DNA of 64,000 nt, from assembly GCF_001592945.1 (NCBI RefSeq), contig NZ_LRPB01000023.1:310001-374000 (forward strand), given 5' to 3'. Under the pieces are notes generated by a model. It was not told where the DNA came from and ran no database searches. It saw nothing but the letters and a program-made list of their open reading frames with translations. The DNA comes from Roseivirga seohaensis. Its GTDB lineage: Bacteria > Bacteroidota > Bacteroidia > Cytophagales > Cyclobacteriaceae. Position numbers and translations under genes: made by a program. Shown here piece after piece: positions 1 to 64,000 of the stretch (the stretch's first letter is position 1; each line of letters begins with the position of its first letter).

Positions 1-90
1 CCTTATGCCCCTCACCTGACTTATGCGATGGGCTTTTCCGTCAGTACCGCAGGTCGGACGGGAAAAGGCGTAAGTAAAACTGCTCAGTAG
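1..90 (+). CDS. Possible 3' end of a gene cut by the left edge
   Basis: Frame 1 is open from the window edge to a TAG at 88-90 (29 codons, ending in residues GKGVSKTAQ). A second + frame is also open to about 76, so openness alone is weak support. The stretch is more GC-rich than its surroundings and contains an imperfect inverted repeat around GGCTTTTCCGTC and GACGGGAAAAGGC. I do not recognise the product. It may equally be non-coding. Confidence 0.25.
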   Translation, partial: PYAPHLTYAMGFSVSTAGRTGKGVSKTAQ

Positions 91-132
91 CTTTAGACGC
101 TATGAGATTAAGCTTCCACAAACCCCTAATCT

Positions 133-165
133 TTTGTATGTTTAAAAGGTTAACAGTTACATTTT
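133..165 (+). promoter_or_regulatory. Weak candidate promoter of the DUF4287 gene
   Basis: A TTTG (133-136) lies 21 nt before TACATTTT (158-165), which matches 7 of 8 positions of the Bacteroidota -7 consensus TAnnTTTG. It sits just upstream of the ATG at 180. The usual spacer is about 19 nt, so this is only a suggestion. Confidence 0.3.
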
Positions 166-179
166 TAAAAACCAACCCT

Positions 180-746
180 ATGGCTACTCCTGAAGAAATG
201 GCGCAAACCATGATCAATAACCTTCCCGAAAAAACAGGTAAATCTTTAACCGAATGGCAGACTTTGTTGGCTGCATCTGGTCTACAGAAACACGGTGAAA
301 TCATGAAGCTGCTGAAAGGCGAACATGGGGTAACTCACGGTTTTGCTAACCTGATTGCCCAAGTTTATTTAAAACCTGAACTGCTTGAAAACAAAGTGGC
401 CGAGAATCCAGACGAAGATTTACTCGCAGGAAAAGAGGCCATTGCAGAAGTGTACAAAAAAGCCAAAGCACTTTTCGAAAACGTGAATGGCGAAGTAGAA
501 TTTGCCTACAAGAAAACCTATATCAGTCTTCGGACACCAAAAAAGCAGTTTGCTTTGTTACAGCCCAGCACCAAAACGAGGGTAGATATTGGTCTCAATT
601 TAAAAGGAGTTGAACCAGAAGGAATTGTAGAAGCCGCAGGCAGTTGGAACAGCATGGTTACCCACAGAATCAAGCTTTCTTCGGTGGAAGAAGTGGATGC
701 TTCTTTGGCCATTTGGGTGCAAAAAGCCTACGATGCCAACAGCTAA
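180..746 (+). CDS. DUF4287/DUF5655 domain protein
   Basis: A 188-residue protein. The N-terminal 65 residues (MATPEEMAQTMINN..., then a GKSLTEWQ segment and a HGEIMKLLK...HGVTHGFAN segment) match the small helical DUF4287 domain. The C-terminal part, from about residue 95, resembles DUF5655, a domain related to predicted transport or nucleic-acid proteins. The open frame extends 26 codons upstream, but that extension is not domain-like, so the ATG at 180 is preferred. No signal peptide or membrane segment is visible. The molecular function is unknown. It stands alone, followed by an intergenic inverted repeat. Confidence 0.8.
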   Translation: MATPEEMAQTMINNLPEKTGKSLTEWQTLLAASGLQKHGEIMKLLKGEHGVTHGFANLIAQVYLKPELLENKVAENPDEDLLAGKEAIAEVYKKAKALFENVNGEVEFAYKKTYISLRTPKKQFALLQPSTKTRVDIGLNLKGVEPEGIVEAAGSWNSMVTHRIKLSSVEEVDASLAIWVQKAYDANS

Positions 747-789
747 TGAATAAGTTTTTGGTTCGTTGTATCCGTTTTAGCAGCAGAGA

Positions 790-870
790 AACCCTCCAAA
801 AGTTGTTATAATTAGATCTTCCGTGGTAAATTATTCCATCTAAAGTTGAAGCGAGAACTTTTGGAGGGTT
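790..870. repeat. 81-bp element with perfect 15-bp terminal inverted repeats
   Basis: AACCCTCCAAAAGTT at 790-804 is repeated in perfect inverted form at 856-870, enclosing 51 nt. It lies between two + strand genes. No run of T follows the right arm, so a simple terminator is not the best fit. It could be a small MITE-like or dispersed palindromic element, or a long RNA hairpin. Confidence 0.55.
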
Positions 871-934
871 CTGTCAATCGAGACTGTCCCAAAAAATAAC
901 CAGGATTTTATTTCAAACCCGAAAACAGCAAACC

Positions 935-1807
935 ATGTCGAACCAAGGTTTAATTATTGAAGAACGCAACCGAGATATTGGCGATTTTATTGTAGGCCGA
1001 CTGATTCCGTTTAGGAAAAAGCGTATGGTGGGTCCGTTCATCTTTATCGATCACATGGGGCCTGTCACAATTAAGCCCGGCCATTATATGGACGTTGGGC
1101 AACATCCGCACATTGGCCTTTCTACCCTCACCTATTTACTGGAAGGCGAGATTACTCACCGCGATACCTTGGGCACTGAGCAATTGGTTACTCCCGGCTC
1201 TGTAGGTTGGATGACGGCTGGAAAAGGAATTGTACATACCGAACGCACGCCCCAAAACAGACGAGACGGCAGTGAATTTACCGCCCATGGCTATCAAATC
1301 TGGGTCGCTCTTCCGAAAGAATTAGAGTTTATGAAACCACAGTTTTCTTATACTCCAAAAGAAGATTTACCTACCTGGGAAGAAAACGGTTTGCAATTTA
1401 AGCTGGTGGCTGGCCAAGGTTTTGGACATCAATCACCCGTGCCCGTTCATTCCGAATTATTTATGGTAGAAGTAAAATCTACTGCGGAAACCCTACTTAA
1501 TATTGATGGCCAACTTTCTGGCGAAATTGGGATTTGCATTGTGGAAGGGCATATTATGGCTTGCGATGAACGCGTAAACAAAGGCAATATGTTGGTGTCG
1601 AAAGAAGAAGATCTTTGCAAAATTACGCTTGGAGAAAACACACATTTATTGATTTTTGGCGGGCAGCCTTTTCCGGAAGAAAGGCATATCTACTGGAATT
1701 TTGTAGCCTCAGAAAAAGCCACACTCGAAGCCGCCAAAGAACGCTGGAAAGCCAAAGCCTTTGACATGGTGCCCGGTGAAACTGGCTATATTCCGTTGCC
1801 GGGGTAA
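935..1807 (+). CDS. Pirin family protein
   Basis: A 290-residue bicupin of normal pirin length. The four expected metal ligands are visible: H57 and H59 in the HPHIGLSTLTYLLEGE segment, then H101 and E103 in KGIVHTERTP. Pirins bind an iron-type metal; some have quercetin 2,3-dioxygenase activity and others act as protein partners or regulators. The C-terminal cupin (about residues 185-280) is present. No signal peptide is seen, so it should be cytoplasmic. The substrate cannot be told from sequence, and the neighbours do not suggest a pathway. Confidence 0.92.
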   Translation: MSNQGLIIEERNRDIGDFIVGRLIPFRKKRMVGPFIFIDHMGPVTIKPGHYMDVGQHPHIGLSTLTYLLEGEITHRDTLGTEQLVTPGSVGWMTAGKGIVHTERTPQNRRDGSEFTAHGYQIWVALPKELEFMKPQFSYTPKEDLPTWEENGLQFKLVAGQGFGHQSPVPVHSELFMVEVKSTAETLLNIDGQLSGEIGICIVEGHIMACDERVNKGNMLVSKEEDLCKITLGENTHLLIFGGQPFPEERHIYWNFVASEKATLEAAKERWKAKAFDMVPGETGYIPLPG

Positions 1808-1883
1808 GAAATTCAATTATCTGGTAAGCAGAACTGAATGATCTCGAAATAACTATTCACATTCTTTTAAATATCTTTAACAT

Positions 1884-2912
1884 ATGAATAAAGATTTAAC
1901 CTCTTCTAAGCTCCACAGAAAAAATATACTTAATAATACAACTGCTTTAAAAGCTGTATATGATGAGATATCTTTCCCTGGGGTTCTGTTCGAAGGGAAA
2001 TTTAGATATACTAAAAAACAAGTTGCTGATTTCTTCAATATTGACGATAGGACTGTTGACCGTTATATTGAGCAAAATAAAGAAGAAATAGATGATTCTG
2101 GATACGAAGTATTAACGGGTAATCGTCTGAAAGCATTTAAGTTATCCTATGGTAGCGACATCGATGTCGCTACCATAGATGACAGTTTTAAAAAAACATC
2201 AATCTTAGGGGTTTTCACCTTCAGATCATTTCTAAATATAGGAATGATTCTTACAGACAGCGAAAGAGCAAAGGTTCTCAGGGCATTTTTACTTGATATT
2301 GTAATTGACACATTAAATAAAAAACTCGGAGGAACAACTAAATACATCAATCAAAGAGAGGAGGAGTTTTTACCAAGTGCAGTCAGAGAGCACAATTACA
2401 GACAAGAGTTCACAAATGCTTTAGACCATTATATAGATGAAAACAAATTCAAATATGCACAACTCACCAACAAAATATATGTGAGTATTTTTAAAGAAGA
2501 TGCAAAAGAATACCGGCAAATACTCAAACTCGGAAATAAGGAAAGTGTCCGGTCCACTATGTACTCAGAGGTACTAGATTTAATATCTAGTTACGAGAAT
2601 GGCTTTTCAGACTATCTCAAAAAAGCGTTTACGGAAAAAGGAGAGAAGCTGAGGCTTTCAGAAGCCAATAGCTTATTTGACCAGTTTGAAGCGCTAACCA
2701 AATCGATATATGACCCGCTAAGAGAAAAAGCAAGGAGCTTAATGGCTAGTAGAGATATGGCTTTTAGGGATGCTTTACATGAGAAACTCAAATCATATAT
2801 AACTCACTTGTCCACGGAGGAGTTTGACAAGTTTCTTGGTGAAAAGAGCATAAGTCTTGAAAAAAGAATCAACGACAATATTGAAGTGTTCAAGAGGCTG
2901 AAAGAAAGGTAA
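1884..2912 (+). CDS. RhuM-like DNA-binding protein, partner of a Doc toxin
   Basis: A 342-residue protein. Residues about 38-70 (FRYTKKQVADFFNIDDRTVDRY) form a helix-turn-helix like the N-terminus of RhuM/KilA-N-type proteins, followed by an FRSFLNIGMILTDSERAKVLR segment also seen in that family. The rest is mostly alpha-helical and charged. Its TAA stop overlaps the ATG of the Doc gene by one base (TAATG), so the two are translationally coupled. RhuM-like domains are known fused to or beside Fic/Doc domains, so this is the likely regulator or antitoxin. It is much larger than the classical Phd antitoxin. The coding sequence contains a perfect 32-bp palindrome (2147-2178). Confidence 0.75.
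   Translation: MNKDLTSSKLHRKNILNNTTALKAVYDEISFPGVLFEGKFRYTKKQVADFFNIDDRTVDRYIEQNKEEIDDSGYEVLTGNRLKAFKLSYGSDIDVATIDDSFKKTSILGVFTFRSFLNIGMILTDSERAKVLRAFLLDIVIDTLNKKLGGTTKYINQREEEFLPSAVREHNYRQEFTNALDHYIDENKFKYAQLTNKIYVSIFKEDAKEYRQILKLGNKESVRSTMYSEVLDLISSYENGFSDYLKKAFTEKGEKLRLSEANSLFDQFEALTKSIYDPLREKARSLMASRDMAFRDALHEKLKSYITHLSTEEFDKFLGEKSISLEKRINDNIEVFKRLKER
2147..2178. repeat. Perfect 32-bp palindrome inside the RhuM-like gene
   Basis: Bases 2147-2162 (CTATGGTAGCGACATC) are followed directly by their exact reverse complement at 2163-2178, with no spacer. It is translated as part of the segment SYGSDIDVATIDD, about residues 88-99. It may be an internal operator, an RNA hairpin affecting translation of the downstream toxin, or a sequence under selection for another reason. 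Confidence 0.9.
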
Positions 2913-3346
2913 TGCAAGAATTTTTATATTTTGATATAGAACACTCAGTCAGAGCTCATGACTTTATCATCGAAAAATCAGGGGGTAGAAAGGGGGTATT
3001 AGACCTTGGAAAGATCGAAAGTGTTTTGGAGCATATTCAAAATGATATCTATTACCCTGAGCTGGAAGATAAAATAACACATCTTGTCTATTCAATCAAC
3101 AAGCTTCATGCGTTCAATGATGGCAATAAAAGAACAAGTATTGCTCTAGGTGCTTATTTTTTGGAGATAAATGGTATTGACTATTGTATAGACAAATTTA
3201 TAGTTGAAATGGAAAACTATGCTGTCCATGTAGCGAACAACATAATAGACAAAGACCTCCTTCAAGAAATTATTAGCTCCATATTATATGAGGATGATTA
3301 TAGTGAAGAATTGAAATTAAAAATTATTGATGGATTAAAACAATAA
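2912..3346 (+). CDS. Doc (death-on-curing, Fic-fold) toxin
   Basis: A 144-residue protein, close to the 126-residue P1 Doc in size. The Fic-fold active-site motif HAFNDGNKRT is complete at residues 66-75 (H66, D70, N72, K73, R74). Doc proteins phosphorylate elongation factor Tu and so stop translation; canonical Fic enzymes transfer AMP. The Doc-like NDGNKR form of the motif favours Doc activity, but this is inferred. The gene is coupled to the upstream RhuM-like gene by a one-base overlap, which suggests a toxin-antitoxin unit with an unusual partner instead of Phd. Confidence 0.85.
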   Translation: MQEFLYFDIEHSVRAHDFIIEKSGGRKGVLDLGKIESVLEHIQNDIYYPELEDKITHLVYSINKLHAFNDGNKRTSIALGAYFLEINGIDYCIDKFIVEMENYAVHVANNIIDKDLLQEIISSILYEDDYSEELKLKIIDGLKQ

Positions 3347-3381
3347 AATCACCACCCCAATCAACTTGCCCATATTGAAAT

Positions 3382-3819
3382 ATGCCCACCTACGACTCCC
3401 TTATTTCTCGCCTTCAGGACAAGCTTCAAGATGAAAAGCACTTGACTTGCCATAAAATCATTAGGCAGTTTATTCATCTTTTTGAGCAGTTGAAAACACG
3501 CGAAATTCCGATTGAAGAACTTGGTGAGCCGATAGATAGACTTGACCGTTTTCTGGAAATAGAGCCCTTACGTTTTGGGCAACTAAGAACACTCAAGGGT
3601 AATATTCATGGTGTATTGAAGAAGAAATTCGAAATACTACCTCCGCATTTCTATAGAGGTCAATGGATGTCGTTAGGCATGTTGATTTTTGGAATACCAT
3701 TAGGAACCGCATTAGACAACATTGCTTTTATGGGAATAGGCATTCCTATTGGGCTTGCTATTGGTGTTGCGAAAGACAAAAAAGCCCAAGAAGAAGGTAA
3801 AATGCTAACAGATATTTAG
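3382..3819 (+). CDS. Hypothetical small membrane protein
   Basis: A 145-residue protein I do not recognise. Residues 1-92 are charged and helical. Residues 95-130 hold two short glycine-rich hydrophobic segments (MLIFGIPLGTALDNIAFMG and IGIPIGLAIGVA), like a small membrane hairpin or glycine zipper, and the tail is charged. Its stop overlaps the stop of the convergent histidine kinase gene by about 3 bases. There is no signal peptide. The position 35 bp after the toxin gene does not by itself imply a shared role. Confidence 0.6.
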   Translation: MPTYDSLISRLQDKLQDEKHLTCHKIIRQFIHLFEQLKTREIPIEELGEPIDRLDRFLEIEPLRFGQLRTLKGNIHGVLKKKFEILPPHFYRGQWMSLGMLIFGIPLGTALDNIAFMGIGIPIGLAIGVAKDKKAQEEGKMLTDI

Positions 3820-6233
3820 TCCTTCAAAGCTTCTTTAATTCCATTATAAATTGTTTCTATTTCGGCAATACGAATGCTGAGCTCATCAAAGGTTTCTTTA
3901 TCGGCTTTGGCTTGTAATGTTTCTAAAGCTTTTACTAAATCAGTAGCGCTTAAGTGACGCGCTGGAGGAAGCATTTTATGGGCTTCGTTTTTAAGGCTTT
4001 CTCTAATTTTAAGCTGAATCGCTTTCTTTAAATTCTCTATACTTCTGGCAGAACTCGACTTAAAAATGGACACCATTTCTTTTACAAAATCGTCATCGCC
4101 CATTTCGCGCAAGCCAGAGAGATCAAACTTGGCTACTGCTTTTACCATTTTAGGAGCCGATGAACTCTTCATTTTGGTTTTCATCGTTTCTACACGAATC
4201 ATTTCGAGCAAAGCATTTTCATCAAATGGTTTTCTCAATACTCGATTAAAACCAGAAGCCAAGCTCTCTTTCATTTCTTGCTCAGAAACAGTAGCGGTAA
4301 GGGCAATCATTGGGGTTTGACTGTTCTTTCCTTTTCCGGCCCGAACTTTCCTTACTACCTCTAAGCCGCTGAGCCCTGGCATTTTAACGTCTAAAATGGC
4401 AATATCAAACACCTGGGTTTCAAGTGCTGCAAGAGCTTCGGTTCCATTATGTGTCTGCACCATTTTTATATCGTGAGTTTTAAAAATGGTTTCTAAAAGT
4501 TTTAGGTTGAAGGGCTCGTCATCGGCCACTAGAACTGTAATTCCTGATAAATGAATTAGGTTTTCATCTTTCGATTTTACCTCTTCTTTTAAGCTTTGGC
4601 TAAGCGTAAAAGGCAAAATTAGTATCATTTCTGTGCCTTGGTCGGGCTCGCTTTCGATTAAAAATTCACCCTCATGTAGTTTTACCAACATGGCAGAAAT
4701 AGCCAAACCAAGTCCGGTTCCTTTGGCTTCATCGGCTACTGTGGCTTGTTCAAACTCTTCAAAAATTTTGGCTTGTTTGTTCTTTGGAATACCCACACCA
4801 CTATCTTTCACCACAATTCGTAAACTCACTTTTTCTGCTGACTTAGACTCGACAGAAGCACTCAGTTCGACATAGCCTTTTGGGGTAAACTTAATAGCGT
4901 TATGCAAAAGGTTAAGTATTATTTGACGTAACCTGTGCTCATCTCCTATTACATAATTCGGAATGCCATCGAAAGACGTTTTCAATTTCAAACCCTTTTC
5001 ATCGGCCATTTCCTCAAAAATACGCATGGTATCGTTGAGCAATAATTTAAGGTCGAAGGCTTCTTTATTCAGCTTTACCTTATTGGCGTGAAGTTTAGAA
5101 AAGTCAAGAATGTCGTTGAGTAAATGCAGCAGGTGATCGGAAGAACTTTTAATTATTTCTAATTGGTCTTTTTGTTCTCCTGGGGCTGTAGTTTTCAATA
5201 ACTGATTAGTGAAACCCGAAATGGCATTCATGGGCGTGCGGATTTCATGACTCATATTGGCCAAAAATTTCTCTTTAGCATCGGCCAGTTCTTCTGCGTT
5301 CTTTTTGGCTTCGCGAAGCACTGCTTGGTATTTTCTATTTCTACCTACATAATTCAACTGGCTGATTAATGTAATAAGCAAAAGCGCGCTTGATAATGCT
5401 GAAAAAATAACCACTTCGCGGTTGGTGTCATTGGCTAAGCCTTGAATATCTTTTACATGATCTCTACCCTCTTCAAGTTCATGTGATTCAAGCGCATTAA
5501 TTACATCTATAATTTTACTCTGAAATACCTGAGACTCCTTTTCGAGTGTAGAAAGCTGATAACGCAATTCAGACCCTTTTTCCTTACTCTCTTCTTTAGC
5601 TTTGGCCAGTTCTGACATAATTTCGGTTTGGAGAATCTCTGATTGAGTTGGTGCTACGGTGGTGTCTGCTTTTATTTTATTCTCTTTTTTTCTAAACAAA
5701 TTTGCGACCTTTGTCCCAAAACCAATTTTTCTTGTGGCTTCCTTCACTGTATCCGCCTCAGATATTGCCTTTGGTAAGGCCTCAATTTTCTGCGTTAAAT
5801 CTTCCAAAGTATTTTCAAGCAAATCCGAATTAATGGCCGTCAATTTGGTCTGTACTTTGGCTCGTTCTTTTATCAAAAAGGAAAGGGAATCGCAGAGGGC
5901 GATCATTTCATCTTTTGTATAATTTGCTTTAAGTGAGTCAATCAAGTACTGGCTGTTGTCTAAAGAGGCATTAAAATTTCGGATATAATCGGGTTTGGAA
6001 TTATTTCGATAAGCATCAATTTGAGTTTCCATCTCGTTCACGTAGAAGGATACATCCTTCAAAATCAATAGATTATAGTTTTGCTCTGCATTTTGCTGCA
6101 GCTCACTCACCATGTTATTCAATCTTTGATAGGCCTTATAGCCTGCCACCGAAATAACTACGGTAAGCACGATCAAAGCCAGATTTACAATCCATGCTAA
6201 TGTGAGTCTGTTATTGAGTTTGAAGCGGGTCAT
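3816..6233 (-). CDS. Hybrid sensor histidine kinase/response regulator with Hpt domain
   Basis: An 805-residue inner-membrane phosphorelay protein. A membrane segment at about 11-31, an extracytoplasmic helical sensor at about 32-272, and a second segment at about 275-293 precede the HisKA domain with phospho-accepting H329 (ANMSHEIRTPMN). The HATPase_c domain (N-box LLHNAIKFT; G-box GTGLGLAIS, about 505-513) is intact. A receiver domain follows (about 565-680) with DDE acidic residues, D615 and K668, and an Hpt-like C-terminus with H752. All phosphotransfer residues are present, so the relay H-D-H can run inside one protein. The output partner is not in the window. Two heavily charged predicted coiled-coil regions lie in the sensor. 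The signal is unknown. Confidence 0.93.
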   Translation of the reverse strand: MTRFKLNNRLTLAWIVNLALIVLTVVISVAGYKAYQRLNNMVSELQQNAEQNYNLLILKDVSFYVNEMETQIDAYRNNSKPDYIRNFNASLDNSQYLIDSLKANYTKDEMIALCDSLSFLIKERAKVQTKLTAINSDLLENTLEDLTQKIEALPKAISEADTVKEATRKIGFGTKVANLFRKKENKIKADTTVAPTQSEILQTEIMSELAKAKEESKEKGSELRYQLSTLEKESQVFQSKIIDVINALESHELEEGRDHVKDIQGLANDTNREVVIFSALSSALLLITLISQLNYVGRNRKYQAVLREAKKNAEELADAKEKFLANMSHEIRTPMNAISGFTNQLLKTTAPGEQKDQLEIIKSSSDHLLHLLNDILDFSKLHANKVKLNKEAFDLKLLLNDTMRIFEEMADEKGLKLKTSFDGIPNYVIGDEHRLRQIILNLLHNAIKFTPKGYVELSASVESKSAEKVSLRIVVKDSGVGIPKNKQAKIFEEFEQATVADEAKGTGLGLAISAMLVKLHEGEFLIESEPDQGTEMILILPFTLSQSLKEEVKSKDENLIHLSGITVLVADDEPFNLKLLETIFKTHDIKMVQTHNGTEALAALETQVFDIAILDVKMPGLSGLEVVRKVRAGKGKNSQTPMIALTATVSEQEMKESLASGFNRVLRKPFDENALLEMIRVETMKTKMKSSSAPKMVKAVAKFDLSGLREMGDDDFVKEMVSIFKSSSARSIENLKKAIQLKIRESLKNEAHKMLPPARHLSATDLVKALETLQAKADKETFDELSIRIAEIETIYNGIKEALKD

Positions 6234-6321
6234 TTATGGCCTAACGTTGAAAAAATAAAATATTGAAAATTACTTTCTCAATATACGCTAGATAACCTTT
6301 CGGTAGACAATATGTTCAACT

Positions 6322-6356
6322 CAAAAAAGCGAAAGGCACCCAATTGGATGCCTTTC
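6322..6356 (-). terminator. Rho-independent terminator of the DUF4382 gene
   Basis: On the - strand a hairpin GAAAGGCATCCAATTGGGTGCCTTTC (6331-6356, one mismatch) is followed by GC and six T (6323-6328). It lies 10 bases after the stop of the lipoprotein gene. Confidence 0.85.
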
Positions 6357-6365
6357 AAGAATCAA

Positions 6366-7289
6366 TTATTGAAATAAGTTGATGAGTAGGTTGGTTACTA
6401 CTTTTGCTTCTACTTCAACAACTGATGTGGTTTCACCATCTATTGAAACTTGAACTTGAGTGGCTGATTCAAACTTTAATTCACCACCTAAAAGTTGATC
6501 TCTTTTATAAGAGGCTACAATTAGCTCATAATCTCCTTCTGGCATAAAGGCCAAGGTAAAGTTTCCGCTTGCATCTGCTACAGCACTATTTACTGAATTT
6601 TCAAATCTTGAATTTCCATCAGTCGGCTCGTCCATTTCAGAGTCTTCAAAAGTACCTTCCAAGTAAGCATAAACTACTACTTTATCAGCATCATCCATAT
6701 TGTCTTCATCAACGGTTCCTTGAATCATACCGGTAGCCGATTTAGTAATCAATCTTGCAGTAGGTCTTAAATTAAACTCACCATTACCTCTCTTAACAAG
6801 GGCTTTTCTCAAATCTACATCAAGAACAAGTTCAGTCATACCGTTGGCCATAATTTCAAAATCACCCATAATTTTGTAGCCTGATGTTGATCCGCTTGGA
6901 ACATTAATTTCATCGGTAGAGCCATTAAGATACTTCACGTAAGCTTGGTTAGAAGAAGTCAAAATCAAACGAATTTCATCGTAAGCGCCCGCTTCCAATT
7001 CTGTTTCACCCAAAATATAGGTTTCACCATTTTGGTAATCCATCAGGTTAAACTCTTTTGGAGATTCAAACATGATTGAATTCTGAATTTGACCATTGGC
7101 CATAAATTGAGCTTCATCTACCGACAAGAAAACGCCAGTGATATTCTCTGCATCCACTGCAGCATCGGTTGCTTCTAGCCTAGCGGTTCCTGTTCCGTCA
7201 AGCTCATTTGAATTGTCGTCATCGCAACTCGTAAACATTAATGTTGGAATGATTAGTAGTGTTGCAGCTAGTGATTTTAGATATTTCAT
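6366..7289 (-). CDS. DUF4382 domain lipoprotein
   Basis: A 307-residue exported lipoprotein. The ATG at 7289 gives a clean signal peptide, MKYLKSLAATLLIIPTLMFTSC, with the lipobox cysteine at residue 22 followed by DDD; the longer open frame would add 22 residues before it without domain character. The mature N-terminal part (GTARLEATDAAVDAENITGVFLSVDEAQFM) matches DUF4382, a domain of unknown function common in Bacteroidota lipoproteins. The C-terminal 100 residues look like a carboxypeptidase-regulatory-like beta-sandwich (GNFTLAFMPEGDYELIV). It probably sits in the cell envelope; the binding partner is unknown. Confidence 0.85.
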   Translation of the reverse strand: MKYLKSLAATLLIIPTLMFTSCDDDNSNELDGTGTARLEATDAAVDAENITGVFLSVDEAQFMANGQIQNSIMFESPKEFNLMDYQNGETYILGETELEAGAYDEIRLILTSSNQAYVKYLNGSTDEINVPSGSTSGYKIMGDFEIMANGMTELVLDVDLRKALVKRGNGEFNLRPTARLITKSATGMIQGTVDEDNMDDADKVVVYAYLEGTFEDSEMDEPTDGNSRFENSVNSAVADASGNFTLAFMPEGDYELIVASYKRDQLLGGELKFESATQVQVSIDGETTSVVEVEAKVVTNLLINLFQ

Positions 7290-7591
7290 AATTTTCAGTT
7301 TTAATTTAGAATTTAACTTTTGGCCATTTTGCGAACATGATGCCGATCGTGCCAACGCTCTCTAAATGGACTATTATGGGCTTTTTGAAAATTACAGCTC
7401 GCTTTACTTTTTCATTTTGAAAAGAAGTCTGTCATTTTGAAAATGAAGTTCCGAAAACTATATTTTTCGTTTATCTAGGGCTTGTCGAGTAATCCAATAA
7501 GCCCTCTATTTCCGGACTTTTATAAATAGGAAATTGAAAGCGCAGTGGATTTTTCTATTTTTGAAGAAGCACAAATAATCAGATTCAATTT
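7290..7591. other. Divergent intergenic region between the DUF4382 gene and mutS
   Basis: About 300 bp without a gene. It holds two copies of the phrase CATTTTGAAAA near 7412 and 7433, a 7-bp inverted repeat AGGGCTT/AAGCCCT (7477-7483 and 7499-7505) with a 15-nt loop, and the mutS promoter at its right end. No RNA gene was recognised. Confidence 0.5.
7533..7563 (+). promoter_or_regulatory. Bacteroidota-type promoter of mutS
   Basis: TATTTTTG at 7556-7563 is an exact match to the -7 consensus TAnnTTTG, and ATTG at 7533-7536 lies exactly 19 nt upstream, the spacing expected for the -33 TTTG element. Transcription would start near 7570, about 20 nt before the ATG at 7592. Confidence 0.7.
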
Positions 7592-10201
7592 ATGGCGAAG
7601 GCAAAGGCAGAAGTGAAGGAAACCCCGTTGATGAAGCAGTACAATGCCATCAAAGCCAAACACCCTGGGGCGCTGTTGCTTTTTAGGGTAGGCGATTTCT
7701 ACGAAACCTTTGGCGAAGATGCTATTAAAGCCAGCAAGGTGCTTGATATTGTGCTCACCAAACGCGCCAATGGCTCTGCCAGCCATATTGAATTGGCCGG
7801 TTTTCCGCATCATTCCTTAGATAACTACCTGCCTAAATTAGTACGGGCTGGAAACAGAGTTGCCATTTGCGATCAGCTGGAAGACCCTAAATCTGTAAAA
7901 GGAATTGTAAAACGCGGGGTGACTGAATTGGTGACTCCTGGCCTTTCCTTTAACGACAACGTGCTCGATAAAAAGCGAAACAACTACTTGGCTTCGCTCT
8001 TCTTCGATAAAGACCAAGTGGGCATTTCCTTTCTCGACCTTTCTACGGGTGAGTTTTTAACTGCCCAAGGTTCTAAAGAATATATAGACAAGCTCGTGCA
8101 GAGTTTAAATCCTTCGGAATTCATTTTTTGTAAATCGAACCGAGAGGTTTTCTACGATCGCTTTAAAGAATCGCACAATACCTATCATTTAGATGACTGG
8201 GTATATGCCTATGATTATGCTTACGAAAAGCTGACCAATCATTTTGAAACCGCCAACCTCAAAGGTTATGGTATAGAAAGCCTTGGCTTGGGCATTATTG
8301 CGTCAGGTGCTATTCTTCATTATTTGGAAGAAACGGAGCATAAAGAAGTAAAGCACATTGCTTCTATCAGCCGAATTGAAGAAGATAAATACGTTTGGCT
8401 CGATAAATTCACCATTCGAAATCTAGAATTGGTTTACCCGCAACAAGAAGGCGGAGTACCCTTAATTAATATTCTAGACCATACCTATACTCCAATGGGT
8501 AGCCGTTTAATGAAACGCTGGATGGTACTTCCGCTAAAGGAAAAAAGCAGAATTGAAGAGCGCCTTTCTATTGTAGATGCCTTTGCAGAAAACACCGAAC
8601 TGCGCGATGAGATTTCTGCCCACCTTAAGCAAATTGGTGATTTGGAACGGTTGATTTCTAAAGTGGCCGTGGGCAGAATTAACCCACGCGAAATGAATCA
8701 GCTGCGCAAAGCTTTGGAGAATATTCGGCCAATTCAGGGCTATGCGGCCAATGCGCCACACAAGGCATTACAAGCTTTGGCAGATCAACTAAACCCTTGT
8801 GATAAACTGCTCGAGCGGATTCAAGAGCAGTTAAAAGAAGAGGCTCCTATGCTAGTGCACCAAGGTAATTTTGTGCAAGATGGCGTAGATGAAGAGCTAG
8901 ATGAGCTTCGGAAAATATCGCACTCTGGAAAAGATTATTTGCTGCAAATTCAGCAGCGAGAAACGGAACGCACAGGCATTACTTCGCTAAAAATTGCCTA
9001 CAATAAAGTGTTTGGTTATTACTTAGAAGTGACCAATTCACACAAAGACAAAGTACCTGCGGAGTGGATAAGAAAGCAAACCTTGGTGAACGCTGAGCGC
9101 TATATTACCGAAGAGCTAAAAACCTACGAGGACAAAATCTTAACTGCCGAAGATAAGATTCAAGCCATTGAGCAGCAGATTTTTCTCGATTTGGTTTCAT
9201 TTGCGGCTGAATACACTGCCCAAGTACAGCAAAATGCCAAGGTGGTGGGCATGTTAGATTGCCTCATTTCTTTTGCCACCGTAGCCGAGATTAACCATTA
9301 TTGCCGTCCGCAAATCAATGACAAAATGATCATTGATATTCAGGAAGGCCGCCATCCTGTGATTGAAAAGCAATTGCCTGTGGGCGAAAGCTATGTGCCC
9401 AATGATGTATTCTTAGACGATCATACACATCAAATTCTAATTATTACCGGACCCAACATGGCAGGTAAGTCTGCGCTCTTGCGTCAAACCGCTCTGATTG
9501 TGTTGATGGCGCAAATGGGTTGCTATGTGCCGGCCAAAGCCGCTATTTTAGGCATTACCGATAAAGTATTTACGAGAGTAGGCGCTAGTGATAACCTTTC
9601 TAAAGGCGAGTCTACCTTTATGGTAGAAATGACCGAAACGGCAAGTATACTTAACAATTTGAGCGACCGAAGCTTGGTGCTGATGGACGAAATTGGCCGA
9701 GGTACAAGTACTTACGATGGAATTTCCATTGCTTGGTCCATTGTGGAATACTTGCACAACCACGACAAATTCAAACCCAAAACACTTTTTGCTACGCATT
9801 ACCACGAGCTGAATCAGTTGCAAGAAGACTTCCCTGCGATTAAGAATTTCAATGTTTCGGTGAAGGAAGTGGGCAACAAGGTAATTTTTATGCGCAAGCT
9901 TAAAGAAGGCGGTAGCGAACACAGTTTTGGTATTCACGTGGCGCAAATGGCGGGTATGCCAAACCCCGTTGTCATTCGTGCAGCGGAAATTATGCACCAT
10001 TTGGAAAAGGATAAAATCCGCAACCAAACAGACGACAAGATCAAGGATATGCCGAAAAACAACTTTCAGCTGAACCTCTTCGAGGCCGATCCGACTTTTA
10101 ATGAAATCAAGGAAATTCTTGAGACGCTAGACATCAACACCATTTCGCCAGTAGAAGCATTGCTAAAGCTAAATGAGATTAAAGGAAAGTTGAAGAAGTA
10201 G
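7592..10201 (+). CDS. mutS: DNA mismatch repair protein MutS
   Basis: An 869-residue protein of full MutS1 length. The mismatch-reading motif GDFYETFG near the N-terminus carries F36 and E38. The ABC-type ATPase has Walker A GPNMAGKS at 620-627 and Walker B LVLMDEIGRGTSTYDG with D699/E700. MutS recognises mispairs and small loops and recruits MutL. Connector, lever and clamp regions are all present, and the C-terminus contains the expected FEADP...LNEIKGKLKK tail. It is transcribed alone from a good promoter and ends before a bidirectional terminator. Confidence 0.98.
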   Translation: MAKAKAEVKETPLMKQYNAIKAKHPGALLLFRVGDFYETFGEDAIKASKVLDIVLTKRANGSASHIELAGFPHHSLDNYLPKLVRAGNRVAICDQLEDPKSVKGIVKRGVTELVTPGLSFNDNVLDKKRNNYLASLFFDKDQVGISFLDLSTGEFLTAQGSKEYIDKLVQSLNPSEFIFCKSNREVFYDRFKESHNTYHLDDWVYAYDYAYEKLTNHFETANLKGYGIESLGLGIIASGAILHYLEETEHKEVKHIASISRIEEDKYVWLDKFTIRNLELVYPQQEGGVPLINILDHTYTPMGSRLMKRWMVLPLKEKSRIEERLSIVDAFAENTELRDEISAHLKQIGDLERLISKVAVGRINPREMNQLRKALENIRPIQGYAANAPHKALQALADQLNPCDKLLERIQEQLKEEAPMLVHQGNFVQDGVDEELDELRKISHSGKDYLLQIQQRETERTGITSLKIAYNKVFGYYLEVTNSHKDKVPAEWIRKQTLVNAERYITEELKTYEDKILTAEDKIQAIEQQIFLDLVSFAAEYTAQVQQNAKVVGMLDCLISFATVAEINHYCRPQINDKMIIDIQEGRHPVIEKQLPVGESYVPNDVFLDDHTHQILIITGPNMAGKSALLRQTALIVLMAQMGCYVPAKAAILGITDKVFTRVGASDNLSKGESTFMVEMTETASILNNLSDRSLVLMDEIGRGTSTYDGISIAWSIVEYLHNHDKFKPKTLFATHYHELNQLQEDFPAIKNFNVSVKEVGNKVIFMRKLKEGGSEHSFGIHVAQMAGMPNPVVIRAAEIMHHLEKDKIRNQTDDKIKDMPKNNFQLNLFEADPTFNEIKEILETLDINTISPVEALLKLNEIKGKLKK

Positions 10202-10212
10202 AAATCAATACT

Positions 10213-10357
10213 CCGTCATTCTGAGGGAGAGTATTTCGCGTTAGAGAAATACTCAACCGAAAACTCCGAAGCCTCGGAGTGTCTGAGCTTTGCACTACCA
10301 CTCCGAACAGACAGACGCTCGCGGTTTCGTTTTTCAAACTCAACCTCAGCGTGACGG
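10213..10357. repeat. Palindromic dispersed repeat, about 145 bp
   Basis: CCGTCATTCTGAGG at 10213-10226 is answered by CCTCAGCGTGACGG at 10344-10357, an imperfect 14-bp terminal inverted repeat. Inside are GTATTTCGCGTTAGAGAAATAC (arms GTATTTC/GAAATAC) and CTCCGAAGCCTCGGAG, two further hairpins. The CGTCATTCTGAG end is typical of palindromic elements scattered between Bacteroidota genes. It lies just after mutS. Confidence 0.65.
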
Positions 10358-10367
10358 TTAATAAACC

Positions 10368-10393
10368 AAAAAAGCCCTCTTTCAAGGGCTTTT
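10368..10393. terminator. Bidirectional terminator between mutS and the M28 peptidase gene
   Basis: A hairpin AAAAGCCCT-CTTTC-AAGGGCTTTT with A-rich left flank and T-rich right flank separates two convergent genes, so it can end transcription from both sides. Confidence 0.8.
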
Positions 10394-10416
10394 CTAATCA
10401 TTAAGTTTGGTAAAGG

Positions 10417-11904
10417 CTAGTCCTTTCCATAAAGTGCTTTTCCTGTTTCGTAGTATTTATCACTTTCAATCCAGAACGGGGTTTCATCTGCATTTCCGAT
10501 AAGGCGCGAAGCCAATACGTAACTGCTGAAGAACTTAAATAGATAGTCGTAATCTACGGTTTCAGGGTTGTCTCCTGGCTTGTGATAGTATTTGGTTACA
10601 TCTCCATCAAAAGCACGGAAGCCCAAGCTATACGTAGGTGCTGGAATTCCTTTTCGGGCAAAGCTCACATTATCCGATCGATCGAATAGGCCTTGCTCAC
10701 CCGCAGGATCATCAATAGCGGTTAAGCCATAAGCCGTGTTGGCATCTTTTATCAATTGCGGTACTACGGTAAATCTTTCTAAGCCAATTACAGTAGAAAC
10801 AGTAGTGTCGTTATAGCCAGCGTTATCGCTATTCCAGCAGAAAACAATTTCGTTAAGCGGAATAATTGGGTTATCGGCCATCCAGCGACTTCCGATCAGA
10901 CCTTTCTCTTCGCCTGTGTACAACACAAAAAGCGCAGATCTTCTCATTGGGTATTTCCCGATGTTCTCTGCCGCAGAAAGCACCGTTACTGTTCCAATCG
11001 CGTTATCGCGAGTTCCGTTGTAAATTGAGTCTCCTGTTTCGTCTGGCCTTCCAATGCCTACGTGATCGTAGTGTGCAGAGAACATGATGAACTCATCTTT
11101 CAATTCAGGATCAGTGCCCTCAATCATGGCCAACACATTTTTGTCTTTGGTCAGCTCATTCACCATTCCCTTGATTTCAATATTCGCTCTTTTGATGCTG
11201 CGCGTCATCATAAACTTTTGGGTAGAATTGTCAGCATCCTTCAACCAAAGCTGAGGAATAATTCTTCCTTCATCACCATCAGGGTCGATACTCAAGCTAG
11301 TGCTTCTGAAACGGGCTCCTACTTGTTCGAACGAAGTAGGAAGGTTATAGAATTCTACGATTCCAGCGGCTCCATTTTCTAAAGCCAATTGGTATTTCTG
11401 ACGGCTGAACTGAAGAATTTGACGTGTGTCGGTTGCTTCTCCATCACCAATTTTAGCGAATACTATTTTGCCCTCTACATCCTTTCCTTCATAATCGGCT
11501 GCCAATGCATAATTGAGAAAAACGATTTCGCCTTCCACTTTTTCGCTTTGGCCTTCTAATACTAAAAGGTTGGTTCCTAGTTCAAAATTCTTTCCCGAGA
11601 AATCTAAAGTAGCAGACTCCGCTGGGCTTTTCTTTCTAATTGGTACAGCCTGAAAATAACCATCGGCACCGGGCACAGGTTTAGCGCCATAAGCTTTCAA
11701 CTGATCAGCAATGTAGTCTGCTGCTTTTAAAATTTCTGGTGAGCCGGTATCGCGGCCTTTCATTTCATCAGAAGCCAAGTAGTAAATGTGCTCCTTAATG
11801 GTTTCTTTGTTTACCGTGTTATCTGTTTTTTCTTTGTCAGTAAGAGGACTGCAGGCGCTACCAATAAACAGCAACAAGCCTGAAAAAAGGAGTGTCTTTT
11901 TCAT
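10417..11904 (-). CDS. M28 family zinc aminopeptidase, lipoprotein
   Basis: A 495-residue exported peptidase. The signal peptide ends in a lipobox (GSAC, C18). A PA (protease-associated) domain occupies about residues 110-210. The M28 catalytic domain shows the metal ligands FSAHYDHVGIG, GTRDNAIGT and the catalytic/metal pair in YTGEEKGLIGS. M28 enzymes of this kind are co-catalytic zinc aminopeptidases that trim peptides outside the cell or in the periplasm. Its start lies one base after the stop of the M14 peptidase gene, so the two form an operon for peptide use. All key ligands are visible. Confidence 0.92.
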   Translation of the reverse strand: MKKTLLFSGLLLFIGSACSPLTDKEKTDNTVNKETIKEHIYYLASDEMKGRDTGSPEILKAADYIADQLKAYGAKPVPGADGYFQAVPIRKKSPAESATLDFSGKNFELGTNLLVLEGQSEKVEGEIVFLNYALAADYEGKDVEGKIVFAKIGDGEATDTRQILQFSRQKYQLALENGAAGIVEFYNLPTSFEQVGARFRSTSLSIDPDGDEGRIIPQLWLKDADNSTQKFMMTRSIKRANIEIKGMVNELTKDKNVLAMIEGTDPELKDEFIMFSAHYDHVGIGRPDETGDSIYNGTRDNAIGTVTVLSAAENIGKYPMRRSALFVLYTGEEKGLIGSRWMADNPIIPLNEIVFCWNSDNAGYNDTTVSTVIGLERFTVVPQLIKDANTAYGLTAIDDPAGEQGLFDRSDNVSFARKGIPAPTYSLGFRAFDGDVTKYYHKPGDNPETVDYDYLFKFFSSYVLASRLIGNADETPFWIESDKYYETGKALYGKD

Positions 11905-11905
11905 A

Positions 11906-13540
11906 TTACTTCAATTCAAAATATTTAAAAACAGGGTATTCAACAGCTTTTTGATCAATGCCATTCTTTTGGAAATACTCATCGAAGAAATTCCAAGTTA
12001 CTAACCCATCATCTGATTCTGGTTCTAACATATAGAAAATAAGATTGGCCAAAGGCTGAGCTAAATCTACCCAATAATCGCCTTTACCAAATTTCTTAGT
12101 GGCGCTTTCAAAGGCTCCTTCAATGGTGGCCATGTTGTGCTTTTCGAAAGGCCTTTGTGCTAGCGCTAATTTTGTCGCTTTATATGCCTGCCCTGTTGCT
12201 CTCACATTCTTTTCAAGCTTAGTCACCTTCACCCCGTTTTTCATTAAGTGCTCGGCAATGTTGGCAAACTCGGCTGGAATAATGTAGCCTTTTGGTAAAA
12301 TAGCAGTAACTGTTTGAGTAAACGCACTGTAATTCACTACGTCAGGCAACTCAACAATTTCTGGCTTTCTTAAATAGCGTTTTCCAGGTCTGTTGCCTTC
12401 AGTTTCTTCATATTCCAAATAATTGTATGCTCGGTAAGCAGGAATTTTTTCTTCTAACGGTGTCATTTCAAACCTTACTCCTTTGCTTACTTTTCCACCT
12501 TGTTCTTTCACTAATTGAATGGCTGCGGCTTCTGCTTGCGCATTTACCTTCAACATTTCCTTTCCATTCTTATTGGTGAACTCCAAAATCTCTCTAATAA
12601 ATGCATAGGTAGAATTGATACGCTGATACAAACGCTCATGAGCGAAAGCTTCACTCAAAATTGCCATTCTATTTCTTAAACCAAACTGGTTTACCAAATA
12701 GCGTGGGTGATGATTATAGGTGCTAATAGACTTAATCGGCCAGCCTTCTCTCTGTGGGTAGAAGTAGCCATAAGGGCCTAAATGTATTTCATCTTTTTTC
12801 TTTACCTGTGAGGTAACCTCAGGAAGAATTCTATCCCACGTAAAGTCATATGGTGCTTTTTCGCCAGCGGTGTGGTAGCTAGGTGCCCAAGTAAGTGAAT
12901 AACCATGCCAAACACCGTTGGTTGTGTGTAAGTCTACGAAAAGCGCAGGGTCCCAAGGCACAATGATATTTTGAATAAGTCCGTTAGTTTCTAAGGCTTC
13001 TTGTTTGATGCCATCACGGTTCAAATCCCAGCCTTGGCTATTTTCTCTAATTCCCACTTCTTTTGGGCTGTCTTCTTGCGAAGGTCTACGGCCAGCTTCC
13101 ATTTTATCGTTAGAATCGGTATTGTAGATAGGTGCAAAAAGGATGATTTGATTGTCCAAAAGATATCCCTTGTCTCCGTGAAGGATTTCGCGAAGCATTA
13201 CCTGCACCGCTTCTTTTCCTTCTACTTCTCCCGAGTGAATATTTCCTTGGATATAAATGATGGGCTTGCCACTTGCTTTTGCTTCAGCTGGCGTGCTCAC
13301 TTTTGGGTTTGCCAACACCAATACAGGAATGTCTTTTCCTTCTAAACTCTTACCCATAGAAATACGGGTTACCTTATTGCTTCCTTTACTCACGGCATCT
13401 ATAAATGCCATTACATCGGCATAGCTAGAGGTTTTCTCGTAGTTTGAAAGTTCTGGTGTGGTTAATAATGCTTTTGGTAGGTCTTGCGCAGTTACTGAAA
13501 AGGCAAAACAGCTTAAGATCAAAAGATAAAAAAGTCTCAT
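11906..13540 (-). CDS. M14 family zinc carboxypeptidase, secreted
   Basis: A 544-residue exported enzyme. The ATG at 13540 gives a standard signal peptide (MRLFYLLILSCFAFSVTAQ), so the 20-residue longer frame is rejected. Zinc ligands H102 and E105 are in GNIHSGEVEGKE and the third, H205, in VDLHTTNG. A catalytic glutamate is likely in AILSEAFAHE further on. M14 peptidases remove C-terminal residues or act on cell-wall peptides; the close family members here are annotated only as carboxypeptidases. It is first in a two-gene operon with the M28 peptidase. Confidence 0.9.
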   Translation of the reverse strand: MRLFYLLILSCFAFSVTAQDLPKALLTTPELSNYEKTSSYADVMAFIDAVSKGSNKVTRISMGKSLEGKDIPVLVLANPKVSTPAEAKASGKPIIYIQGNIHSGEVEGKEAVQVMLREILHGDKGYLLDNQIILFAPIYNTDSNDKMEAGRRPSQEDSPKEVGIRENSQGWDLNRDGIKQEALETNGLIQNIIVPWDPALFVDLHTTNGVWHGYSLTWAPSYHTAGEKAPYDFTWDRILPEVTSQVKKKDEIHLGPYGYFYPQREGWPIKSISTYNHHPRYLVNQFGLRNRMAILSEAFAHERLYQRINSTYAFIREILEFTNKNGKEMLKVNAQAEAAAIQLVKEQGGKVSKGVRFEMTPLEEKIPAYRAYNYLEYEETEGNRPGKRYLRKPEIVELPDVVNYSAFTQTVTAILPKGYIIPAEFANIAEHLMKNGVKVTKLEKNVRATGQAYKATKLALAQRPFEKHNMATIEGAFESATKKFGKGDYWVDLAQPLANLIFYMLEPESDDGLVTWNFFDEYFQKNGIDQKAVEYPVFKYFELK

Positions 13541-13683
13541 AATTATCAATTTAGGATCGGTGAAATTACCAAAAACAAGCAGATGTTTTGCTATGTTCAA
13601 ATTGCTTTTATTTCGCTTTTATATAGGCGGTACTGCCTTTAATCGTATCCTTTTATAATTTCAATTGACCAATTCTAGCCTAT

Positions 13684-14577
13684 ATGAACAGACGTAATTT
13701 TGTAAAACAGACAAGTTTAATTACCGGCATTGGTGCCACAACGGGCTTCTCGTTTTTAAGCGCTTTGTTTGATCAAGGTGGTTATAAAATGAATCCATTA
13801 AGAAATAACGTTGGCTTTTTTACTGAAAAAGGCGGAACGATTGGCTGGATGGCCTCCAATAATGGAATTGTAGTAGTAGACACGCAGTATCAAGATTCTG
13901 CTGCTCATTTGATTGAAGAATTAAAGAAAAAAACGAATCGACAAATCGACCTTTTGATCAATACGCATCATCATGGCGATCACACTTCGGGCAATATTGC
14001 TTTCAAAGGCTTGGTTAAAGAGTTTGTTGCTCATGAAAACTCAAAATCTAATTTAGCACGAACCTCCAGAAATCCGGAAAACACGCTTTTGCCCAATACT
14101 ACTTATAAGTCTGGAAAATGGAGTAAAAAAGTGGGTGACGAGACCATGGCGCTACATTATTTTGGGGCGGGCCATACCGATGGAGATTCGGTGGTTCACT
14201 TCGAAAACGCGAATATTGTTCATATGGGTGATCTGCTTTTTAACAGAAGACCACCCTTTATTGATAAATCTGCTGGGGCAAATATGGCCAATTGGCAGGT
14301 GGTTCTTGAAAAAACTTATAATACCTTTGACAACGATACGATTTTCGTTTACGGACACGCTGGAGATGGTTATAATGTTCAAGGAAAGCGCGAAGATTTG
14401 AAGGCTTTTAGTAACTATTTGGCCAAATCATTAGAGTACGTTAAAAAAGGAATTGACGCAGGAAAGACAAAAGAAGCTTTGTCGGATGTGAATGAAATAC
14501 CAGGTGCTCCTGAATGGAAAGGAAACCAATCTAGAACAATTGATGCAGCCTATATAGAGCTGTTTGAAGGAAAATAA
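13684..14577 (+). CDS. MBL-fold metallo-hydrolase with twin-arginine-like leader
   Basis: A 297-residue protein. The N-terminus MNRRNFVKQTSLITGIG resembles a TAT export signal (RRNF). The metallo-beta-lactamase motif HxHxDH is complete at H95, H97, D99, H100 (NTHHHGDHTSGN), with further ligands in FGAGHTDGDSV and VYGHAGDG. It resembles the beta-lactamase-like or quinoprotein-relay/SoxH hydrolases, and its substrate is not predictable. The stop overlaps the next start by one base (TAATG), so the two genes are co-translated and probably work in the same periplasmic process. Confidence 0.88.
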   Translation: MNRRNFVKQTSLITGIGATTGFSFLSALFDQGGYKMNPLRNNVGFFTEKGGTIGWMASNNGIVVVDTQYQDSAAHLIEELKKKTNRQIDLLINTHHHGDHTSGNIAFKGLVKEFVAHENSKSNLARTSRNPENTLLPNTTYKSGKWSKKVGDETMALHYFGAGHTDGDSVVHFENANIVHMGDLLFNRRPPFIDKSAGANMANWQVVLEKTYNTFDNDTIFVYGHAGDGYNVQGKREDLKAFSNYLAKSLEYVKKGIDAGKTKEALSDVNEIPGAPEWKGNQSRTIDAAYIELFEGK

Positions 14578-15323
14578 TGATTTTAAAAAAACTTACCCTA
14601 TCTGTTATATTAACACTTTTTGCCCTTCCTACTGAGCAAAATGGCGTTGGCCTAAGCTTACTGGAAAAAATGTATGCACGCTACCAAGGCAAATGGTACA
14701 AAAATCTCACTTTCGATCAACAAACCATTAGGTACGATGAAGATGGAAATGTAGTGAGTGAAAATATTTGGTACGAAGCCATCCAAATGCCCGACAAGCT
14801 GGCCATTAAGTTTGATGAGATGGACAAAGGCAATGGAATGATTTTCAGAAATGACTCTATCTATCAACTGAAAGAAGGAGTGGTTTCAGCTTCAAGAATA
14901 ATGTACCACCCTTTGCTGATTTTAGGCTTTTCTGTTTACGACCAACCAGCGGTAAAAACAGCCAGGGCCCTTACAATTTTGGGGTTCGACTTAGAAAAAG
15001 CCTACCAACGAGACTACAACGGTAAAAAAGTATATGTGGTAGGGGCGCTAGAAGGAGATGAAAGTTCGAACCAATTTTGGATAGATAAAGAAACGCTTCT
15101 ATTTGTTAGAATGACGCAGAACTTTGGAAACGGACGAAATCAGGATGTTCATTTTGATAAATATGAGAAAGTTGGTGGGGGCTGGGTAGCTACTGAAATA
15201 AAGTTTTATACCGACAACAAGTTGAGGTTATTGGAAACCTATTCCAATATCAAATCTCCTAAATCGCTTTCTCCTGAAATATTTGAGCCTAATAGTTTTG
15301 AAGGCGCCAAGTGGATGCCATAA
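14577..15323 (+). CDS. Exported protein, possible LolA-like fold
   Basis: A 248-residue protein with a short signal peptide (MILKKLTLSVILTLFALP) and no lipobox. The body alternates beta strands (TFDQQTIRYDEDGNV, KLAIKFDEMDKGNGMIFRN, VHFDKYEKVGGGWVATEIKFY), a pattern seen in outer-membrane lipoprotein-sorting (LolA-like) and DUF4292-type folds. I do not recognise a specific family. It is translationally coupled to the metallo-hydrolase gene. Confidence 0.65.
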   Translation: MILKKLTLSVILTLFALPTEQNGVGLSLLEKMYARYQGKWYKNLTFDQQTIRYDEDGNVVSENIWYEAIQMPDKLAIKFDEMDKGNGMIFRNDSIYQLKEGVVSASRIMYHPLLILGFSVYDQPAVKTARALTILGFDLEKAYQRDYNGKKVYVVGALEGDESSNQFWIDKETLLFVRMTQNFGNGRNQDVHFDKYEKVGGGWVATEIKFYTDNKLRLLETYSNIKSPKSLSPEIFEPNSFEGAKWMP

Positions 15324-15348
15324 CTGCTTGTATAACATCAAAGCATAA

Positions 15349-15384
15349 AAAAATGCCTCTCAATTAGTTTCGAGAGGCATTTTT
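15349..15384. terminator. Bidirectional terminator before lysC
   Basis: Perfect 13-bp stem AAAAATGCCTCTC / GAGAGGCATTTTT with a 10-nt loop, placed between convergent genes. Confidence 0.88.
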
Positions 15385-15402
15385 AGTATTTGCCTATAAG
15401 GT

Positions 15403-16722
15403 TTATAAATCGAATAGGTGAGTATTTAGCTTTTTAAGCGCTTCTACCTTAGAGCCCTCATCTGTCAATAAAGAAATATTATGTCGGCTACCACCGTATG
15501 AAATCATTCGAATTGGAATGCTGGTCAAAGCTTCAAAAATATTATTGACTACCCCTTTTCTTTCGGCCACAAAATTACCTACTACGCAAATTATGGTTTG
15601 ATTTTTATCCACCTCCACGGTACCAAATTTCTCTAGCTCCGTAAGAATTTTATTCAAATAAGTATTGTCATCTATGGTTACCGAAACAGCCACTTCTGAA
15701 GTGGTAATCATATCAATTGGTGTTTTGTACTTCTCGAAAATCTCGAACACCTTTCTTAAGAAACCATAAGCCAAGAGCATTCGGCTCGACTTAATCTTGA
15801 TGGCGGTAATTCCATCTTTTGCGGCCAAAGCCTTCACATCATCAGAAGTGGTTGCAGTGCTAATCACGGTTCCTTTTGCCTCTGGCTGCATGGTATTCAA
15901 CAAACGCACTGTAATTCCCATTTTCTGCGCTGGCCAAATAGAAGCAGGGTGTAAAATCTTCGCTCCGAAATAGGCAAGCTCGGCAGCTTCGTCAAAAGAA
16001 AGCTCGGCAATCGGAAAAGTTTTATCTACCACCCTAGGGTCATTATTATGCATTCCGTCAATGTCCGTCCAAATTTGAATTTCGGTGGCATTAATGGCTG
16101 CGCCTACCAAAGAGGCCGTGTAGTCGCTTCCTCCACGCTGCAAATTGTCAATTTCACCTTTATGATTTTTGCAGATATAGCCTTGGGTAATAAAAATTGT
16201 AGCGTCATTTTCCTTTACTAAAATGGCTTTTAGCTTTTCAGAAATAAGATCCAAATCTGGCTCTTCCTCTTCGTTGGTACGCATAAACTCAAGGGCCGGA
16301 AGCAGCTTTGCGCTTACCCCAATCTCTTCTAAATAAAGCGTGAAAAGTTTGGTAGACATCAGTTCGCCTTGTGCCAAAATATCTCTGTTCAGTGCCTCAT
16401 TGAATGATATTTTGAGCGTAATGAGCAAAAACTCAAAGTGCTCATCAATCATTTTTTGTGCTTCTTGGGCCTTTTCTGAAGTAGAAAACAAAGCTTCTAT
16501 AAAAGTAGCATAATGCTCCCTAAGAGCTTGAATCTTAGATTTTGCTTCTTCCTTATCACTTTTGGCCAATGACTCACCAATGGATACAAGGGCATTGGTA
16601 GTGCCTGAAAGGGCCGATAAAACAACAATTTTAGAGTGCTCGTCTTTGGTAATAAGCTGAGCCACTTGGTGCATTCGCTCCGGTTTTCCAACCGAAGTTC
16701 CTCCGAATTTTAAGACCTGCAT
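15403..16722 (-). CDS. lysC: Aspartate kinase, monofunctional
   Basis: A 439-residue enzyme of typical length. The kinase domain begins with KFGGTSVG (residues 5-12) and includes the substrate segment LQRGGSDYTASLVGAA and IWTDIDGMHNNDPR. Two ACT regulatory domains fill the C-terminus (from about 300), with the second containing IICVVGNFVAERKGVVNNIFEAL. It phosphorylates aspartate in the lysine, threonine, methionine and diaminopimelate pathway; the ACT domains imply feedback inhibition by an end product. No homoserine dehydrogenase domain is fused. Confidence 0.95.
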   Translation of the reverse strand: MQVLKFGGTSVGKPERMHQVAQLITKDEHSKIVVLSALSGTTNALVSIGESLAKSDKEEAKSKIQALREHYATFIEALFSTSEKAQEAQKMIDEHFEFLLITLKISFNEALNRDILAQGELMSTKLFTLYLEEIGVSAKLLPALEFMRTNEEEEPDLDLISEKLKAILVKENDATIFITQGYICKNHKGEIDNLQRGGSDYTASLVGAAINATEIQIWTDIDGMHNNDPRVVDKTFPIAELSFDEAAELAYFGAKILHPASIWPAQKMGITVRLLNTMQPEAKGTVISTATTSDDVKALAAKDGITAIKIKSSRMLLAYGFLRKVFEIFEKYKTPIDMITTSEVAVSVTIDDNTYLNKILTELEKFGTVEVDKNQTIICVVGNFVAERKGVVNNIFEALTSIPIRMISYGGSRHNISLLTDEGSKVEALKKLNTHLFDL

Positions 16723-16759
16723 AAATTGATCTGGAAAAGTAAATAGTGAAAATTATTAA

Positions 16760-17236
16760 TTAGAAGCCGAGCATTTTCACCGCAGTAATTGCGGCTTCAT
16801 CTCCTTTATTACCATGTTTTCCTCCGGCCCTATCTAAAGCTTGTTGTTGGGTGTTTGGGGTAAGTACACCAAAAATTACAGGCTTATTGTACTTTAACGA
16901 CACATTGGTAATGCCATGCGCCACGGCATCACAAATAAAATCGAAATGACGCGTTTCGCCCTGAATAACACAGCCCAAGCAAATGACAGCATCAATTTCT
17001 TCTTTTTGAGCCATCCATTGTGCGCCCATTGAAAGTTCGAAGCTACCTGGTACCATTTTCTTGATAATGTTTTCCTTGGTTGCTCCATTGGCAATTAGGG
17101 TTTCATATGCGCCTTGGTAAAGCGATTCTGTTACTTCTTCATTCCATTCTGAAACCACAATAGCAAACTTCTTCTTACCCATATCGGTAAGGTTTTTATC
17201 GCTGTAATCGCTAAGGTTTTTAAGGTTAGATGCCAT
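16760..17236 (-). CDS. ribH: 6,7-dimethyl-8-ribityllumazine synthase
   Basis: A 158-residue enzyme with the family signatures VSEWNEEVTESL, VPGSFELSMGAQ, LGCVIQGETRHFDFI (catalytic H97) and PVIFGVLTPNTQQQALDRAGG. It condenses the ribityl pyrimidine with 3,4-dihydroxybutanone phosphate in the last step but one of riboflavin synthesis. The length is normal. No riboflavin riboswitch is seen upstream; other rib genes are outside the window. Confidence 0.97.
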   Translation of the reverse strand: MASNLKNLSDYSDKNLTDMGKKKFAIVVSEWNEEVTESLYQGAYETLIANGATKENIIKKMVPGSFELSMGAQWMAQKEEIDAVICLGCVIQGETRHFDFICDAVAHGITNVSLKYNKPVIFGVLTPNTQQQALDRAGGKHGNKGDEAAITAVKMLGF

Positions 17237-17301
17237 AATTTTTATTGTGTATTGCTGTAGGTTTATTGATAATACAAAAAGTGAGTTTAGCCCTATGCTA
17301 A

Positions 17302-17333
17302 ATAAAAAAGGTAAGACCTCACGACCTTACCTT
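17302..17333 (-). terminator. Terminator of the TPR gene
   Basis: Read on the - strand: AAGGTAAG, a 10-nt loop, CTTACCTT and a run of T (17303-17309 as A on +). It follows the TPR gene stop at 17361. Confidence 0.75.
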
Positions 17334-17360
17334 CATTGTTAATTTTTTTCGAATCAAGAA

Positions 17361-18050
17361 TTAACTCCCGGCAAGACCTTCTAGGCGAGCCTTATGCTTT
17401 CGTGCGCTAGCGTACTCAGCAGTTCCAAAATGATTCTTAATAATATCGTCTAAAGGCTTAATAGCCGCTTTAAGGTCTCCTTGTTTTTCGTAAGCCAAAG
17501 AAGCTTTCAATAAATAAGCTGGAGAAAAAGCATCGTCATCAGCAGTACTTGCTGCTTTTTCGTATTGGCTTGCTGCATCACTGAAATTACCCAATTCCAT
17601 ATAAGCATCGCCTGTTAGCTTATAAGCTCTTGCTTGAATCAATTCTTCAGAAGAAGAAAAGTCTTTCAAATGATCTAAAGCCAATTGAAATTTTTGCTCT
17701 TTTAAATAAATCGCTCCAACATAATAGTTAGACAAGTTTGCCGCTTCAGTTCCACCATAAATATCGATGATACTTAAGAAACCAAGGTTTCTACCGTCAC
17801 CATTTAAGGCCAAATCAAGGCTGTCTTGCTCGAAGTAATACTGCGCCTGAAACATGTCTGCCTGCGCGCTATCGTTTTTATTCGACTTACTATAATTAAG
17901 TAGGAAAATAGCGCTGGTTACTACAATAATAACCAAGCCCGCTATCATACCAACAAAACCTGCTGGTCCTAGCTCTTTCTTCATTTTTCCAACTGCTGAG
18001 TTGGTATCGTTATGCTCGTTGTGTGCTTCTTCTGAAGTCTTTTGTGCCAT
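17361..18050 (-). CDS. Tetratricopeptide membrane protein, YfgM-like
   Basis: A 229-residue protein from the ATG at 18050. One membrane segment (GFVGMIAGLVIIVVTSAIFLLNY) follows a soluble N-terminus of about 33 residues; the remainder carries about four TPR-like helix pairs (YYVGAIYLKEQKFQLALDHL, AYKLTGDAYMELGNFSDAASQYEKA, LLKASLAYEKQGDLKAAIKPLDD). This layout resembles YfgM/BamD-like periplasmic TPR proteins anchored in the inner membrane. The longer frame starting at 18071 is rejected because the likely -7 box overlaps that start. Confidence 0.8.
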   Translation of the reverse strand: MAQKTSEEAHNEHNDTNSAVGKMKKELGPAGFVGMIAGLVIIVVTSAIFLLNYSKSNKNDSAQADMFQAQYYFEQDSLDLALNGDGRNLGFLSIIDIYGGTEAANLSNYYVGAIYLKEQKFQLALDHLKDFSSSEELIQARAYKLTGDAYMELGNFSDAASQYEKAASTADDDAFSPAYLLKASLAYEKQGDLKAAIKPLDDIIKNHFGTAEYASARKHKARLEGLAGS

Positions 18051-18068
18051 CTCTTGAAAATTAGGTCG

Positions 18069-18096
18069 CAAATATAAGGAAAATGTTGAACAACAA
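18069..18096 (-). promoter_or_regulatory. Candidate promoter of the TPR gene
   Basis: On the - strand TATATTTG (18069-18076) is an exact TAnnTTTG -7 match, with TTGTTG ending about 17 nt upstream. It lies between pdhA and the TPR gene and supports the ATG at 18050. Confidence 0.55.
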
Positions 18097-18107
18097 GGGA
18101 TTAAATC

Positions 18108-19139
18108 CTATTCGGTGATGAACGGGTAATCCTCTTGTACATAAACGTCTTTGTAAGCCTCAGATGGGTCTGGATAATCAGATTCTTCTGCAAACTTAAC
18201 CGACTCTTCCACAGTAGCTTTGATCTTTTTGTCGATCTCTTTCAATTCTGCTTCAGTAGCCCATTTGTTCTCCAAAATCTTAGCCCTTACTTGCTCAATT
18301 GGGTCTCTATCTTTGTATTCGTTTAATTCCTCTTTGGTTCTGTATTTCGCAGGATCAGACATTGAATGCCCTTTGTAACGGTAAGTTCTGAACTCCAATA
18401 AAGTTGGACCATCTCCTCTTCTTGCTCTATCAGCAGCTTCTTCAACCGCAATGTGAACGTTTTCGGGGTTCATGGCATCAACAGCAGCAGAAGGCATATC
18501 ATATGATTCACCTAAAGTATGAAGGTCGGTTACGTTAGAAGTTCGTTGAACCGAAGTTCCCATGGCGTAACCATTGTTTTCGATTACGAAAATCACCGGT
18601 AATTTCCAGTTCATGGCCATATTTAATGCTTCGTGGAATGCACCCTGACGCACAGCGCCATCGCCCATCATACAGATACAAAGCTTACCTGTTTTATTAT
18701 ATTTTTCGGCAAAGGCAATACCCGCGCCCAAAGGTACTTGGCCACCTACAATACCATGACCGCCCATAAACCCAACTTCTTTATCGAAGATATGCATAGA
18801 GCCACCTTTTCCTTTAGAAACTCCCGTTTCTTTGGCCATAAGTTCGGCCATAATTGCATTAGGGCTAGTGCCTAAAGCCAATGGCTGACCATGATCTCTG
18901 TAAGCAGTAATCCACTTATCGCCTTTTTCTAAAGCAGTAACCGAACCACTTGAACAGGCTTCTTGCCCAATGTATAAATGGCAAAAACCTTTAATTTTTT
19001 GCTGTCCGTAAAGCTGTCCTGCTTTTTCTTCGAACCTTCTTTGTAACAACATGTTCTCGAACCAGAACATATAAGTCTCCTTAGAGAACTTTGTCGCCTT
19101 TGTTGCTTTTGCTTTAGATGTTGCTTTAGTTGCGGCCAT
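18108..19139 (-). CDS. pdhA: Pyruvate dehydrogenase E1 component, alpha subunit
   Basis: A 343-residue thiamine-diphosphate enzyme. The TPP-binding motif starts at G159-D-G (GDGAVRQGAFHEALNMA) and ends with ENN at 187-189. The phosphorylation-loop-like segment YRYKGHSMSDPAKYRTKEEL is also present. It decarboxylates pyruvate together with a separate beta subunit that is not in this window. The N-terminal 18 residues are an alanine/lysine/threonine-rich tail not seen in all homologues. It is divergent from recF with a 96-bp gap. Confidence 0.93.
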   Translation of the reverse strand: MAATKATSKAKATKATKFSKETYMFWFENMLLQRRFEEKAGQLYGQQKIKGFCHLYIGQEACSSGSVTALEKGDKWITAYRDHGQPLALGTSPNAIMAELMAKETGVSKGKGGSMHIFDKEVGFMGGHGIVGGQVPLGAGIAFAEKYNKTGKLCICMMGDGAVRQGAFHEALNMAMNWKLPVIFVIENNGYAMGTSVQRTSNVTDLHTLGESYDMPSAAVDAMNPENVHIAVEEAADRARRGDGPTLLEFRTYRYKGHSMSDPAKYRTKEELNEYKDRDPIEQVRAKILENKWATEAELKEIDKKIKATVEESVKFAEESDYPDPSEAYKDVYVQEDYPFITE

Positions 19140-19235
19140 TCGTCAATATATTTGAAGGAAATCTCCGTTTCCTTTGCTTGTACAAGTTTAAATCGGAGTG
19201 CGAAAATAAGACAAAAACGTTCAACTTCGAAATTA

Positions 19236-20330
19236 ATGCATCTCGAATCTATCGGCCTTAACAATTTCAAGAACTACGAAAGTTTAAAGATCAACTTTTC
19301 GAAGGAAATTAACTGCCTTGTAGGTAAGAACGGAAGCGGTAAAACTAATCTGTTAGATGCCATTTATTACCTCTGTATCACTAAAAGCGCCTTTAACCCC
19401 CAAGACAACCAATGTGCCCTCCATGGCCAAGACTACTTTTCATTACGAGGAAAAATTTCTCTGGGCGAGCGAACTCACACCTTTGTTTGCGGTTTGCAGC
19501 TGGGAAAAAAGAAATTAATCAAGCTAGACGAGAAGCCTTATAAGAAAGCGAGCGAGCATATTGGTAAGTTTCCGGTGGTGCTAATTGCGCCTAACGACAC
19601 CGATGTAATCCGCAATGGCAGTGAAGATCGAAGGAGGTTTTTTGATGGAATTATTTCGCAAACCAGCCAAAGTTACCTCAACGACCTGATTCAATATAAC
19701 CACGTACTCAAGCAGCGCAACAGTTTGCTGAAACAGTTTGCCGACCGTGATTTTTTCGATGCGGCCTTGCTTCAGCAATACACCGATCAGCTGATTGAAA
19801 TTGGCCAGCGCATTTACGAGGTAAGGAAAAACTTTACTCAGGCTTTCCGTCCGTTGGTGCAAAAGCATTATGCCTTGCTTTCAGAAGAAAGTGAGCAAGT
19901 AGACTTACAATATGAATCGGACTTTGGGCAGGACATTGCTACTTTGTTTAAGCAAAATCAGAAAAAGGATTTAATTCTGAAACGCACCAATGTGGGCATT
20001 CATAAAGATGAGTTTCTATTTGAAATGGAAGGCGAACTGATTAAAAAGTTTGGGTCGCAAGGGCAGCAGAAGTCTTATTTGATTGCACTCAAACTTGCGC
20101 ACTTCGATTATATTTTTAATGAAACGGAAATTAAGCCGATGCTGCTACTCGATGATATTTTCGATAAACTCGATGATTTCCGCATTACCAAACTGATGGA
20201 AATGGTGGCTTCTGATGCTTTCGGTCAGATTTTCGTTACCGATGCCCGCCCAGAGCGCAGCCAAAAAATATTCGAAGCCATTGGCCATGAAGTGAGGTTT
20301 TTTGAGGTGGTAGATGGAAAGTTGGGTTAA
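19236..20330 (+). CDS. recF: DNA replication and repair protein RecF
   Basis: A 364-residue protein from the ATG at 19236 (MHLESIGLNNFKNYESL); the upstream open frame lacks family features. Walker A GKNGSGKT is at 30-37, the signature region at LKLAHFDYIFNETEIKPMLLLDDIFDKLDD carries Walker B, and FRITKLMEMV and IFVTDARPER close the domain. RecF loads RecA on gapped DNA with RecO and RecR. The length matches the family. The phosphorothioation-like island begins about 150 bp downstream. Confidence 0.96.
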   Translation: MHLESIGLNNFKNYESLKINFSKEINCLVGKNGSGKTNLLDAIYYLCITKSAFNPQDNQCALHGQDYFSLRGKISLGERTHTFVCGLQLGKKKLIKLDEKPYKKASEHIGKFPVVLIAPNDTDVIRNGSEDRRRFFDGIISQTSQSYLNDLIQYNHVLKQRNSLLKQFADRDFFDAALLQQYTDQLIEIGQRIYEVRKNFTQAFRPLVQKHYALLSEESEQVDLQYESDFGQDIATLFKQNQKKDLILKRTNVGIHKDEFLFEMEGELIKKFGSQGQQKSYLIALKLAHFDYIFNETEIKPMLLLDDIFDKLDDFRITKLMEMVASDAFGQIFVTDARPERSQKIFEAIGHEVRFFEVVDGKLG

Positions 20331-20483
20331 CCTTTTGATTCTCTTTTTCCATTATTCTGATGTTCATATGGCTGGTTTTCAAAACTATTGAAATCAGGTT
20401 AAGAAGAAAGAACCCTTTCCGCTCTATCAATGGCAATAAATTGATTACTTTGTATCCTTAGAAAAGAATTCTCAAGAGAGAAG

Positions 20484-21368
20484 ATGACAATAGAAAATAT
20501 AGAAAAAATAAAATTTACTTTCTCAGGACACGACTCCTTTCAATGCCGTCAGCTTTGGCTGAAAAAGGGGTATGACTTTGTTAAGGAAGGAAGGAATTTC
20601 AATGATGATGATGCGGTTATTAAACTCGGAGTTGGAAAAAACATGGTTTCATCTATTCGCTTTTGGTTAAAGGCTTTTAATATTATTGACCATAAAGATA
20701 TTCCTACTGAATTCGGTAGTCGATTGTTAGATGATGAAAATGGGTATGATCCATTTTTGGAAGAAGAAGCAAGTCTTTGGCTCTTGCATTATCAGCTAGT
20801 GAAAAATGGGTTTGCATCTATTTACTCCTTAATTTTTAATGAATTTCGAAAGGAAAAGTTATTCTACAATAAAGAAACCTTTGTGAACTATGTCAAAAGA
20901 ATTGGTGAAGGTAATCCAGGTTTGAATTTCAATGAAAATACGGTTGCCAAAGATTTTATAGTTTTTACTAACCTGTATAAAAATGACCCTGAAAGTAAAG
21001 ATGTTGAGGATAGTTTTTCTGGAATTCTATCTGAAATAGAGCTTTTAAAGACCACGAGAAAAGGAAAAGAAGAACAATTTTACATTGAAAATACTGAAAG
21101 AGACAATCTTCCAGAAGCAGTTGTCTTATTTTCAATCCTCGAGAATTCTAATTACGGAAATTCTATAAGCTTAAACTCTTTAGAGTTCGACTTTAATAGT
21201 CCGGGTTCAATTTTTGCCTTAAATAGGCCTGGCTTGATGAATAAAATATCGGACATTGTTGATGGCTTTAATGACATCACTTTTACTGACCAGGCAGGAA
21301 TTAAAGAGTTGCAATTCAAAAATAAACTTGACCCCTACAAAACTTTAGATAATTACTATGGCAAATAA
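20484..21368 (+). CDS. DUF4007 protein, SspB-like, of a DNA phosphorothioation set
   Basis: A 294-residue protein. Residues 10-65 (FSGHDSFQCRQLWLKKGYDFV, then IKLGVGKNMVSSIRFWLKAFNI) are the hallmark of DUF4007. Genes of this family are linked to DndC-like sulfur-transfer enzymes, and the Ssp phosphorothioation protein SspB carries this domain (from memory). In the Ssp system SspB is reported to nick DNA for single-strand phosphorothioation; whether this protein nicks cannot be seen, since no clear nuclease motif is visible. It is the first of eight tightly packed genes; its end overlaps the ATPase start by 11 bases. Confidence 0.8.
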   Translation: MTIENIEKIKFTFSGHDSFQCRQLWLKKGYDFVKEGRNFNDDDAVIKLGVGKNMVSSIRFWLKAFNIIDHKDIPTEFGSRLLDDENGYDPFLEEEASLWLLHYQLVKNGFASIYSLIFNEFRKEKLFYNKETFVNYVKRIGEGNPGLNFNENTVAKDFIVFTNLYKNDPESKDVEDSFSGILSEIELLKTTRKGKEEQFYIENTERDNLPEAVVLFSILENSNYGNSISLNSLEFDFNSPGSIFALNRPGLMNKISDIVDGFNDITFTDQAGIKELQFKNKLDPYKTLDNYYGK

Positions 21369-24300
21369 TTTCACGACATCGGTAAATATTATAAGGGATA
21401 CTGACAGGGATTTCAGCTATATCCCAACCCCAAATGCTAAGCAAATTGTAGGTCAAATAGTTAATGACTTTAAAAAAGGTATTCGCTCTTTTAATGTAGT
21501 TGGAACTTACGGTACAGGAAAATCTTCATTTCTTTTAGCATTTGAGCAAAGCATTACAGGAAAGAAACGATACTTTGATCCAAATTTTCTTACCAACCCC
21601 AAGTTTGATTTTGTAAAATTTATTGGCTCCTACTCTTCCATAGTTGAGCAGTTTTCAGATGCTTTCGAAGTTCAAACAAATAAAAATCAACAAGAGAATA
21701 TACTTTCCGAGATATTCAACCGATACCATTCCATGGGGAATGACGATAAAGTCTTATTTCTCCTGATTGACGAATTTGGTAAATTTTTAGAATATGCGAG
21801 TAAGCACAACCCCGAAAAAGAATTATATTTTGTTCAACAATTAGCAGAGTTCTGCAATAACCCAAAGCACAATATTGTTTTAATTACTACTGTTCACCAA
21901 AGCTTAGAGTCCTACGCTTATTCACTAAGTAAAACTCAACAACAAGAGTGGACAAAAGTAAAAGGGCGTTTTCGTGAAATCACTTTTAACGAACCTGTTG
22001 AACAGCTTTTGTTTTTAGCTTCGGAATATGTAGCTGAGAACTTTGAAACCAAGGCTTCAGAATTAGAAATTGAGAAATGCTTAAAGCTTACTACCGAAAC
22101 AAAGGCATTTAACTTTAATAAAGATTACCTAAAAGAAATAGCTTCTAAATTATATCCGCTTGATATTCTTTCAGCAAATATTCTCACACTTTCATTACAA
22201 AGATATGGACAAAATGAACGCTCATTGTTTTCCTTTCTTGAATCATCTGACCATACAGGCCTAACGAAATTCAACAAACAAGAAAATCCGTTTTACAATT
22301 TGTCAAACGTTTATGATTATCTGAATTTCAATTTCTATTCGTTTTTAACCTCAAGATATAATCCTGACTTTTCCGCATGGAGTTCCATTCGTTCATCAAT
22401 CGAAGAAGTGGAAAGAGCATTTGATTCAAATATCAATGATTACATTAAGGCTGTTAAGACGATTGGACTTTTAAATATCTTCTCCGCAAGTGGTTCAATC
22501 TTAGATTTGAATTTCTTTATCGATTATTTAAAAACTGCCTGCGGTGTATCAGATGCCAAAGAAGTCATTAAGAATCTAGAGACAAAAAATATTATCCGTT
22601 ATCGCTCGCATTCAAGGAGGTTCATCCTATTTGAAGGAACAGATTTGGACATTCAAACCGCACTGATTGAAGCCGGGAATAGAATTTCTGAGGTTGTTGA
22701 TATCACTACGCTGCTAAACAAACATATCCGATTCAACCCAGTCTTTGCAAAGCAGTATTCATTTACCACAGGAACGCCACGATATTTTAAGTTTGTCATT
22801 TCAGACTACCCAGAGCTTGGGAAAATTCCAGAAGGAGAAATTGATGGCTATATAAATCTTGTTTTTAATAGCAAGCTGAAAGAAATCGACATCCAAAATA
22901 TCTCCAAACAAGAAGAAGAGGCCATCATTTATTGTTTTTTCAACAACTCTGCTGAAATTAAAAATTTGTTATTCGAGATTGAAAAAATTCAGAAAGTACA
23001 TGATGAAAACAAAGATGATAAAGTCGCAAAGAGAGAGTTAGAAAATATAATTGAATCACAAATTCGTTTATTAAACCATTACATAACTGACAGTATTTAT
23101 TCAGGTAGCAAAGATGTGAAGTGGTTTTTTAGTGGAGCAGAAAAGAAAATCTCTGACAAAAAGGACTTCAACAAACTACTTTCCCAAGTTTGTAGCATTG
23201 TATATGATGCCACCCCAGTTTTCAAAAACGAACTTGTGAACAAACATAAAATTTCATCTTCCATTCATACGGCCAAAAAAAATTATTTCAAGGCCTTATC
23301 AAACAATTGGGATAAAGAACACTTAGGTTTTGACGATTCTAAATTTCCACCAGAAAAGACCATTTATTTATCCCTATTAAAAGAAAACGGCATTTCGCCA
23401 ATTAGAGAAAATGCAACAGATGTAATTTCTATTGATAGAACTTCTTCATTCTACAAGCTTTGGTGTGCTTCAGAAGACTTTATAGAAAGTGCCAAATCTG
23501 AACAATTAAAGGTCTCTGAATTAAGTGAATTACTGAACAAAAGACCTTTCAAGCTTAAGCAAGGTTTGATTGACTTTTGGGTTCCTACATTCTTATTTTT
23601 GAAACGAGATGATTTCGCCATTTTCAATGATGACAGCTATATCCCTAATTTGTCAGAAGAGAATTTGGAGTTAATAGCCAAATATCCTGAAAAGTATTCA
23701 ATAAAGACATTTGATATTGAAGGTGTAAAGCTTGATATTTTTAATAGTTATCGAACATTCTTAAACATTGCTACCGAACAAAAATTCGATAACAACTCGT
23801 TTATTGAAACCATAAAGCCATTTATTGTTTTCTACAAACAGTTGCCTGAGTATAGCAAAAACACAAAGAGACTTTCGCCTTCTGCTATTAAAATTAGGAA
23901 GGCCATAATTACGAGCAAAGACCCAGAAAAAACTTTCTTTGAAGCGTTTCCAAGTGCCCTAGGCTTGACGCTCTCAGCTCTACAAAAAGATAAATCTAAA
24001 CTTCAAAACTATACCATAAGCTTACAAGATGCTGTTAAAGAATTGCGGACTGCTTATGATGAATTACTTATGCGTTTTGAAGATTTCATTTGCAGCGAAT
24101 TCGTTGGACAATCTTCAAATTTTGTAGAATATAAAGGACATCTTCAAAAGCGTTTCTCAAAATTAAAAAAGCATATGCTTTTGAGTAATCAAAAGACTTT
24201 TGTGCAACGCTTAGACTCCCCTTTAGACGACCGAAAAGCTTGGCTAAACTCCATAGCACAAGCCATATCTGGAAAAACACTCGAAACCTTTTCTGATGAG

Positions 24301-24579
24301 GATGAAATATTGCTTTATGAAAAATTTAAAGCCATGATTTTAGAGTTAGATAGCTTGACTAAAATTTCTAACAATGATATTGATGATAGCAAAGAAGAAG
24401 TTATCGGGGTTAAAATTGATTCGTTCTTTAGCAAAATTGACCCAAAAGTGGTCAGAGTGCCCAAGAATAAGAGTAAAGAAATTGAGCACTTGAAAAATGA
24501 GCTCAGAAATAAATTAGGTACCGACAACACATCAAATATTGCTGCTGTCTTGAACCTTCTTAAAGAGTTATTACAATGA
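21358..24579 (+). CDS. Large P-loop ATPase, SspC-like
   Basis: A 1073-residue ATPase. Walker A GTYGTGKS is at 49-56 and Walker B VLFLLIDEFGK has D138/E139, followed by a sensor-like ITTVHQS segment. The remaining 850 residues are largely helical and without a motif I know. Position between the DUF4007 gene and the PP-loop gene matches sspB-sspC-sspD order, so a role as the motor or scaffold of the modification complex is inferred. It resembles in size the large ATPases of BREX-type systems, but those come with other partners. The stop overlaps the next start by 4 bases (ATGA). Confidence 0.8.
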   Translation: MANNFTTSVNIIRDTDRDFSYIPTPNAKQIVGQIVNDFKKGIRSFNVVGTYGTGKSSFLLAFEQSITGKKRYFDPNFLTNPKFDFVKFIGSYSSIVEQFSDAFEVQTNKNQQENILSEIFNRYHSMGNDDKVLFLLIDEFGKFLEYASKHNPEKELYFVQQLAEFCNNPKHNIVLITTVHQSLESYAYSLSKTQQQEWTKVKGRFREITFNEPVEQLLFLASEYVAENFETKASELEIEKCLKLTTETKAFNFNKDYLKEIASKLYPLDILSANILTLSLQRYGQNERSLFSFLESSDHTGLTKFNKQENPFYNLSNVYDYLNFNFYSFLTSRYNPDFSAWSSIRSSIEEVERAFDSNINDYIKAVKTIGLLNIFSASGSILDLNFFIDYLKTACGVSDAKEVIKNLETKNIIRYRSHSRRFILFEGTDLDIQTALIEAGNRISEVVDITTLLNKHIRFNPVFAKQYSFTTGTPRYFKFVISDYPELGKIPEGEIDGYINLVFNSKLKEIDIQNISKQEEEAIIYCFFNNSAEIKNLLFEIEKIQKVHDENKDDKVAKRELENIIESQIRLLNHYITDSIYSGSKDVKWFFSGAEKKISDKKDFNKLLSQVCSIVYDATPVFKNELVNKHKISSSIHTAKKNYFKALSNNWDKEHLGFDDSKFPPEKTIYLSLLKENGISPIRENATDVISIDRTSSFYKLWCASEDFIESAKSEQLKVSELSELLNKRPFKLKQGLIDFWVPTFLFLKRDDFAIFNDDSYIPNLSEENLELIAKYPEKYSIKTFDIEGVKLDIFNSYRTFLNIATEQKFDNNSFIETIKPFIVFYKQLPEYSKNTKRLSPSAIKIRKAIITSKDPEKTFFEAFPSALGLTLSALQKDKSKLQNYTISLQDAVKELRTAYDELLMRFEDFICSEFVGQSSNFVEYKGHLQKRFSKLKKHMLLSNQKTFVQRLDSPLDDRKAWLNSIAQAISGKTLETFSDEDEILLYEKFKAMILELDSLTKISNNDIDDSKEEVIGVKIDSFFSKIDPKVVRVPKNKSKEIEHLKNELRNKLGTDNTSNIAAVLNLLKELLQ

Positions 24580-25679
24580 GCAAAGTAAGACATGTTTTAG
24601 GCATATCAGGAGGGAAAGACAGTGCGGCTTTGGCAATTTATGTTAAGACAAAGTATCCTTCGATTAATTTAGAGTTCTACACCTGCGACACAGGTAAGGA
24701 ACTAGATGAAACCTATCAATTGATAAAAAACCTCGAAGTATATCTCGGAATTAAGATTGAGCTTTTACAAGGTGCCGAAAATAGTTCAGAAGATCCTTTT
24801 GACCACTTCTTAAAAATGTATGGTGGTTTTCTACCTTCATCCCAAGCACGCTGGTGTACCAAAAAATTAAAGCTTGCCCCTTTTGAAAATTATGTAGGCG
24901 ATGACCCAGTAATCTCCTACGTTGGAATCAGAGGTGATGAAGAAAGAGAAGGTTATATTTCAACTAAAAAGAACATTCAATCCATATTTCCATTTCGTAA
25001 AAATATTTGGAGTCAAGATGTTGTCACAAAATTGCTGTCAAACCAAAATATGGAACAGCTAATAACAATGTCTAAAAACATAGACTTTGGTAAAAACCAA
25101 GAAAAAGCATACCAAACCATTACTCGAAAAATAGACACAAGTTTCACTCTTGACCAAAAACTAAATATTCTATTAGACTCAAATGTGAAAGCATTTAATC
25201 ATTTGGTTTTTGATTTTTTAAAAACAACAGATTATCCGTTAGCAACAGAAGCCTCGTTTCCGCTTCTGGAAAATGATGAAGTCTTAGTGAGAGATGATAT
25301 TTTTCGAATTTTGGAGGAAAGTGGAGTAGGTGTACCTGCCTACTACAACAAAATAGAGTTTGAAATCAATGGGAAAAAAGGAGAATACGCAAGAAGTCGC
25401 TCTGGTTGTTTCTTCTGCTTTTTCCAACAAAAGATTGAATGGGTTTGGCTTTATGAGCAACACAAGGATTTGTACCTAAAAGCAATGGAATATGAGAAAG
25501 ATGGATATACTTGGGCACAAGGCGAAAGCTTAGAGGATATCATCAAACCTGAAAGAATAGAGCAAATCAAGGAAGAGTACATTAAAAGAATGGAAAGAAA
25601 ATCAAAAGCTAAATCACCTTACCTAGTGGATATTTTAGATGATAACGGGGATGAAGGGTGTGCAGCTTGTTTTGTGTAA
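24576..25679 (+). CDS. Phosphoadenosine phosphosulfate reductase-family PP-loop enzyme, DndC/SspD-like
   Basis: A 367-residue protein. The PP-loop SGGKDSAAL begins at residue 11, and CDTGKELDET and RWCTKKLK (C94) follow. Candidate iron-sulfur cysteines are C278 and C281 (RSGCFFCFF) and C362/C365 near the C-terminus. DndC and SspD are ATP pyrophosphatases that activate the DNA backbone for sulfur insertion. A role in cysteine or methionine sulfate assimilation is unlikely, given the neighbours and the GCFFC pattern. It overlaps the ATPase gene by 4 bases. Confidence 0.88.
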   Translation: MSKVRHVLGISGGKDSAALAIYVKTKYPSINLEFYTCDTGKELDETYQLIKNLEVYLGIKIELLQGAENSSEDPFDHFLKMYGGFLPSSQARWCTKKLKLAPFENYVGDDPVISYVGIRGDEEREGYISTKKNIQSIFPFRKNIWSQDVVTKLLSNQNMEQLITMSKNIDFGKNQEKAYQTITRKIDTSFTLDQKLNILLDSNVKAFNHLVFDFLKTTDYPLATEASFPLLENDEVLVRDDIFRILEESGVGVPAYYNKIEFEINGKKGEYARSRSGCFFCFFQQKIEWVWLYEQHKDLYLKAMEYEKDGYTWAQGESLEDIIKPERIEQIKEEYIKRMERKSKAKSPYLVDILDDNGDEGCAACFV

Positions 25680-25701
25680 TATAAATCTAATAACCAGGAA
25701 T

Positions 25702-25917
25702 ATGGAACAGAAATTTAAAAATTGGAAGCACCTTGATTCTAGCTATTGGGTAAATCAAGAAACAAATTGGGTGGTAAAAGAAATCAGCAGAGAAGATGAA
25801 GAACAATGGGTAATCCTTGATGACCGTGATATGATGATTTCGTGCGAATGGAAAGATAACAAAGAGGATTGTATGGAAGAAGCTGATAGTATTTGTTTGG
25901 AAGCTGTGACACTTTGA
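25702..25917 (+). CDS. Small acidic tryptophan-rich protein in the phosphorothioation operon
   Basis: A 71-residue protein with no recognised domain. ATG at 25702 follows AACCAGGAAT, and the longer frame upstream overlaps the PP-loop gene. It is acidic and rich in tryptophan (NWKHLDSSYW, NQETNWVV, EEQWVILDD, SCEWKD). Spacing to neighbours is short (22 and 5 nt), so it belongs to the operon. It may be a small adaptor or immunity-like partner; this is only inference. Confidence 0.65.
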   Translation: MEQKFKNWKHLDSSYWVNQETNWVVKEISREDEEQWVILDDRDMMISCEWKDNKEDCMEEADSICLEAVTL

Positions 25918-25922
25918 CAATC

Positions 25923-27068
25923 TTGATAAATAAAATATCATACCTCGACTATAACTCCACTACCCCCATCGACCCAAGGGTACTTGAGGCAATGTTGCCG
26001 TTTTTAAAGTACAACTTTGCCAATCCAAGTAGCACTCACCATTTTGGTCAAAGCATCAATGAAAAGGTAAAGCAGGCCCGTGAGCAAATAGCTAATTTTA
26101 TTAAGGCTGAACCCAATGAATTGTTTTTTACGAGTGGGGCAACAGAAGCCATTAATATTGCCCTTAAAGGAGTGGCGGAATGCTATTCTAGCAAAGGAAA
26201 ACACATTATCACGGTTTCAACGGAACACAAAGCAGTAATAGATACTTGCAAGGATTTAGAAAGAAAGGGTTTTGAGGTAACTTATTTACCCGTTCAATCG
26301 AATGGATTAATAGATTTAAAAGATCTTCAAAAAGCTATCCGAAATGACACTATTTTGGTTTCGGTCATGTATGTCAATAATGAAACCGGAGTAATTCAAC
26401 CCATCAACGAAATTTCAAAAATAGCTCACGAAAAGGGAGCTTTATTTATGTCCGATGCCACGCAGGCCGTTGGTAAAATTGATGTTAATGTTGATGATTT
26501 AGGTATTGACTTGCTCTCTTTTAGTGGACATAAAATGTATGCTCCAAAGGGGATTGGAGCCCTGTTCGTAAGACAAAAAGGTAATAAAGTAAAACTTACT
26601 GCACAAACACACGGAGGTGGACACGAACAAGGTTTGAGAAGTGGCACTTTAAACGTCCCTGGAATTGTTGCCTTAGCAAAAGCCTGTGAAATTGCTAGTG
26701 AAGAAATGCTGCAACGTGAAAATGCTATTTCAGAATTAAGAGATACATTGGAAAGTGAATTATTAAAACTACCAAACACTTCACTGAATGGTGATTCCAA
26801 AATAAGAATCTACAATACCACCAATATTTGTTTTAAAGGACAAGACGCCAATGTGTTGATTGGCAGAATGAAAGGCATTGCTGTGTCCAATGGCTCAGCT
26901 TGCTCCTCAGCTGTAGTAGAGCCCTCACACGTTTTAAAAGCGATGGGGATAAGTGATGACGATGCGTTTGGTTCATTACGTTTTTCATTGGGCAAATTGA
27001 ATACAAGAGAAGAGATTAGAAATGTTATTCAAGCAATTCACAAAATGTTAATACCAACTTTAACTTAA
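25923..27068 (+). CDS. Cysteine desulfurase, SspA/DndA-like, NifS/IscS family
   Basis: A 381-residue pyridoxal-phosphate enzyme. No ATG lies before YLDYNSTTP; the TTG at 25923 gives MINKISYLDYNSTTPIDPRV, the usual family N-terminus, and starts 5 nt after the previous stop. The PLP lysine K204 is in SFSGHKMYAPKGIGAL and the active-site cysteine C327 in VSNGSACSSA. It takes sulfur from cysteine as a persulfide. Within this operon it should feed the PP-loop enzyme for DNA sulfuration, though it could also serve Fe-S assembly for it. Confidence 0.9.
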   Translation: MINKISYLDYNSTTPIDPRVLEAMLPFLKYNFANPSSTHHFGQSINEKVKQAREQIANFIKAEPNELFFTSGATEAINIALKGVAECYSSKGKHIITVSTEHKAVIDTCKDLERKGFEVTYLPVQSNGLIDLKDLQKAIRNDTILVSVMYVNNETGVIQPINEISKIAHEKGALFMSDATQAVGKIDVNVDDLGIDLLSFSGHKMYAPKGIGALFVRQKGNKVKLTAQTHGGGHEQGLRSGTLNVPGIVALAKACEIASEEMLQRENAISELRDTLESELLKLPNTSLNGDSKIRIYNTTNICFKGQDANVLIGRMKGIAVSNGSACSSAVVEPSHVLKAMGISDDDAFGSLRFSLGKLNTREEIRNVIQAIHKMLIPTLT

Positions 27069-27074
27069 ATAATT

Positions 27075-28799
27075 ATGATATCTGCCGAAAACCAAATAAG
27101 GTTCGTAAGTGATTCAACAGCACTTCTCTCAATGCGTGATTCTGATTTTGATGCCTACAGTGCTATTGGTGAAGTCATAGATAATTCCATTCAAGCCGAT
27201 TCAAAAGAAATTAAGATTCGAGTTAAAGCCCATAAGGAAGCAAGGCAAAGAATTGGTGAGTTTCAAGTGGTTGATTGGATTGCATTCGGGGACGATGGTT
27301 CTGGCATGAACAGGGATACATTACATAGATGTTTACAACTAGGGTTTTCTAGTAGGTATAACGACAGATCGGGTATTGGGAGGTTTGGAGTTGGAATGAC
27401 TTTGGGTGCAATCAATCAATGTAAAAAGGTTGAGGTTTATTCTAAAGTGAAAGGTGGAGTTTGGCTTTACACATTGATAGATATTGATGATATAACTGGG
27501 ACTCCTGCCAAAATGAACTCTATTCCAGAGCCCAAGGAAAGTAAGATTCCCGAGGAATTTGCAGCTTTGGTAAATCAAGAACAAGGGACTTTGGTAATTT
27601 GGAGTAAATACGACAAACAACCGGTGAGTGCTGATTCAATGGTTAAGGAAATGGATATTTGGATTGGACGCACCTTCCGAAAGTTCATATGGGGAGAAGT
27701 TGATGTCAATGGATCGACTAATAAATTGAATATTGAAATCAACAATGTGAAAGTTTTAGCCCTTGATCCTCTTCATGTAAAAAATGAACGATTTCCGAGT
27801 GATAAATCCTCTTATCAAACAGAGCCAATAGTTATCGATTGGCCAATCCCTACAGAAGATGGAGAAATTTTCAAAGACCTTGCCTCAAATGAAATAAAGA
27901 TACAATTATCTCTGATCGACCCATCTCTTCGAGATTATCAAGGTGTTGGTAACGCTAAAGAAACAAGAGATCGATTTATTGATAGAAACGAAGGTGTTTC
28001 GATCCTAAGAAATGGTAGAGAAGTTTTTTATGGTGAAATTCCTCACTGGAAACCAGCTTTTGAGGAAATTGATCGCTGGTGGGGATGCGAAATCTCGTTC
28101 GATCCTATTTTAGACAAGGTGTTTGCCGTAAAAAACATAAAGAGAGGCGCAGTACCAATCACCACGCTTAAGCAGTCTATAAATGAGAAAATTGTACCAA
28201 CAATTAAAACATTTAGAGAACAAGTTTCAGAGCATTGGAAAAAGCGAAAGGTAGAAAAAGCGCAGGAAAAGCTAAAAGAGCAAAGTGATAATGGAACTGC
28301 CACTGGTCATGAAGAAGCAGAAGGTGTAGCAAAAAAATCAGAGACTCAAAAACCTCAAATAACACCTCAAACTCAAACCAATGCAAATGTGCTGGCTTCA
28401 CAAATTCATGCCAACGAAACCGCGGAGCAACAAGCAGCCTGGGCTACAAAATTTGCCAGCCAACCATACACCATTATAGATGAAAGCTGGAAATCTCCTG
28501 AATTTATTGAGATTCATCCCTTAGGAGGCTCAGATGTAATCAAGTATAATTTGAAGCACCCATTTGTTGAAGAGTTATACAGTCTGGTTGATCAACTACA
28601 ATCCTCAGAAGCGGATCAAGAACTAGCTATGAAGCTAAAAAGCCTAATAGATCTGCTGATAATAAGTTATGCAAAATCGGAATCCATGTTTGATAAGGAT
28701 AGGGAGTTTAAAGCCGAGCGATTCTTCGAGGATTTAAAGATTAGCTGGGGGCAATACCTGAAAAGTTATTTGGAGACATGGAAGTCAGAAAATTATTAA
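27075..28799 (+). CDS. GHKL (MORC-like) ATPase of the island
   Basis: A 574-residue protein with a Bergerat ATP-binding fold. N-box AIGEVIDNSIQAD (E33, N37), G1 box FGDDGSGM (71-78) and G2 box GIGRFGVGM (100-108) are complete. Middle region YRDGREV-like (SILRNGREVFYGEIPHWKP, about 315-335) resembles the S5 transducer of MORC/Hsp90-type ATPases. A low-complexity, glutamine/threonine-rich linker (about 395-450) joins a helical tail. MORC-like ATPases occur in bacterial restriction and defence neighbourhoods. It begins 6 nt after the desulfurase gene and one base before the helicase gene, so it should work with them. Confidence 0.85.
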   Translation: MISAENQIRFVSDSTALLSMRDSDFDAYSAIGEVIDNSIQADSKEIKIRVKAHKEARQRIGEFQVVDWIAFGDDGSGMNRDTLHRCLQLGFSSRYNDRSGIGRFGVGMTLGAINQCKKVEVYSKVKGGVWLYTLIDIDDITGTPAKMNSIPEPKESKIPEEFAALVNQEQGTLVIWSKYDKQPVSADSMVKEMDIWIGRTFRKFIWGEVDVNGSTNKLNIEINNVKVLALDPLHVKNERFPSDKSSYQTEPIVIDWPIPTEDGEIFKDLASNEIKIQLSLIDPSLRDYQGVGNAKETRDRFIDRNEGVSILRNGREVFYGEIPHWKPAFEEIDRWWGCEISFDPILDKVFAVKNIKRGAVPITTLKQSINEKIVPTIKTFREQVSEHWKKRKVEKAQEKLKEQSDNGTATGHEEAEGVAKKSETQKPQITPQTQTNANVLASQIHANETAEQQAAWATKFASQPYTIIDESWKSPEFIEIHPLGGSDVIKYNLKHPFVEELYSLVDQLQSSEADQELAMKLKSLIDLLIISYAKSESMFDKDREFKAERFFEDLKISWGQYLKSYLETWKSENY

Positions 28800-28800
28800 A

Positions 28801-30441
28801 ATGCTCTTTAGTAATTTAACAAAGCCCAAACTTCAAGAACTAATCAGTGAGTCCGTTTTGGATCGACTGGAAAGAATTATCCCCGTTATAAAGGGGGATG
28901 CCACCGACCCAAATGAGATTTACCGGAAAGATACATTAGTCAAAATATTTACATCATTTTCAAATTCAAATCTATTCAAGGATAAGGGATTCCTCAGTGA
29001 GTTACTAAATACTACTTCAGAAGAAACAATTGATCGCATTTGTGAGGAAACAGAAATATCAATAAGCGGAAAAAGCTTTAAGCAAAAGACAGAAGCTTTA
29101 TTAAAAAAAGGGTGGACTGATTACGAGTTTTGTTCGAAGTTTCTATCAGTTGCCGAATTGCCTGATTCTTTCTTGCCAATAAAGCAGGAACCTTTTCTTC
29201 CTGAAGAGGATTGCCTGCCTCCAATAGCTCCTTTTAAGACGCTTAAGGACTACCAAACTGGTGTATTCCAGCAGAGTATGGAGCTCATCAAAATCTTGAA
29301 TTCAAGGTTTATTGTTCAAATGCCTACGGGTTCAGGTAAGACGCGAACATCCATGGAAATTATTACAGATGTACTCTGTAAGAATCCAGAAGGAAGCATC
29401 GTGTTTTGGCTTGCGCATTCTGAAGAGCTCTGCGAACAGGCGGTACAGTGTTTCAAAGAAGTTTGGGAGCACGTTGGAAATAAAAGAGTGAAGGTTTTTC
29501 GGGTTTGGGATAAAGGAAAACTCAGCTTTACTTTTCCAGAGTCGGCTTTTATGGTTGGTGGTTTTCAGAAACTTCATGCCTTACTGAAAAAGGATCAAAT
29601 CCCATTTAATGAGGTAAAAAAACGAATCGTTCTTTTGGTTATAGATGAGGCGCATAAAGTTTTGGCCCCTACGTATTTGGAAGCTACAAGAGCTTTAATA
29701 GGTGATACCACCAAAGTAATTGGGCTCACTGCTACACCAGGTAGGCATATCGATGATATGGAAGAAAATAAATCACTTTCGGATTTTTTCTTAAACAAGA
29801 TCATCACCATAGAATCAGCGGGTAATCAATCGGTAATTCAATACCTAAGGGAAAAGAAGGTGCTGTCACGAGCCACTTTCGAGCCACTAATTACCAATAT
29901 CAATTACGAATTAGACGATAAACAGAAGAAGCATCTTCAAACCTTTTATGATTTCCCAGAAGGATTATTGAGAAGGATTGGCAATGATGATTTCAGGAAT
30001 CTAGAGATCGTAAAAAGAATTGATAAAGAATGCTCAGATAGTAATCCACAAATTATATTCTTTGCTTGTAGTGTGGATCAATCCAAGTTCATCTGTTCAT
30101 TACTTGTCTATATTGGATATAATGCAGCACATGTTGACGGGGGAACGGAAAAGCCCATGAGGCAGAAATTGATTGATGATTTCAAGAGCGGAGAGATTCA
30201 AATCATCTGCAACTATGGCGTGTTGTCCACCGGATTTGATGCGCCAAAAACGGATGTTGTATTTATTGCAAGACCCACAAGATCCATCGTACTGTACAGT
30301 CAAATGATAGGCAGAGGATTAAGAGGTCAGGCTATAGGTGGAACTGAAAAGTGTAAGGTTATTACGGTTAGGGACAATATCATTGGCCTACCAGATGAGG
30401 ATGACATTTTTGATTATTTCGATGAGTATTTTGATAAATGA
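28801..30441 (+). CDS. SF2 DEAH-box helicase of the island
   Basis: A 546-residue helicase. Residues 1-140 are an unrecognised accessory domain. Motif I MPTGSGKT (174-181), motif II IDEAHK (282-285 DEAH), motif III LTATPGRH and motif VI QMIGRGLRG are all intact, and the helicase C-terminal domain has SVDQSKFICSLL and TGFDAPKTDVVF. It is like the translocase cores of type I/III restriction enzymes, without a visible nuclease domain; the PLD gene that follows may supply that. It overlaps the next gene by 4 bases. Confidence 0.9.
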   Translation: MLFSNLTKPKLQELISESVLDRLERIIPVIKGDATDPNEIYRKDTLVKIFTSFSNSNLFKDKGFLSELLNTTSEETIDRICEETEISISGKSFKQKTEALLKKGWTDYEFCSKFLSVAELPDSFLPIKQEPFLPEEDCLPPIAPFKTLKDYQTGVFQQSMELIKILNSRFIVQMPTGSGKTRTSMEIITDVLCKNPEGSIVFWLAHSEELCEQAVQCFKEVWEHVGNKRVKVFRVWDKGKLSFTFPESAFMVGGFQKLHALLKKDQIPFNEVKKRIVLLVIDEAHKVLAPTYLEATRALIGDTTKVIGLTATPGRHIDDMEENKSLSDFFLNKIITIESAGNQSVIQYLREKKVLSRATFEPLITNINYELDDKQKKHLQTFYDFPEGLLRRIGNDDFRNLEIVKRIDKECSDSNPQIIFFACSVDQSKFICSLLVYIGYNAAHVDGGTEKPMRQKLIDDFKSGEIQIICNYGVLSTGFDAPKTDVVFIARPTRSIVLYSQMIGRGLRGQAIGGTEKCKVITVRDNIIGLPDEDDIFDYFDEYFDK

Positions 30442-31388
30442 CTATGCTTTTCAAAAACGGATTTGATCTTCAACCCAAACTCAGCGAATACATCAATCGT
30501 TCGCAAAGACTTTTTATTTTCTCACCATATATAAAATTGAAAACGCTAAAGACGCTAATCGATGGACAGAAAAATGTTAAAGCAGTTTTTGTCAGGTGGG
30601 AAACCAAAGATATAATTCTTGGCGCATCAGACCTAGAAATTTATCCGTACCTCAAATCGAAAGGAATTTTACTTTTCAGAAATTCACGATTACATCTCAA
30701 AGCATATCTTGACGAATACAAAAATTGTTTTCTCACAACTGCAAACATTTCTTCACGAGCGCTGAACCTTCCACCTTATTCAAGGTACAATTATGAAATA
30801 GGAACATTAGTAGAGGATTTGGCTATTGAGGACCGTTTGTATTTTCAAATCATTGAAAGCGAAAGCGTTTTAATAACTGATAATATTTATAACCAGCTTA
30901 TTGACCAACTGCCTGAAAAGAAACGTGAATTCCCCAACGAAGATGATTTCGATTTTAAATTTGAGTCACCCGACAAGGATTTTCTTATTTCATCTCTACC
31001 AATGACCTATAGCGTTGAAACACTTTTTAGAATATATATGGATACAGAATTTGTAAATGAAGTAGAACTCAATTGTGCATTACACGACTTGGCTATATAT
31101 AAAATACCTTTGGGACTTCCTTCAAGTAAATTTAGAGAAAAATTAGTTGATGCTTTTTTTTCACATCGATTCATTGAATGTTTTTTAGAGAATTTAAAAG
31201 GCTCTAATGAAATTTATTTTGGAACTGCAAAAGAATGGATTCATAAAAACTGTACCGATTCTCCTACTCCTAGAAAGTGGGAAATCACAGAAAATATTCA
31301 AATACTTTATAGATGGATTGTGAAATTGGGCAGTGGTAAATATGCAGTTGACAGACCTAATTATTCTGAAAGATTATTCAAAGTTTAA
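30438..31388 (+). CDS. Phospholipase D-family (HKD) endonuclease-like protein
   Basis: A 316-residue protein. A single HKD-type motif is visible, RLHLKAYLDE...FLTTANIS, with H86, K88 and N103; the acidic residue of HxKx4D is an E here. One motif per chain implies a dimeric active site, as in the PLD nucleases of several restriction systems. The rest (about 150-316) is unrecognised and helical. It is the last gene of the operon, with ATGA overlap with the helicase gene. A nuclease role is likely but not proven. Confidence 0.75.
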   Translation: MTMLFKNGFDLQPKLSEYINRSQRLFIFSPYIKLKTLKTLIDGQKNVKAVFVRWETKDIILGASDLEIYPYLKSKGILLFRNSRLHLKAYLDEYKNCFLTTANISSRALNLPPYSRYNYEIGTLVEDLAIEDRLYFQIIESESVLITDNIYNQLIDQLPEKKREFPNEDDFDFKFESPDKDFLISSLPMTYSVETLFRIYMDTEFVNEVELNCALHDLAIYKIPLGLPSSKFREKLVDAFFSHRFIECFLENLKGSNEIYFGTAKEWIHKNCTDSPTPRKWEITENIQILYRWIVKLGSGKYAVDRPNYSERLFKV

Positions 31389-31851
31389 AACTCACCACTT
31401 ATAAAAGTGAAGAATTAAACACAATTATGAGGTACTGCCTTTGTTAGTTGAAACAGGCCTAACTTCTATTGCTCCAGTTATTCTTGCTCTTGGTCTTCCC
31501 GCTCTCCTAGCAACTCTAAAGCCTTCGTCAATTGAATGGCATTACTAGCAATGTATTAATTTCTTATTTGAATCATAATGGCCATCACCGTGGCCAAATG
31601 CTGTACTACAATTCTTTACGCTTCAATTTTCTTTCACCCAATTGACTCTACTTTTATTTGAGTTCCATTGGTAGGTCAAAAGTCACGTTTCTTAATGTAT
31701 GTCGCATGATTTATATAATCTTCTGATCTCCAAAACTTAAAATTAGGTGGAATTAAACAAGTTTAAACAGTTTTAAGCATCGAAGTATCATATTAGACAA
31801 CCATTTGCGTAACCACTTACGTATAATCTCTATTTACATTTAAAACTGCTT
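31389..31851 (+). other. 463-bp intergenic region at the right boundary of the defence island
   Basis: No intact gene. It contains a DinB-family gene remnant (31520-31612), a weak hairpin CACTT/AAGTG just after the PLD gene, and a small inverted repeat CGTAA/TTACG (31808-31821) near the next gene. No clear promoter matching TAnnTTTG is seen before the DinB gene. Confidence 0.5.
31520..31612 (+). pseudogene. DinB-family gene remnant
   Basis: In one frame from 31520 the translation contains VLISYLNHNGHHRGQML (31553-31603), which matches residues VISYLDHNAHHRGQMV of the intact DinB gene 0.7 kb downstream, including the metal-binding HxxxHH. Stop codons flank the match (a TAA at 31517-31519 in frame) and there is no start, so it is a decayed copy. 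Confidence 0.75.
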
Positions 31852-32355
31852 ATGAAAACCAAACTAAAACAATTTGCCTTTTCGTCCTTTGCACTGTGTG
31901 TGTTGGTCATTGGGCTCACCAGCGCCAACCTAAAACCAGCAGATGGCGATTATGATTACCTCAAACAAAGGCTAGAAATTACCAAAGCATTTACCATAGA
32001 AGTGTTTAATGCCATGCCAGAGGCAGATTACAATTTCAAGCCCAATGAGGAGCAACGCACTTTTGGGGCTCAGGCCTATCACATTGCGTATAGTATCGAT
32101 TATTACCGTAGGGCTTTTCAAAATCGAGGGCAAGCCGAATGGAGTCCTGGCGATGAAAATATTAAAAGCAAAGCAGAGCTGACCAAATGGGCTGGGGAGC
32201 AATTTGATGCCATGCACAAATTGATTCTTGCGAGTGAACAAAATGACGCAGTTACGGCTCTAGTAATTTCATACTTAGACCATAATGCCCACCACCGAGG
32301 CCAAATGGTAAGTTATTTAAGAATGAAAGGAATTAAGCCTCCTGCTTATCGCTAA
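31852..32355 (+). CDS. DinB family protein, exported
   Basis: A 167-residue four-helix-bundle protein with a signal peptide (MKTKLKQFAFSSFALCVLVIGLTSA). The metal-binding histidines are visible in AYHIAYSIDYYRR and in DHNAHHRGQM, the DinB/YfiT pattern. DinB-like proteins bind zinc or nickel and some are thiol-dependent transferases; the substrate here is unknown. A broken paralogue lies directly upstream, which suggests an old duplication or a scar from insertion of the defence island. Confidence 0.85.
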   Translation: MKTKLKQFAFSSFALCVLVIGLTSANLKPADGDYDYLKQRLEITKAFTIEVFNAMPEADYNFKPNEEQRTFGAQAYHIAYSIDYYRRAFQNRGQAEWSPGDENIKSKAELTKWAGEQFDAMHKLILASEQNDAVTALVISYLDHNAHHRGQMVSYLRMKGIKPPAYR

Positions 32356-32380
32356 ACGAATTGTATTGTGTATTGGAATG

Positions 32381-32409
32381 GGCTGTGCCGAAAGGTGTGG
32401 CCTTTTTTT
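32381..32409 (+). terminator. Terminator of the DinB gene
   Basis: GGCTGTGCC, a GAAA tetraloop, GGTGTGGCC (with several G-T pairs) and seven T. It follows the stop at 32355 by 26 bases. Confidence 0.75.
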
Positions 32410-32490
32410 GTTACTCAGGCCCAAGAATTTCTCAGCCTTGTTAATTCCATGGATATTACGTTTATTTAATCTTTGTATAGAGAAATTATA

Positions 32491-33690
32491 ATGCAATATA
32501 ATCCTATTAAAGCACTTTTGGCTGTATTGTTACTTAGTTCTTGTGGAGGAACTGAAAACAGTGAGAAAGCAGATAACATAATAGCCGAAAGAAAGCCATT
32601 AGAGCTTATTGATAAAGGAATCAAAAGCTTTCCACTAGATTTTGAAACTGACTTTCAGGGAATCAAAGATCCATCTATTTTTCAAGAGAATGGTAAAGAA
32701 TACCTGACCTTTTATAACCAGCCAAACCACTCTATTTATCTGTATGGTTATGATTCTGCGAAACTCTACCAAAAAATAACCCTCTCTGAGCAGGGGCCGA
32801 ATGGAGTACCTCGGCATATCTCTAAATACTTTATACACCGGATGGATTCTATTTTTATTGACTTGATAACAGTCAACATGTACCTCGTAAACGGTAATGC
32901 CGAAATTATAGACAAATTAACTCTAAGAGAAAACAAAAGCGTCACATTTGACGGAGCCACTACCTTCAAAAACAATACGTTGAACGTGAGCGTCATAAAC
33001 AACTACCTGCTAAATAAGACTAATAAGCCATTTCTTAGAGCCTATATCAACTGGGAAGTAGACTCTATTACTTCTGAGTTCATTCAGCCAGAATCATTTA
33101 TCAATCCCTTTGAAGAAATTCAAACGCTGAGAAACACTAAGGGTAAGACAATAAGACCCCTCGAGAAACATTTCGTGGCAGACGATCAGTATATCTACAC
33201 TACTACACCCATTTCAGACAGTATCTATGTTTTTGAAGATAACGAAATTGTAAAGTCTATTTATGCTGGAATTCCATCCATAACCATAGCAGACTATAAA
33301 AGCTACATGCCACTTATGGAAAGAATAGTTAGTTCAAATGGTGGAAGTGGAAGCATCACAAACGTAATAGAATTAAATCAACCTCCGTATTTCACAAACT
33401 TGTTCCTGTCTCCAAATCACAAATACTTATACAGACTATTAAGCCACGGTACAAAACCAAAACTGAACCCTTATAACAATAAGGAATATCCTGTGATTAC
33501 TGCTGCCTCTTTACTTGTCCTCGATCTTAGCACAGAAGAAATTACTAGCATTGAATTACCTGTAAACGAGTTGAAAATTGGTGTCCCTATAAGCGCAGGA
33601 ATTTTCGCAAGCAATACAGGTCTACATATTCAAGTGAAAGGCCAAGAAAACGAAAATGAAATCCAGTTCAGAGTTTTTGGAGTGAAGTAA
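32491..33690 (+). CDS. DUF4221-like lipoprotein, first tandem copy
   Basis: A 399-residue lipoprotein. The ATG at 32491 gives the signal MQYNPIKALLAVLLLSSC with lipobox cysteine at 18. The body has repeated strand patterns like a beta-propeller (KEYLTFYNQPNHSIYLYGYDSAKLYQKITLSEQGPNGV), typical of DUF4221-type proteins in Bacteroidota. The next gene is a clear tandem paralogue with near-identical first 50 residues, including LELIDKGIKSFPL. The role in the envelope is unknown; a 6-bladed propeller sensor or binding protein is possible. Confidence 0.75.
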   Translation: MQYNPIKALLAVLLLSSCGGTENSEKADNIIAERKPLELIDKGIKSFPLDFETDFQGIKDPSIFQENGKEYLTFYNQPNHSIYLYGYDSAKLYQKITLSEQGPNGVPRHISKYFIHRMDSIFIDLITVNMYLVNGNAEIIDKLTLRENKSVTFDGATTFKNNTLNVSVINNYLLNKTNKPFLRAYINWEVDSITSEFIQPESFINPFEEIQTLRNTKGKTIRPLEKHFVADDQYIYTTTPISDSIYVFEDNEIVKSIYAGIPSITIADYKSYMPLMERIVSSNGGSGSITNVIELNQPPYFTNLFLSPNHKYLYRLLSHGTKPKLNPYNNKEYPVITAASLLVLDLSTEEITSIELPVNELKIGVPISAGIFASNTGLHIQVKGQENENEIQFRVFGVK

Positions 33691-33744
33691 ATAATATACA
33701 CCTCCTCGACAATTTGCTGATTTAAACCTTATAACAGATTCAAA

Positions 33745-34974
33745 ATGCGATATAATCCTATTAAAACACTTTTGGTTGTATTGTTACTTAGTTCTTGTGG
33801 AGGAACTGAAAAAAGTGAGAAAACCGATAACATAATAGCCGAAAGAAAGCCATTAGAGCTTATTGATAAAGGAATCAAGAGTTTTCCTCTTGACCACGAA
33901 ACCGACTTTCAGTGGATAAAAGACCCGTCTATTTTTCAAAAAAATGGTAAAGAATATTTGACTTTTTACAACAGGCCAAATCATTCTATCTATCTGTATG
34001 ACTACGATTCGGCTCAGCTTTTCAAAAAAGTAACCCTATCTGAGCAAGGGCCGAATACCGTACCCAAACCTTTTCGGTTCAAATATTTGATCCACAGTAT
34101 GGATTCGATCTTTGTTCAGATACCATATAGCGGGATATACCTTATAAATAATCAGGCTGAAGTCATTCATAGATTGGTTTCAAACGGAGAGATGACCTTT
34201 TCACAAAGAAGGGCAGAAAGAATCAACACAGTTTCATTAGATGAAGCCAGCACCTATAAAAAGGGTATGTTAAGCGTTGCAAACAATAACCAGATAAATC
34301 AACCAAACAGACCTTTTGTTCGGGCCTTTGTCAATTGGGAAATAGGTTCCATTACTTCTGATTTTATTCGGCCAGAATCATTTATCACTCTCTATGAAGA
34401 AATTCAAGCAGTAAGAAATACGAAGGGTAAAACCATAATGCCTCTTCCAAAACATTTTGCGGCAGACGATCAATATGTGTATGCCACTACACCGATTTCA
34501 GATAGTATTTATGTTTTTGCAGGAAATGAACTTGTAAAGCCTATATATGCTGGCGTTCCATCCGAAACCATAACAGATTATAAAAGCTATATGCCCTTAC
34601 GGGAATTGATTATTGAATCAAGTGGGGGGAGCGGTAGTGTCTCGGGCCCATCAAAAATGAATCAACCTCCATTCTTCACAAACTTGTATATTTCCCCAAA
34701 TCACAAATACTTGTATAGGATATTAAGCCACGGAACAAAGCCAGCAATCAACCTAACAACTAACATTGAATATGCGGCCATTACTTCGGCCACGCTGCTT
34801 GTTCTTGATCTTACCACAGAAGAAACTACCAGCATTGAATTACCTATAGGTGAACTAAAGCTATATGTGCCAACTAGCTCGGGAGTTTTTGCAAATAATG
34901 CTGGTTTGCATATTCAAGTAAAAGATCAACAAAACGAAGACGAGATCCAGTTCAGAGTTTTTGGGGTGAAGTAA
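33745..34974 (+). CDS. DUF4221-like lipoprotein, second tandem copy
   Basis: A 409-residue lipoprotein, paralogous to the preceding gene over its full length. The signal peptide MRYNPIKTLLVVLLLSSC has its lipobox cysteine at 18. Shared blocks include LSEQGPN, TTPISDSIYVF, ITDYKSYMPL and the C-terminal EDEIQFRVFGVK. The 54-bp gap and the strong 5' nucleotide identity point to a recent tandem duplication. The function is unknown. Confidence 0.75.
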   Translation: MRYNPIKTLLVVLLLSSCGGTEKSEKTDNIIAERKPLELIDKGIKSFPLDHETDFQWIKDPSIFQKNGKEYLTFYNRPNHSIYLYDYDSAQLFKKVTLSEQGPNTVPKPFRFKYLIHSMDSIFVQIPYSGIYLINNQAEVIHRLVSNGEMTFSQRRAERINTVSLDEASTYKKGMLSVANNNQINQPNRPFVRAFVNWEIGSITSDFIRPESFITLYEEIQAVRNTKGKTIMPLPKHFAADDQYVYATTPISDSIYVFAGNELVKPIYAGVPSETITDYKSYMPLRELIIESSGGSGSVSGPSKMNQPPFFTNLYISPNHKYLYRILSHGTKPAINLTTNIEYAAITSATLLVLDLTTEETTSIELPIGELKLYVPTSSGVFANNAGLHIQVKDQQNEDEIQFRVFGVK

Positions 34975-35117
34975 ACCCGATACAAAGCAGCATTACATCT
35001 TCGCGACAGTTCAGTGCAGACAAATTACAGTTCATTGCATTGCAGTTTTTTCTTGCGCAGCATCTTCCCATCATTGTAAGGTCGATTAGCCATTTGGCGC
35101 ATCGGCAAGAGGTCAAG

Positions 35118-35181
35118 CCCGATAGGTCATCGGGAACTCAAAACAACAAAGTCAGTTGAAAGGCAGGTTTGGTCACCTGCC
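35118..35181 (+). promoter_or_regulatory. Structured leader upstream of the SDHY-repeat gene
   Basis: Two perfect hairpins lie before the ATG at 35208: CCCGAT-AGGTC-ATCGGG (35118-35134) and GGCAGGT-TTGGTC-ACCTGCC (35162-35181). They match no riboswitch class I know. They may be a structured 5' leader. Confidence 0.4.
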
Positions 35182-35207
35182 AGCAACTGCCTAAAACGAA
35201 ACAAACT

Positions 35208-36797
35208 ATGAAAAACCGAAGCACAAAAACTCGAAGTATTATTATGGGAATGGTCGTTGCCCTGTGGGCAATGCTTTCCATGGCCAATGATCTTTCCGCC
35301 CGACAGATTACTATTTCAACCTCTAGGTCAAATTCCAACTCCACAAGCATTTCTCAAAAAAATGGCACCTATCGCTATTCTAGCAAGCAAGGCAGCAATG
35401 GTATTGAAATAGAATATGAAGGCGACATCGCATTTACCGATGATGACAAAGCCATCAAATCAATTTCAAGAGGTGGTTACATCAAAATAAGAAAAACCTC
35501 TTTTGGAGAAAGAAGAGAGCTATTGGCCGAAGGAAATGCTGATGGAACCATTGACTATCAGTTTTACGAAGGTAGAAGAAGAGCCGACTTTGATGCCGCT
35601 GCCCAAAAATGGTTAGCCGATGTACTGCTCGAAGCCATTCGCGCTACGGGCATTGGAGCCGAAAGCAGAACCCAAAGAATTTACGCCAAAGGTGGTCTTG
35701 ATGCGGTTTTAAAAGAAACGAACGAAATCAAAAGCGACCACGTAAGCCAAATGTACCTTAAAGCGGTGCTCGGCAAACAAAACCTGAGTAATAAAGAGCT
35801 AGTGAAAATAGCGGCTTATGTGCCTGCTAACCTAAGTTCTGACCATTACATTACTGAAGTTTTTAAGGATTACAGCACGCTCTTTTTAAAGAACAACGAA
35901 ACCACAGAGGCTTTTTTAAACGCCATTGGTCGAATGGATTCCGACCATTATATAAGCACTATTTTAATGCGTGCTTTGAAAGAAGATTTGAGCGATGCCA
36001 TGATTTCTAAAGTATTAGATGCTGCAGAAAGAATGGACTCCGACCATTACAAAACTGAGGTGATCAAAAAAGTAATGGATAGAAAAGAGCTTTCGAGCAG
36101 CGCGGTAAATAGAATCGTGAAAGCTACTTCAGATATTGACTCTGATCATTATTCTACTTTGATTTTACGCGAAGCCCTTGACAGACCAAACCTAACAGAT
36201 GAAGCTTTTGAAAGCCTGATGGAGGCCATTTCAAATATTGATTCCGATCATTATGTAACCGAAACCATGCGTGGTCTTTTAAGACAGAGCAATCCTTCTG
36301 ACAGAGTTGTAGAAGCCGTAATAAAAAGAGTGGGGCGAATGGATTCAGACCACTACAGAACATTGGTGATCAATGATTTGATGAAGAATCAGCAGATTTC
36401 TAAAAAATACTTCAATGACTTATTGGTAACCGTTAATGATGTTGACTCCGACAATTACGCTGCCCAAATATTGAAAAGTGTATTGCGCGAGCAAGAACTT
36501 TCAGACGAAAACTATGATAAGGTGTTGAGCAGAGTAGCCAACATTGATTCGGATTTCTATAAAGTTAACATATTACAAGATGTACTTAAAGCTAGAAATT
36601 TGAACAAAACGCACATGATCAGCATCTTGAAAACGGTGTCCAGCATTGGGTCAGACTACTACAAATCTGAAGTATTAAAAGGCGCTTGCAGTTCGGTAAG
36701 TGGTGCTGACGCTGAAGTAAAAGACTTGTTTAGATCGGTAGCTAAAACCATTAAGTCAGACACGTATTACGGCAAAGTGGCCCGTTGTATCGACTAA
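35208..36797 (+). CDS. Exported protein with about eleven SDHY helical repeats
   Basis: A 529-residue protein from the ATG at 35208; signal-like segment IIMGMVVALWAMLSMANDLSA. After a beta-rich domain (about 28-150) there are about eleven repeats of roughly 33-36 residues, each opening with a variant of DSDHYxTxxL (SDHVSQM, SSDHYITE, MDSDHYIST, MDSDHYKTE, IDSDHYSTL, IDSDHYVTE, MDSDHYRTL, VDSDNYAAQ, IDSDFYKVN, IGSDYYKSE, IKSDTYYGK). The helical pairs resemble an alpha-solenoid (HEAT-like). Such a solenoid usually binds proteins or other ligands. I do not recognise the family. Confidence 0.8.
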   Translation: MKNRSTKTRSIIMGMVVALWAMLSMANDLSARQITISTSRSNSNSTSISQKNGTYRYSSKQGSNGIEIEYEGDIAFTDDDKAIKSISRGGYIKIRKTSFGERRELLAEGNADGTIDYQFYEGRRRADFDAAAQKWLADVLLEAIRATGIGAESRTQRIYAKGGLDAVLKETNEIKSDHVSQMYLKAVLGKQNLSNKELVKIAAYVPANLSSDHYITEVFKDYSTLFLKNNETTEAFLNAIGRMDSDHYISTILMRALKEDLSDAMISKVLDAAERMDSDHYKTEVIKKVMDRKELSSSAVNRIVKATSDIDSDHYSTLILREALDRPNLTDEAFESLMEAISNIDSDHYVTETMRGLLRQSNPSDRVVEAVIKRVGRMDSDHYRTLVINDLMKNQQISKKYFNDLLVTVNDVDSDNYAAQILKSVLREQELSDENYDKVLSRVANIDSDFYKVNILQDVLKARNLNKTHMISILKTVSSIGSDYYKSEVLKGACSSVSGADAEVKDLFRSVAKTIKSDTYYGKVARCID

Positions 36798-36809
36798 GAT
36801 TTTCTGTCC

Positions 36810-36879
36810 AAAAGAGAGGGAAGTGAAAATATGGCTTTCGAATATATTTCGATAGACCGTTATTTTGCCCCTCTCTTTT
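36810..36879 (+). terminator. Long hairpin terminator of the SDHY-repeat gene
   Basis: AAAAGAGAGGG (36810-36820) pairs with CCCTCTCTTTT (36869-36879), followed by TC. The loop is 48 nt, longer than usual, so the efficiency is uncertain. Confidence 0.5.
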
Positions 36880-36910
36880 TCTTAAATTTCTATCCAACCA
36901 ACTTTAATGT

Positions 36911-37942
36911 ATGCCCAAGCTTATCAGGCTTGTACTTTTTACCATCATTGGAATTCTATTTCTAGAATACCTTTATTATAGCGAATACGATTTATTACCC
37001 AATGTATATAAAGAGGCTCCGCTATATATATTTACTATTGTTACCAGTATTATCTCTGGTTGGCTTATTAGCAGCATCAACCTAAAACTGAATGAGAAAT
37101 TACCTTGGCGCAAAAGTATCATGCAGCGATTTATCGCTGGTTTGGCCTTCGATTTTCTAGCCCTCGCCATTGTACTTTTAACTTTAAACTGGCTGGCTGG
37201 TGTTTCAGGAATAATTGATTTTCACTTGTTCGAGGCAGCGCTCACCGAAAGCCAGCTTGAAGTAAAAGTGATTATCCTAAGCTTTATTCTGCTGTTTATT
37301 GTAACACTGGTAGAGTTCAATACTTATTCCTACAGCGAATTTTCTGTGGGTCAAATTCGAAGATTAAGGTCGGAACGAAAACAGCTTGAATTTCAGTTTG
37401 AGGCCCTTAAAAGCCAGCTCAGTCCGCATTATTTGTTCAATAGTATGAACACCATTTCATCGCTCATTTATCGCGATTCTCAAATTGCAGAGAACTTTAT
37501 TCGCAACCTGGCAGAAACCTTCAACTATGTTTTGAATACCAAAAATGTAAAACTGGTCAGCTTAAAAGAAGAAATTGAAGCCCTGAAAGACTTTAATTAT
37601 TTGTTGGGTATCCGCTATGGTAATGCGCTCGATTTGAAAATTGAAATCGATGATGCTACGCTTTCTTTCCCAATACCGCCTTTAAGCCTTCAGCTTTTGG
37701 TAGAAAATGCGGTAAAACACAATGTGATTTCTGATGACGAACCGCTGAGGATCAATATTCGAAATGACGAGCATCACCTTATTGTTTTGAACAACAAAAC
37801 CGAAGCGCCTACCAAAACCAGTTCACATAAAGTGGGCCTCGACAATATTAAGAAGCGATATGCCTTTTTTACCGTGCGCGAAGTGGAGGTGAAAGATGAA
37901 GATTATTTTGAAGTGAAACTGCCGATTCTAAAAGATTCATGA
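36911..37942 (+). CDS. LytS-family sensor histidine kinase
   Basis: A 343-residue membrane kinase. Four hydrophobic segments fill residues 1-135. The His_kinase (LytS/YehU) domain has ALKSQLSPHYLFNSMNT with H173, N-box QLLVENAVKHN (261-271) and G-box KVGLDNIKKRY. It is the active kinase of the operon: next come a degenerate kinase and a LytTR regulator, with 4-bp overlaps. The stimulus is unknown; such Bacteroidota systems sense envelope or metabolic cues. Confidence 0.92.
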   Translation: MPKLIRLVLFTIIGILFLEYLYYSEYDLLPNVYKEAPLYIFTIVTSIISGWLISSINLKLNEKLPWRKSIMQRFIAGLAFDFLALAIVLLTLNWLAGVSGIIDFHLFEAALTESQLEVKVIILSFILLFIVTLVEFNTYSYSEFSVGQIRRLRSERKQLEFQFEALKSQLSPHYLFNSMNTISSLIYRDSQIAENFIRNLAETFNYVLNTKNVKLVSLKEEIEALKDFNYLLGIRYGNALDLKIEIDDATLSFPIPPLSLQLLVENAVKHNVISDDEPLRINIRNDEHHLIVLNNKTEAPTKTSSHKVGLDNIKKRYAFFTVREVEVKDEDYFEVKLPILKDS

Positions 37943-38994
37943 AAAAGAACCTACTAGATCAGCCGCTTTTTCGCATTACCGTGCCCCCCATTTACGGGCT
38001 CATGATGTATTTTCTGATTCTGTTGCTCAACAACGACCTCAGCCAAATTACAGATACGGTTCTTACTCAAGAGCTACTACTTTGCGTAGTCCTTGCATTT
38101 CTTACTTCCGAATCGCTGCGGCTTACCATTGTGCTCTTCGAGAAAAAAGTGGGGCATGAATTAAGGAGAACGGGCAATATCACCTTGCTCTTCTTTACTT
38201 CATTACTGATTTCAGCAGCCATCATCTTTGCTGCGGTGTATTATTACTTTTCTGAAATTGAAGGCAACTCTTACTTTGTTCTTTTTAAATCGAACTTGAT
38301 TAAACTTGTTTCCATTTACTCCATTAGCGGCCTGCTGTACACGCTTTTCTACCTGAGCATTTATTTCCTTTCCGTAAAAAACGAAACAGAGATAAAGCGC
38401 GAAGATTTGAAGCGCCAAAACCTAGAACATCAGCTCGAAATCTTCAATAATGAAATTAACCCAAGTCTGCTTTTCCAAAGTTTGGAAACGCTTATTTCGC
38501 TGGTGCATCATAATATAGACGCTGCTGAAGATTTTGTGGACAGGCTGTCGTTGGTCTATCGCTATATTTTAGATAACCGAAAAAAGGAATTGGTAAAAGT
38601 GGAAGATGAGCTTCAGGCCACCAAAAACCTGTTCCTCCTTTTCAAAGAAAAGTATCCTGAGCAGATCAGCTTAACTATTGCCCCGTGGGCTGGAGAAAAA
38701 GGAAAGTTACTGGTGCCGAATTCATTGCCAATGTTGCTAGACTGTGTGGTCAACAGTACCATCATTTCTAGCTACCAACCTTTAAATATTCGAATTAGTT
38801 TTGATGAAGAAGGTTACCTGGTAATGCAATACCAAGAAAATGATAAATTGAGTTTGGATGCGATGATTAAGAAAAGGCATAAAAACCTGCATCAGGCCTT
38901 TGCCTATTTTTCAGACAAACCCGTAATCCAAATCAAGGCCTATGGTGACGCCTTTATAAAACTGCCATTGCTCGAATTGAAAGAAGAACTATGA
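37939..38994 (+). CDS. Degenerate LytS-like pseudokinase
   Basis: A 351-residue paralogue of the LytS family with the same plan (membrane segments to about residue 145, coiled linker, His_kinase-like region). The phospho-accepting histidine is replaced by serine: NEINPSLLFQSLETL has S176 where PHFLFN is expected. The N-box is also altered (LLDCVVNSTI instead of LVENAVKHN) and the G-box is not recognisable. It is therefore probably not a kinase but a regulatory partner of the intact kinase upstream. It overlaps both neighbours by 4 bases. Confidence 0.85.
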   Translation: MKKNLLDQPLFRITVPPIYGLMMYFLILLLNNDLSQITDTVLTQELLLCVVLAFLTSESLRLTIVLFEKKVGHELRRTGNITLLFFTSLLISAAIIFAAVYYYFSEIEGNSYFVLFKSNLIKLVSIYSISGLLYTLFYLSIYFLSVKNETEIKREDLKRQNLEHQLEIFNNEINPSLLFQSLETLISLVHHNIDAAEDFVDRLSLVYRYILDNRKKELVKVEDELQATKNLFLLFKEKYPEQISLTIAPWAGEKGKLLVPNSLPMLLDCVVNSTIISSYQPLNIRISFDEEGYLVMQYQENDKLSLDAMIKKRHKNLHQAFAYFSDKPVIQIKAYGDAFIKLPLLELKEEL

Positions 38995-39770
38995 AGGTAT
39001 TTATTATAGAAGATGAAATTCCGGCAGCCGAAAAGATTCAACGCTATTTAAAGCGCTATGATGAAAACATAGAAATCTTGGGTCAGGCCATGAACGTGAA
39101 GCAAGCCGTAACTTGGCTTGATGAAAATCATGATGTAGACCTGCTGCTGATGGACATTCAATTGACAGACGGACTCAGCTTTGATATTTTCAAGTCCGTT
39201 AAAATTGACATTCCCGTGATTTTCACCACGGCTTATAATGAATACGCCATCGAAGCTTTTAAGGCCAACGGTATAGACTACCTCCTCAAGCCTGTTACTT
39301 TCGATGCCCTTTCTGAAAGTTTGGACAAATTCAAAAACCTTAAAAACCGCCTTTCAGAACAAGGAAAAGTGGAAACAGAATCAGTCATTGATTTACAAGC
39401 GGCCCTGCAAATGCTGAGTAAGCGCGAATACAAAACGCGTTTTATGGTGAAGATTGGGGAGCACATTCGCTCTGTCACCACCGATACCATTCACCTGTTT
39501 TATGCCGAAGGACGAAATGCTTACATCGTTACCGAAGAAGGCAAACGCCTGATTATAGACTACAAGTTGGAAACGCTGGAAGAAATGCTCGACCCCAAAA
39601 AGTTCTTCCGAGTAAACCGTAGTTATATCATCGAAATCAATGCAATTAAAGATGTATTAGTCTACTCTAACAGCCGCCTGAAAATCATTCTTCACCTAAA
39701 TTTCGACCGAGAAATTATCGTTAGTCGTGAAAAGGTAAATGCCTTTAAGGCTTGGTTTGATGGGGAGTGA
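38991..39770 (+). CDS. LytTR-family response regulator
   Basis: A 259-residue regulator. The receiver domain (1-120) has the acidic pair E7/D8 and phospho-acceptor D55 (LLLMDIQL). A LytTR DNA-binding domain fills about 155-255 (RFMVKIGEHIRSVTTDTIHLFYAEGRNAYIVTEEGKRLIIDYKLETLEEM). LytTR proteins bind direct repeats in promoters. It is last in a three-gene operon with one active kinase and one pseudokinase. Confidence 0.93.
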   Translation: MKVFIIEDEIPAAEKIQRYLKRYDENIEILGQAMNVKQAVTWLDENHDVDLLLMDIQLTDGLSFDIFKSVKIDIPVIFTTAYNEYAIEAFKANGIDYLLKPVTFDALSESLDKFKNLKNRLSEQGKVETESVIDLQAALQMLSKREYKTRFMVKIGEHIRSVTTDTIHLFYAEGRNAYIVTEEGKRLIIDYKLETLEEMLDPKKFFRVNRSYIIEINAIKDVLVYSNSRLKIILHLNFDREIIVSREKVNAFKAWFDGE

Positions 39771-39811
39771 TTGGTCATTGGTTGATTAGTCATTGGTCAT
39801 TAGAGAGACTC

Positions 39812-39870
39812 ATTTGCCCTAACTTTACAACAAGAAATACGAAAATTTGCCCTAACTTTACGACAAGAAA
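39812..39870. repeat. 26-bp direct repeat, two copies
   Basis: ATTTGCCCTAACTTTACAAC (then AAGAAA) at 39812-39837 recurs at 39845-39870 with one mismatch, period 33. It lies between the LytTR gene and the third DUF4221-like gene. LytTR regulators bind direct repeats, so this might be an operator pair; that is only inferred. Confidence 0.7.
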
Positions 39871-40028
39871 GATCATAACTCTTTGTTAATACGAGAGTTA
39901 ACCAACCCTTCCTTTTTCCCATCAATTTCTGAAATACAACATCACATTTAGGGTCTACTTTGTGAGGAAATTTGGTTGTTCAGCAGTACCCCATTTCATT
40001 TTCAGCCAAAGTATTACTATTTTGGTTT

Positions 40029-41159
40029 ATGAAATTTTTTGGAATAAGTAATAGGATTAAAATTTTTTCACTGGCCTTCTGTATCATATCCCTCTCTCTT
40101 CAGTCTCAGTCAGCGAGGCAGATAGTTTACGGAGACGACTTTGTTTTCAATTTGGATTACGAAACCTCCTTTGAGGCATTCGGCCCTGTGAGGTATAAAG
40201 ATTATTTTGCTTTCTACAATCCTGTAAATTTTAGCATAAAGCTATTTGACCAAGAGTCGTTAAGTGTAGCTAGTACCATTAATATTGCACAAGAGGGGCC
40301 AAAAAGCATGTATCAATCTACAGGCTTAATGGCAGATGAAGATGATATTTATGTTTTCAGTTATTATAAACAATCTGCCCATGCTGTAAATGAAAAAGGC
40401 AGGGAAAGTTTCAAGTATGTATTTAAGCAAGAGGAAAACACATTTGGAGCTTATTTGGCAACTGGAACTACTGTAGCTTCTGCAAATAATGAATTTATCT
40501 ATGTGCCTATCTTAGCGGGCCACGATATTAAGACAATGCTTGCTGACTATAGATTCCCCTCAATTGTCAGAATCAATAAATCAGATTCATCAGTTTCCAC
40601 ATTTTTAAACTACCCTAAAAATTATAAAAACATGATTTCTGGAGGTCTTCAAGGATTTATATCTCCAACATTAAACTCCAAAACAGAATCACTCGTTGTT
40701 AGCTACCCTTTAAGTCACACTGTTTTCGAGCTTACTAAAAATGGGATCATAAAAGAACATCCTATGAAGTCATCGGCAATTGATGATTTTGATGGTCATT
40801 ATTATAAATCACAGTCAGATATAAAACACGAAAAATCAAGAGCAAAATATCTAGAGAACCCTTCTTTTTCCAGGCTTCATTACGATGCATATTCCGACAC
40901 TTACTGGCGCTTTGTCAACTTACCGCTAACCTACTCTCAAATGAATCAAAAAGAGGTTATTGAAGCCAAAGCTAGAAACTACAAAGTAGTGGTATTCGAT
41001 GCTAACTTTAGGAAAATAGCTGAAAGTGATATTTTGGAGGATGTCAACCTCACCCTTTCAGCACCTCTTGTTTTCTCCACAGAAAAAGGAATTCACATCT
41101 ACGCTAAAAGTCAAGAGAACGAAGAAGAGATGAGGTTTAAAACGCTGAAGATCAAGTAA
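40029..41159 (+). CDS. DUF4221-like exported protein, third paralogue
   Basis: A 376-residue protein from the ATG at 40029. The signal region KIFSLAFCIISLSLQSQSA has no lipobox, unlike the two tandem paralogues. The body shares the DUF4221-like pattern (DYETSFEAFGPVRYKDYFAFYNPVNFSIKLFDQESL, ...QEGPKSM, C-terminal NEEEMRFKTLKIK). Function unknown; likely envelope beta-propeller. Confidence 0.7.
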   Translation: MKFFGISNRIKIFSLAFCIISLSLQSQSARQIVYGDDFVFNLDYETSFEAFGPVRYKDYFAFYNPVNFSIKLFDQESLSVASTINIAQEGPKSMYQSTGLMADEDDIYVFSYYKQSAHAVNEKGRESFKYVFKQEENTFGAYLATGTTVASANNEFIYVPILAGHDIKTMLADYRFPSIVRINKSDSSVSTFLNYPKNYKNMISGGLQGFISPTLNSKTESLVVSYPLSHTVFELTKNGIIKEHPMKSSAIDDFDGHYYKSQSDIKHEKSRAKYLENPSFSRLHYDAYSDTYWRFVNLPLTYSQMNQKEVIEAKARNYKVVVFDANFRKIAESDILEDVNLTLSAPLVFSTEKGIHIYAKSQENEEEMRFKTLKIK

Positions 41160-41232
41160 ACCAATTCAAAATATATAAGTGGTTACCTTTTTTTAGTGAA
41201 TCGAAGTAATTTTGCTTAAGCAACCATTTTTT

Positions 41233-43386
41233 ATGTTGAAAACTCTTTTTTACTCGGTCATTGCGTTCGTTGTTCTATTTAAATTTCAGGCAAACGCTCA
41301 AATTAAGTCGGTCTATGTAGAAACACCCCCAAAAATAGATGGGGTTTTAGATGAAGACATTTGGAAAAATAGCCCTAATGTAACTGGCTATAAAACCTTT
41401 GTACCAGATTTTGGAAAGGACATGCCTTTTCAAACCATCGCTTATATGGCACATGACGATGAAAACTTATACTTCGCCTTTAAGTGTTTTGACGACCCCA
41501 AACTGATAAAAACATCGATTGCAGCACGCGATAAAATTTCGGCCGATGATTGGATTTGCATCAACCTCGACTCATTTAACAGTGCCCAATCTCTTTATGG
41601 CTTGTATGTAAACCCAAATGGTATTCAAATGGATACGCGATTTGCCGCAGGTAATGAGGATGTTGGTCTAGATTTGATTTGGTACAGCGCGGCTAAAATA
41701 GTGGATGATGGCTACGTGGTAGAAGCCAAAATTCCTTTTAAAAGTATTCGCTATACTGTTAAGGACGGCCAGGTAGAAATGGGTGTAATTTTCGAACGAA
41801 GGATTAGCCGTTTTTCTATTCAGGGCACTTTTCCGGCACTAGACCCAAAACAAGGCTTTGCTTTTCTTACCCAAATGATGCCGATACAATATGATAGGGT
41901 AAAGAAACCCAAATTAGTGGAGATATTGCCTGCTGTTACTTACGCCATCAATAAAGAACATATAAACGGAGCATACAAAAAGGAGTATAATTTTGAACCC
42001 AGCCTAACGGCCAAAATCGGTATTACGCCCGAATTGGTTTTTGACGCTACCATCAACCCAGATTTTAGCCAAGTAGAATCTGATGCGCAACAGGTAGAAG
42101 TAAACCAGCGCTTTCCTGTTAATTACCCTGAAAGAAGGCCTTTCTTTTTAGAAGGAAACGAGAACTTCAATTTTGCTGGAACAGGTGGTTTCTCTCCTGT
42201 AAGTTCAGTGGTCAATTCTAGATCAATTGTATCTCCGAAAAGAGCCGCCAAACTGACGGGTAAGATTGGCGATAAAAACATCATTTCTAGCATATACGCA
42301 GTAGACAGAGCGGATGAACATTTACCAGATTTTGCCCAAGATGAAACTGCCGATGTTGGCGTAATGCGCTATATGCGTTCGCTTTCTCAAGACAGCTATG
42401 TGGGCTTAATTGGTACAACTCGTAGAAGAAATGGGGCTTCGAATGATGTATTAGGTTTTGATGGCCAATACCGTTTCAATCAGTCGAACCAAGTGACAGG
42501 TCATTTTTTGAATTCCCGAACCAAACTTACGGAAGACGGCCCTTTGGCTAACAGTATTTCTAGCTCCATTAGTGTTTCTAGAAACACCCGAAATTTTAAT
42601 GGCTCTTTTAGTCTGTTAGATATTGGTGAAGACTTTAGGTCAGAGGTAGGCTATATTACCCGAACAGGAATTAGTCGAGTTACGCTAAGTTTAAACCCAA
42701 AAATATTTCCAAAAGGTGATGGTTTAATCAAACGCATAGATCCGCAACTTTACACCTCGCTCACAAAAGATAAACCCAGCGGACTTAATGAGCATGTGCT
42801 TTACCTTTCATTGGCAGCTACCCTACCCCGAAACACACGTTTGTCTGTTTCTGCAGATCATTCTTCAGAAATTTACTTAGGTCAAGAATTTAAAGACGGA
42901 ACCATTAGCCTACAGGCGAGTTCGCAGATTACAAAGCGCATTTTCTTTAAAACTAGCTACGATTGGGACAACGGAACTTACTACAGAGAATTGGCCCAAG
43001 GGTATGGCAAGCGCATTAGCAACAACCTTACCCTCCAATTGTCCGACAAGTTTAGCGCGCAGTTCACTCACACTTTTAACTCGCTTTATAATTCGGACAC
43101 GGATGTAAAATACTATGATATTCACATTGCTCGTGGACGCGTGGTTTACCAAATGAATAAGTACCTGTTCTTTAGAGGCATTGCCCAATACAATAGCCTT
43201 TCTAAGGTACTTAGCCCTAATTTCTTGGTGTCCTTTACCTACATTCCTGGTACTGTAGTTCATCTGGGATGGGGTTCTGTATATGAAAAAACCCGTTGGG
43301 ATGGCGCCCAGTACGTAAATGATGACCAATACCTACAAAAAGCCAGCGGCTTCTTCTTTAAAGCCAGCTATTTGTGGAGATGGTAG
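41233..43386 (+). CDS. CBM9/DUF5916 outer-membrane protein
   Basis: A 717-residue exported protein from the ATG at 41233 (a TTG further upstream is less likely). The signal peptide MLKTLFYSVIAFVVLFKFQANA ends in ANAQ. Residues about 30-200 resemble a carbohydrate-binding family-9-like domain (PKIDGVLDEDIWKNSP, DENLYFAFKCFD, IPFKSIRY). The remainder matches DUF5916, with alternating amphipathic strands of a beta-barrel ending at a C-terminal aromatic strand (FFFKASYLWRW). It likely sits in the outer membrane and may bind glycans. The ligand is unknown. Confidence 0.85.
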   Translation: MLKTLFYSVIAFVVLFKFQANAQIKSVYVETPPKIDGVLDEDIWKNSPNVTGYKTFVPDFGKDMPFQTIAYMAHDDENLYFAFKCFDDPKLIKTSIAARDKISADDWICINLDSFNSAQSLYGLYVNPNGIQMDTRFAAGNEDVGLDLIWYSAAKIVDDGYVVEAKIPFKSIRYTVKDGQVEMGVIFERRISRFSIQGTFPALDPKQGFAFLTQMMPIQYDRVKKPKLVEILPAVTYAINKEHINGAYKKEYNFEPSLTAKIGITPELVFDATINPDFSQVESDAQQVEVNQRFPVNYPERRPFFLEGNENFNFAGTGGFSPVSSVVNSRSIVSPKRAAKLTGKIGDKNIISSIYAVDRADEHLPDFAQDETADVGVMRYMRSLSQDSYVGLIGTTRRRNGASNDVLGFDGQYRFNQSNQVTGHFLNSRTKLTEDGPLANSISSSISVSRNTRNFNGSFSLLDIGEDFRSEVGYITRTGISRVTLSLNPKIFPKGDGLIKRIDPQLYTSLTKDKPSGLNEHVLYLSLAATLPRNTRLSVSADHSSEIYLGQEFKDGTISLQASSQITKRIFFKTSYDWDNGTYYRELAQGYGKRISNNLTLQLSDKFSAQFTHTFNSLYNSDTDVKYYDIHIARGRVVYQMNKYLFFRGIAQYNSLSKVLSPNFLVSFTYIPGTVVHLGWGSVYEKTRWDGAQYVNDDQYLQKASGFFFKASYLWRW

Positions 43387-43441
43387 ATGGGTGTGTAGTT
43401 AAGAGGGGTTGGTTATTGGTTCTTTCAACATTTGGTAAAAG

Positions 43442-46078
43442 CTAAAGTTTCCCAATCAGGTCTTTCGCTTTTGACCTGTTAAACGCACCTTCTGGAGATA
43501 TTTTATCATACACCATAAAGTAATGATATTCTTTTCCAGCAAGGTCAGCCCATTTGTTACCGAGCCTTCTTTTTGAAGCACTATCAGGGTTATCTCTATC
43601 GTCTCCCTTGGTTTCCAGTATTATGATGTTTCCTGACTTAGTGACTATAATAAAATCAGGATAATGGTTTGATTTAAAACCATTAATAGAGAACCCTTTG
43701 CTTCGCCCTAGGTTTCTGTGCCAAAAAGCAATATTAGACATACTGGTAATATCAGCAATCACAGTAGTCTCGAAGTTATTCATTGAACCTTCACGTTCGT
43801 AAAGGGAGTTACTGATTGATCCTCCTAATTGACCAGGCACAATTGCCGCGGGAAACTTCCAAGTGGCTTTGGTCACCACCTTACTTATTTTTACAAAGTC
43901 GTTGAATTGTTCTTCTGCATAAGCATCCGCTAGTAATTGCACCTTTTCTTTGATTCGCTTGGCATAGCTAAGTTTTCGGATAAGGATGTCTTGTAACTGC
44001 TCAGCGTTTAGCGTATCCAAAAGTCTTTCTACATACTTCCTTATTTCCTGCTCTGCAATCGGGTACATGTCGCCAATAATCTGAATGAGTTGGTGTGCAA
44101 TATCTTTGACCTGATTTTCTTTGGGCTTGGCCAAAATATACTCAACCATTGGGTCTTTTACCTGCTGATCTTCAATCTTGGTAAATCGCGGAGTGTACTG
44201 ATCCTTACCAACTTTTTCTATATCAACTTTATATAGGTCAGATGAAATTTGCTCAAAGTCAATTTTGGTGTCCTCGTTTGAAAGTTTGAAATTCTTTAAA
44301 AGCGCTTCTTGATTCAGTAATTCTTCACCTGTTCCAAAAATGTCTCCTTGTGGGGTTTCAAGAAAAAATTGGGGAAGGGTGATTGTGGTGGCAAGTGCTT
44401 TGTGTTGATCTAGTAGTCGATATCGTTTCACTTTTTCTCCCATTTCCATAAATTGGTTTTCATCAATAGGTTGGCTTTTCTGCTTCTCTATTTCGGCCTC
44501 CATCTCTTGGTTTTGCTCTTCAGCCATTGACTCTATCTCTGCAACTACCAAATCATTAGTAGCTACTTCGCTTTCGATGTCTGGATTAAAAGAGATTCGT
44601 TCCTTATCAATTTCGTCTTGCTCAGCTTCAACCTGCTGCTCTGGAAATAAAAAAGATTCCATCGGGTCTCCACCAGACACCTTTTTCACCTCTTCAGGCA
44701 TAATGTCCTTTTGACGATAATCTCTCTCGCTAAAACCACAGGCCTGTAAACCCTCTACTATATTTTGAAGTGTCTCATTAAATTTTGCCGATGCCGTCAA
44801 TACGTATGATACATTGAGCAATGATGCTAAATGCCTCATTACATAGGGTTGTCGCAGTACTCTTCCGAGAATCTGTTCTACGTCAACAGCAGAAGATTTA
44901 TCGGCCAAGGAAGCCAAAATATATGCAAACGGACAATCCCAACCTTCTTTCAAAGCGTTGATTGTTATGATATATCGCACAGGGCAAGATTCATCCATTA
45001 AATCAATTCCCTTCAGCTCATCTTTATTGGCCGTTTTAATCTTGATCTGTTCTTCTGGAATACCTATTTTCAATAACTGCTCTTTTAATTTATCGAAAGT
45101 GGTATTGTCATCTTTGGTCTTAGGTTGCGCTTGGAAAAGAACTATCGGACGAATGTATTTACCTCCTTCCGATCGCTCTTTTATCGCCAGCAATTCTAAT
45201 TTTCGTTGCAAATGCAGTGCACTATTGATCACCTCCGTTTTATCATGATGATTGTACACAATCACAGGCAACTTCACCATGTGTTCTTTTTTAAGCTCAA
45301 TAGCAGGCACTAAGCTTACAATATTGCTATTGTCTTTTGGAGTGGCCGTAAGGTCAAGAATAAAAGAAGGATTGAGATTTTTAAGCATATCAATACTTAA
45401 ATTACTCTCCGCATTGTGGCTTTCATCTACCACTAAAACAGGGTGGAGACTGCGGATGACATTAATGAGAGCGGTTTCATCTGTGTCTTCCATTACATGA
45501 GACTGATCTTTATACTGACTTACAAAAGAAGCCAGCTGACCATTTTCCTGATAAACTTTCCTGTCTTCTTTATTTGAAGCCCTTAAACTGGCAAAGCTCA
45601 TTACAATAATGGAGAGCTGATCTTGAACCACCGTGGGGTTAAAGTTAGACCCTTGTAGTAAATCTTTTTTCTGATAAACTTCTACGCGGTGATTAAAAAG
45701 CGTGTCAAGTTTTTGACGATATGGGTGTTCTGGATTACTCAGCGCCTCAACTGTTTGATCAAGCAGATTGCTCCAAGGCACTAACCAAACCACAGCTTTA
45801 GGTAGTTCACTGCCATAAGCATTGAAAATGGTGTGTAGCGCATTGCAGGCAATAAAGGTTTTACCTCCAGCAGTAGGTACTTTTATGCAAACATGGGCAG
45901 CATTGGGAATATTGTTTTTGTAGGGCTCCATGCCTTCCCCTGTCAAAGGGTTATATGGCCCAATCTTATCTTCCCAGTATTTGCTAAAAGCTAAATGGGT
46001 GTTTTTATGTTCTTGAACATATTCTAAATAAGACGCTAAGTCTTCAATTACTTTATGCTGGTAGGTTTTAAGCTCCAT
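43442..46078 (-). CDS. res: Type III restriction enzyme, Res subunit
   Basis: An 878-residue protein. SF2 motif I VPTAGGKTF (K73), motif II VVDESHN (DESH), and motif VI LGRVLRQPY are visible, and a PD-(D/E)xK nuclease lies near the C-terminus: D808 in PDFIIVTKSG and E822-T-K824 in IIILETKGDD. Res subunits of type III systems translocate on DNA and cut when two unmethylated inverted sites are met. Located last in the operon, it begins one base after the DUF4276 gene ends. The length fits small type III Res proteins. Confidence 0.93.
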   Translation of the reverse strand: MELKTYQHKVIEDLASYLEYVQEHKNTHLAFSKYWEDKIGPYNPLTGEGMEPYKNNIPNAAHVCIKVPTAGGKTFIACNALHTIFNAYGSELPKAVVWLVPWSNLLDQTVEALSNPEHPYRQKLDTLFNHRVEVYQKKDLLQGSNFNPTVVQDQLSIIVMSFASLRASNKEDRKVYQENGQLASFVSQYKDQSHVMEDTDETALINVIRSLHPVLVVDESHNAESNLSIDMLKNLNPSFILDLTATPKDNSNIVSLVPAIELKKEHMVKLPVIVYNHHDKTEVINSALHLQRKLELLAIKERSEGGKYIRPIVLFQAQPKTKDDNTTFDKLKEQLLKIGIPEEQIKIKTANKDELKGIDLMDESCPVRYIITINALKEGWDCPFAYILASLADKSSAVDVEQILGRVLRQPYVMRHLASLLNVSYVLTASAKFNETLQNIVEGLQACGFSERDYRQKDIMPEEVKKVSGGDPMESFLFPEQQVEAEQDEIDKERISFNPDIESEVATNDLVVAEIESMAEEQNQEMEAEIEKQKSQPIDENQFMEMGEKVKRYRLLDQHKALATTITLPQFFLETPQGDIFGTGEELLNQEALLKNFKLSNEDTKIDFEQISSDLYKVDIEKVGKDQYTPRFTKIEDQQVKDPMVEYILAKPKENQVKDIAHQLIQIIGDMYPIAEQEIRKYVERLLDTLNAEQLQDILIRKLSYAKRIKEKVQLLADAYAEEQFNDFVKISKVVTKATWKFPAAIVPGQLGGSISNSLYEREGSMNNFETTVIADITSMSNIAFWHRNLGRSKGFSINGFKSNHYPDFIIVTKSGNIIILETKGDDRDNPDSASKRRLGNKWADLAGKEYHYFMVYDKISPEGAFNRSKAKDLIGKL

Positions 46079-46079
46079 C

Positions 46080-46751
46080 CTAAATCTGCTCTAAATTTTC
46101 TATCCACTGATTGAAACGGGGGCATTTTCGCCTGATTTGATCTAACCCAATTTCACCCGCTAGCATTGGCCCCCATAATGCTTTTGTGCTTGGTTTATTT
46201 GAGGTATAGTCCCTTAATATGCGTTCGAGCCTTTTTGAAGGGGCGGTCATTGAACCATCATTAATATCTTCTGGATTTTCGAACTCCCTAAAAGTAGTTT
46301 CCAAATATTCATAATCAGAATATTCCTCTTGGGTGAAAGACCTTTTGAAAACTTCTTCGTCTGCGAACAATAAACTTTCAAATTCATGAAGTTGAATGTA
46401 GGGGATAAACCTGTGTTTCCATTGCTCAGCAATGTCTTTATGCATGGCTGCTTCTAAATGACTCATTCGTTCAACTCTGTTCGGGATCGCTTTCGACTGC
46501 TCCCAACTCGGAAAAGCATGTTTATCTTTAAGTCCGTAGTAATCAATAAGCAAAGTCACATAGGCATTCGAACTTCTTAGAAGGCGTTCAATATCAGCTT
46601 TTAAATGTGTCCATTGTACAATACCTCCACCACTTTTAGATATGGTTGGGTTCTCAATAAAAATATCAAAACCTAAAAAATGAGGTTGCAAAATGTCTTT
46701 GCAAAAGGCCTGTTCGGTCTGCCCTTCCCCAATAATGATGAGTCGCTTCAT
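46080..46751 (-). CDS. DUF4276 protein, TOPRIM-like
   Basis: A 223-residue protein. MKRLIIIGEGQTEQAFCKDIL (E9) and YVTLLIDYYGLKD (D70, D76) match the DUF4276 pattern, which is thought to be a divergent TOPRIM nuclease fold with a conserved E and DxD-like acids. It overlaps the upstream AAA ATPase gene by 4 bases and precedes res by 1 base. AAA ATPase plus TOPRIM pairs are known in defence (OLD, PARIS AriA/AriB). Here it is nested between mod and res, so it should act together with the R-M system. Confidence 0.85.
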   Translation of the reverse strand: MKRLIIIGEGQTEQAFCKDILQPHFLGFDIFIENPTISKSGGGIVQWTHLKADIERLLRSSNAYVTLLIDYYGLKDKHAFPSWEQSKAIPNRVERMSHLEAAMHKDIAEQWKHRFIPYIQLHEFESLLFADEEVFKRSFTQEEYSDYEYLETTFREFENPEDINDGSMTAPSKRLERILRDYTSNKPSTKALWGPMLAGEIGLDQIRRKCPRFNQWIENLEQI

Positions 46752-47848
46752 TGCTTAAACGGTTGACCTGCCCCAATGATGTTTCTCTGCCAAAGCTCAC
46801 CCATTGTGTGTTCATTGAGCCATTCAGTTAGATTACCTTCGTCTAACCTCATAAAAATAGACTGTTTTTCTTCTCTGCTACGATCTACGGCTATAATATC
46901 CCCTGGATCAAATTGATCTACAAGGTTTACACTTTGTGTGGAAATGATAAGCTGGGTACGGCTAGAAGCCGCTTGGATCATTCCTGCCAATTTAGTTATT
47001 GCAAATGGGTGTAGTCCTAACTCTGGCTCATCAATAATAATTACTTTAGGTGGATTCGGTTGCAAAAGAAGCGTGGCAAGGGCTATAAAACGAATTGTAC
47101 CATCAGAGAATTGTGAAGCTGAAAAATTGGAATCCACATCATCAGTTTCATTCCATCTTAGCTCAATTCTTCCGTCACCAAGACGGCTTGGCTCTAAGAT
47201 AAAATGGTCGAAAAATGGTGCTACACTACGTACTGTGTACTCAATTCTTTTATACACTATAGGGTGCTTCATCTTCATGTAGTACAAATAAGCAGGAAGG
47301 TTTGCACCGTCATGCTTAAGATATAAATTGTCTTCTACATCACAATCTCTTCTTAGGCTACTACTGGAAGAAGTATCATGAAAATGAAAAATTTGTAACT
47401 GCTTAAGGTAATCTCTGAGATATTGATTTCGAGGGTAATTTTCGCGAGCAACCGCACTCTCCTCAATATTAGACCTTGTGAAGTAGTTGCCATATTTATC
47501 TCGTGATACATTATAGCCAGCACCTTCTTCCCCTAAGAATAGCCCTCCTTGTTTATTCGGTACTAGCGTAAAAAAATATGCATTATTATCACGCCCTTCT
47601 GTAAAGATTGCTTTACCAAATAGGTATTCCGTTCTCTTACGACCAAAGTATAATAAATTATCAGCCTTGCCTTCCTCCAAAACAAAGTGCTGCAATCGTT
47701 GATTAAAGATTGCCCGCAACAATTTGAAAAAAGAAATAAAATTACTTTTTCCAGCACCATTAGAACCAATCAATATATTGATGGGCTTCAACTCAATTTT
47801 GAGCTCTTTGATGGATTTATATCCTTCTATTTCCAGATAATCGATCAT
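46748..47848 (-). CDS. AAA/RecF-like ATPase, partner of DUF4276
   Basis: A 366-residue ATPase of the AAA_21/OLD type. Walker A GSNGAGKS is at 28-35, and Walker B PPKVIIIDEPELGLHPFAI with the LHP loop, followed by LIISTQSVNLVDQF, mark an SMC/RecF-like fold. The signature FSASQFSDGTIRFIALA is also present. It starts 9 nt after the mod stop and overlaps DUF4276. It probably senses a trigger and controls the DUF4276 effector, as in PARIS (AriA/AriB), but that is inferred from layout. Confidence 0.88.
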   Translation of the reverse strand: MIDYLEIEGYKSIKELKIELKPINILIGSNGAGKSNFISFFKLLRAIFNQRLQHFVLEEGKADNLLYFGRKRTEYLFGKAIFTEGRDNNAYFFTLVPNKQGGLFLGEEGAGYNVSRDKYGNYFTRSNIEESAVARENYPRNQYLRDYLKQLQIFHFHDTSSSSSLRRDCDVEDNLYLKHDGANLPAYLYYMKMKHPIVYKRIEYTVRSVAPFFDHFILEPSRLGDGRIELRWNETDDVDSNFSASQFSDGTIRFIALATLLLQPNPPKVIIIDEPELGLHPFAITKLAGMIQAASSRTQLIISTQSVNLVDQFDPGDIIAVDRSREEKQSIFMRLDEGNLTEWLNEHTMGELWQRNIIGAGQPFKQ

Positions 47849-47857
47849 ATCCTTGTC

Positions 47858-49699
47858 TTAAAATCTTGAAATATCGCGTGGTATCTTTTTAAAGATAATG
47901 TTGTGCTCGCTCATATATGCCTTAGAAAGTAAACAATTATCGGCATAAATTACATATTGCTCTGCCTTGGTTTTAATTGTAGCTAAAAAATCATAATCCA
48001 AAGTAGTAACCTGCTGAGGCTCATAAAAGAAATAATAGGCGGTTTGGTCTTTGTTGCCTAGGTAAAACGGCTCGTCATCGCGAGGCACGAAGCGATCTCC
48101 CTCATTCCCCATTCGTTCCTCATTCCTCGCAATGACGGGGAGGGCGGTGCGGGTTTCGCTGTACCAAATGTATTCTCGAATCTTTTCTATGCCTACGGCT
48201 TCGTTTAGGTATTCCTTGTTTTCTCCTACAAAAAGCGGCTCGCCCAAAGTATAATAATCAAAACTACCGCCTGTGCCCTCTACTGCTTTTTTGCCTTCTC
48301 CATAACCTTTTGCTACCCGCTTTACCCGCTCGGCAGTAATGGTTTCGGCATAATCCTCCATCTCCACCAAAATAAACTTGCGGTTGCCTCCATCCTGTTT
48401 ATTTAGGTTCATCACCGCATGGGCTGTTGTGCCTGAACCAGCGAAGGAGTCTAGAATCAATGCATCCTTATTAGGTATTAAGCCAATTAAATATTCAATC
48501 ATACTGATGTTCTTTGGATTATCAAATATGTTTTGAACATCCATAATATTACTAAGTTCAGTTGTCCCATCGTTTGTTGAAAAGTCCAAAATGCTTCTAG
48601 AGTTACGACTATTTACATCCTGATAGAATAATTTGTGCTCCTTTTTGACGACATGACTGGATTCAACAAACGTTCGTTTCTTCACTGCGAACGCACCTTT
48701 CTTTCCAGTCACTATAATATTATCCTTTTCAGCATTAAACTTATCCAATGACCAAGTCCAACACCCTAATTTACCTCTAACCTTCGGTGGCCTAATCGGA
48801 ATAAATCCATTAGCTAACTTTTCTTTATCGGTACAATAAATGTCCTTTATGCTGTTAGATTCCTTTGCTAGCTCAATATCATAATCGAGGATGGCTTCTT
48901 TCTGATTTGTCTCTGGATTAAAATATACTGTGTACCCAAGATTAGGGCGTGCATTCAGAACTCCACCTTCTCCCCTTGTCGTAATTGCATCATTAATGAA
49001 GTAGTACCGTCCATTTTCTTCATAAACTTCTCTTTCCTTAATTGTCTGATTTAAAAGTGTTGGCGAAGTCTTTGACCCTTTGGTTATCTTACTATCCTTT
49101 CTATAGACCAAAATGAACTCATGATTTTTTTGGATGTTAACTGTATCATTTTTGGCATTCATTTTATTTTGTATGATCGGTCCTATACAATTCCTATTTC
49201 CAAAAATTTCATCGCATATCAACTTCAAGTTGGCCTGCTCATTATCATCAATTGAGATGAAGATGGCTCCATCGTTGGCCAAAAGCCTATGTAGTAGTTT
49301 AAGCCTTGGATACATCATACAAAGCCATTTGTCATGCCTTGTTAAATCGTCACCTTCTTTGCCTACTACATCGCCCAGCCACTTTTTGATTTTGGGGTGG
49401 TTAACATTATCATTATATACCCAGCCTTCATTGCCAGTATTGTAGGGCGGGTCTATATAAATACATTTGATTTTGCCCTCGTATTTGGGAAGCAGCGCTT
49501 TTAGTGCCTCTAGGTTATCTCCATGGATAATCATGTTTCCTTCTTGCGTTAAAGCTTCGGCAGATAAACTTTTTTCATTTTCACCGGCCTCGCTTTCAGG
49601 CGAGTATTCAAAATGATATTTGTGTTCTAATACCCGAAAAGGCACATCTCTGTGGTGGTTCACCACTTTTTCTTTTCCTATCCAATTGAGTGTGGGCAT
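47858..49699 (-). CDS. mod: Type III DNA methyltransferase, Mod subunit
   Basis: A 613-residue adenine methyltransferase of the beta class: motif IV YIDPPYNTGNE (D83-P-P-Y) comes before motif I DSFAGSGTTAHAV (about 414-426). The central target-recognition region lies between. Mod defines the recognition site and protects host DNA; with Res it forms the nuclease. It is the first gene of a four-gene - strand operon. A palindromic repeat (48073-48137) is translated in frame as residues about 521-542, near the C-terminus. Confidence 0.93.
   Translation of the reverse strand: MPTLNWIGKEKVVNHHRDVPFRVLEHKYHFEYSPESEAGENEKSLSAEALTQEGNMIIHGDNLEALKALLPKYEGKIKCIYIDPPYNTGNEGWVYNDNVNHPKIKKWLGDVVGKEGDDLTRHDKWLCMMYPRLKLLHRLLANDGAIFISIDDNEQANLKLICDEIFGNRNCIGPIIQNKMNAKNDTVNIQKNHEFILVYRKDSKITKGSKTSPTLLNQTIKEREVYEENGRYYFINDAITTRGEGGVLNARPNLGYTVYFNPETNQKEAILDYDIELAKESNSIKDIYCTDKEKLANGFIPIRPPKVRGKLGCWTWSLDKFNAEKDNIIVTGKKGAFAVKKRTFVESSHVVKKEHKLFYQDVNSRNSRSILDFSTNDGTTELSNIMDVQNIFDNPKNISMIEYLIGLIPNKDALILDSFAGSGTTAHAVMNLNKQDGGNRKFILVEMEDYAETITAERVKRVAKGYGEGKKAVEGTGGSFDYYTLGEPLFVGENKEYLNEAVGIEKIREYIWYSETRTALPVIARNEERMGNEGDRFVPRDDEPFYLGNKDQTAYYFFYEPQQVTTLDYDFLATIKTKAEQYVIYADNCLLSKAYMSEHNIIFKKIPRDISRF
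48073..48137. repeat. Palindromic dispersed repeat inside the mod coding sequence
   Basis: CGTCATCGCGAGG (48073-48085) is answered by CCTCGCAATGACG (48125-48137), 12 of 13 paired. With the adjoining CACGAAGCGATCTC this is the common Bacteroidota palindromic repeat normally found between genes. Here it is open in the mod frame and reads VIARNEERMGNEGDRFVPR in the protein. Confidence 0.8.
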
Positions 49700-49719
49700 G
49701 GTTTGTATTTTTTATTGCT

Positions 49720-49734
49720 TTAGCCAAAGGCTAA
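49720..49734. promoter_or_regulatory. Candidate operator upstream of mod
   Basis: TTAGCC-AAA-GGCTAA is a perfect 6-bp inverted repeat with a 3-nt spacer, 21 bp upstream of the mod start. No dedicated controller gene is seen. Confidence 0.35.
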
Positions 49735-49842
49735 CAATCTTAATGATTTTTTGAGTAACACTTCTATTTTGATTCCAAATCTCTATTGTTTTTCTGGATT
49801 TGTATTCTAAAATCTAACGTCTGTTCTCTAACATCTACCCTC

Positions 49843-49880
49843 TACGAAACCCTCCCCAAATTCACTAAGGTCTTTTTTAG
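49843..49880 (-). pseudogene. Duplicated fragment of the recG 3' end
   Basis: On the - strand the frame GTG AAT TTG GGG AGG GTT TCG TAG reads VNLGRVS-stop, matching the RecG C-terminus VNWGRIS-stop located 330 bp to the right; the flanking ACGAAACCCTCCCC and ACGAAATCCTCCCC sequences align as well. It is a short remnant, not a gene. Confidence 0.7.
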
Positions 49881-50087
49881 CTCTAACGTTTAGCTTTTAA
49901 TAAGAATGTTGCACCCGCTTTTTTGTGCATAACACATTAACATGCACAAGAAAACAAGTATATGCTTACATGTTTCATGAACGCGCACAAAGAAGTGCCG
50001 TTTGTTGTGCACATAGCCATTTGAGTAGCACGCTCTATTTATAAACCTTCGCCATCGAAAACAAGAGTAATTTTGTTATAAAAGGCT

Positions 50088-50134
50088 CATCAGCTTGTTG
50101 GTGAAGAACACCAACAAGGGCAGAAGAACTGATG
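50088..50134. terminator. Hairpin terminator downstream of recG
   Basis: Nested perfect stems: CTTGTTGGTG-AAGAA-CACCAACAAG (50094-50118) inside CATCAG/CTGATG (50088-50093 and 50129-50134). Read on the - strand it is followed by GAGCCTTTTATAAC. It lies 41 bp past the recG stop. Confidence 0.6.
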
Positions 50135-50175
50135 TTTTCATCTTTCCTGATCTACTGATAACTGATTTCTAAACA

Positions 50176-52269
50176 CTACGAAATCCTCCCCCAATTCACC
50201 ACTGCCTTTCTAAGGGACTTGATATGGCGGAGGATATTGCGGTTTTCTTCTTTTTCTAGCTTGGGGTCGGCTTCAAGAATATCGCTGGCGGCATTTCTGG
50301 CGGCTTGCAGAATTTGGCCGTCCTTCGCGATGTCGGCAATGAGTAAATCGAGCACACCACTTTGCTGGGTTCCGGTAATATCGCCTGGGCCACGGAGCTG
50401 TAAATCTACATCGGCAATCTCAAAACCATTGTTGGTGCGTACCATGGTTTCCAGTCGCGTGCGGGCTTCTTTGCTCAGCTTGTACTCTGTCATCAGAATA
50501 CAATAAGATTGCTCTGCCCCACGCCCCACACGGCCCCTCAACTGATGCAATTGCGCCAAACCAAAACGTTCGGCATTTTCAATCACCATTACCGAAGCAT
50601 TCGGCACATTTACCCCTACTTCAATCACCGTGGTAGCCACCATAATTTGGGTTTCGTGCTTAATAAAACGCTGCATTTCAAAATCCTTGTCCTGCGGTTT
50701 CATTTTGCCATGCACAATGCTAATGTGCTGGTCGGGGAAAGCCCTGCGAATGGATTCATAACCATCGTCTAAATCTTTCAGGTCCAGCTTGGCAGATTCT
50801 TCAATCAAAGGATAAACCACATAAATCTGTCGGCCCTTTTTGATTTCTTCCTTCATAAAACCAAATACTTGAAGCCGCTTAGCATCGTATTCATGTAAGG
50901 TTTTAATGGGCTTTCTCCCGGCAGGCAGTTCATCAATAATGGAAACCTCTAGGTCTCCATAAAGCGTCATGGCCAAAGTGCGTGGAATTGGAGTGGCCGT
51001 CATTACCAACACATGCGGATGGAAACGTTCGTTTTTGCCCCAAAGCTTCGCCCTTTGCGCTACCCCAAAGCGATGCTGTTCGTCAATAATGGCCAAGCCC
51101 AAATTCTTGAACTGAACCACATCTTCGAGCAAAGCATGTGTACCCACTAGAATGCTGATGCTTCCATCGAGCAAGCCAGCATGAATTACCTTGCGCTCGC
51201 TCTTTTTGCTAGAGCCTGTCAGTTTTGCAATGCCAATGCCTAAAGCATCGGCAAAGGGTTTTAAACCCTGAAAATGTTGGTCGGCCAAAATTTCGGTAGG
51301 AGCCATAATACTGGCTTGCGCACCAGAACCCACCACCAAAAGCATGCATATAAAGGCTACAATGGTTTTTCCACTACCCACATCGCCTTGCAGCAAACGG
51401 TTCATCTGCTTGCCCGACTTCATGTCGAAGTAAATTTCTTTGATTACCCGCTTTTGGGCATTTGTTAAGTCGAAGGGCAAATGGTTATTGTAGAAATCGG
51501 TGAGCAAACTGGAGTCGCTAAACACCGCTCCACGGTACTTTTCAGTTCGGGTCAGTTTTAACTTGAGCAGGCGCAACTGAATAAAGAACAGCTCTTCAAA
51601 TTTTAGCCTAAATTGGGCTTTTTTTAACAACTCTTCGTTGCCCGGAAAATGTATGTGCCAAAGTGCCAGCTTCTTTTCAATCATACCATAACGCGCCACT
51701 AAATGCTGAGGGAGCGTTTCGTGGATATGTGGTTCAGACAATATCATTACCTGGCGCACCATTTTTGAAATGGCTTTGCTGTCCAAGTACTTGGTCTTCA
51801 TTTTTTCGGAAGTATGATACACCGGTTGAAGGAATGAAGCCTTTTCATTTTGGGTGGTCAGCACTTCAAGCTCAGGATGCGCAATGCTAACTTTTCTACC
51901 AAAAGTAGCGGGTTTGCCAAACACCACGTATTCTACCCCCAGCTGTATTTTCTTGGCTATAAACTGAATTCCCTTAAACCAAACCAGTTCAAGGGTACCC
52001 GTTCCGTCCTCAAAATGGGCAACAAGGCGCTTTTTTCGCATTTCGCCCACCGTTTCAATTCTTCTGATTTTACCTTTAATCTGAACGAAAGGCATATCGC
52101 CATGTACTTCTTCAATAGGGTAAAACTTGGTGCGGTCTTCGTAGCGGAAAGGGTAATGTTGAATAAGATCGCCATAAGTGAATAGGCCAATTTCGGCACC
52201 TATCAGCGCTGCTTTTTGCGGGCCAACACCCTTAATAAATTCTATGCGTGTTTCGAAAAATGACGGCAC
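50176..52269 (-). CDS. recG: ATP-dependent DNA helicase RecG
   Basis: A 697-residue helicase of normal RecG length. The wedge (OB) domain is at about 60-150. Motif I LLQGDVGSGKTIVA, motif II DEQHRFGV and motif III MTATPIPRTLAMT are present, along with the TRG-like motif region QLRGRVGRGAEQS. RecG reverses stalled replication forks and branch-migrates Holliday junctions. It is last in the mutY-ssb-gldE-gldD-recG run, starting 9 bases after gldD. A short copy of its 3' end is found downstream. Confidence 0.97.
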   Translation of the reverse strand: MPSFFETRIEFIKGVGPQKAALIGAEIGLFTYGDLIQHYPFRYEDRTKFYPIEEVHGDMPFVQIKGKIRRIETVGEMRKKRLVAHFEDGTGTLELVWFKGIQFIAKKIQLGVEYVVFGKPATFGRKVSIAHPELEVLTTQNEKASFLQPVYHTSEKMKTKYLDSKAISKMVRQVMILSEPHIHETLPQHLVARYGMIEKKLALWHIHFPGNEELLKKAQFRLKFEELFFIQLRLLKLKLTRTEKYRGAVFSDSSLLTDFYNNHLPFDLTNAQKRVIKEIYFDMKSGKQMNRLLQGDVGSGKTIVAFICMLLVVGSGAQASIMAPTEILADQHFQGLKPFADALGIGIAKLTGSSKKSERKVIHAGLLDGSISILVGTHALLEDVVQFKNLGLAIIDEQHRFGVAQRAKLWGKNERFHPHVLVMTATPIPRTLAMTLYGDLEVSIIDELPAGRKPIKTLHEYDAKRLQVFGFMKEEIKKGRQIYVVYPLIEESAKLDLKDLDDGYESIRRAFPDQHISIVHGKMKPQDKDFEMQRFIKHETQIMVATTVIEVGVNVPNASVMVIENAERFGLAQLHQLRGRVGRGAEQSYCILMTEYKLSKEARTRLETMVRTNNGFEIADVDLQLRGPGDITGTQQSGVLDLLIADIAKDGQILQAARNAASDILEADPKLEKEENRNILRHIKSLRKAVVNWGRIS

Positions 52270-52278
52270 GGAAACAAT

Positions 52279-52869
52279 TTAATATTTCCATTCTAAAGTG
52301 TTCAACATTTCAATTGCATCCTTCTTAATAAATTCAATTATTGGTCGAAGTGAATCGTTTTTGTTGGCGGTGTTGAAATATAATGCTCCTCTAAAAAAAT
52401 GTGTTGTACTATCGGTAGTAAAAAACTGAAACTGGCTGGGCACTTCTCCTGCCAACTCGGCTATGCTTGCTACTTGGTTGTTGCGCATTGCAATTATACT
52501 TTCCCTAATTGAATAAGCTTTAGAGTTATGTTTCATGGTAAGGTCAAAGGCTTCGGTAAGTAGTTCCTCCACGTTATTATCAGGGTTTTTCAAATCCTTA
52601 TATGTGATTTGAATGACGGCATCGTAATCGGGGTAAAACAAATTGATGTAGTACCTACCCGATTTTGGAAAAGTATCGCGCGATAGCTCTGCATATTGAG
52701 AATAAAAAAACTGATACGGGAAAGTATCGGGCAAAACCTGATAAGCTGATTCTGGTAAATCGATTCGATTATAAGCTTTTGGTTTGGGTAAATAAGTTTG
52801 CTCACAAGCCGAAAAGCCAAGCATAAGCACAAATGAAAGCAGTAGTAATTTCTGAATGGACTTTTTCAA
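52279..52869 (-). CDS. gldD: Gliding motility lipoprotein GldD
   Basis: A 196-residue lipoprotein with lipobox (MLGFSAC, C22). The GldD hallmark YLPKPKAYNRIDLP follows immediately. In flavobacteria GldD is needed for gliding and type IX secretion. The gene sits after gldE with a 4-base overlap, the standard gldE-gldD order. This pair is good evidence for a gliding or T9SS-bearing Bacteroidota. Confidence 0.95.
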   Translation of the reverse strand: MKKSIQKLLLLSFVLMLGFSACEQTYLPKPKAYNRIDLPESAYQVLPDTFPYQFFYSQYAELSRDTFPKSGRYYINLFYPDYDAVIQITYKDLKNPDNNVEELLTEAFDLTMKHNSKAYSIRESIIAMRNNQVASIAELAGEVPSQFQFFTTDSTTHFFRGALYFNTANKNDSLRPIIEFIKKDAIEMLNTLEWKY

Positions 52870-54206
52870 ACTGAAACTTTACGGTTGATCAAAACTCTAA
52901 CCCTCTTAATCCTACGAACGTCCACCGCAACTATTGTGAAAAGGAACTTATCAAACTTAATTTTTTCTCCGGCCCTAGGCAGCTTACTGTGCAATTCTAG
53001 TAAGAGTCCACCTAGCGATTCGCTTTCTCCCTTTACCTGATCAAAGTAATATGGGTCGATTTCCATGATTTTACAGAAATCATTTAAGGAGGTTTTGCCT
53101 TCAAAAACGTAAGTATTATTGTCTAATTTGTTGAAGGCGATATCGTCATCATCAAACTCATCATTGATTTCACCCACAATTTCTTCAATAATGTCCTCCA
53201 TGGTAATCAGTCCAGAAGTTCCTCCGTATTCATCCACCACGATGGCCATGTGGACACGTTTGTCTTGGAAGTTTTTCAAGAGGCTATCTACCTTTTTATT
53301 TTCAGGAACAAAGAAACCCGGGCGCATCAACTCTTGCCATTTAAAATCTTCTTCCTTGTCTACATGAGAAAGCAAATCTTTGATGTACAAAACCCCTTCA
53401 ATTTTATCAATTGTCTCGTTATAAACAGGAATTCTAGAAAATCCGCTCTTGTTGATTTTGTCCATCAGCTCGTGAAAATCCACTTCGATATCTACTGCGG
53501 TAATGTCCATTCTTGATTTCATTACCTGCCGAACAGTAAGCGTACTAAAGTTTACAATTCCCTTTAGTATTCCCTTTTCTTCATCTGTTGTATCATCACC
53601 CGTAGTCATTTCAAGGGCCTGATTCAGTTCATCCACAGTAATATTGTGCCCCTTTTTCTTTACGCGCTTTTCAATAAGTTGAGTGAATTTGATCAACACA
53701 TAAGCCACAGGCTTTACAATGCCTTCAAAGAAAAAAAGCATTCGAGCCGTTGCTCTCGAAAATCTTAGGTTGTTCTGGGTGGCAAAGTTTTTAGGAAGCA
53801 CTTCTCCGAAAAAGAGAATTACAAAAGTAACCACTGCCGTTAAGGCAACTACGATGGTTCCTTCACTGGTTTTTTCACCTATAATTTCCCAGGTTACAAA
53901 AGTGGTAAGGGTAACAATGGCAATATTCACCAAATTATTCATGATGAGAATAGTGGCCAATAAATGGCGCGGTCTTTCCATCAATTGAATAATTAATCGG
54001 CTAGCGGGAGAGTCGTCATTTTTACATTCATCAATTTGGTCATCATTCAAGGAAAAAAATGCCACTTCGGAACCTGAAATAAGGGCCGAGAGTATAACCA
54101 AAAAAATAAAAACCACTCCATTAACCACAAGGTATGGAGTGGAAACATCTTGAGCTAAGGCCAAAAGGGCCAAACTAGGATAGGGATCGTCAGTTGCTGA
54201 TTCCAA
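52866..54206 (-). CDS. gldE: Gliding motility-associated protein GldE
   Basis: A 446-residue membrane protein of the CNNM/CorC type. Three to four membrane segments (about 26-180) form the DUF21/CNNM domain, two CBS domains lie at about 220-345 (MKSRMDITAVDIEVDFHELMDKI, RVHMAIVVDEYGGTSGLITMEDIIEEIVGEI) and a CorC/HlyC domain ends the protein. It supports GldD function and may handle divalent ions. It is 18 bp downstream of ssb in the same operon. Confidence 0.94.
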   Translation of the reverse strand: MESATDDPYPSLALLALAQDVSTPYLVVNGVVFIFLVILSALISGSEVAFFSLNDDQIDECKNDDSPASRLIIQLMERPRHLLATILIMNNLVNIAIVTLTTFVTWEIIGEKTSEGTIVVALTAVVTFVILFFGEVLPKNFATQNNLRFSRATARMLFFFEGIVKPVAYVLIKFTQLIEKRVKKKGHNITVDELNQALEMTTGDDTTDEEKGILKGIVNFSTLTVRQVMKSRMDITAVDIEVDFHELMDKINKSGFSRIPVYNETIDKIEGVLYIKDLLSHVDKEEDFKWQELMRPGFFVPENKKVDSLLKNFQDKRVHMAIVVDEYGGTSGLITMEDIIEEIVGEINDEFDDDDIAFNKLDNNTYVFEGKTSLNDFCKIMEIDPYYFDQVKGESESLGGLLLELHSKLPRAGEKIKFDKFLFTIVAVDVRRIKRVRVLINRKVSV

Positions 54207-54224
54207 TATTCTATTTTTAACTAA

Positions 54225-54662
54225 TTAAAATGGCAAATCATCTGAGTCGTCCTCAGGAATGCTCGAAACTTCACTAGATTTCTCTGAACTAGGTGAATAA
54301 GAAGAACTACCTCCTCCACCTTCGTTATCAGACTTAGTACCTAGCATTGTTAAATTATTTCCAACAACTTCGGTAGTATATCTCTTATTTCCATCCTGAT
54401 CATCCCAAGATCGGGTGGTCAGTTTACCTTCAATATACACCTGATTGCCTTTCTTTAAAAATTTCTCGGCAATTTCTGCAAGTGGGCTCCAAAGTACAAT
54501 ATTATGCCACTCGGTTGTGGTTACTCTTTCGCCTTGTTTGTTCTTATAAGATTCGCTCGTAGCCAAAGAAAAATTTGCTACAGCTCTTCCACTTTCTAGG
54601 TGGCGCACTTCTGGATCTTTACCCAAGTTGCCTACTAGTATTACTTTGTTTACTCCTGCCAT
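54225..54662 (-). CDS. ssb: Single-stranded DNA-binding protein
   Basis: A 145-residue SSB. The OB fold is clear ([37 protein letters not shown]) and the protein ends in an acidic tip, EDDSDDLPF, that recruits partners such as RecG or PriA. It lies between mutY and gldE, the usual Bacteroidota order. Confidence 0.97.
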
Positions 54663-54696
54663 AATATTTATTTTTTGTTTCTATAGAACAAATTAA

Positions 54697-55764
54697 TTAA
54701 AAACATTGATCTTCCAAGTATTTGATAATCAAAACTGGCTTTGGAAGGCTGTATATTTGTTCTAAAGAGTATTTTTTCAATTCAGGGTGAAGGCTGACTA
54801 GCCTCGTTTCATCGTCTCCTATCAGTTCAATTTTCACGAAGTTGGCGAAAATACGTTGATGCGTCAAAACATGTTCGTATAATTTTGATTCTTCACCTAT
54901 AATTGAGCTGTTCAAACCTAACTTATGAAGTGTTGAAATCACCCCCTCCACATCAATCGGTTTGCTGTCTTCCAACAAATAAAAGTCAAACAAGCCCTGC
55001 CAAACATCGCCCTTTTCTCTTTGCTTCATCAAAAACGCTTGTTCCGAATGAAAGGCCAAATAAGTAAAGTACCTTTTTCTAACTTTGGTCTTCTTGGTTT
55101 TAACTGGAAGACTATCAACTTTATTATTGTTGAAAGCAAAACAGTAATCTTTAAAAGGGCAAATACCACATGCTGGAGATTTTGGTGAGCATTGAATAGC
55201 ACCAAATTCCATAATGGCCTGATTATATTGGTTTGGCCTTTCTTTATCTAAAAGCTCATTCGCTCTAGCTTCAAAAATTTTCGGGCCCTGCGTACTCGAA
55301 ATATCTTCTTCAATACCAAACACCCTGCTGAGCACTCTATATACATTGCCATCTACTACGGCATTGGGTTTGTTAAAAGCCGATGACGAAATTGCTGCTG
55401 CGGTATATCGCCCAATTCCTTTTAATTTGAGTAATTCGTTAAAGCCAGACGGAAACTCTCCGGCAAAATCTTTAACCACCATTTTAGCGCAGGCATGAAG
55501 ATTTCTGGCCCTAGAATAATAGCCTAAGCCCTGCCATAAACGGAGTACCTCGGTTTCGGAAGCACTTGCCAAATCGTGAATAGTAGGAAACTGCTCTATA
55601 AATCGCTCGTAGTAGGGCAAACCTTGGGCAACTCTCGTCTGCTGAAGGATAATCTCAGAGAGCCAAATCCTATAAGGGTTCTTGGTTTTCCTCCACGGCA
55701 AGTCTCTTTTATTTTCTTCATACCAGTTAATTAACTGATTTGCAAACACTTTACTATCTAACAT
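54697..55764 (-). CDS. mutY: A/G-specific adenine glycosylase MutY
   Basis: A 355-residue enzyme from the ATG at 55764. HhH-GPD domain: WLSEIILQQTRV and LKGIGRYTAAAI with the catalytic aspartate in VVDGNV; a [4Fe-4S] cluster motif CSPKSPACGICPFKDYC is complete. A NUDIX-like C-terminal domain recognises 8-oxoguanine. The TTG at 55782 is rejected because a perfect -7 box overlaps it. MutY removes adenine mispaired with 8-oxoG. Confidence 0.95.
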   Translation of the reverse strand: MLDSKVFANQLINWYEENKRDLPWRKTKNPYRIWLSEIILQQTRVAQGLPYYERFIEQFPTIHDLASASETEVLRLWQGLGYYSRARNLHACAKMVVKDFAGEFPSGFNELLKLKGIGRYTAAAISSSAFNKPNAVVDGNVYRVLSRVFGIEEDISSTQGPKIFEARANELLDKERPNQYNQAIMEFGAIQCSPKSPACGICPFKDYCFAFNNNKVDSLPVKTKKTKVRKRYFTYLAFHSEQAFLMKQREKGDVWQGLFDFYLLEDSKPIDVEGVISTLHKLGLNSSIIGEESKLYEHVLTHQRIFANFVKIELIGDDETRLVSLHPELKKYSLEQIYSLPKPVLIIKYLEDQCF

Positions 55765-55779
55765 AGTGCTATCTTGTGC

Positions 55780-55787
55780 CAAATTTA
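55780..55787 (-). promoter_or_regulatory. -7 box of mutY
   Basis: TAAATTTG on the - strand is an exact TAnnTTTG match 16 nt before the ATG at 55764. The -33 region is poor, so the strength is uncertain. Confidence 0.5.
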
Positions 55788-55848
55788 TACCCCTGCAAGG
55801 TATTGGTTAAAATTTGAGGGTTTGTTTTTTAAATTAGAAATGAACTCG

Positions 55849-55856
55849 TAATTTTG
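55849..55856 (+). promoter_or_regulatory. -7 box of the HU gene
   Basis: TAATTTTG is an exact TAnnTTTG match 63 nt before the GTG start of the HU gene. A TTTG lies further upstream at 55821-55824, but the spacing (24 nt) is longer than the expected 19 nt. Confidence 0.5.
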
Positions 55857-55919
55857 CAGGCCAAAATAACTGGGAATTAGTTTTTTACACAATATTTATA
55901 AATCTAAAATTTAACAGCG

Positions 55920-56222
55920 GTGACGAAAGCAGATGTTATTAACCAAATAGCAGAGAAGACAGGAATAGATCGATCTGATGTTACTACTACGGTGGAAACT
56001 CTTTTTACAGTAGTAAAAGATTCAATGGCGGAAGGTGAAAATATCTACGTGAGAGGATTTGGCAGCTTTGTGAATAAGAAAAGAGCAAAAAAAATTGCTA
56101 GAAATATCTCTAAAAACACTGCCATCGTAATTGATGAGCACTTTGTTCCAAGCTTTAAACCTTCAAAGGTTTTCGTAGAACAAGTAAAAGTGAGTGACAA
56201 AGTAAAAATTGCGAACAAATAA
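55920..56222 (+). CDS. HU/IHF family DNA-binding protein
   Basis: A 100-residue nucleoid protein starting at a GTG (MTKADVINQIAEKTGIDRSDV). The dimer and DNA-arm signature ENIYVRGFGSFVNKKRAKKIARN is complete; the arm tip FKPSKVFVEQV follows. The last 15 residues (VKVSDKVKIANK) extend beyond the family's usual end. It compacts DNA and assists replication and recombination. The strand switch from mutY is typical of the phylum. Confidence 0.94.
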   Translation: MTKADVINQIAEKTGIDRSDVTTTVETLFTVVKDSMAEGENIYVRGFGSFVNKKRAKKIARNISKNTAIVIDEHFVPSFKPSKVFVEQVKVSDKVKIANK

Positions 56223-56243
56223 GCCTTAGCCTCATTGGCTATT

Positions 56244-57062
56244 ATGAAAAAGAATCAAATCATACTTCTGAGCGTTGGAATTATAGCTGTTGTATTACTG
56301 TACATGCTACCCACCTCTGTAGTTGACAATAAAGAAAATGAGGCTTTACAGTTTGTTGATGAAAGTAAACCAGGAGGAGAGGTAATTGACCACAGCTCTG
56401 AAATCCCTGAAGAAATTCAACCTAAAATTGATTTTTGGAAGGAAAAGCTAGTTTCAAACGCAAAAATTAAGAAAGATGAAGTAGCATTGGATTCACTGAT
56501 GGTTGTTTTTCAAACCATTAACCAATACGATAGCGCTGCTTATTATGCTGAATCTTTCGCAAAAGAATTTAATACACTTACACTTTGGCAGAAGGCCGGA
56601 GACGCCTATTTCGAGGCCTTTACTTTCGCTTTAGAACCTCAAAAAGTAGAAAGACTTGGCACTAAAACCCGTGAAATGTATAGCAAGGTTTTAGAACAAA
56701 CACCAGATAATCTGGATGTTAAAAACAATTTAGCGATGACCTTTATTGCAAGTTCTAACCCTATGCAGGGAATTATGATGTTAAGAGAAATACTTGAAAC
56801 AGACGAAAAAAACGAAAAGGCCCTATTGAACATGGGTCGCCTTTCAATGCAGTCAAATCAGTTTGATAAAGCTGTAGAAAGGTTCGAAGCATTAGTGGGT
56901 TACCATCCTAATAGCTTAGATGGCAACTACCTTTTAGCGGTATGCTATTATGAAACAGGCCAGAACGATAAAGCGAAAGCCCAATTTCAGAAAGTAAAAA
57001 ACATGGATACCGATCCGGCAGTACAAACAGCTGCTAACGAGTATCTGCAAAGAATTAAGTAA
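56244..57062 (+). CDS. Tetratricopeptide repeat membrane protein
   Basis: A 272-residue protein from the ATG at 56244. One N-terminal membrane anchor (QIILLSVGIIAVVLLYMLP) precedes about four to five TPR units (LWQKAGDAYFEAFTFALEPQKVE, NLDVKNNLAMTFIASSNPMQGI, EKALLNMGRLSMQSNQFDKAVERF, LDGNYLLAVCYYETGQNDKAKAQF). It likely scaffolds a complex at the membrane. It follows the HU gene by 21 bp and precedes the small basic protein, probably in one transcript. Confidence 0.85.
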   Translation: MKKNQIILLSVGIIAVVLLYMLPTSVVDNKENEALQFVDESKPGGEVIDHSSEIPEEIQPKIDFWKEKLVSNAKIKKDEVALDSLMVVFQTINQYDSAAYYAESFAKEFNTLTLWQKAGDAYFEAFTFALEPQKVERLGTKTREMYSKVLEQTPDNLDVKNNLAMTFIASSNPMQGIMMLREILETDEKNEKALLNMGRLSMQSNQFDKAVERFEALVGYHPNSLDGNYLLAVCYYETGQNDKAKAQFQKVKNMDTDPAVQTAANEYLQRIK

Positions 57063-57090
57063 AATATTATTTCATTAAAACATTAGAATT

Positions 57091-57183
57091 ATGCCTTGCG
57101 GTAAAAAAAGAAAAAGACATAAGATTTCAACTCACAAGAGAAAGAAAAGACTTAGAAAAAACAGACACAAAACTAAGAAGTAG
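57091..57183 (+). CDS. Small basic protein, mS38/COX24 (AURKAIP1)-like
   Basis: A 30-residue protein, MPCGKKRKRHKISTHKRKKR..., with 19 Lys/Arg/His residues. This matches the AURKAIP1/COX24 domain proteins of Bacteroidota, relatives of the mitochondrial ribosomal protein mS38, and is probably a ribosome-associated peptide. It starts with ATG at 57091 and ends with TAG at 57181-57183 inside the left arm and loop of a terminator hairpin. It is the shortest gene in the window. Confidence 0.8.
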   Translation: MPCGKKRKRHKISTHKRKKRLRKNRHKTKK

Positions 57184-57200
57184 TACTTCTTAGTTTTGTG
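57166..57200 (+). terminator. Terminator overlapping the stop codon of the mS38-like gene
   Basis: CACAAAACTAAGAAG (57166-57180), loop TAGTA (57181-57185, containing the TAG stop), CTTCTTAGTTTTGTG (57186-57200): a perfect 15-bp stem. There is no long T run after it (CTTAT), so it may also act as an RNA-stability hairpin. Confidence 0.7.
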
Positions 57201-57247
57201 CTTATACGCATCACTAGTTTAATTATTAACATTTAACTTTTTTCAAA

Positions 57248-58804
57248 TTGAGCAACGAATTAGTAATTAATTCGACTCAAGATGGATGTCGTATAGCCCT
57301 TCTGAAAGATAAAAATCTGGTTGAGTTCCATCATGACCATGATGACAACCAGTTTAAGGTAGGTGATATGTACTTGGGAACGGTTAAAAAAATCGTCCAA
57401 GGACTGAATGCGGCTTTTATAGATATTGGGTACGAGAAAGATGCATTTCTGCACTATCTTGACCTTGGTCCGCAGATCAAATCACTGAATAAATACACCC
57501 GAATGGCCCAATCGGCCAATGATGTTAATGGCAACTTGAGCAAATTCAAGAGCGAGCCAGACATCAACAAGCTTGGCAAAATGGGCCAGGTGCTGACGCG
57601 TGGTCAGCAAATACTTGTTCAGGTTGTAAAAGAACCTATTTCAACAAAAGGGCCACGACTCTCTTGCGAGTTGTCTATAGCTGGGCGCTATATGGTTTTA
57701 GTGCCTTTCTCCGATTCTATCAATATTTCTAAGAAAATCACTGATGGAGACGAGAGAAAAAGATTGATGAGACTGATTTCATCGATCAAACCCGAAAAAT
57801 TTGGTGTCATTGTTCGCACAGTTGCGAAAGGAAAAGATGTGGCCGAATTAGATAAAGACCTCCGAAACCTTGAAGAAACTTGGATTGAAGGCATTAAAAA
57901 GCTACATAAAGCTAAGCCAAAAGATAAGGTAATCGGAGAAATGAGTAGGGCTTCATCCTTACTTCGAGATATCCTCAACGAATCTTTTGACAGTGTAACC
58001 ACGGATGATAAGGAAATCTATAATGAGATTAAATCCTACATCCATAAAATTGCTCCAGACAAGGAAAAGATAGTAAAGCTTTACTCTGGTAAAGCGAAAA
58101 TCTTTGAAAGTTTTGGAATCGAAAAGCAGTTTAAATCGCTTTTTGGTAAAACAGTAAGCTTGCCAAAGGGCGGCTATTTAATTATTGAGCATACCGAAGC
58201 CCTTCACGTTATAGATGTGAACAGTGGTAATAAATCGAATGCAGGAGAAGATCAGGAAAGTACCGCACTTGCTGTAAATATTGAAGCCGCAAGAGAAGTA
58301 GCACGCCAATTGAGGCTGCGCGATATGGGCGGAATTATCGTGATCGACTTTATCGATATGCGTAAAGCTGAAAATAAAAAAGAGCTTTACAGAGTAATGC
58401 GTGAGATTATGGATGAAGACCGTGCAAAAAACACCGTTCTTCCCATTACCAAATTTGGCTTAATGCAAATTACACGTCAGCGTGTGAGGCCAGAAATGAA
58501 CATTACTACCCGTGAAAACTGCCCAGCATGCGGAGGAACGGGAAAAGTAGCTGCTACAATACTTGTATCAGATACGATTGAAAAGAACATCGATTACATT
58601 CTTGGTACCCAAAATGAAAAAGGCATTACATTAACTGTACACCCCTTTTTACATGCTTATTTCACTAGAGGAATTTTCTCTAAAAGGTGGGAATGGTACA
58701 AGAAATACCGCACTTGGGTGAAGATCGAAAAAGACAGTTCTTTAAGTCTTTCGGCTTATACCATTAACAATAAGCTTGGCGAAGAAATAGCCATTACAGC
58801 TTAA
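57248..58804 (+). CDS. rng: Ribonuclease G
   Basis: A 518-residue RNase E/G-family endoribonuclease starting with TTG at 57248 (MSNELVINSTQDGCRIALLKD). S1 domain at about 38-125, catalytic acids in HVIDVNSGNKSN and GGIIVIDFIDM, and the zinc-link CPACGGTGK. It lacks the C-terminal scaffold of RNase E. It processes 16S rRNA precursors and decays mRNA. It follows the mS38-like gene, a link with ribosome maturation. Confidence 0.94.
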   Translation: MSNELVINSTQDGCRIALLKDKNLVEFHHDHDDNQFKVGDMYLGTVKKIVQGLNAAFIDIGYEKDAFLHYLDLGPQIKSLNKYTRMAQSANDVNGNLSKFKSEPDINKLGKMGQVLTRGQQILVQVVKEPISTKGPRLSCELSIAGRYMVLVPFSDSINISKKITDGDERKRLMRLISSIKPEKFGVIVRTVAKGKDVAELDKDLRNLEETWIEGIKKLHKAKPKDKVIGEMSRASSLLRDILNESFDSVTTDDKEIYNEIKSYIHKIAPDKEKIVKLYSGKAKIFESFGIEKQFKSLFGKTVSLPKGGYLIIEHTEALHVIDVNSGNKSNAGEDQESTALAVNIEAAREVARQLRLRDMGGIIVIDFIDMRKAENKKELYRVMREIMDEDRAKNTVLPITKFGLMQITRQRVRPEMNITTRENCPACGGTGKVAATILVSDTIEKNIDYILGTQNEKGITLTVHPFLHAYFTRGIFSKRWEWYKKYRTWVKIEKDSSLSLSAYTINNKLGEEIAITA

Positions 58805-58826
58805 GTTTAAAACATCAAATTAAACA

Positions 58827-58856
58827 AAAAGGGAACCTCAAATGAGGTTCCCTTTT
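58827..58856. terminator. Bidirectional terminator after rng
   Basis: AAAAGGGAACCTCA-AA-TGAGGTTCCCTTTT, a perfect 14-bp stem, between the convergent rng and acyl-CoA dehydrogenase genes. Confidence 0.88.
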
Positions 58857-58881
58857 ACTTTATCAGTCTATTTGGTTGTTC

Positions 58882-60690
58882 TTACGCGAAATAGTAAGGG
58901 AATTTCCCCTTAGCAATCATTGTATCGGCTACTTGTCTACGAAGTTCTTTGGTGTTCACTAAATCCATTTTCGTAAAGCGTTTTAAGCCCATCAACATCA
59001 CTTTTTGTTCATCACCTTTGGTGAATGATGCTATTGCCTCTTTGGCAGCTGCGTTCACTCTATCAACAGCTTCAGCCATATAAATTTGAGTCATGGCGAT
59101 ATAATCTTTACATGCCTCCTCGCCTCTTTGACTCACTAATTTCTCTGTTCTTAACATAGAAGATTCAACAGCGTAAATCTCAATCAGGATGTCCGCAAGG
59201 TTCATCATTACCTCTTGCTCGTCCTCGATTTTATCTTGAAGTGCCATTGCAGCTTTTCCGCCTACCATTAGGAAGACTTTCTTCAAGTTTTTCACTACTT
59301 CTTTTTCAGCATTGAATAACACTGACTTGTCGATGGTAGTGAAAGAAGGAACAGAAACGAGTTCTTTAGAAACTGCCATTGCTGGTTCGAACATGTTTAG
59401 TTCGCCTTTCATTGCGCGTTTCAAAAGCATTCCGATCATCAACATACGGTTGATCTCGTTCGTGCCTTCGTAAATTCGAGCGATACGTGCATCTCTGTAA
59501 GCTCTTTCCATTGGGGCGTCAGCTGAATAGCCCATACCTCCATAAACTTGAACGCCTTGATCTACCACATAATCTAAAACTTCAGAACTGTGTATTTTTG
59601 CAATAGCGCATTCAATCGCGAATTGCTCAACACCTTTTAGCTTAGCTTCAGCATCATCCATTCCACCCGCTATCAGGTCGTTAATTTTATCTTCGATGTT
59701 CTGACCTGCTCTGTAATCTAAAGATTCCGTCACGTAGGTTTTAGTGGCCATTTCGGCCAATTTACTTTTAATGGCACCAAAGCTTGAAATTGACACGCCA
59801 AATTGCTTGCGTTCGTTGGCGTATTGAGTAGCATGAGAAATTACAGTTCTGCAACCACCCAAAACTCCTGCTCCTAATTTTACACGACCAATATTCAAGA
59901 TATTCACCGCGATTTTGAAACCATTTCCTCTTTCAGAAAGCATGTTTTCAACTGGTACTGGGCAATCGTTAAAGAATACCTGACGAGTTGATGAACCTTT
60001 GATTCCAAGTTTCTTCTCTTCTTCATTCATTGTGATTCCACCGAAGGTTTTCTCAACAATAAATGCAGTCAAATTTTTATCATCTTCGATTTTAGCAAAC
60101 ACAATAAACAAGTCAGCGAAACCTGCATTAGAGATCCACATTTTCTGACCTGTAATATTATAGTGCTTTCCATCTGCAGAAAGCACTGCTTTCGTTTTTC
60201 CTGAATTCGCATCAGAACCTGCGTCAGGCTCTGTCAAGCAATAACAAGCAGCCCATTCGCCAGTAGCGAGTTTTGGTAAGTATTTTTCTTTCTGCGCCTC
60301 AGTTCCATAATAAAGAATTGGTAAGGTTCCGATACCCGTATGAGCACCATAAGTGGTAGAGAAAGACCCAGCAGCACCAATCACATCGGCAATTAGCATA
60401 CTTGTATTGAAGCTCATGCCAAGCCCTCCATATTGTTCGGGCACAGTAATACCTAAAAGACCTAGCTCACCGGCCTTCTTAAAAATATTTGGAACCAAAT
60501 CTGGCTCTTTCATACTGTCGATACGATCGGCATTAGGCGTAATTTCTGTTTCGATGAAGTCGCTACAGGCTTGGGCCATCATTTTTTGCTCTTCACTAAA
60601 TTCTTCAGGAATAAAAACCTCCTGAGCTGGGGTTTCTCTTACGAGGAATTCTCCTCCCTTGATTGATGCTTTTATTGTTTCGCTTGACAT
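58882..60690 (-). CDS. Acyl-CoA dehydrogenase
   Basis: A 602-residue flavoenzyme, longer than the 380-residue short type because of a 200-residue C-terminal extension as in very-long-chain acyl-CoA dehydrogenases. FAD/substrate segments ACYCLTEPDAGSDANSGKTKA, KMWISNAGFADLFIVFAK and VQVYGGMGYSADAPMERAYRDARIARIYEGTNEI are all present; the glutamate in RIYEG is the likely base. It does the first step of beta-oxidation. It is the last gene of the operon, separated from thiolase by the four-helix-bundle gene. Confidence 0.94.
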   Translation of the reverse strand: MSSETIKASIKGGEFLVRETPAQEVFIPEEFSEEQKMMAQACSDFIETEITPNADRIDSMKEPDLVPNIFKKAGELGLLGITVPEQYGGLGMSFNTSMLIADVIGAAGSFSTTYGAHTGIGTLPILYYGTEAQKEKYLPKLATGEWAACYCLTEPDAGSDANSGKTKAVLSADGKHYNITGQKMWISNAGFADLFIVFAKIEDDKNLTAFIVEKTFGGITMNEEEKKLGIKGSSTRQVFFNDCPVPVENMLSERGNGFKIAVNILNIGRVKLGAGVLGGCRTVISHATQYANERKQFGVSISSFGAIKSKLAEMATKTYVTESLDYRAGQNIEDKINDLIAGGMDDAEAKLKGVEQFAIECAIAKIHSSEVLDYVVDQGVQVYGGMGYSADAPMERAYRDARIARIYEGTNEINRMLMIGMLLKRAMKGELNMFEPAMAVSKELVSVPSFTTIDKSVLFNAEKEVVKNLKKVFLMVGGKAAMALQDKIEDEQEVMMNLADILIEIYAVESSMLRTEKLVSQRGEEACKDYIAMTQIYMAEAVDRVNAAAKEAIASFTKGDEQKVMLMGLKRFTKMDLVNTKELRRQVADTMIAKGKFPYYFA

Positions 60691-60729
60691 GTTATTGTAT
60701 TTAGTATTTTGATTTGGGTATTGAGTGGG

Positions 60730-61083
60730 TTAGCAATTGATTGATTTCTTAAGATTATAGATCATCTTCTGTATTTTATCAATTTCTAACTCTAGCTGCC
60801 CGAATGATTCATTGTTTAAAAACTGCAATCTATTTGCAATGATTAGTTGTGTTTCCAATTCACAAGAAGAGCCGTAGGCGATTCCTAAAAACTGGTTAAA
60901 TTCTCCAGAAGTATTTCTTCCAGCACCTTCCGCAATATTTGAGCTGATAGAAACTACACTTCTTCGGATCTGACTAGTCAAACCAAACCTTTCATCGGCA
61001 GGTAGGTTCTCTGTTGACTTATAAATATCCACCGCAAAGTCTACGGAGCTTTGCCAAACCCTTAACTCTTTGTTATTATTCAT
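60730..61083 (-). CDS. Four-helix-bundle protein (IVP/S23-like)
   Basis: A 117-residue protein from the ATG at 61083. It is all-helical, with VWQSSVDFAVDIYKSTENLP, LTSQIRRSVVSISSNIAEG and SGEFNQFLGIAYGSSCELETQL, the pattern of the family first found in 23S rRNA intervening sequences. Stand-alone copies are common in Bacteroidota and their function is unclear; nucleic-acid binding has been suggested. It sits in the middle of a fatty-acid operon with which it has no obvious link. Confidence 0.88.
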   Translation of the reverse strand: MNNNKELRVWQSSVDFAVDIYKSTENLPADERFGLTSQIRRSVVSISSNIAEGAGRNTSGEFNQFLGIAYGSSCELETQLIIANRLQFLNNESFGQLELEIDKIQKMIYNLKKSINC

Positions 61084-61154
61084 ATATCCATCATTTATGA
61101 TTTGCAAATGATCTAATTCACATTACACACCACACAATACCCAGGACTAAACCT

Positions 61155-62333
61155 CTATTTCAAAAACTCATAGATACCCGCTACGCCTTGGCCACCGCCT
61201 ACACAAGCCGTTACCATTCCGTATTTAGCATTGCCCCTTCTTCTCATCTCGTTGAAGAGTTGAACCGAAAGTTTTGCTCCTGAACATCCAAGCGGATGAC
61301 CTAAAGCAATTGCCCCACCATTAACATTCAAAATTGAGCGATCTAAATCCAGCTCTTTGATTACTGCCAAAGACTGGGCACCAAAGGCTTCGTTCAATTC
61401 AATCAAATCAAGATCGGACTGTTTCAAACCTGCTTGCTTCAATGCTTTTGGCACAGCGTCTACTGGACCAATTCCCATAATTCTTGGGTGAACACCCACA
61501 GCTGTGTAAGTAACCATTCGGGCGATAGGCTCTAAACCGAGTTCCTTTACCATTTTCTCAGACATTACCATCACGAAAGATGCACCATCTGAAACCGGAG
61601 AAGAGTTACCAGCCGTAACCTGACCACCTTGCGCAAATACAGGTCTTAATCCTGCCAATACTTCCATAGAAGTATCCGCTCTTGGTCCTTCATCTTTATC
61701 TACGGTGTAAGATTTTTCAGCCATCTTACCGTTAGCGTCAACGAATTTCTCAGTTACTTTTATCGGAACAATTTCATCATCGAACTTGCCATCTGCTTGT
61801 GCTTTCACAGCCTTTTGGTGTGACTCAAAAGCAAATTGGTCAGATTCTTCTCTGGTAATCTTGAATTCTTTTCCAACCTGCTCGGCAGTTAAGCCCATGC
61901 TCAAGTAGTAATCTTTATGCTCTGTAGCCAGCTTGTAATTCAAAGCCGTTTTATAACCCATTACTGGCACTTGACTCATTGATTCTGTTCCGCCTGCAAT
62001 AATACAATCTGCCGTTCCTGCATGAATTCTAGCTGAAGCCAATGCAATAGCTTCTAGACCAGATCCACAATAACGGTTAACCGTTACTCCTGGCACAGGA
62101 ATAGGTAATGACAATAATGAAATCATTCTTCCCATTTGCATTCCTTGCTCTGCCTCAGGCACAGCGTTACCTACGATCAGGTCATCAACTCTGGTTGGGT
62201 CGAAGTTAGCCACCTGGCCCACCAAGTGTTTAATTACTTCAGCAGCCATGTCGTCAGAACGTACACTTTTGAGTACACTGCGCTTGCCACGTCCTACGGC
62301 TGTTCTATATCCTGCAACTATATATGCGTCCAT
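61155..62333 (-). CDS. fadA: Acetyl-CoA C-acyltransferase (thiolase)
   Basis: A 392-residue thiolase. Acylated cysteine C89 (TVNRYCGSGLEAI), H346 (GGAIALGHPLGCSGAK) and C377 (MVTACVGGGQG) are all present. It cleaves 3-ketoacyl-CoA at the end of each beta-oxidation turn. It lies 58 bp after the fused hydratase/dehydrogenase gene, the second gene of the operon. The acetyltransferase (biosynthetic) type is possible but the context favours degradation. Confidence 0.94.
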   Translation of the reverse strand: MDAYIVAGYRTAVGRGKRSVLKSVRSDDMAAEVIKHLVGQVANFDPTRVDDLIVGNAVPEAEQGMQMGRMISLLSLPIPVPGVTVNRYCGSGLEAIALASARIHAGTADCIIAGGTESMSQVPVMGYKTALNYKLATEHKDYYLSMGLTAEQVGKEFKITREESDQFAFESHQKAVKAQADGKFDDEIVPIKVTEKFVDANGKMAEKSYTVDKDEGPRADTSMEVLAGLRPVFAQGGQVTAGNSSPVSDGASFVMVMSEKMVKELGLEPIARMVTYTAVGVHPRIMGIGPVDAVPKALKQAGLKQSDLDLIELNEAFGAQSLAVIKELDLDRSILNVNGGAIALGHPLGCSGAKLSVQLFNEMRRRGNAKYGMVTACVGGGQGVAGIYEFLK

Positions 62334-62391
62334 ATTTTAAGATTTTAGAGGTCAGACATTAGATGTCAGACTAAATTTTTAATGATCGGTT

Positions 62392-64000
62392 TTAGTTTCT
62401 AAGCGGTTTTCCTTTGAAAAGAATGCTGTGAATTCGCTCTAAGGTTTTTGGCTCGGCAGTAAGTGCCAAGAAAGCTTCGCGCTCTAAATCAAGAAGATAT
62501 TGTTCTGAAACTTCCTGCGGAGCAGTTAAATCTCCTCCACACATTACATAACCTACTTTTCTCGCAATTTTAGCATCATGCTCAGAAATATAATTACCGA
62601 AAAGCATTCCGTTAATTCCTGCTTCGAAAAGCGCTAAACCAGTTACACCTTGTACCTTAATGTCTGTTCTTTCCACTGGCTGGGTATAACCTGCTTCATA
62701 AAGTTCGAGCACTTTTTTCTTAGCATCAGAAATCAATCGTTTTCTGTTCATTGTAATGCCATCTGTAGGTCGAAGAATATTCATTCCTCTGGCTTCTTCA
62801 GCTGAAGTAGCAACCTTAGCAGTTGCGATATTCATAAAGGCTTCTTGAAGTCGGTTCAGTTCAGGATCTCCAGCTACATAAGAATCTGCTGCCCTTAAGG
62901 CGAGCTCCTTAGTTCCACCACCACCAGGGATAAGGCCAACGCCTACTTCAACCAAACCAATGTAGGTTTCGGCATGGGCTTGAATGGCATCGCAGTGCAA
63001 TGACAACTCACAACCTCCACCAAGAGCAAGACCAGCTGGCGCTGCCACTACAGGTATTGATGAGAATTTTGCACGTTTCATGGTGTTCTGGAATTGAGCG
63101 ATCATCAAATTGATCTCGTCAAAATCTTGATCTCCTGCATACATAAACAGCATGGCTAAGTTTGCCCCTGCCGAGAAGTTTGGCCCTTCATTTCCAATTA
63201 CCAAACCTTTATAGTCCTTCTCTGCCATAGAAATGGCTGTTTGAATTCCTTCAATGACTTCGGCACCCATTGAATTCATTTTGGTATGGAATTCTAAACA
63301 AAGTACTCCATCTCCGATATCGAAAACAGATGCACCCGCATTGCCCCAAACCTTATTAGTTTCACGGATATTTTCTAAGATGATTAACTCATCTAAGCCC
63401 GGAATTACTTTATATGATTTTGAAGGAATATCATAATAGTGCTTAATTCCTTTTTCGATTTTGTAGAAGGAATCGTTTCCGGCTTCAAGCATTTCATACA
63501 CCCAAGCCGCTGGCTTTAGGTCCATGGCTTCCATTTTATCAACAGTAGCTTTAACACCTAGTAAATCCCAAGTTTCATATGGTCCTAATTCCCAACCAAA
63601 ACCAGCACAAACCGCTTGATCTATTCTGTAGAGTTCGTCTGAAATTTCTGGAATTCTGAACGAAACATATTTGAAGGTATCGTAGAAGGTTGTTCTGTAG
63701 AATTCACCCGCTTTGTCATCAAAGTTGACAAGTGTTTTAATTCTCGCTTTTAGGTTTTCTTCGTCCTTAACAGCATCGAGCGCTTTAAAATTCGCCCTTG
63801 TTCTTTCTCCGTATTCGTAAGTTTTTAAATCAAGCTCAAGAATTTCTGTCTTACCGTTGGTGTCTTTCGTTTTCTTGAAATAGCCTTGTTTAGACTTATC
63901 GCCAAACCAACCTCTTTTATGAACTTCTTCGACAATACCAGGGAGAACAAATTTCTCTCTAGCCTCATCATTTTCTAAGCCTTTGTACAAGTTGTTGGCT
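62392..64000 (-). CDS. 3-hydroxyacyl-CoA dehydrogenase/enoyl-CoA hydratase fusion, partial
   Basis: The 3' part of a gene that enters from the right edge (frame open through 64000, so the start is missing). The visible 536 or so residues hold the hydroxyacyl-CoA dehydrogenase C-terminal helices (about 100-200 of this fragment: FRIPEISDELYRIDQAVCAGFGWELGPYETWDLLGV) and then an enoyl-CoA hydratase domain (GNEGPNFSAGANLAMLF; AAPAGLALGGGCELSLHCDA; EVGVGLIPGGGGTKEL with the glutamate in GLVEVG). The order dehydrogenase then hydratase is opposite to FadB/FadJ and typical of Bacteroidota. It is the first gene of the beta-oxidation operon here. Confidence 0.9.
   Translation of the reverse strand, partial: ANNLYKGLENDEAREKFVLPGIVEEVHKRGWFGDKSKQGYFKKTKDTNGKTEILELDLKTYEYGERTRANFKALDAVKDEENLKARIKTLVNFDDKAGEFYRTTFYDTFKYVSFRIPEISDELYRIDQAVCAGFGWELGPYETWDLLGVKATVDKMEAMDLKPAAWVYEMLEAGNDSFYKIEKGIKHYYDIPSKSYKVIPGLDELIILENIRETNKVWGNAGASVFDIGDGVLCLEFHTKMNSMGAEVIEGIQTAISMAEKDYKGLVIGNEGPNFSAGANLAMLFMYAGDQDFDEINLMIAQFQNTMKRAKFSSIPVVAAPAGLALGGGCELSLHCDAIQAHAETYIGLVEVGVGLIPGGGGTKELALRAADSYVAGDPELNRLQEAFMNIATAKVATSAEEARGMNILRPTDGITMNRKRLISDAKKKVLELYEAGYTQPVERTDIKVQGVTGLALFEAGINGMLFGNYISEHDAKIARKVGYVMCGGDLTAPQEVSEQYLLDLEREAFLALTAEPKTLERIHSILFKGKPLRN

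Follow-up and report, generated by a model that had tools for sequence, protein, structure and literature searches.

Eight adjacent genes of Roseivirga seohaensis appear to encode a two-part restriction-modification system based on phosphorothioate (PT), in which the sulfur genes sspB, sspC, sspD, and sspA are followed by a trio, a MORC-type GHKL ATPase, an SF2 helicase, and an HKD protein, as the putative restriction arm. From sequence comparison, we give this reading a probability of roughly 0.77. It would probably represent an undescribed type of sulfur-based antiviral defense, because the pairing of MORC and Ssp genes recurs in distant bacteria; the presence of PT in the host, assembly of a complex, DNA cleavage, and phage defense are properties that we infer.

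In the ORF list, the eight ORFs all lie on the + strand at positions 20484 to 31388 of the window (the whole stretch of 64,000 nt analyzed), with intergenic spacings, in gene order, of -11, -4, +22, -25, +6, +1, and -4 nt (Table 1), so that the tightly packed, same-strand layout of the initial annotation was reproduced. The overlap of 25 nt between x71 and sspA holds only with the upstream TTG taken as the sspA start; the real start may be farther downstream than this TTG at 25893. Window positions 20324 and 31788 are contiguous in the sibling-species locus L107 (blastn), and family scans identified the flanks of the insertion as a RecF-type ATPase gene and a DinB-family gene. Promoter-like sites (42 versus 39.3 in shuffles, standard deviation 6.0) and terminator-like sites (11 versus 8.0, standard deviation 3.2) were at about the shuffle level.

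Table 1. Features of the cassette and of the inserted stretch (window coordinates)
Feature	Start	End	Strand	Evidence or remark
sspB, DUF4007, DNA-binding subunit	20484	21368	+	PADLOC SspB 8.9e-121; PF13182 249.7 bits, cut-off 27
sspC, 1073-aa BrxC/ORC-type ATPase	21358	24579	+	PADLOC SspC 1738 bits, positions 1-1038 of 1039
sspD, PP-loop (PAPS-reductase-like) sulfurtransferase, long 367-aa type	24576	25679	+	PADLOC SspD 3.1e-93; PF01507 30.5 bits
x71, 71-aa ORF	25702	25917	+	inside ORF 25639-25917
sspA, IscS/DndA-type cysteine desulfurase	25893	27068	+	PADLOC SspA 8.1e-170, DndA 6e-169
MORC-type GHKL ATPase, putative restriction arm subunit 1	27075	28799	+	HATPase_c_3 75.6 bits; PDB profile matches
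DEAH SF2 helicase, RadD/PbeA-like, putative subunit 2	28801	30441	+	ResIII 77.7, Helicase_C 56.9 bits
Single-motif HKD (phospholipase D-like) putative nuclease, subunit 3	30438	31388	+	PLDc_2 17 bits, cut-off 27
Inserted stretch absent from sibling species G014, ~11.46 kb	20325	31787		between recF and DinB-family gene; blastn

Judged by its sequence, the first half of the operon is clearly a predicted SspB-C-D-A set for single-strand phosphorothioation, with all four proteins encoded together and their catalytic motifs intact. SspC carries the Walker A motif GTYGTGKS, with Walker A and B both intact, SspD retains SGGKDS, and SspA retains SGHK and SACSS. The two CxxC pairs of SspD (278/281 and 362/365) were conserved in 32/32 and 31/32 of the aligned SspD proteins, respectively. 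SspB is described as a triple winged helix in the accessible text of PMC10853773. Profile searches confirmed the family names given initially (DUF4007/SspB, SspC ATPase, SspD PP-loop enzyme, SspA/DndA desulfurase, GHKL, and helicase). The 71-aa protein annotated between sspD and sspA does exist as an ORF, and its status as a gene is doubtful: x71 had no family match in the PADLOC, Pfam, and NCBIfam scans and no convincing relative among the loci compared (best non-self match E 0.18), and for this reason it is perhaps not a gene. The B-C-D-x-A order, which had been considered unusual, was peculiar to the window locus within our sample.

In the proposed mechanism, SspA would take sulfur from cysteine, SspD, whose two CxxC pairs are perhaps an Fe-S site, would transfer it to the backbone of the DNA, and SspC together with SspB would recognize the site, the expected outcome being single-strand phosphorothioates in host DNA. 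The MORC ATPase may then act as an ATP-driven dimer clamp closing on DNA, the helicase may translocate, and the HKD protein may nick or cut, with the PT state deciding whether the trio would attack the DNA.

The initial identification of a GHKL ATPase stands and can be sharpened to a MORC-type protein, since all of its PDB profile matches (9/9) were to MORC2/3/4 (best 2e-6) and its motifs agree. According to the accessible part of PMC2292703, the MORC family is defined by four GHKL motifs and the S5-domain motif GhXhhpXXRhl. EVIDN, DDGSGM, and GRFGVG are present, GTLVIW was recognized by eye, and GVSILRNGREV matches the S5-domain motif by eye at 10/11 positions, with E where h is expected. The similarity to MzaB was weak (PADLOC, 1.6e-11), and an MZA system was rejected, with only 48.9 bits for NF041932 versus a cut-off of 850. 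A scan of viral contigs based on the MORC alignment produced 145 pattern matches and zero relatives, and no MORC relative was found in phage records. AlphaFold models of the HKD protein and MORC (four-row alignments) were poor to moderate, with mean pLDDT values of 66.7 and 51.6, respectively.

The helicase has an intact DEAH motif, lacks a PLD domain in Pfam, and has PbeA as its best PADLOC match (1.1e-21, covering part of the model). The assignment of the last gene as a PLD protein is weak from the window protein alone, which is below threshold, and draws support from its relatives: L134, a Hymenobacter plasmid protein encoded at the equivalent gene position, is homologous to it (24.8%, 6e-11) and exceeds the PLDc_2 cut-off with 30.2 bits, and the motif HxK...(D/N)...(S/T)xN is found in 7/7 aligned relatives. 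Its C-terminal half is helix-rich in the moderate-quality model. Foldseek with this model returned nothing at E <= 0.001, just low-confidence winged-helix matches. SauUSI, a restriction enzyme with HKD and SF2 domains, is a single fused protein that attacks methylated DNA. It was the top Foldseek match (PDB 7clg), non-significant at E 0.093, and unlike the window cassette has neither a MORC protein nor modification genes.

Three restriction branches are named in the accessible text of a 2025 review, i.e., DndFGH with SspFGH, SspE, and PbeABCD (PMC12707154). Among the PADLOC matches listed, the last three proteins matched no SspE, SspFGH, or DndFGH model, and none of the eight window proteins matched SspF, SspG, or SspH. 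SspABCD-SspE shares the modification half with the window; however, SspE is described as a DUF262-DUF1524 protein (PMC12707154, accessible text), and the DUF262 domain (PF03235) had 0 matches in the window genome, with the control positive in 8/14 genomes. SspABCD-SspFGH of Vibrio anguillarum FF-93 resembles the cassette in having SspBCD and a cysteine desulfurase with an adjoining three-gene arm, and differs in the Walker A motif of SspF and the FtsK-like end of SspH (PMC8092258, accessible part). SspF had no match in the window genome, though the control for that search was silent too, while SspH matched only at model positions 1408 to 1765, in an 855-aa frame elsewhere in the genome (same model positive in 8/14 control genomes). 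DndCDEA-PbeABCD is similar in its HKD and SF2 helicase domains. However, PbeA is a fusion whose partners are a CxC ABC ATPase and DndE (PMC10853773, accessible text), whereas in the window HKD protein and helicase are separate and the partner is a MORC; PbeABCD was ruled out by the lack of a PLD domain on the helicase and the GHKL neighbor, as against the PbeA fusion with PbeC (ABC ATPase) and PbeD (DndE). Prokaryotic MORC/paraMORC restriction-modification operons, as covered in the accessible part of PMC2292703, and MZA also combine a MORC GHKL ATPase, an SF2 helicase, and a nuclease, in a few of the MORC/paraMORC operons with the HKD domain on the helicase. Their neighborhoods frequently include DNA methylases, and PT goes unmentioned in that part of the source, whereas the mark in the window would be made by sulfur genes. 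None of the literature matches listed dealt with a MORC/GHKL arm for Ssp, in a search with thin coverage of preprints and subscription papers and with supplements outside its scope, so the arrangement also stands as undescribed among these matches (including the accessible parts of PMC10853773, PMC12839542, and PMC12707154).

How PT would act on the trio is less certain. We lean slightly toward PT blocking the trio, as it does for SspFGH/DndFGH. A tentative variant, which is a subset of the main model so that the odds overlap, and to which we would give clearly less than even odds, is that the trio, like SspE and Pbe, is inert unless PT is present in host DNA, and that it may stop replication instead of cutting. 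PbeABCD, in which PbeA combines the HKD and SF2 domains, requires PT, and virus DNA stayed intact (PMC6459918, accessible part), which together with the PbeA match of the helicase favors such licensing; against it, there is no PbeC- or PbeD-type partner, with MORC in that place, and the sequence is not decisive.

The trio as restriction arm, proposed initially for the window, gained support from its recurrence: sulfur operons and trio co-occur in four phyla and in varied gene orders. In Bacteroidota, Pseudomonadota, Cyanobacteriota, and Spirochaetota, we found 21 distinct loci with such a MORC gene near Ssp genes; the helicase was present in 20 of them and the HKD protein in 18. Nine loci (the window, L030 to L033, L036, L038, L039, and L045) had supplied the defining profiles and match by construction. 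The trio is ordered MORC-HEL-PLD or HEL-MORC-PLD and lies on either side of sspBCD or faces it, and the linkage persists even with very different SspBCD types. Plasmid A of Trichormus variabilis ATCC 29413, for example, has the order B-C-D-x-x-DndB-HEL-MORC-PLD-A. In L139, sspA is the sole Ssp gene visible, and in both L146 and L148 the HKD position is occupied by a different protein of 359 aa. With MORC or the HKD protein alone as queries, 4/4 genome-contig loci were near Ssp, in a scan that detects close relatives only. Three of the 394 other genomes of the class have a strong HKD relative, and all three fell among the 11 with a strong SspD (Fisher P = 1.6e-5, with "strong" cut-offs picked post hoc, the lists being already known). 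The value was 1.6e-4 with all HKD matches at E <= 0.001, which adds the weak G225 and G152, without strong SspD, and 1.1e-3 once all SspD matches were counted too. The expectation that the trio always follows the sulfur genes failed, since placement varies and only 4/16 close sspD loci (window included) have it; in the other 12 it was absent from the fetched stretch, two of these truncated by contig ends. In L036 there is a more distant GHKL gene, without a helicase or HKD match.

That the trio is instead an anti-phage system in its own right, MORC-type and MZA-like, which merely shares defense islands with Ssp, we consider unlikely. The weak MzaB similarity would fit it, as would the 20 more distant MORC loci, which had 0/20 family matches to Ssp, helicase, or HKD and a C5-methylase motif in 14/20 (strict) or 17/20 (loose), versus 0/21 and 1/21 of the trio loci. 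This contrast with the trio loci also counts in favor of the main reading, and the methylase genes annotated close to two trio loci, Pannonibacter L136 and Trichormus L144, count against it. Combining two tblastn searches, 14/24 plasmid records with a MORC relative were near Ssp (including 13/13 with class II E <= 3e-53), leaving 10/24 without Ssp in the stretch read; however, these non-Ssp plasmid MORCs fell outside both trio groups of the MORC tree. This tree has 54 rows, of which 23 are labeled Ssp/Dnd-linked; the label required 4 changes versus 17.7 when shuffled (0/500 as low), and the 21 trio rows formed two supported groups, one with 6 rows and one with 15. The tight spacing of the window genes, the closeness of trio and Ssp in the 21 loci, and the restriction of strong HKD relatives to genomes with SspD across all 395 also speak against independence. 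It is very unlikely that the trio aids modification, helicase and MORC exposing single strands for sulfuration by SspBCD, which the single packed operon and the marking of only one strand by Ssp (PMC8092258, accessible part) would suit, because IscS-SspBCD of V. anguillarum produced PT in E. coli with no such genes supplied (same source), 12/16 close sspD loci lack the trio, and its third member is nuclease-like.

Returning to the trio as restriction arm, it looks like a swappable unit beside SspE, SspFGH, and Pbe. In Agrobacterium L146, a full SspFGH set adjoins the MORC-helicase pair, and the two are therefore separate modules. A search for codivergence of HKD and SspBCD showed none (window versus L045: HKD 75%, SspC 42%); versus L030, MORC was 92 and the helicase 97, but HKD 40 and SspD 56. 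From this mismatched divergence, the parts recombine. The premise that Ssp systems need a separate restriction arm was too strong, as often no known arm lies near the Ssp set: 2,211 of 2,678 sspBCD sets have no SspE or SspFGH nearby, according to the accessible part of PMC8092258. As a recurrent further arm, in four phyla of our sample, the trio is a testable partner for some of these orphan sets. A bolder proposal, which we hold at somewhat under even odds, is that MORC-helicase-HKD constitutes an additional branch of PT-based restriction, separate from the others, that would explain part of the orphan sspBCD loci, with the MORC clamp (or the HKD C-terminal half) reading the backbone sulfur. 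If so, one of the MORC silencing ATPases would have a phosphorothioate mark as its input. MORC ATPases act in transposon silencing in plants and animals, according to the literature in its accessible parts, and bacterial MORCs have been predicted to act with DNA methylation; the window would link them to a different DNA mark, sulfur, and a simple host could therefore serve for studying a bacterial MORC along with its mark.

The eight ORFs of the operon are separated by -11, -4, +22, -25, +6, +1 and -4 nt in order; the active-site motifs of SspC, SspD, SspA, the GHKL ATPase and the DEAH helicase are intact. PADLOC and Pfam profile searches of the window proteins gave very high scores for SspB/DUF4007, SspC, SspD and SspA/DndA, in agreement with the names given to the sulfur genes in the initial annotation. 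The 71-aa ORF between sspD and sspA belongs to no assigned family and had no convincing relative among the loci compared. The window SspD is of the long type. Across 32 aligned long and short SspD proteins, Cys278/281 were kept in all and Cys362/365 in 31, the exception (L044) lying at a contig end and being too short to include the last Cys pair. According to PMC12839542, some SspD proteins share an extra domain and a Cys-rich part with the PAPS reductases of type 4 BREX.

Genes 6 to 8 (the trio) encode a MORC-type GHKL ATPase, an SF2 helicase (HEL) and an HKD/PLD protein. For the GHKL ATPase, the best match in the defence library was MzaB, far under the NCBIfam cut-off. A profile built from four gene 6 relatives matched only MORC2, MORC3 and MORC4 in the PDB (9/9 at E ≤ 0.01, best 2e-6), and 10 of 11 positions, compared by eye, fit the MORC-specific S5 motif that Iyer and co-workers give (PMC2292703). 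Gene 7 is a DEAH helicase whose nearest models were RadD, Hef, the Dnd restriction domain TIGR04095 and PbeA, with scores under the cut-off wherever one exists. Gene 8 alone gave a weak HKD-type Pfam match (17 bits); it is homologous to plasmid proteins annotated as phospholipase D family at the equivalent gene position, and its HKD motif was retained in all seven aligned sequences. Passages of PMC2292703 predicted, in 2008, MORC restriction-modification operons in which methylases are frequent; the trio resembles them in combining a GHKL ATPase, an SF2 helicase and a putative nuclease beside DNA-modifying genes.

Coordinates of the features described (L, DNA stretch taken around a match)
Feature	Location	Strand	Comment
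Operon, 8 ORFs	window 20484-31388	+	ORF calling
71-aa ORF	window 25702-25917	+
Segment missing in G014	window 20325-31787
Dnd cassette, G004	L108:6371-14839
PC4-domain gene, Nitrincola	L031:11697-12323
Lone MORC region, Vibrionaceae plasmid	L135:10001-14273
Lone MORC region, Vibrionaceae plasmid	L141:9974-13865
SspBCD(A) with Pbe-like genes	L034:10506-18549
SspBCD with DUF262 and kinase	L035:4909-9425
359-aa protein gene, Agrobacterium	L146:9028-10107
359-aa protein gene	L148:13798-14877

Searching named genomes with the MORC protein alone, which recovers close relatives only, gave four loci, from Marinoscillum (L030), Nitrincola (L031), Chitinophaga (L033, which ends at a contig end) and a MAG of the Flavobacteriales (L032); each has sspA or sspBCD nearby. 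Among 395 genomes of the same class, relatives were found for SspD in 21 (E ≤ 0.001; strong, E < 1e-100, in 12, own genome counted), for HKD in 6 (strong, E < 1e-50, in 4) and for MORC in 27 (strong, E < 1e-20, in 4). The four genomes with strong HKD were the same four with strong MORC, all with strong SspD, and in each of them, window included, the MORC and HKD matches lay within 5 kb of sspD. With the own genome left out, all three strong HKD genomes fell within the strong-SspD set (11/394 genomes; p = 1.6e-5, under thresholds for "strong" chosen with the match lists already seen). Adding two weak HKD matches (G225 and G152) gave p = 1.6e-4, and adding also all SspD matches, p = 1.1e-3.

The plasmid tblastn retrieved 12 records with the window MORC and 21 with the class II MORC of L045, a union of 24, whose neighbourhoods were all read (Nocardiopsis at one of its two places). 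Within the stretch read, Ssp genes were present in 14 of them, including 13/13 at a class II E of 3e-53 or lower, which come from cyanobacteria (Planktothrix, two Trichormus, Geminocystis and, with no Ssp gene but sspA, Cyanobacterium HL-69), alphaproteobacteria (Pannonibacter, Pleomorphomonas, Roseobacter, Agrobacterium, Mesorhizobium and Aminobacter), Hymenobacter and Treponema. The fourteenth was Rhodobacteraceae SC52. The ten records without Ssp came from Nocardiopsis, Vibrio (two), Photobacterium, Leisingera, Roseivivax (two), Paracoccus, Roseomonas and Agrobacterium pusense.

Genomes and plasmids together yielded 21 distinct loci with a trio-type MORC near Ssp genes, a count that omits the second Trichormus, L036 (its GHKL, next to sspD, is a more distant one, with neither helicase nor HKD match) and L108 (a Dnd locus). 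The linkage of trio and Ssp genes proposed in the initial annotation recurs, but the two are not always together: counting the window's own, 16 close sspD loci were compared, and 4 of them carried the trio in the stretches taken. SspD was present in 18/21 loci (exceptions L033, L139 and L149), the helicase in 20/21 and the HKD family in 18/21, the exceptions to the last being L033, where the stretch ends too early, L146 and L148. In L146 and L148 a 359-aa protein follows the MORC gene at the HKD place; a Pfam scan gave a family match in neither, and that of L146 partially matched a PADLOC "Endonuclease" effector. The 359-aa protein of the two loci is possibly another nuclease type in the HKD slot. 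The gene order was MORC-HEL-PLD in six loci, including the window (L033 visible only to MORC), and HEL-MORC-PLD in 15. The Nitrincola locus has a PC4-domain protein between MORC and helicase, and L132 a 210-aa protein at the matching place; PC4 domains are a family of single-strand DNA binders.

In the MORC tree (54 rows), the six MORC-HEL-PLD rows grouped with support 100/99 and the 15 HEL-MORC-PLD rows with 95/94, and a branch supported at 97/95 enclosed both groups plus 10 MORC rows of plasmids lacking Ssp in the stretch read. For the Ssp/Dnd label, carried by 23 rows (among them L036 and L108, which lie outside the 97/95 branch), 4 changes were required versus 17.7 for shuffled labels. No Ssp, helicase or HKD family match was found in 20 more distant MORC neighbourhoods. 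A C5-methylase motif appeared in 14 (strict) or 17 (loose) of these 20 versus 0 (strict) or 1 (loose) of the 21 trio loci; methylases of other kinds were annotated near two trio loci, L136 and L144. From the tree grouping and the C5-methylase counts, one MORC-module lineage goes with sulfur genes and its relatives apparently with methylation. On two Vibrionaceae plasmids (L135 and L141), a lone MORC lies near a PAPS-reductase-family protein of 551 to 554 aa; in L135 this protein resembles DndC (5.2e-27), and a cytosine methylase is encoded farther along.

Other candidate arms accompany the Ssp genes elsewhere. A PbeA-like helicase fusion was found in 3/16 close sspD loci: L034, the one scanned, and L040 and L042, assigned by size, order and a weak helicase match. 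L034 has a window-type SspBCD(A), whose neighbours are DndB, an SMC/LmuB-like ATPase and a PbeA fusion of HKD and helicase (1107 bits); judged by sequence, this layout, similar in the other two, would be a Pbe-like arm with Ssp in place of Dnd. In L035, a DUF262 (NsnA-like) protein and a protein kinase come after SspBCD; the other strand of this locus encodes an 826-aa protein with a GHKL match below cut-off. The remaining trio-less loci had other genes, L044 and L048 ending at contig ends. With the trio at only some close sspD loci and other arms elsewhere, the modification core is conserved and restriction arms are swapped around it. The parts of the trio swap too: L030 and the window share 92% identity in MORC and 97% in helicase but 40% in HKD, 56% in SspD and 41% in SspC, and L045 shares with the window 75% in HKD and 25% in MORC. 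In Agrobacterium L146, the MORC-helicase pair adjoins a full SspFGH (SspF 2.8e-237, SspG 5.9e-219, SspH 2427 bits), with the start of sspD at the fetched end of the stretch, making it one Ssp locus with two arms.

As identities for the putative arm formed by the trio, SspE, SspFGH and Pbe each fail on a feature that was tested. Searches of the window genome found no SspE-type DUF262 domain and no SspF match, the control for the latter being silent. The SspH model gave a single match, in an 855-aa frame outside the operon, which is probably a chromosomal FtsK, because only the last 358 positions matched and 8/14 control genomes matched as well. We found no description of a MORC arm of Ssp in the literature searched, with partial coverage: "GHKL" and "MutL" do not occur in the main text of PMC10853773, nor "GHKL" and "MORC" in the main text of PMC12839542 or in the 2025 review PMC12707154. 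The trio is probably a further restriction module for Ssp, made of known protein families and apparently new as a module. By analogy with characterised Ssp systems, SspABCD would mark host DNA with phosphorothioate; from what is known of its families, the trio may sense the mark and attack DNA through a MORC clamp, helicase translocation and HKD nicking, with phosphorothioate either blocking or licensing it.

At the insertion site, recF is directly followed by a DinB-family gene in the sibling genome G014, and G001 is likewise empty. Another sibling, G004, has there a Dnd cassette with DndC (1.8e-144), a PbeC/DndD-type ATPase, a DndE-HerA/FtsK-like translocase fusion, a GHKL ATPase and a DndA/SspA that shares 60% identity with the window sspA product; G006 carries other genes. 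The recF/dinB site appears to be a hotspot at which Ssp and Dnd cassettes take one another's place in sister species.
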